NCBI GenBank assembly: GCA_013041835.1
Contig: JABDRH010000313.1
Span: forward strand, 1-12,594
DNA length: 12,594 nucleotides
From: Desulfatitalea sp.
GTDB taxonomy: Bacteria; Desulfobacterota; Desulfobacteria; Desulfobacterales; Desulfosarcinaceae
Direction: 5' to 3'
Made by a program: the position numbers and the translations under genes. A model generated the notes under the pieces. It made no database searches. It had not been told where the DNA came from and saw nothing but the letters and a program-made list of their open reading frames with translations. Positions 1 through 12,594 of the stretch are shown here, piece by piece (the stretch's first letter is position 1; each line of letters starts with the position of its first letter).

Positions 1-850
1 CATCACCCATTATCAATCGTTGGCGATCTTTGGTGCTGTCACATTTGCGGAAAATTCGCTGTTGTGCGTCAATGACGGAGAACTGTTCTTTTTGCCGGCT
101 GAAATGCAGGGTTTCGTGCGAACCAAGGCATAAATACCCGCCATTGACCAGGCTGTCATAAAAGGTCGTGAATACTTTTTGCTGAAGCGCTTTGCTAAAA
201 TAGATCAACACATTACGGCAAACCACGAGGTGTATATCACTGAATGTACCGTCTCTTGCCAGATCGTGGTGAGAAAAAAAGATATTTCGCTTCAAGCGTT
301 GGTGCAATACGGCGCTATCGTAGTTTGCAGTGTAGTAATCGGCAAAATCGCTTTTACCGTCGGCATTATGATAATTTTCGGTATACAGACGCATTTTCTT
401 CAATGGATAGATGCCGGCCTCGGCCTGTTGCAGTGCTTCGGCGCTGTAATCCGTGGCGTAGATGCGCACCTGGTCGTATAGTCCCATTTCAGAGAGAATG
501 ATGGCCATGGAATAGACCTCTTCCCCAGTGGCGCAGCCGGCATGCCAAATCTTAATAAAGGGCTCTTGCCGCAACAAGGGCAATACTTGTGTTTTTAAAG
601 CAATAAAGCAATCCGGGTCTCTAAACATCTCGGTGACATTGATTGAAAAATCTTTAATCAGTTGGTCCGCAAAATGGATCTGGGACCGTACGTTGTCGCG
701 TAGTTGGGCCACCGATGTGATGCCGGTCAGATGCATCCTGCGTTCAATGCGCCGCCAAGCCGATGGTTTTGAATATTCGCGGAAATCATAACCATACAGC
801 CGAAAAATATCTTCAAACAGATCATGAAGTATGGCTTCAATTTTATTCAT
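1..850 (-). CDS. CheR-type protein-glutamate O-methyltransferase (partial at window edge)
   Basis: Probable SAM-dependent methyltransferase of the CheR family, which esterifies glutamates on chemoreceptors or other signalling proteins in the cytoplasm. Translating the minus strand from 850 gives 283 residues with no stop before the window edge, so the extreme C-terminus is missing. Residues 1-75 form the helical CheR N-domain, with the basic stretch WRRIERRMH at 32-40. The SAM motif GCATGEE is at 105-111, followed by YSMAI where the family usually has PYSLAI. ATDYSAEAL at 132-140 and CRNVLIYF at 211-218 are classic CheR blocks. The start overlaps the 3' end of the upstream kinase gene (stop at 843-845). 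There are two adjacent ATGs (853 and 850) and no clear Shine-Dalgarno, which suggests translational coupling. With no chemoreceptor beside it, its target is unknown. Family call is firm, role is inferred. Confidence 0.93.
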   Translation of the reverse strand, partial: MNKIEAILHDLFEDIFRLYGYDFREYSKPSAWRRIERRMHLTGITSVAQLRDNVRSQIHFADQLIKDFSINVTEMFRDPDCFIALKTQVLPLLRQEPFIKIWHAGCATGEEVYSMAIILSEMGLYDQVRIYATDYSAEALQQAEAGIYPLKKMRLYTENYHNADGKSDFADYYTANYDSAVLHQRLKRNIFFSHHDLARDGTFSDIHLVVCRNVLIYFSKALQQKVFTTFYDSLVNGGYLCLGSHETLHFSRQKEQFSVIDAQQRIFRKCDSTKDRQRLIMGD

Positions 851-2393
851 CATCTCGGCGATACAGCCACACCCTTAACATGGACAACAGTTTGGACGGA
901 TCCACCGGCTTGGCAAGATAATCGCTGGCACCGGCCTGCAAGCACTTGGCGCGATCCCCCTTCATGGCCTTGGCGGTCAGTGCGATGATCGGAAGATCCT
1001 TATGGCCTTGCATTCGGCGGATTTGGCGGATGGCTTCATACCCGTCCATTACCGGCATCATGATATCCATGAGCACCAGATCGATTTCAGGGTGCTTGGA
1101 AAGTTTGTCTATTCCGTTTTGACCGTTATTGCCGATGAGGACATGGATGCCTCTGTCTTGAAGCACTTGAGACAAAGCATACACATTGCGCATGTCATCA
1201 TCGACCAGCAGCACAGTCTTTCCTTTCAGAACGGTCTCAGGATCATGGAGCATCTGAATCATCCGGCGTTTTTCCGGAGGTAATTGACTCTCGACACGAT
1301 GCAGGAACAATGCGGTTTCGTCCATCAACCGTTCGGGTGAACGCGCCCCCTTGATCAGTATGCTGTCAGTAAAACGGGCTAATAAGGCCCGCTCCTGGTC
1401 ATCAATGTCATTTGCCGCGCATACCACCACCGGCGTATGCCTGGCCTTTTCCAACTGCTGTAGCTTTTCTAAAAAGGCATGTCCCGACATATCCGGCAGC
1501 GTCATGTCCAGGACCAGACAGTCAAATGGCTGCTGCTCAAGCAAACCGAGGGCTTCCTCGCCGGTCAACGCAATGGTAATGGTCAGGTCGTTGCCTTCAA
1601 CCACTGTTTTGATGGCTTGTGCGTGTTCATCATCACCGCTGACCACCAACAGCCGTTTTTCACTCTTGTCGATAATCTGCTCGATCTTTTTAAAAACATC
1701 CTTCAAAGCGGCCGGTTCAATTGGTTTACGCAAATACCCCGCCGCCCCTCGGACAAGGGCATCAAATTTCTGATCCGCCGCGGTGATAAAGTGGACCGGG
1801 ATATGACGGGTTTTCATGTTGTCCTTAAGCTGTTCCAAAACCATCCAACCATCCATGCCGGGCAGACCGATATCGAGAATAATGCCGCTGGGCGTATATT
1901 GCTCAGCCAGCGCGACACCAGATTCACCATCCATGGCCACCAAGGATTGATAACCACGCGACTTGGCAAAATCGGATAGAATCTTCACAAATTCTTTGTC
2001 ATCCTCGATGATTAAGATGGACCGACCGCCTGGATTGATTTTGTCGCGGTTATTTTGAGTATCTGCCCATTGCTGTGCCGGTGTGCGCGCTGGCGCCGCA
2101 GATTGTTTTTTCTTGGGGATCTCTTGGGATAAAATTGGCTCAGGGGTGGTTTTGACTTGGATATTGCCGGCATGGGGAATTTCCAGGGGCAAAAAAAGTG
2201 AGAAGGTGCTGCCCTTTCCTTTTGCGCTTTGAAACTGGATCTCGCCACCCAAGAGAAAGGCCAGTTCCCGGGATATGGATAGCCCCAATCCGGTCCCTCC
2301 ATATTTGCGATTGATGCTGCCGTCTTCTTGCTGAAAAGCTCTGAAGATCAACTGCTGCTTTTGGGCGTCAATGCCGATACCCGTATCGGTCAC
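843..2393 (-). CDS. Hybrid histidine kinase, C-terminal part: HATPase G boxes plus three receiver domains (downstream of frameshift)
   Basis: This is the 3' portion of one hybrid sensor kinase, out of frame with its 5' portion at 2474-4987. The GTG at 2393 is an artefact start: the frame is open upstream and joins the 5' part near 2492-2498. Residues 3-8 (DTGIGI) are the G1 box and 33-40 (GTGLGLSI) the G2 box of the HATPase domain. Three receiver domains follow. REC1 (about 124-240) has the acidic pair 131-132, phospho-Asp174 and Lys223. REC2 (about 247-365) has Asp254/255, Asp296 and Lys348. REC3 (about 392-508) has Asp398-400, Asp443, Thr473 and Lys495. All three phospho-acceptors are intact, implying a multistep phosphorelay or several outputs. 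The stop overlaps the start of the CheR gene. As a separate protein it would lack the phosphorylatable His and the N box and could not act as a kinase. Confidence 0.9.
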   Translation of the reverse strand: MTDTGIGIDAQKQQLIFRAFQQEDGSINRKYGGTGLGLSISRELAFLLGGEIQFQSAKGKGSTFSLFLPLEIPHAGNIQVKTTPEPILSQEIPKKKQSAAPARTPAQQWADTQNNRDKINPGGRSILIIEDDKEFVKILSDFAKSRGYQSLVAMDGESGVALAEQYTPSGIILDIGLPGMDGWMVLEQLKDNMKTRHIPVHFITAADQKFDALVRGAAGYLRKPIEPAALKDVFKKIEQIIDKSEKRLLVVSGDDEHAQAIKTVVEGNDLTITIALTGEEALGLLEQQPFDCLVLDMTLPDMSGHAFLEKLQQLEKARHTPVVVCAANDIDDQERALLARFTDSILIKGARSPERLMDETALFLHRVESQLPPEKRRMIQMLHDPETVLKGKTVLLVDDDMRNVYALSQVLQDRGIHVLIGNNGQNGIDKLSKHPEIDLVLMDIMMPVMDGYEAIRQIRRMQGHKDLPIIALTAKAMKGDRAKCLQAGASDYLAKPVDPSKLLSMLRVWLYRRDDE

Positions 2394-2473
2394 TTTAAAA
2401 CAGATCGCGTGTTCATGCGGTTTTTGGCGGTGGGAAAAGGTGATATAGGACGAAACCGGCTCGATGGAGAGGG

Positions 2474-4987
2474 TTACCGAACCGTTTTCGGTAAATTTAA
2501 CGCATTGGACAATAAATTGCTTACAATTTGGTGCAGCTTCTGGGGGTCGGTCACCATGGACCGGGCCGCGTTTTCATAGGATTCGATCTTGAAATCGATC
2601 CCATTCTTTTCCGCGGGCACATCGAATTGTTTGTGCACCTCATCGATGAATTTGTCGATTCTAAGCGTTCGGGCCTCAATCGTCATCTGCCCGGCTTCAA
2701 TCTTGGACAGATCCAAAATTTCATTGATCAAAGTCAAAAGCCCGTGGCCGGCTTCATAGATGGTTTGGGCATACTCTATTTGCTTGGTGGTCAGGTTGCC
2801 AATATTGTTTTCGGCCAACATTTTGGACAAAATCAGCAGGCTGTTCAGTGGCGTGCGCAACTCATGGGACATGTTGGCTAAAAATTCAGACTTGTACCTT
2901 CCGGCAAGAACCAACTCTTCTGCTTTCGACTCGAGGTCGGATTTGATCTTTTCCAACTCTTTGTTCTTTACTTCGCTTTCTTCCTTTTGTGCTTCAAGCT
3001 CAGTAGCACTTTTTTGCAGGCGTGCGTTAAAATCCGAAAGCTCGACCTGTTGACTTTCCAACGCTTCATTTTTTTCTTCCAATATGGTTTGCTGTTTTAC
3101 AAGGCGTTCTTCGGATGCCCGCAACTCTTTGGATTGTTGTTCCAGCAAGGCATTGTTTTCTCGCAGCTCCTCTTCTCGAACCTGCAGCTCCTGAGCCTGT
3201 AATTGGGTTTGGTCGAGCAACGCTTTCTTTTGTTTGCGGCTTTGGGCCACTCGGAAAGCAAGCGCAATGGATTCAGCCGATTGCCCTAAAAAAACGTTGA
3301 TATGAGCCTTGGGTTCGTTCATAAAACCCAGCTCCACCACGCCTTCCACACGGTTTTCGTAGACCAGGGGCACGACCACTATCGATCTGGGAGGTGTTTG
3401 TCCCAGCCCGGAGCTCACGGCCATATAGTCAGGAGGCAAGTCGGAAATTTGAATTGTTTTTCGCTCCAAGGCCGCCTGACCAACCGTATTCTCGCCGAAT
3501 TTAAAAACATTGGAAAAACCTTTGCGTTTGTGAAAGGCGTAACTACCGGTCAATTGCAGGGTCTCTTCCTTCAAGACGGTGTAGGCCGCGCCGACCTGCG
3601 CATTTAAATATTGACATAAAAATGCGATGACATTCTTGCTTAATTCGGCAACGTCCACTTCACCACGCATTTGCTCGTTCAATTCGGCCTGGCCGTTCTT
3701 CGACCAATTTTCTTGATGGGTCTTTTGCATGATATTTTTCAGGCTGACGACCATCTCATTGAAGTTGTCGGCAAGGTCGCCGATTTCATTTCTGGCATGA
3801 ATGGAAATGACTTGCTCAAGATCACCGTCAGCGATTTGCCGCGTGGCTTCAGATAAAAGGAGCAGCGGGCGGAACGTTCGCCTTGTCAACGGAACCGAGA
3901 TCAAAACGATCAATACAATCGTGCCCATCAGTAGCCCGGACATGATTATCCCCAGATTTCGAGCTGAAGCAAAAGCATCGACGGTTTCGATCTCCGCGAT
4001 CACCGCCCAGTGGGTTCCCGCGATGATAAGATTTCGATGCACGCCCAGGACTTCCTGGTTAAAAGGATCAGGATAGATTGACGCATCATGCATTATATCA
4101 GAATCCAAAGGTGTATTTTTCACGTGTTCGTCCAGCCACAGTTGGCTCTGACGGGTTTCAACCTTCGTTTTCAGCAGTGCACCCGATTTGTTTTTTAGCT
4201 TGCTGCGAAGCAGCAGGTCTGAACCGAGCAGGTAGATGCGGCTGGCAATAGAATGCCGAAGGAATTTTTGCTGCATGATCGTATCGGTAAGCTGCGTGCT
4301 GAAATTAAGGATGATCAGTCCAATGGTTTGCCCCTCGTCATCCACCAGGATGTTGATTAAAAAGCCGCACTGCGAATTGTTAAAAGGTGCATAGTGCACA
4401 TAATCGGAAAAGACGGGACGCCCGCTTTCCAGAGATTTGCGAGCCGCATGCGACAGTCGCGTATGTTCGAAATCCGTTGCAAACAAATTGGCACCCAAAT
4501 CCGATTTCCCGGCCACCGTGTAGAGAATATTGCCTTTCAAATCCGTCAGCAGAACATCCAAATAGCTATAGTTAAAGCAAAAGGTTTTCAAATCCGAGGC
4601 ATAACGATCTGCCATCTTGGCCCATTTAAAGCTCTTAACAAAACGAGCTGCATCCAAACCGCTCTCGGCATACCCCGTCGACAGCCTCTGGAGAAAATGG
4701 ACATTGGCTTGCTCTTCGGATTCTTGTTTGAGATCCAGCAACATACGATCGAAACGGTATTGAATCTGTTCCGTGCTGAATTCCGCAGCCGCAACAAGCG
4801 CATCCAGGGCAAGATGCGCCAGGCTCGCCCTGGCATTGCGATAACTGATGATGCTAACCACCATCAGAGGAATGACGGATAGGGCCAACAACCAAAAGAG
4901 GATGGTCCGGCTCAACCCATTGCGTCGTAACCAACGCCAGTCGTGTTTTGAAATGGCTTTACCGGAATTGCCATTTTTTTTACCCAT
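2474..4987 (-). CDS. Hybrid histidine kinase, N-terminal part: TM sensor, HAMP, GAF, coiled coil, HisKA (upstream of frameshift)
   Basis: Membrane sensor kinase, 837 residues before a premature stop. TM1 is about 28-48, a large extracytoplasmic Cache-like sensor is 49-343 (for example VLLTDLKGNILYTVAG at 145-160), and TM2 is about 344-366. HAMP is about 367-420, with the NEIGDLADNFNEMV block. A GAF-like domain spans 445-580. A long Glu/Gln/Leu-rich coiled coil runs 585-695. The HisKA H box is SHELRTPLN with phospho-His708. The ATPase domain begins near 770 and reads to the N box (QIVSNLLSNAL, 820-830), then changes to NLPKTVR and stops, where the family expects KFTENG. That continuation is found in the -1 frame and leads into the 843-2393 part, giving a full protein of about 1,380 residues. 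Start: AAGGAG lies 6 nt before the ATG. The gene is otherwise intact, so the lesion is recent, a sequencing error or recoded. Confidence 0.93.
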   Translation of the reverse strand: MGKKNGNSGKAISKHDWRWLRRNGLSRTILFWLLALSVIPLMVVSIISYRNARASLAHLALDALVAAAEFSTEQIQYRFDRMLLDLKQESEEQANVHFLQRLSTGYAESGLDAARFVKSFKWAKMADRYASDLKTFCFNYSYLDVLLTDLKGNILYTVAGKSDLGANLFATDFEHTRLSHAARKSLESGRPVFSDYVHYAPFNNSQCGFLINILVDDEGQTIGLIILNFSTQLTDTIMQQKFLRHSIASRIYLLGSDLLLRSKLKNKSGALLKTKVETRQSQLWLDEHVKNTPLDSDIMHDASIYPDPFNQEVLGVHRNLIIAGTHWAVIAEIETVDAFASARNLGIIMSGLLMGTIVLIVLISVPLTRRTFRPLLLLSEATRQIADGDLEQVISIHARNEIGDLADNFNEMVVSLKNIMQKTHQENWSKNGQAELNEQMRGEVDVAELSKNVIAFLCQYLNAQVGAAYTVLKEETLQLTGSYAFHKRKGFSNVFKFGENTVGQAALERKTIQISDLPPDYMAVSSGLGQTPPRSIVVVPLVYENRVEGVVELGFMNEPKAHINVFLGQSAESIALAFRVAQSRKQKKALLDQTQLQAQELQVREEELRENNALLEQQSKELRASEERLVKQQTILEEKNEALESQQVELSDFNARLQKSATELEAQKEESEVKNKELEKIKSDLESKAEELVLAGRYKSEFLANMSHELRTPLNSLLILSKMLAENNIGNLTTKQIEYAQTIYEAGHGLLTLINEILDLSKIEAGQMTIEARTLRIDKFIDEVHKQFDVPAEKNGIDFKIESYENAARSMVTDPQKLHQIVSNLLSNALNLPKTVR
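2492..2498 (-). other. Frame junction in the kinase gene: in-phase A_AAT_TTA heptamer
   Basis: On the minus strand the codons TTA AAT TTA contain A_AAT_TTA in the X_XXY_YYZ phase of a -1 slippery heptamer. A -1 slip here continues as ACC GAA AAC GGT, exactly the frame of the downstream ATPase and receiver domains. The zero frame stops at 2474-2476. The expected sequence for the conserved Leu-Lys-Phe-Thr would be TTA AAA TTT ACC, so loss of one A from an A4 run explains the same thing and creates the heptamer as a by-product. A short stem (ACCGAA/TTCGGT) follows with essentially no spacer, and I see no upstream Shine-Dalgarno-like stimulator. Confidence 0.8.
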
Positions 4988-5505
4988 GGGCTACTCCTTG
5001 ATATTTCTATTGGCCCGCGTGGCCGGCGATTATCCTGTTTCGTGTCGCGTCCGGCCAACTGTCGATCTCATTGGACCGGCGTTCGGCCGACGGGGTAAGG
5101 CACCGGCCGGATTTTTCCCGCGGATCAACAAACACTATCGAATCGGCAGGTTGCTTTTATGGTCTTTTTTGAGGTGCCTGACGCAAAGGCGGCGCATGGG
5201 GGGGGTAAATGGATAACGCCAATAAAAACAGCGTCGATCCAATCCAAAGCGGCCGCATGTCATGGCCCAAGCGCCTTCGTGTGACTGTCAATATATTTGT
5301 CTGTTCCAGGGTGCCTGTCTGCCTCCCAAAGTTTGCGGTTATTGGGTTGTTTTTTGGATTTAGCAAAAGAGGTGCCAAAGGGGATGGTTTTTAACTGGCT
5401 GTTTTTATGCTCAATAAAATTTGGACAGGGCTTTCGTGTCAAAAAACCGTTAGCCAAAAGGCAACGATGCTGAAAAACCCCACCGCAGAAGCGCTGTCCT
5501 TCATC
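4988..5505. other. Intergenic region between hydrolase and kinase genes
   Basis: About 518 bp with no gene I can support. It contains GC-rich self-complementary patches (GGCCGG near 5022 and CCGGCC near 5051; CCGGCCGG near 5103) and an A/T-richer stretch near 5340-5430. Since both flanking genes are on the minus strand, it must hold the kinase promoter and the 3' end of the hydrolase transcript. Short open frames, including a minus-strand one at 5157-5378 with a hydrophobic stretch, lack a ribosome-binding site and a recognisable family. Confidence 0.5.
4994..4999 (-). promoter_or_regulatory. Shine-Dalgarno of the hybrid kinase gene
   Basis: The minus strand reads AAGGAG, then a 6-nt spacer, then ATG at 4987. 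This fixes the kinase start. No convincing -35/-10 pair was seen just upstream. Confidence 0.7.
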
Positions 5506-5518
5506 CTATTCGGGGTTT
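5473..5518 (-). terminator. Possible terminator of the hydrolase gene
   Basis: On the minus strand, AAACCCC (5518-5512, in the last codons of the hydrolase) can pair with GGGGTTT (5481-5475), and the run continues as two more T (5474-5473). The 30-nt loop contains its own small GAAG/CTTC hairpin. The 7-bp stem followed by a T-run suits an intrinsic terminator, but the stem is short and the loop long, so the call is weak. Confidence 0.35.
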
Positions 5519-6534
5519 CTTTCGAATTGCTTAATTAACTCAACGGTTAACGCATCATGCAGACCCGGTGGAATATCGTGTCCCATGTTTGCAAACCATT
5601 TTGTTTTTGAATAGGAGAGCACTGAAGCCAATTTCTTGCTGTGGTCGATGGGAATAAAGGGATCCTTTTGTCCATGAATGACCAAAGACGGAATTTCCAA
5701 TTTCCTTAGCTGCGCATAACGAGAACCAGACCGGCGAACGGCTTGATAATGTTGCGCGAAAGCAAGTGGGTTAAATCCATTCCGTTTCCTTAAATTATAT
5801 AACACCTGCTCGGCCGTTCCTTTGACATCAATTCTGTAGTCAGCTTCACCTCGGAGTATCAGCCGGGCGGCGACATGCATTTTGATTATATTTCTTTCTG
5901 TCGGGAACACGCCATATTTGAATCCGATCTTTGCAAGGTCGAATGCAACTTTCTTTGATGCCCCTTTGATCTTTTTGTCTACGACATTTCCCGACGACAT
6001 GATGGATGTCAAGGTCAGCGTTCGTTTCGGAAAGTGAATCGCAAACGCCTGCGCTACCATTCCTCCCATGGAAACACCGACCAAATGGGCTTTGCTTATC
6101 TGCAGCGCATCAAGGATCAGTTTTGCATCCAAAGCCAAATCTGTAAGAGAATATAGGGGATGTTCCAAATCCGGCATCCAGCCAGACATCCCGGTTCCCC
6201 TATAGTCAAATCTTATTACTTGGTATCCCGCCTCGACCAATAAATCGATGAAACCCTGCGGCCAACTCAAGGCATCGTTGGCGATGCCCATAAATAGAAG
6301 GATAGCGCCCCTGGTCGAAGTGTCTTTACATATCGATTCATACCAAACCGTTGTGTTTTCCGGGTAGACGTATCCGGTCTTTCCCTTCAGAAACTCGGGC
6401 AAATCGGATTTCAAAACACCTCCAATTGTTCTGTCACTATCCTCTGGCAACTGTGGCCCCGAAAAGGATATCATCGCGCTGACGATCGTCAAAAAGGCAA
6501 TGGTAGAAATGCCCACAATCTTAAAAGGTTTCAT
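5506..6534 (-). CDS. Alpha/beta-fold hydrolase, secreted or membrane-anchored
   Basis: A 342-residue alpha/beta hydrolase, probably an esterase or lipase-like enzyme; the substrate cannot be told. Residues 4-24 (KIVGISTIAFLTIVSAMISF region) are hydrophobic after a Lys-containing start, an uncleaved anchor or signal peptide, so the catalytic domain likely lies outside the inner membrane. The oxyanion region is near LLFMGIA (79-85). The FDYRGTGMSG block is at 109-118, nucleophile elbow GVSMGG has Ser155, the acid is Asp291 in GQKDPFIP, and the base is His319 in MGHD. The triad is complete and the length normal for the family. No good Shine-Dalgarno precedes the ATG, so the start is chosen for the signal segment. 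It diverges from the biosynthetic operon across a 644-bp spacer. It could be a thioesterase-like partner or editing enzyme of that pathway, but its membrane targeting argues against that. Confidence 0.88.
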   Translation of the reverse strand: MKPFKIVGISTIAFLTIVSAMISFSGPQLPEDSDRTIGGVLKSDLPEFLKGKTGYVYPENTTVWYESICKDTSTRGAILLFMGIANDALSWPQGFIDLLVEAGYQVIRFDYRGTGMSGWMPDLEHPLYSLTDLALDAKLILDALQISKAHLVGVSMGGMVAQAFAIHFPKRTLTLTSIMSSGNVVDKKIKGASKKVAFDLAKIGFKYGVFPTERNIIKMHVAARLILRGEADYRIDVKGTAEQVLYNLRKRNGFNPLAFAQHYQAVRRSGSRYAQLRKLEIPSLVIHGQKDPFIPIDHSKKLASVLSYSKTKWFANMGHDIPPGLHDALTVELIKQFERNPE

Positions 6535-6655
6535 ACAGCGTCACGTTTTTTTTCAAACAGTTATTGGATTGTGTCCATCCACCAAAGGTCGCTTACACTC
6601 AAAATCAAGGCTGCGGCGATGTTGACACCACAGGCCCAACGACAAATATATCGGT

Positions 6656-6686
6656 GCTGCGTCAGGAGATCAAGCTGTAACGCAGC
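6656..6686. repeat. Inverted repeat, candidate operator
   Basis: A perfect 7-bp inverted repeat (GCTGCGT and ACGCAGC) separated by 17 nt in the divergent spacer. It could be an operator or a short RNA hairpin. No regulator gene is in the window, and a 7-bp match can arise by chance. Confidence 0.3.
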
Positions 6687-6973
6687 CCGGTGAGATGGAT
6701 CGGCGCATGAAACTGTGAAGTTATTTATGCGCGAGCCCTTAGTGACCGGTTCCGCAGTTGGGACATTGGCGGATGTCGATGCGCTTAATTACTTCTTTGT
6801 AGAAGGATTGCTATTTCGGTTATTTTTTACAAAGCAGGTGGCTTGTGTCATGAGGCCGGCTGCGATGACCCTGCGACGGTGCCGACCGAATCCCCCCTCC
6901 CTTATCGGTTCTGGTGCGGCGCAGGAATCGGAAAAGGCGGCGCTATTTTTTTATTTTGGTATAGACGAGGGCA

Positions 6974-7002
6974 TTGACATACCGTTGCGGCTTTGGCATA
7001 GT
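6974..7002 (+). promoter_or_regulatory. Sigma70-type promoter for the biosynthetic operon
   Basis: TTGACA at 6974-6979 is a perfect -35 box, followed by a 17-nt spacer and CATAGT at 6997-7002 (4 of 6 against TATAAT). A transcript would begin near 7009 and carry about 170 nt of leader before the first gene at 7179. It is the best promoter match in the spacer and correctly oriented for the four-gene operon. Confidence 0.5.
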
Positions 7003-7178
7003 GATTTATGAAAAAGTTCTTGTGTTTTTAGACGTAACGGCTTCAGAAAAAACTAGGTCCTACATTTAGATCGACGTCGAGGAAAATATAGGTGCCTTTC
7101 CGCCTGTATTCGGCGCATGCCAAAAGCGCAAGGGGACCGCCTTGACGGGCGTTCTTTTCAATTATTGATCTCCTAAAC

Positions 7179-8363
7179 ATGAGCGCATCAATGGAATTTA
7201 ATTTATCAAAAGAGCAAGCTGAAATTTGCCGGACCATTCGAACCCAGGCACGCAAAGAGCTGAACGAGAATGTATTCGAGGATGACGAAAATAGTCACTT
7301 CTCCGGCTATAAATGGCAAATTTGTTGCGAAATGGGAATACAGGGGCTTTCGATTCCCGAAACATACGGCGGCGCCGGTCTCGATATGCTGACGACGGCT
7401 CTGGCAATTGAGAGTTTGGCCTATGCCTGCAAGGATGAAGGGCTCATTTTTTCCATCTGCGCTCAACTGTGCACGGTCGCCATTCCCTTGCTGCATCATG
7501 GTACGCAACGGCAGAAACAAGCCTATTTGCCCGGCATTTCCAACGGTAAGGTGATCGGTGGGAATGCAATTACAGAGCCGGCGGCAGGTTCCGACCCGTC
7601 AGGCATGTTGACAACGGTTATCGCGAAAGGCGATGGATACATCCTTGACGGCACCAAACTGTTTGTAACCAACGCCCCAGTAGCCGACCTTCTGATCGTC
7701 TATGCAAAGCATCCCAATGGTATGAAGATGCTCGACATCTCCGCGTTTCTCGTAGAAAAACGAAATTTTGGGCTTTGGATCGGCCAGTGCTTTCATAAAA
7801 TGGGATTGCGAACCTCTTCCATGAGTGAAATCGTGCTATCCGATTGCAAAGTCCCTGCGAATGCGCTTCTGGGAAAAGAACGGCGTGGCATGGAGGTGTT
7901 CAATACGTCGATGTTCTGGGAGCGGATGATCATGAGCGCCTATCATATCGGGGCCATGGCGCAGCAGTTTGAAACGGTATCGGCCCATGCCCATTCGAGA
8001 AAACAGTTCGGGCGGGCCATCAACCGATTTTCCGCCGTATCAGACAAGCTGATAGACATGAAGATGCGCATCGAGACATCGAAATTGCTCCTTTACAAGG
8101 CTTGCTGGCGTCATGACACGACCGGGCAGGTCCGTATGGCCGATGCCGCCATGGTAAAGCTTTATGTGTCGGAAGCCAGGGTTAAAAGCAGCCTGGATGC
8201 CGTGCAGATTTTCGGGGCCCACGGCTACATGAAGGAAAGCGATGTCGAAAAGCAACTCAGAGACGCCGTTGCCGGCACAATCTATTCGGGGACAAGCGAG
8301 ATACAGCGGAAAATTTTGACCGAAAGTGGGACGATGACCAGTGGGACGATGACCAATGGCTGA
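7179..8363 (+). CDS. Acyl-CoA dehydrogenase-family flavoprotein, putative prolyl-carrier-protein dehydrogenase
   Basis: A 394-residue FAD enzyme of the acyl-CoA dehydrogenase fold. Family blocks in order: ITEPAAGSD (131-139), GTKLFVTNAPVAD (158-170), MGLRTSSMSEIVLSDCKVP (208-226), SRKQFGRAI (273-281), VQIFGAHGY (342-350) and IYSGTSEIQRKIL (368-380). The position that is Glu in most of the family (the E of YEG) is Ser370. Instead Glu248 lies in the FWERMIMSAYHIG helix, where isovaleryl-CoA dehydrogenase has its base. Prolyl-PCP dehydrogenases of the PltE/RedW/PigA type share that arrangement. With a proline-type adenylation enzyme immediately downstream (8-bp overlap), I infer oxidation of prolyl-S-carrier to a pyrrolyl or pyrroline thioester. 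A plain catabolic acyl-CoA or amino-acid-derived substrate is the alternative. ATG 7191 (MEFNLSKEQ) is an equally plausible start; neither has a strong Shine-Dalgarno. Confidence 0.9.
   Translation: MSASMEFNLSKEQAEICRTIRTQARKELNENVFEDDENSHFSGYKWQICCEMGIQGLSIPETYGGAGLDMLTTALAIESLAYACKDEGLIFSICAQLCTVAIPLLHHGTQRQKQAYLPGISNGKVIGGNAITEPAAGSDPSGMLTTVIAKGDGYILDGTKLFVTNAPVADLLIVYAKHPNGMKMLDISAFLVEKRNFGLWIGQCFHKMGLRTSSMSEIVLSDCKVPANALLGKERRGMEVFNTSMFWERMIMSAYHIGAMAQQFETVSAHAHSRKQFGRAINRFSAVSDKLIDMKMRIETSKLLLYKACWRHDTTGQVRMADAAMVKLYVSEARVKSSLDAVQIFGAHGYMKESDVEKQLRDAVAGTIYSGTSEIQRKILTESGTMTSGTMTNG
8325..8354 (+). repeat. Tandem 15-bp duplication at the dehydrogenase/adenylation junction
   Basis: AGTGGGACGATGACC occurs twice head to tail (8325-8339 and 8340-8354), directly before the adenylation gene's ATG at 8356. 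It duplicates SGTMT in the dehydrogenase C-terminal tail and also duplicates the GTGGGA element that is the only Shine-Dalgarno-like sequence for the next gene. The copies are identical, so the duplication is probably recent. Confidence 0.9.
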
Positions 8364-9984
8364 CTTTTTGCTTCATCATCTTTTGGAAAAAACCGCCGCC
8401 GCATATCCGGACAAGACCGCCGTCCGGTCGGATAAAGCGTCCATCAGCTATAAGGTCCTTGCTGAGCGATCCAACCAGGTGGCCAATCAACTCGTCGAAA
8501 AGGGTTTCAAACCTGGAGAAACGGCAGCCGTTCTGCTTTCCAAATCCATTGAATCAATTATTGCCTTTCTGGGCATACTAAAAGCCGGCGGCGCCTATAT
8601 TCCCATGGACCTGCACTATTCTCCGCCGTTAAGAATCAAACGCCTGCTCGAATCGAGCAAAACAAGGTTTCTAATCAGTGATTCCGGCAATCTGAACAAG
8701 CTCTTGTCACAAGTTCCGTTAACCGCCGTCCTGGATCAAATGCAATTGATGTGCATGGATACGATTGGTTTCAGTGATACTTCAACCGGCAGCCAAAAGA
8801 ATCGGTTGGCACATCGCGGCCGATGCTTTTTTTTCGATCCTTCGTCCGACACCGCCCTTTTATATGACCCCGAGTCAACGGACACCGACCTGGCCTATGT
8901 GTTGTATACCTCGGGTTCCACCGGCACGCCCAAGGGCGTCATGATATCCCATTTAAATGCCCTGACCTTCATTAACTGGTCGTTGGCCTGTTTTCAGCCG
9001 TCTCCCGCGGATGTGTTTTCGAGCCATGCGCCGTTTCATTTCGATCTATCGGTTTTTGACATTTATGTATCCATGGCATCCGCCGCATGTCTTTGCATCG
9101 TTCCTTATGCCATTGGCAGCAATCCGCGCGCACTGATCGGCTGGATTGCGAAAAATGAGATTACCTTCTGGTATTCCGTTCCCTCCGTTTGGATTTCCAT
9201 TATCAATCATGCGCGAATCGACGCGGCACAGTTGAGCCGGCTCGGACATATTTTGTTTGCCGGCGAAGTGTTTCCGCCAAAGCACTTGAAACAATTGATC
9301 AAAATCTTGCCCCAGGCTGCGTTCTACAACCTGTATGGCCCTACCGAGACCAATGTCTGCACCTATCACCGTGTCACATCCGCCGATGCGGCAACGGATC
9401 GGCCCGTGCCCATTGGCAAAGCATGCGAAAACACGGACGTTGTCGCTTTGAATGAAAACAACAGGCCGATCGGCGCGGGTGAAGAAGGCGAGCTGATGGT
9501 CAGGGGTTCGGCGGTTACCAGAGGATATTACCGGGATGAAGGCACTACCCAAAATGCCTTTATGAAAAGCCCGCTTTCCCGGCACAACGGGGCCCGGTTA
9601 TATAAAACCGGCGATATCGTGAGAAAACGCCATGATGGCGCATTGATGTATGTGGGCCGAAAAGACCTGATGGTAAAGGTTTCCGGATACAGGATAGAAA
9701 TTCCGGAAGTCGAACACGTGCTTTCGCAATATGCCGCCGTCGCGGAGGCGGTTGTCGTGCCGGTGGTTGACATGGGTAGGGGAACCACGGCATTAACCGC
9801 AGTGATCAAACTCAAAAATGGAGAAAAACTCTCAGTGCTGGAAGCGAAAAACCATCTGGGAAAAATGCTGCCCAGGTACATGATACCCGAAAACATCGAA
9901 AGCATGGATGAACTGCCCAGAACGGCGAACGGAAAAATAGACCGGCCGTTGATAGCCCAAATCTTCCAAAAATGTGAGAATTAA
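8356..9984 (+). CDS. Stand-alone NRPS-type adenylation enzyme, predicted L-proline:carrier-protein ligase
   Basis: A 542-residue ANL-superfamily amino-acid-activating enzyme with no attached carrier or condensation domain. Core motifs: A3 YTSGSTGTPKG (184-194), A4 FHFDLSVFD (227-235), A5 NLYGPTETN (325-333), A7 YKTGDIV (416-422), A8 GRKDLMVKVSGYRIE (434-448) and A10 RTANGKID with the catalytic Lys527. Aligning by eye to GrsA gives pocket residues D230 L231 F234 Y273 L300 A302 L326 V334 C335 K527, that is DLFYLALVCK. I recall this as the proline code of PltF-type enzymes that feed pyrrole biosynthesis. The likely reaction is L-Pro + ATP to prolyl-AMP, then transfer to a separate peptidyl carrier protein, which is not in this window. 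The start overlaps the dehydrogenase stop by 8 bp, which indicates coupled expression and supports joint function with it. Confidence 0.93.
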   Translation: MADFLLHHLLEKTAAAYPDKTAVRSDKASISYKVLAERSNQVANQLVEKGFKPGETAAVLLSKSIESIIAFLGILKAGGAYIPMDLHYSPPLRIKRLLESSKTRFLISDSGNLNKLLSQVPLTAVLDQMQLMCMDTIGFSDTSTGSQKNRLAHRGRCFFFDPSSDTALLYDPESTDTDLAYVLYTSGSTGTPKGVMISHLNALTFINWSLACFQPSPADVFSSHAPFHFDLSVFDIYVSMASAACLCIVPYAIGSNPRALIGWIAKNEITFWYSVPSVWISIINHARIDAAQLSRLGHILFAGEVFPPKHLKQLIKILPQAAFYNLYGPTETNVCTYHRVTSADAATDRPVPIGKACENTDVVALNENNRPIGAGEEGELMVRGSAVTRGYYRDEGTTQNAFMKSPLSRHNGARLYKTGDIVRKRHDGALMYVGRKDLMVKVSGYRIEIPEVEHVLSQYAAVAEAVVVPVVDMGRGTTALTAVIKLKNGEKLSVLEAKNHLGKMLPRYMIPENIESMDELPRTANGKIDRPLIAQIFQKCEN

Positions 9985-9999
9985 CGGGATCTTTACCTT

Positions 10000-11382
10000 A
10001 TGGACCACACATCAATACCGAAAATTGACCAGTTGGCAAGGAAATACAACGAGGCGAACATTCCGCTTTATCTGAGCTACCCCACATCGAACTGGTGGAA
10101 CAAGCCGTTGGATGAAGACGAGTTCGTCAAAACCCATGGCAGCGGCCTTCCGCCCTTTTTGTACTTTCATTTCCCCTATTGCAGGACGCCTTGTTATTAT
10201 TGCATGTGCTACAAATATGTCTCCAATGATACCCGCCATAATGATATTTACATCGATTACCTTCAAAAAGAATTTTCGCATACGCTGGATCGGCTGGGTA
10301 TCAACGGGCAAAACCGTGTCCGGCATGTTCACTGGGGCGGAGGAACGCCTACCTACCTGACCTGCGCTCAAATCGACAAAGTCCACCGCGCCTTGTTCAG
10401 CCGGCTAACCCTGATCGAAGGGGCGGCTGCCGGTAAGTCAATCGAGGCCTATCCGGATGAACAGATACTGACGGAGGAAAAACTTCGGCTTCTTTCGGAT
10501 TTGGGATTTACTGAAATAAGCTTGGGCATACAGGATTTCGATGAGAGAATCCAGAAAACAATCAACCGGAACTGCACCACAAAGACCGTTCACAGGATCA
10601 TCGACCGGGCCAGAAAATTCGGGTTCCGGGTTCATATCGATCTTTGCTATGGCTTGCCGTTTCAGGGTTTAAACGAACTTGAAAAGTCCGTCAAGGAAGT
10701 CATCCGCATGGCGCCGGACAGGGTGGCGCTTTTTACTTACGTCCATTACCCCCATATTTTTCCATTACAACGGAAAATACCTACGGCAAGCATCCCCAAT
10801 TCGTTTATTCGAGTGCTTCTCGCCATGTTGGCGAACGATCTTTTCGATGCACATGGTTTTAAGAAAGTTGGCTATGATCATTACGTCAAGGATAATGACG
10901 TCCTTTACCAGGCACTACTTAATAGAAAAGTAATTCGTGACTTTATGGGATATTCGGTCGACCATAAAAGGGAGTTCATGGGCTTCGGTAACTCGGCGAT
11001 AAGCTTTCCGGGCGATGGATTTTACCAAAACATTCAGTCCCTGAAAAATTATTACCGGGCAGTCGATGACGCTCGGATACCGATCGAAGGCCGCATGACC
11101 CACCAGCTCACACCGGAGGATCGTCTCCGAAACGAGGTGATTCAAAAGAGTATCTTAAGCGATTTCTCGATTCGTAAAAGGGAAATCAACCGGGGGTTTG
11201 ATATACACTTTGACGACTATTTCCGTCCTGAATTGGAAAAACTAGTTCAATTGGAGCATGACGGGCTGGTGGACCTGTCGGATCAAGATACGATTCAGGT
11301 CACACGGATAGGCGCGTACTTTGCGAGGCATATCGCTCATGTGTTCGATACTTACTATGACCGGAGAGAATTTTTGAATTAG
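10000..11382 (+). CDS. HemN-family radical SAM enzyme (coproporphyrinogen III oxidase-like), probably repurposed
   Basis: A 460-residue radical SAM protein, full length for HemN (about 457 in E. coli). The 4Fe-4S motif is C61-x3-C65-x2-C68 with a further C70, the HemN CxxxCxxCxC pattern. SAM-binding features are GGGTPTYL (113-120), SIEAYPDE (147-154), GIQDF (176-180) and HIDLCYGLP (212-220). The C-terminal HemN domain is present (for example QVTRIGAYFARHI at 433-445 and FDTYY at 449-453). The N-terminal HemN segment is recognisable (KYN at 15-17, SYPT at 26-29), but the conserved GPRYTSYPT reads IPLYLSYPT, so the Arg and Thr are lost. It lies 15 bp after the adenylation gene in a biosynthetic operon, which suggests a radical step on a pathway intermediate rather than heme synthesis. 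A genuine HemN cannot be ruled out. The stop codon TAG is completed by the first base of a MITE-like element. Confidence 0.85.
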   Translation: MDHTSIPKIDQLARKYNEANIPLYLSYPTSNWWNKPLDEDEFVKTHGSGLPPFLYFHFPYCRTPCYYCMCYKYVSNDTRHNDIYIDYLQKEFSHTLDRLGINGQNRVRHVHWGGGTPTYLTCAQIDKVHRALFSRLTLIEGAAAGKSIEAYPDEQILTEEKLRLLSDLGFTEISLGIQDFDERIQKTINRNCTTKTVHRIIDRARKFGFRVHIDLCYGLPFQGLNELEKSVKEVIRMAPDRVALFTYVHYPHIFPLQRKIPTASIPNSFIRVLLAMLANDLFDAHGFKKVGYDHYVKDNDVLYQALLNRKVIRDFMGYSVDHKREFMGFGNSAISFPGDGFYQNIQSLKNYYRAVDDARIPIEGRMTHQLTPEDRLRNEVIQKSILSDFSIRKREINRGFDIHFDDYFRPELEKLVQLEHDGLVDLSDQDTIQVTRIGAYFARHIAHVFDTYYDRREFLN

Positions 11383-11540
11383 GGCGCAGGAAATAAATAA
11401 TTCGCCAAGGTTGCGCTGGATTTGGATTCGTCTGTAAGGCACATCCGCCGGTGCATATCTGGATATGTGCCGGTGGATGTAACGCCGCAGACGGACTCAA
11501 AGACAAGCAAGAGTGGGGAATTATTTTTTTTCTGCGCCCT
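11381..11540. mobile_element. MITE-like imperfect palindrome inserted at the radical SAM stop codon
   Basis: About 160 bp whose ends are inverted repeats: 11381-11402 matches the reverse complement of 11519-11540 at 20 of 22 positions (outer AGGGCGCAG / CTGCGCCCT perfect). Between them lies a second long stem (11429-11493), so most of the element can fold on itself. GGGCGCAG (from 11382) and CTGCGCCC (to 11539) are flanked by TTA on both sides, a possible target duplication. Deleting one TTA plus the element gives TTG AAT TAA, a stop at the same codon, and leaves 26 bp to the next gene. There is no transposase frame, which fits a non-autonomous element. The transposase family is unknown; a TA-targeting (IS630/Tc1-like) source is a guess. 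Confidence 0.7.
11429..11493 (+). other. Internal long hairpin of the MITE-like element
   Basis: Core arms 11441-11459 and 11462-11480 (ACATCC... / ...GGATGT) pair along nearly their whole length, with three G-U wobbles in the plus-strand RNA and a tetraloop around CTGG. The stem extends outward through GGC/GCC and CGTCTG (11429-11434) / CAGACG (11488-11493). In the operon transcript this could stabilise the upstream mRNA or lower expression of the ketosynthase gene. The T-run at 11524-11531 comes 30 nt after the stem, so it is not a standard terminator. Confidence 0.75.
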
Positions 11541-11569
11541 TAAAACAAGGATGGTGAGAGGCGTTGATT

Positions 11570-12594
11570 ATGACAGATATCTTTATTCAGTCGGTGAGTC
11601 ATTACGTCCCAGAAGGCCGCTTCACCAACGAGCAGGTGATGAAAATGCTCGAAGATGAAAACAGGGATGTCTTGAAAGAAGAGGAACTCAAGTTCGTTTA
11701 TCACGGCAACAAGCGCAAGCTCGAATTTCTCGGGGGAAACACCCGGTCCTATTGCACCGGAGATGAAGGTTACGTGGATATGGCGGTGCGCGTGGCCACA
11801 GGCGCCCTTGAAAAAGCCGGGATGCGGCCGGGGGACATCGATTGCCTGATAGCCACCGGCATTACGAATCCCATTCGGGAGCCTTCCCTGGCGATTGTCG
11901 TCGCAAATCAGGTTGGCATAAAAAGCGGTCTCTTTTTCGATATCACGGATGCATGCAACGGATTTATGCAGGGCCTTCGGACGGCTGGCCTTTACATCAA
12001 AAGCGGCGAAATCAAAAATGCGCTGGTCGTGGCATGCGAAAATCCACTGGAAATCAAGGATCCTCTTCAGGCCGGTTTTAAGGTCGACAATATCAGTCAG
12101 GTGGACAACCGGTTCAGCAACCTGATGATCGGCTCCGGTGCCGGCGCGGTGCTTGTGTCTGCTGAAGGGCCGAGACGCCGGTTGTTGAATCTGGATGAGA
12201 AAATGGAATCAAACGACTGGGACGCTTCCATCATCACCTTCCCCGACGTCAAGCTTCCGCAAACAAGATTCGGAAAGACCCGCATCCGCGGATTTTGGAC
12301 GGATGCGCGAAACATCTCCTCCGTATGGCGCAAAGGCACGGTCAAATTCGTCCAGGACACGATCGAAAAATGGCGGATTCACCTCGATGAAATCGATATT
12401 TTTCTGATGCATCAGCTTGGAGACAATGTCACCTTTTCCATTCTGAAACAACTCGGTGTTGACAAGCAAAAGGCGCCTATCAACACTTTTAACGCCTATG
12501 GAAACCTGGCAAGTGCAAACATGCCGGTCCTGATGAGTCTGGCTGAGGAAAAAGGGGTGTTGCGGCAAGGCACTTCGGTCATGTTGATCAGTGG
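11570..12594 (+). CDS. KAS III (FabH-like) 3-oxoacyl-ACP synthase family enzyme, partial at the right edge
   Basis: At least 341 residues of a thiolase-fold ketosynthase of the FabH/KAS III family. The C-terminus runs off the window, probably by only 10-20 residues, since SVMLIS is the usual last strand. The Cys-His-Asn triad is complete: Cys129 in ITDACNGFMQ, His281 in LMHQL, and Asn312 in YGNLASANMP. Start: GAGAGG lies 8 nt before the ATG at 11570. Such enzymes condense an acyl-CoA or acyl thioester with malonyl-ACP, and some relatives transfer acyl groups to O or N instead. In this operon it may elongate, or be primed by, a pyrrolyl or fatty acyl thioester; RedP of prodiginine clusters is a precedent for a KAS III beside proline-to-pyrrole genes. 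Its substrate cannot be read from sequence. The gene is separated from the operon only by the MITE-like element. Confidence 0.88.
   Translation, partial: MTDIFIQSVSHYVPEGRFTNEQVMKMLEDENRDVLKEEELKFVYHGNKRKLEFLGGNTRSYCTGDEGYVDMAVRVATGALEKAGMRPGDIDCLIATGITNPIREPSLAIVVANQVGIKSGLFFDITDACNGFMQGLRTAGLYIKSGEIKNALVVACENPLEIKDPLQAGFKVDNISQVDNRFSNLMIGSGAGAVLVSAEGPRRRLLNLDEKMESNDWDASIITFPDVKLPQTRFGKTRIRGFWTDARNISSVWRKGTVKFVQDTIEKWRIHLDEIDIFLMHQLGDNVTFSILKQLGVDKQKAPINTFNAYGNLASANMPVLMSLAEEKGVLRQGTSVMLIS

Follow-up and report, generated by a model that had tools for sequence, protein, structure and literature searches.

A predicted thiotemplated proline-oxidation cassette with a HemN-like radical SAM protein and a KAS III in Desulfatitalea sp.

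Gene layout and a probable continuation on a second contig

The window analyzed here is a 12,594-nucleotide stretch of DNA that corresponds to an entire contig (C247) of a Desulfatitalea sp. genome. Four co-directional open reading frames (ORFs), encoding an ACAD-family flavoenzyme, an adenylation enzyme, a HemN-like radical SAM protein, and a KAS III, occupy positions 7179 to 12,594 of the plus strand. A preliminary description of this DNA had placed these genes in one operon, and we recover all four at the stated place. The features are as follows:

7179–8363, plus strand: ACAD-family prolyl-carrier-protein dehydrogenase, assigned from PDB matches, a tree, and a WER motif; the ATG at 7191 is a possible start
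8356–9984, plus strand: stand-alone L-proline adenylation enzyme, assigned from its pocket compared with 6o6e and from TIGR01733
10,000–11,382, plus strand: full-length HemN-like radical SAM protein of a separate subfamily, assigned from TIGR00538, 1olt, and residue replacements
11,382–11,539, no strand assigned: 158-base MITE-like insertion with inverted arms, TTA on both sides, and dispersed copies
11,570–12,594, plus strand: KAS III-like condensing enzyme or acyltransferase (PF08545 and PF08541), truncated by the contig end

Every Pfam domain assigned in the four proteins exceeds its gathering score. The start of the adenylation ORF overlaps the end of the ACAD ORF by 8 bases, and the KAS III start is placed at the ATG at 11,570, with the listed TTG at 11,564 as a longer alternative. 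Scans for Rfam families and tRNAs found nothing in the window, and PADLOC returned nothing for it except a weak 22-bit match to the HemN-like protein.

The 187 bases separating the HemN-like and KAS III genes consist mostly of a 158-base dispersed repeat, and the operon is thus interrupted by an insertion at this point. The element, which has inverted arms flanked at both ends by TTA, is found at 41 distinct genomic places, the window copy included, and its first base is the final base of the HemN stop codon. It is absent from the HemN–KAS III junction of a relative, G405, and lies outside the pathway considered below. This repeat went unreported in the preliminary description.

No carrier protein was seen within the window, i.e., on the whole of contig C247. 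One had been predicted downstream, with a GxDS motif; a carrier gene is indeed found after KAS III, on contig C53 across a predicted contig junction, but its motif is ISSL. The start of C53 (L116:1-1985) reads LLW-stop, followed by the carrier protein and then a DXS-like thiamine enzyme, and this LLW-stop looks like the end of the window KAS III, which probably continues onto C53. The link rests on gene content and order (synteny with G405), with no overlapping DNA and approximately ten codons missing between the contigs. The carrier gene (L116:41-292) encodes the motif IISSL, in which the putative phosphopantetheine serine sits in SSL instead of DSL, and its PF00550 score of 22 bits is barely over the cut-off of 20.8. 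Within the aligned portion, the carrier shares 61% identity with the one that follows KAS III in G405, and the DXS-like enzymes of the two genomes are 79% identical; from these matches, the order KAS III, carrier, DXS-like enzyme is the same in both. The carrier and the gene order are read directly from the sequence in relatives and, for the window, across a junction that we infer. There is one strong carrier match in the window's genome, which is 86.9% complete, whereas the clorobiocin pathway uses two; the loci of the Paenibacillus family described below carry two or more.

Predicted proline activation and oxidation

The adenylation enzyme harbors the Pfam domains AMP-binding and AMP-binding_C and scores 371 bits against TIGR01733, above the cut-off of 317. 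Its pocket, DLFYLALVC, agrees at 8 of 9 positions with the DLLYLALVC of the solved L-proline ligase 6o6e, presumably PltF, and the nine residues are identical in all eight clustered homologues. The earlier assignment as a proline-type stand-alone adenylation enzyme is thus well founded.

The flavoenzyme contains ACAD N, M, and C domains, and its best matches in the PDB are 4irn (319 bits), a prolyl-ACP dehydrogenase, 5zw0 (287 bits), and 6cxt_B (263 bits), together with 6af6; 5zw0 and 6af6 are two forms of an L-prolyl-carrier dehydrogenase. We take 4irn to be AnaB and 5zw0 to be PltE. The 6cxt_B chain is Bmp3, and a conserved catalytic Glu is described as essential in such dehydrogenases (PMC10849742); through the alignment of PDB matches, we equate this residue with the Glu of a WER motif that is retained in 8/8 loci. 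In a tree that also contains five ACAD paralogues from the window's genome, which has 15 other ACAD matches in total, the window protein groups with AnaB and PltE with a support of 100/100 and the paralogues lie apart, in agreement with its initial description as a prolyl-PCP-dehydrogenase-like protein. All eight cluster ACADs fall on one side of a 99/99 branch and form a clade of their own, distinct from AnaB. Pocket and tree together also agree with the proposed match of the two enzymes to a PltF/PltE or AnaC/AnaB pair.

An ACAD next to an AMP ligase is a common pairing in catabolic operons, and this, like the 15 other ACAD matches in the genome, counts toward a reading in which the two genes serve fatty acid or amino acid catabolism and only superficially resemble a proline cassette. 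The proline pocket and the ACAD tree strongly oppose such a role, the carrier protein on C53 also argues against it, and we consider it extremely improbable.

A separate question is which product the dehydrogenase forms. The best NCBIfam model is PigA at 413 bits, under its cut-off of 500, and the RedW model gives 340 bits, under 650; the ACAD therefore does not reach the curated cut-off for the pyrrole-forming PltE/PigA/RedW subfamily (PigA, RedW). The enzyme could be AnaB-like and remove two electrons, stopping at a pyrroline that the KAS III would extend as a starter unit. The higher score of 4irn over 5zw0 (319 versus 287 bits) points in this direction, and the thiamine enzyme could plausibly use the reactive imine of a pyrroline as its acceptor. 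Against this, the best NCBIfam model, PigA, is a prodigiosin-path enzyme, and in the tree AnaB is not adjacent to the cluster clade and PltE lies on a long branch. We rate formation of a pyrroline with KAS III extension at somewhat less than even odds, and the proposal developed below accommodates either a pyrroline or a pyrrole.

A diverged HemN-like subfamily that recurs with the ACAD clade

The only Pfam domain in the third protein is Radical_SAM, with no match to a cobalamin domain. It scores 355 bits against TIGR00538 (curated hemN; cut-off 325), its best NCBIfam models are HemN-type, and it matches 1olt with 259 bits; the homology spans residues 12 to 455, N-terminal region included, and a CxxxCxxCxC motif is present. 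Despite this shared homology, the protein differs from HemN at R22, T24, I211, and Q311. None of 50 subfamily members retains the equivalents of R22, T24, or Q311, whereas R22 and T24 are each found in 79/79, and Q311 in 78/79, other HemN sequences, which are assumed to be canonical. These derive from a scan of genome contigs with HemN alignment A1, which yielded at least 591 confirmed relatives, mostly other HemN, of which 80 were used; the one of these not counted among the 79, L012, belongs to the HemN-like subfamily. Among 116 HemN-like homologues, R22 and T24 are kept in none of the 108 that cover the region and Gln311 in two of 116. Residues Tyr55, Cys61, Cys65, Cys68, Glu149, Gln178, Arg190, and Asp214 are invariant in a 44-row alignment, and the SAM-site equivalents Tyr56 and an Asp at position 209 are retained. 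The Tyr56 equivalent is described as a SAM-site residue in PMC12871812, and Asp209 would correspond to the SAM-site residue Asp196 of NocN described there. These SAM-site residues are a feature shared with HemN and the class C radical SAM methylases (NocN, C10P); NocN, as far as this source describes it, lacks the N-terminal trip-wire, whereas the HemN-like protein has the region in altered form.

On these sequence grounds, the HemN-like proteins are a separate, diverged subfamily and not ordinary HemN. The earlier description of the gene product as a HemN-like radical SAM protein is refined accordingly: it passes the hemN model but is no ordinary HemN, with R22, T24, and Q311 replaced. Given that these residues are replaced while the cluster cysteines and SAM-site residues are kept, the enzyme is probably no coproporphyrinogen oxidase and probably modifies a carrier-bound, proline-derived ring. 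None of the residues compared in the subfamily fixes the reaction, and we propose C-methylation only tentatively, with the balance tilted against it.

That the gene is simply the host's anaerobic coproporphyrinogen III oxidase, present in the operon by chance, is very unlikely. It does pass the curated model and retain CxxxCxxCxC, and the sole further match when it was searched against the genome, on contig C44, is 27% identical and not a full-length HemN; the loss of R22, T24, and Q311 across the entire subfamily and its co-occurrence with the ACAD clade argue otherwise. Of 119 ACAD rows in a large protein database, 23, every one of them among the first 63, share the exact longest-contig size with one of the 116 HemN rows, compared with a mean of 0.6 and a maximum of 3 in 400 shifted controls. 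ACAD, adenylation, HemN-like, and KAS III genes also occur together in 8/8 loci examined from distant bacteria, five of which are from the family of Paenibacillus piscarius. In 5/5 of these Paenibacillus-family loci, an ETF alpha gene is next to KAS III or separated from it by a single small gene (ETF domains Pfam-confirmed for G723 only). Other neighbors vary and include a FAAL, a second ligase, an NRPS, and the DXS-like enzyme, and the end products therefore probably differ between loci. A protein of 344/347 residues that falls in no Pfam family, and whose G466 form falls in no NCBIfam family either, is common to G466 and the Paenibacillus-family loci.

A single KAS III query of a phylum sample matched 1 of 395 genomes, the window's own; alignment A2 matched 3 of 291 in the order sample, as did the HemN query in the class sample (3/291). 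For G723, the corresponding counts were 1/398 in its phylum (G723 itself) and 5/275 in its family (G723 included); in the family of G405, the count was 1/2, G405 itself. In plasmids, identities are at most 45.3% for the 15 of 100 ACAD matches listed and 33.5 to 35.5% for the 15 of 19 HemN matches listed, the latter called hemN where annotated. The KAS III alignment gave 19 pattern matches against viral contigs, none of which was confirmed.

Condensing enzyme, DXS-like enzyme, and proposed pathway

The KAS III contains PF08545 (ACP_syn_III) and PF08541 (the C domain). Queried without its last residues, it scores 111 bits against curated fabH (cut-off 292) and 144 bits against its best NCBIfam model, PRK09258 (cut-off 285). 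A Cys129-His281-Asn312 triad, of the kind that marks decarboxylating condensing enzymes, is kept in 16/16 aligned rows representing 15 distinct proteins. CloN2 of the clorobiocin pathway is itself KAS III-like, and the enzyme may likewise be an acyltransferase that moves the ring onto a different carrier or acceptor with no extension, in which case the operon would only build and transfer it. In a similarly composed pathway, CloN2 transfers the pyrrole from its first carrier to CloN1, a second one (PMC11218499). Against this, the triad is complete in every row, and the window's own operon yielded no second carrier; we rate simple transfer as less likely than not.

Of 30 PDB sequences matched by the DXS-like enzyme on C53, the top 13 are DXS, but it scores 411 bits, under the dxs cut-off of 466, and differs from DXS in three residues. 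Pro and Phe align with H49 and R420 of the Escherichia coli enzyme, and the R478 position is occupied by Tyr or by His, according to the alignment used; we take R420 and R478 to be phosphate-binding arginines of DXS. Among the loci compared, this enzyme occurs in the window's genome and in G405 alone.

We propose, with a probability of about 0.78, that the operon encodes a thiotemplated proline-oxidation cassette and that the HemN-like protein and KAS III belong to its pathway. In step 1, the adenylation enzyme would form prolyl-AMP and proline would be loaded onto the small carrier encoded on C53. In step 2, the ACAD-type flavoenzyme would oxidize the prolyl-S-carrier, giving a thioester of either a pyrroline or a pyrrole, with an ETF as electron acceptor. 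Sequence evidence for these two steps is strong, and we infer steps 3 to 5. The HemN-like enzyme may then modify the unsaturated ring (step 3), with no porphyrin decarboxylation; the chemistry we favor would be transfer of one carbon to an sp2 carbon of the ring, as in C-methylation or a related reaction. The KAS III may extend the thioester with malonate or transfer it to another acceptor (step 4), and the DXS-like thiamine enzyme may add or join a further unit (step 5). The outcome would be conversion of L-proline to a modified five-membered nitrogen ring on a carrier protein.

The prodigiosin and pyoluteorin pyrrole modules (PigI-PigG-PigA, PltF-PltL-PltE, and RedM-RedO-RedW) have the adenylation pocket and dehydrogenase family in common with the window, which misses the PigA and RedW cut-offs; we know of no HemN-like protein in them. 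The AnaB/AnaC/AnaD proline starter module of cyanobacterial anatoxin, assumed to feed polyketide extension (PMC3252866), includes the solved prolyl-ACP dehydrogenase that is the best match of the window ACAD, and the description of the module there names neither a HemN-like protein nor a KAS III. The closest analogue is the clorobiocin/coumermycin pyrrole cassette (CloN1–CloN7), in which CloN4 activates proline, CloN5 is the carrier, CloN3 is the ACAD, and CloN6 is a radical SAM enzyme thought to methylate the pyrrole (PMC11218499, PMC8992657, PMC10849742). As described in these sources, its adenylation/PCP/ACAD set, radical SAM enzyme, and transfer enzyme follow a logic akin to that of the window cassette; CloN6, however, is suspected to be cobalamin-dependent, whereas the window enzyme is HemN-like. 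The window set probably adds a DXS-like enzyme, and a second carrier was not among the strong matches in the window's 86.9%-complete genome. The preliminary description knew of no pathway that adds HemN and KAS III to the proline pair. We likewise found the combination undescribed in the titles and abstract starts of open-licence literature, with publication elsewhere possible, but clorobiocin is similar in logic.

These findings tie to proline-derived ring chemistry a HemN subfamily still labeled coproporphyrinogen III oxidase in several database sources, in an operon that is small and testable. A genome-mining signature follows, namely mostly PLYLSYP for PRYTSYP and Met for Gln311, plus the ACAD clade. 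If one-carbon transfer on a carrier-bound ring is correct, the enzyme would parallel the pyrrole methylase CloN6 but work without cobalamin, and the ring would be, to our knowledge, a new substrate type for HemN-like enzymes. More speculatively, and on balance doubtfully, the clade may have left heme synthesis in diverse bacteria and become a radical SAM enzyme, independent of cobalamin, for the alkylation (methylation or cyclopropanation) of a carrier-bound proline-derived pyrrole or pyrroline, from which KAS III and the DXS-like enzyme would build small heterocyclic metabolites of an undescribed class.

Layout of the operon and its flanks

The window is contig C247 in full, from a genome assembled into 693 contigs and 86.9% complete. 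The four genes of the operon lie on the plus strand, with ORF and Pfam assignments in agreement for each; the minus-strand alpha/beta hydrolase, histidine-kinase, and CheR genes to their left are not counted in the operon.

Features of C247 and of locus L116 on C53, another contig of the same genome
2-853, minus strand: CheR-type methyltransferase, truncated by the contig start and adjoining the kinase genes
843-4987, minus strand: HAMP-GAF-HisKA ORF and adjoining ORF with HATPase and three receiver domains (Pfam)
5506-6534, minus strand: alpha/beta hydrolase, transcribed away from the operon
7179-8363, plus strand: ACAD-type dehydrogenase (ACAD)
8356-9984, plus strand: AMP-binding adenylation enzyme
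10000-11382, plus strand: HemN-like radical SAM protein
11382-11539, between the HemN and KAS III genes: MITE-like element, 158 bases, with inverted arms and TTA on both sides
11570 to contig end, plus strand: KAS III
L116:41-292, C53: carrier protein, after Leu-Leu-Trp-stop codons
L116:321-1985, C53: DXS-like enzyme, 554 residues, after the carrier
C53, about 200 bases past the DXS-like enzyme: carbonic anhydrase gene

The nearest NCBIfam models to the hydrolase are macrolide esterases, with scores far under cut-off. The ORF pair at 843-4987 resembles one hybrid histidine kinase broken by a frameshift, either real or assembly-made. The MITE-like element gives 63 match rows that reduce to 41 distinct places genome-wide, including 11382-11539, and is absent from the HemN/KAS III junction of G405, a relative from the same order.

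Predicted proline activation and oxidation, and the carrier protein

Among single-domain solved structures, the adenylation enzyme has its top match in the L-proline ligase 6o6e, which we take to be PltF, annotated as L-proline--[L-prolyl-carrier protein] ligase; multidomain NRPS chains reach a higher total score, and 6o6e ranks first among structures when the pocket region alone is compared. At nine pocket positions read from the 6o6e alignment, and picked according to the known specificity code, the window sequence is DLFYLALVC versus DLLYLALVC in 6o6e, and DLFYLALVC is found in all eight cluster homologues. The ACAD best matches the prolyl-ACP dehydrogenase 4irn (319 bits), followed by the L-prolyl-carrier dehydrogenases 5zw0 (287 bits) and 6af6 (284 bits) and then 6cxt_B (263 bits), with remaining ACAD structures at ≤232 bits. 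We take 4irn to be AnaB and 5zw0 and 6af6 to be PltE. 6CXT is named as Bmp3 in PMC10849742. The NCBIfam PigA model scores 413 bits against the window ACAD, under its cut-off of 500. We built a maximum-likelihood tree of 51 rows, which include 36 homologues hand-picked among the 120 listed from the database. A branch with 99/99 support has all eight cluster ACADs on one side; together with AnaB and PltE they belong to a group split (100/100) from five of the 15 other ACAD matches in the window genome. Long branches leave the exact places of PltE and three of these paralogues uncertain. All eight cluster ACADs retain the catalytic Glu motif. Both the proline-type stand-alone adenylation enzyme and the prolyl-PCP-dehydrogenase-like flavoprotein of the preliminary description are confirmed at the level of sequence.

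That description had also predicted a carrier protein downstream, and one lies on C53. A search of the window's own genome with the G405 carrier matched C53 bases 53-277 (61% identity, E 9e-25), the second-best of three matches having an E value of 0.02. C53 begins with Leu-Leu-Trp-stop codons, resembling KAS III relatives that end in Trp; about 10 KAS III codons are absent between C247 and C53, so we infer the junction. In G405, the gene order is FAAL, ACAD, adenylation enzyme, HemN, KAS III, carrier, and DXS-like enzyme, with identities to the window and C53 proteins of 72% (ACAD), 62% (adenylation enzyme), 68% (HemN), 77% (KAS III), 59% (carrier, whole alignment), and 79% (DXS-like). The operon is real, and with the proline pocket, the ACAD clade, and the carrier on C53, its interpretation as a proline-derived cassette holds, the predicted ring being a pyrroline or a pyrrole, depending on whether the oxidation takes two or four electrons.

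Conservation and accessory genes

ACAD, adenylation enzyme, HemN, and KAS III occur within about 12 kb in all eight loci examined (the window; G405 and G466, which belong to its order; and five loci of the Paenibacillus piscarius family, with L012 the named P. piscarius locus), a figure that describes linkage given one gene and not natural frequency, since loci were found via HemN or KAS III. With C53 taken as the continuation of the window, 8/8 have a carrier adjoining HemN or KAS III. Genomes carrying the gene set are rare, with 3/291 in the order sample, 3/291 in the class sample, and 5/275 in the Paenibacillus-family sample, counts that include the window's own genome and G723, a Paenibacillus-family genome. 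As an independent check, 23 of 119 ACAD rows in the protein database have a longest contig exactly equal in length to that of one of 116 HemN rows (400 shifted controls: mean 0.6, maximum 3), as do five of nine KAS III rows, the window itself among the five. Close KAS III relatives are few (nine proteins at E ≤1e-20), in a search that depends on shared five-residue words and missed the 36%-identical Paenibacillus form. Among the sources named for the HemN homologues are Proteobacteria, Spirochaetales, Clostridiales, Bacillota, and one Pacearchaeota MAG.

Accessory genes vary between loci. FAAL is present in G405 and G466, and none was seen beside the window operon; a FAAL search of the window's genome gave one match, 32% identical, on contig C640. 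This locus, L117, is a single open frame of 1260 residues (FAAL-like ligase, PP-binding carrier, and ketosynthase) that ends at the contig end, and is another polyketide locus in this genome. A second ligase and a 344/347-residue protein without a Pfam match are found in G466 and the Paenibacillus-family loci, copies of the latter at L095:14771-15814 (G466 cluster) and L012:1311-2345 being 35% identical to each other. ETF alpha adjoins KAS III in 5/5 Paenibacillus-family loci. G723 encodes an A-T-BtrH NRPS with the pocket DLYNFSLVW, presumably cysteine-like, together with HMG-CoA-synthase-like, KS, and tandem AT genes, a set that we take to mark a trans-AT PKS cluster. In the P. piscarius loci L012 and L101, the cassette has HMG-CoA-synthase-like, KS, tandem-AT, and cysteine-like NRPS genes as neighbors, which suggests a trans-AT polyketide carrying a proline-derived unit.

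Predicted roles of the HemN-like, KAS III, and thiamine enzymes

KAS III scores 111 bits against the fabH cut-off of 292, which places it far from FabH proper, but Cys129, His281, and Asn312 are present in 16/16 rows representing 15 distinct proteins. The DXS-like enzyme scores under the dxs cut-off. Relative to E. coli DXS (numbering counted off the alignment), it has H49 replaced by Pro, R420 by Phe, and R478 by Tyr or His (alignment-dependent), while retaining the equivalents of E370, R398, and H431; given the roles of these residues, the replacements indicate that its acceptor is probably not glyceraldehyde 3-phosphate.

The HemN-like protein clears the hemN model. We compared 79 other HemN sequences, the remainder kept from the genome scan, with 50 of the subfamily, of which 44 come from the 116 database homologues and six from the loci. 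R22 and T24 are each present in 79/79 of the others versus 0/50 of the subfamily, position 311 is Gln in 78/79 versus Met in 50/50, position 211 is Ile in 72/79 versus Cys in 50/50, and position 149 is Arg in 75/79 versus Asp in 49/50. Across all 116 homologues, R22 or T24 occurs in 0 of the 108 covering the region, position 311 is Met in 114 and Gln in two, and Cys is found at 211 in 113. The cluster cysteines and the Tyr56, Glu145, Gln172, Arg184, and Asp209 positions are retained (Gln172 in 114/116). Two distant homologues, P0117 and P0124, combine Gln at 311 with Gly at position 22 and Leu at position 24; these two are possible intermediates linking ordinary HemN to the subfamily.

In PMC12871812, HemN Tyr56 is described as stacking on the second SAM, NocN Asp196 as touching both SAMs, and HemN residues 4-35, within which R22 and T24 fall, as a trip-wire that may serve substrate association or release. 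Because SAM-site residues are kept and the trip-wire R22 and T24 are replaced, two-SAM chemistry is probably maintained with altered substrate recognition. Our preferred reading is that the enzyme would transfer one carbon onto the proline-derived ring, since class C enzymes are described in PMC12871812 as adding one carbon to sp2 carbons, and CloN6 is thought, in PMC11218499, PMC8992657, and PMC10849742, to methylate the clorobiocin pyrrole prior to sugar attachment. The overall logic of the operon is similar to that of the clorobiocin cassette. New relative to the preliminary description are the placement of the carrier and thiamine enzyme on C53, a HemN subfamily that is distinct from the heme enzyme as judged from its residues, and the conservation of the gene set in distant bacteria.
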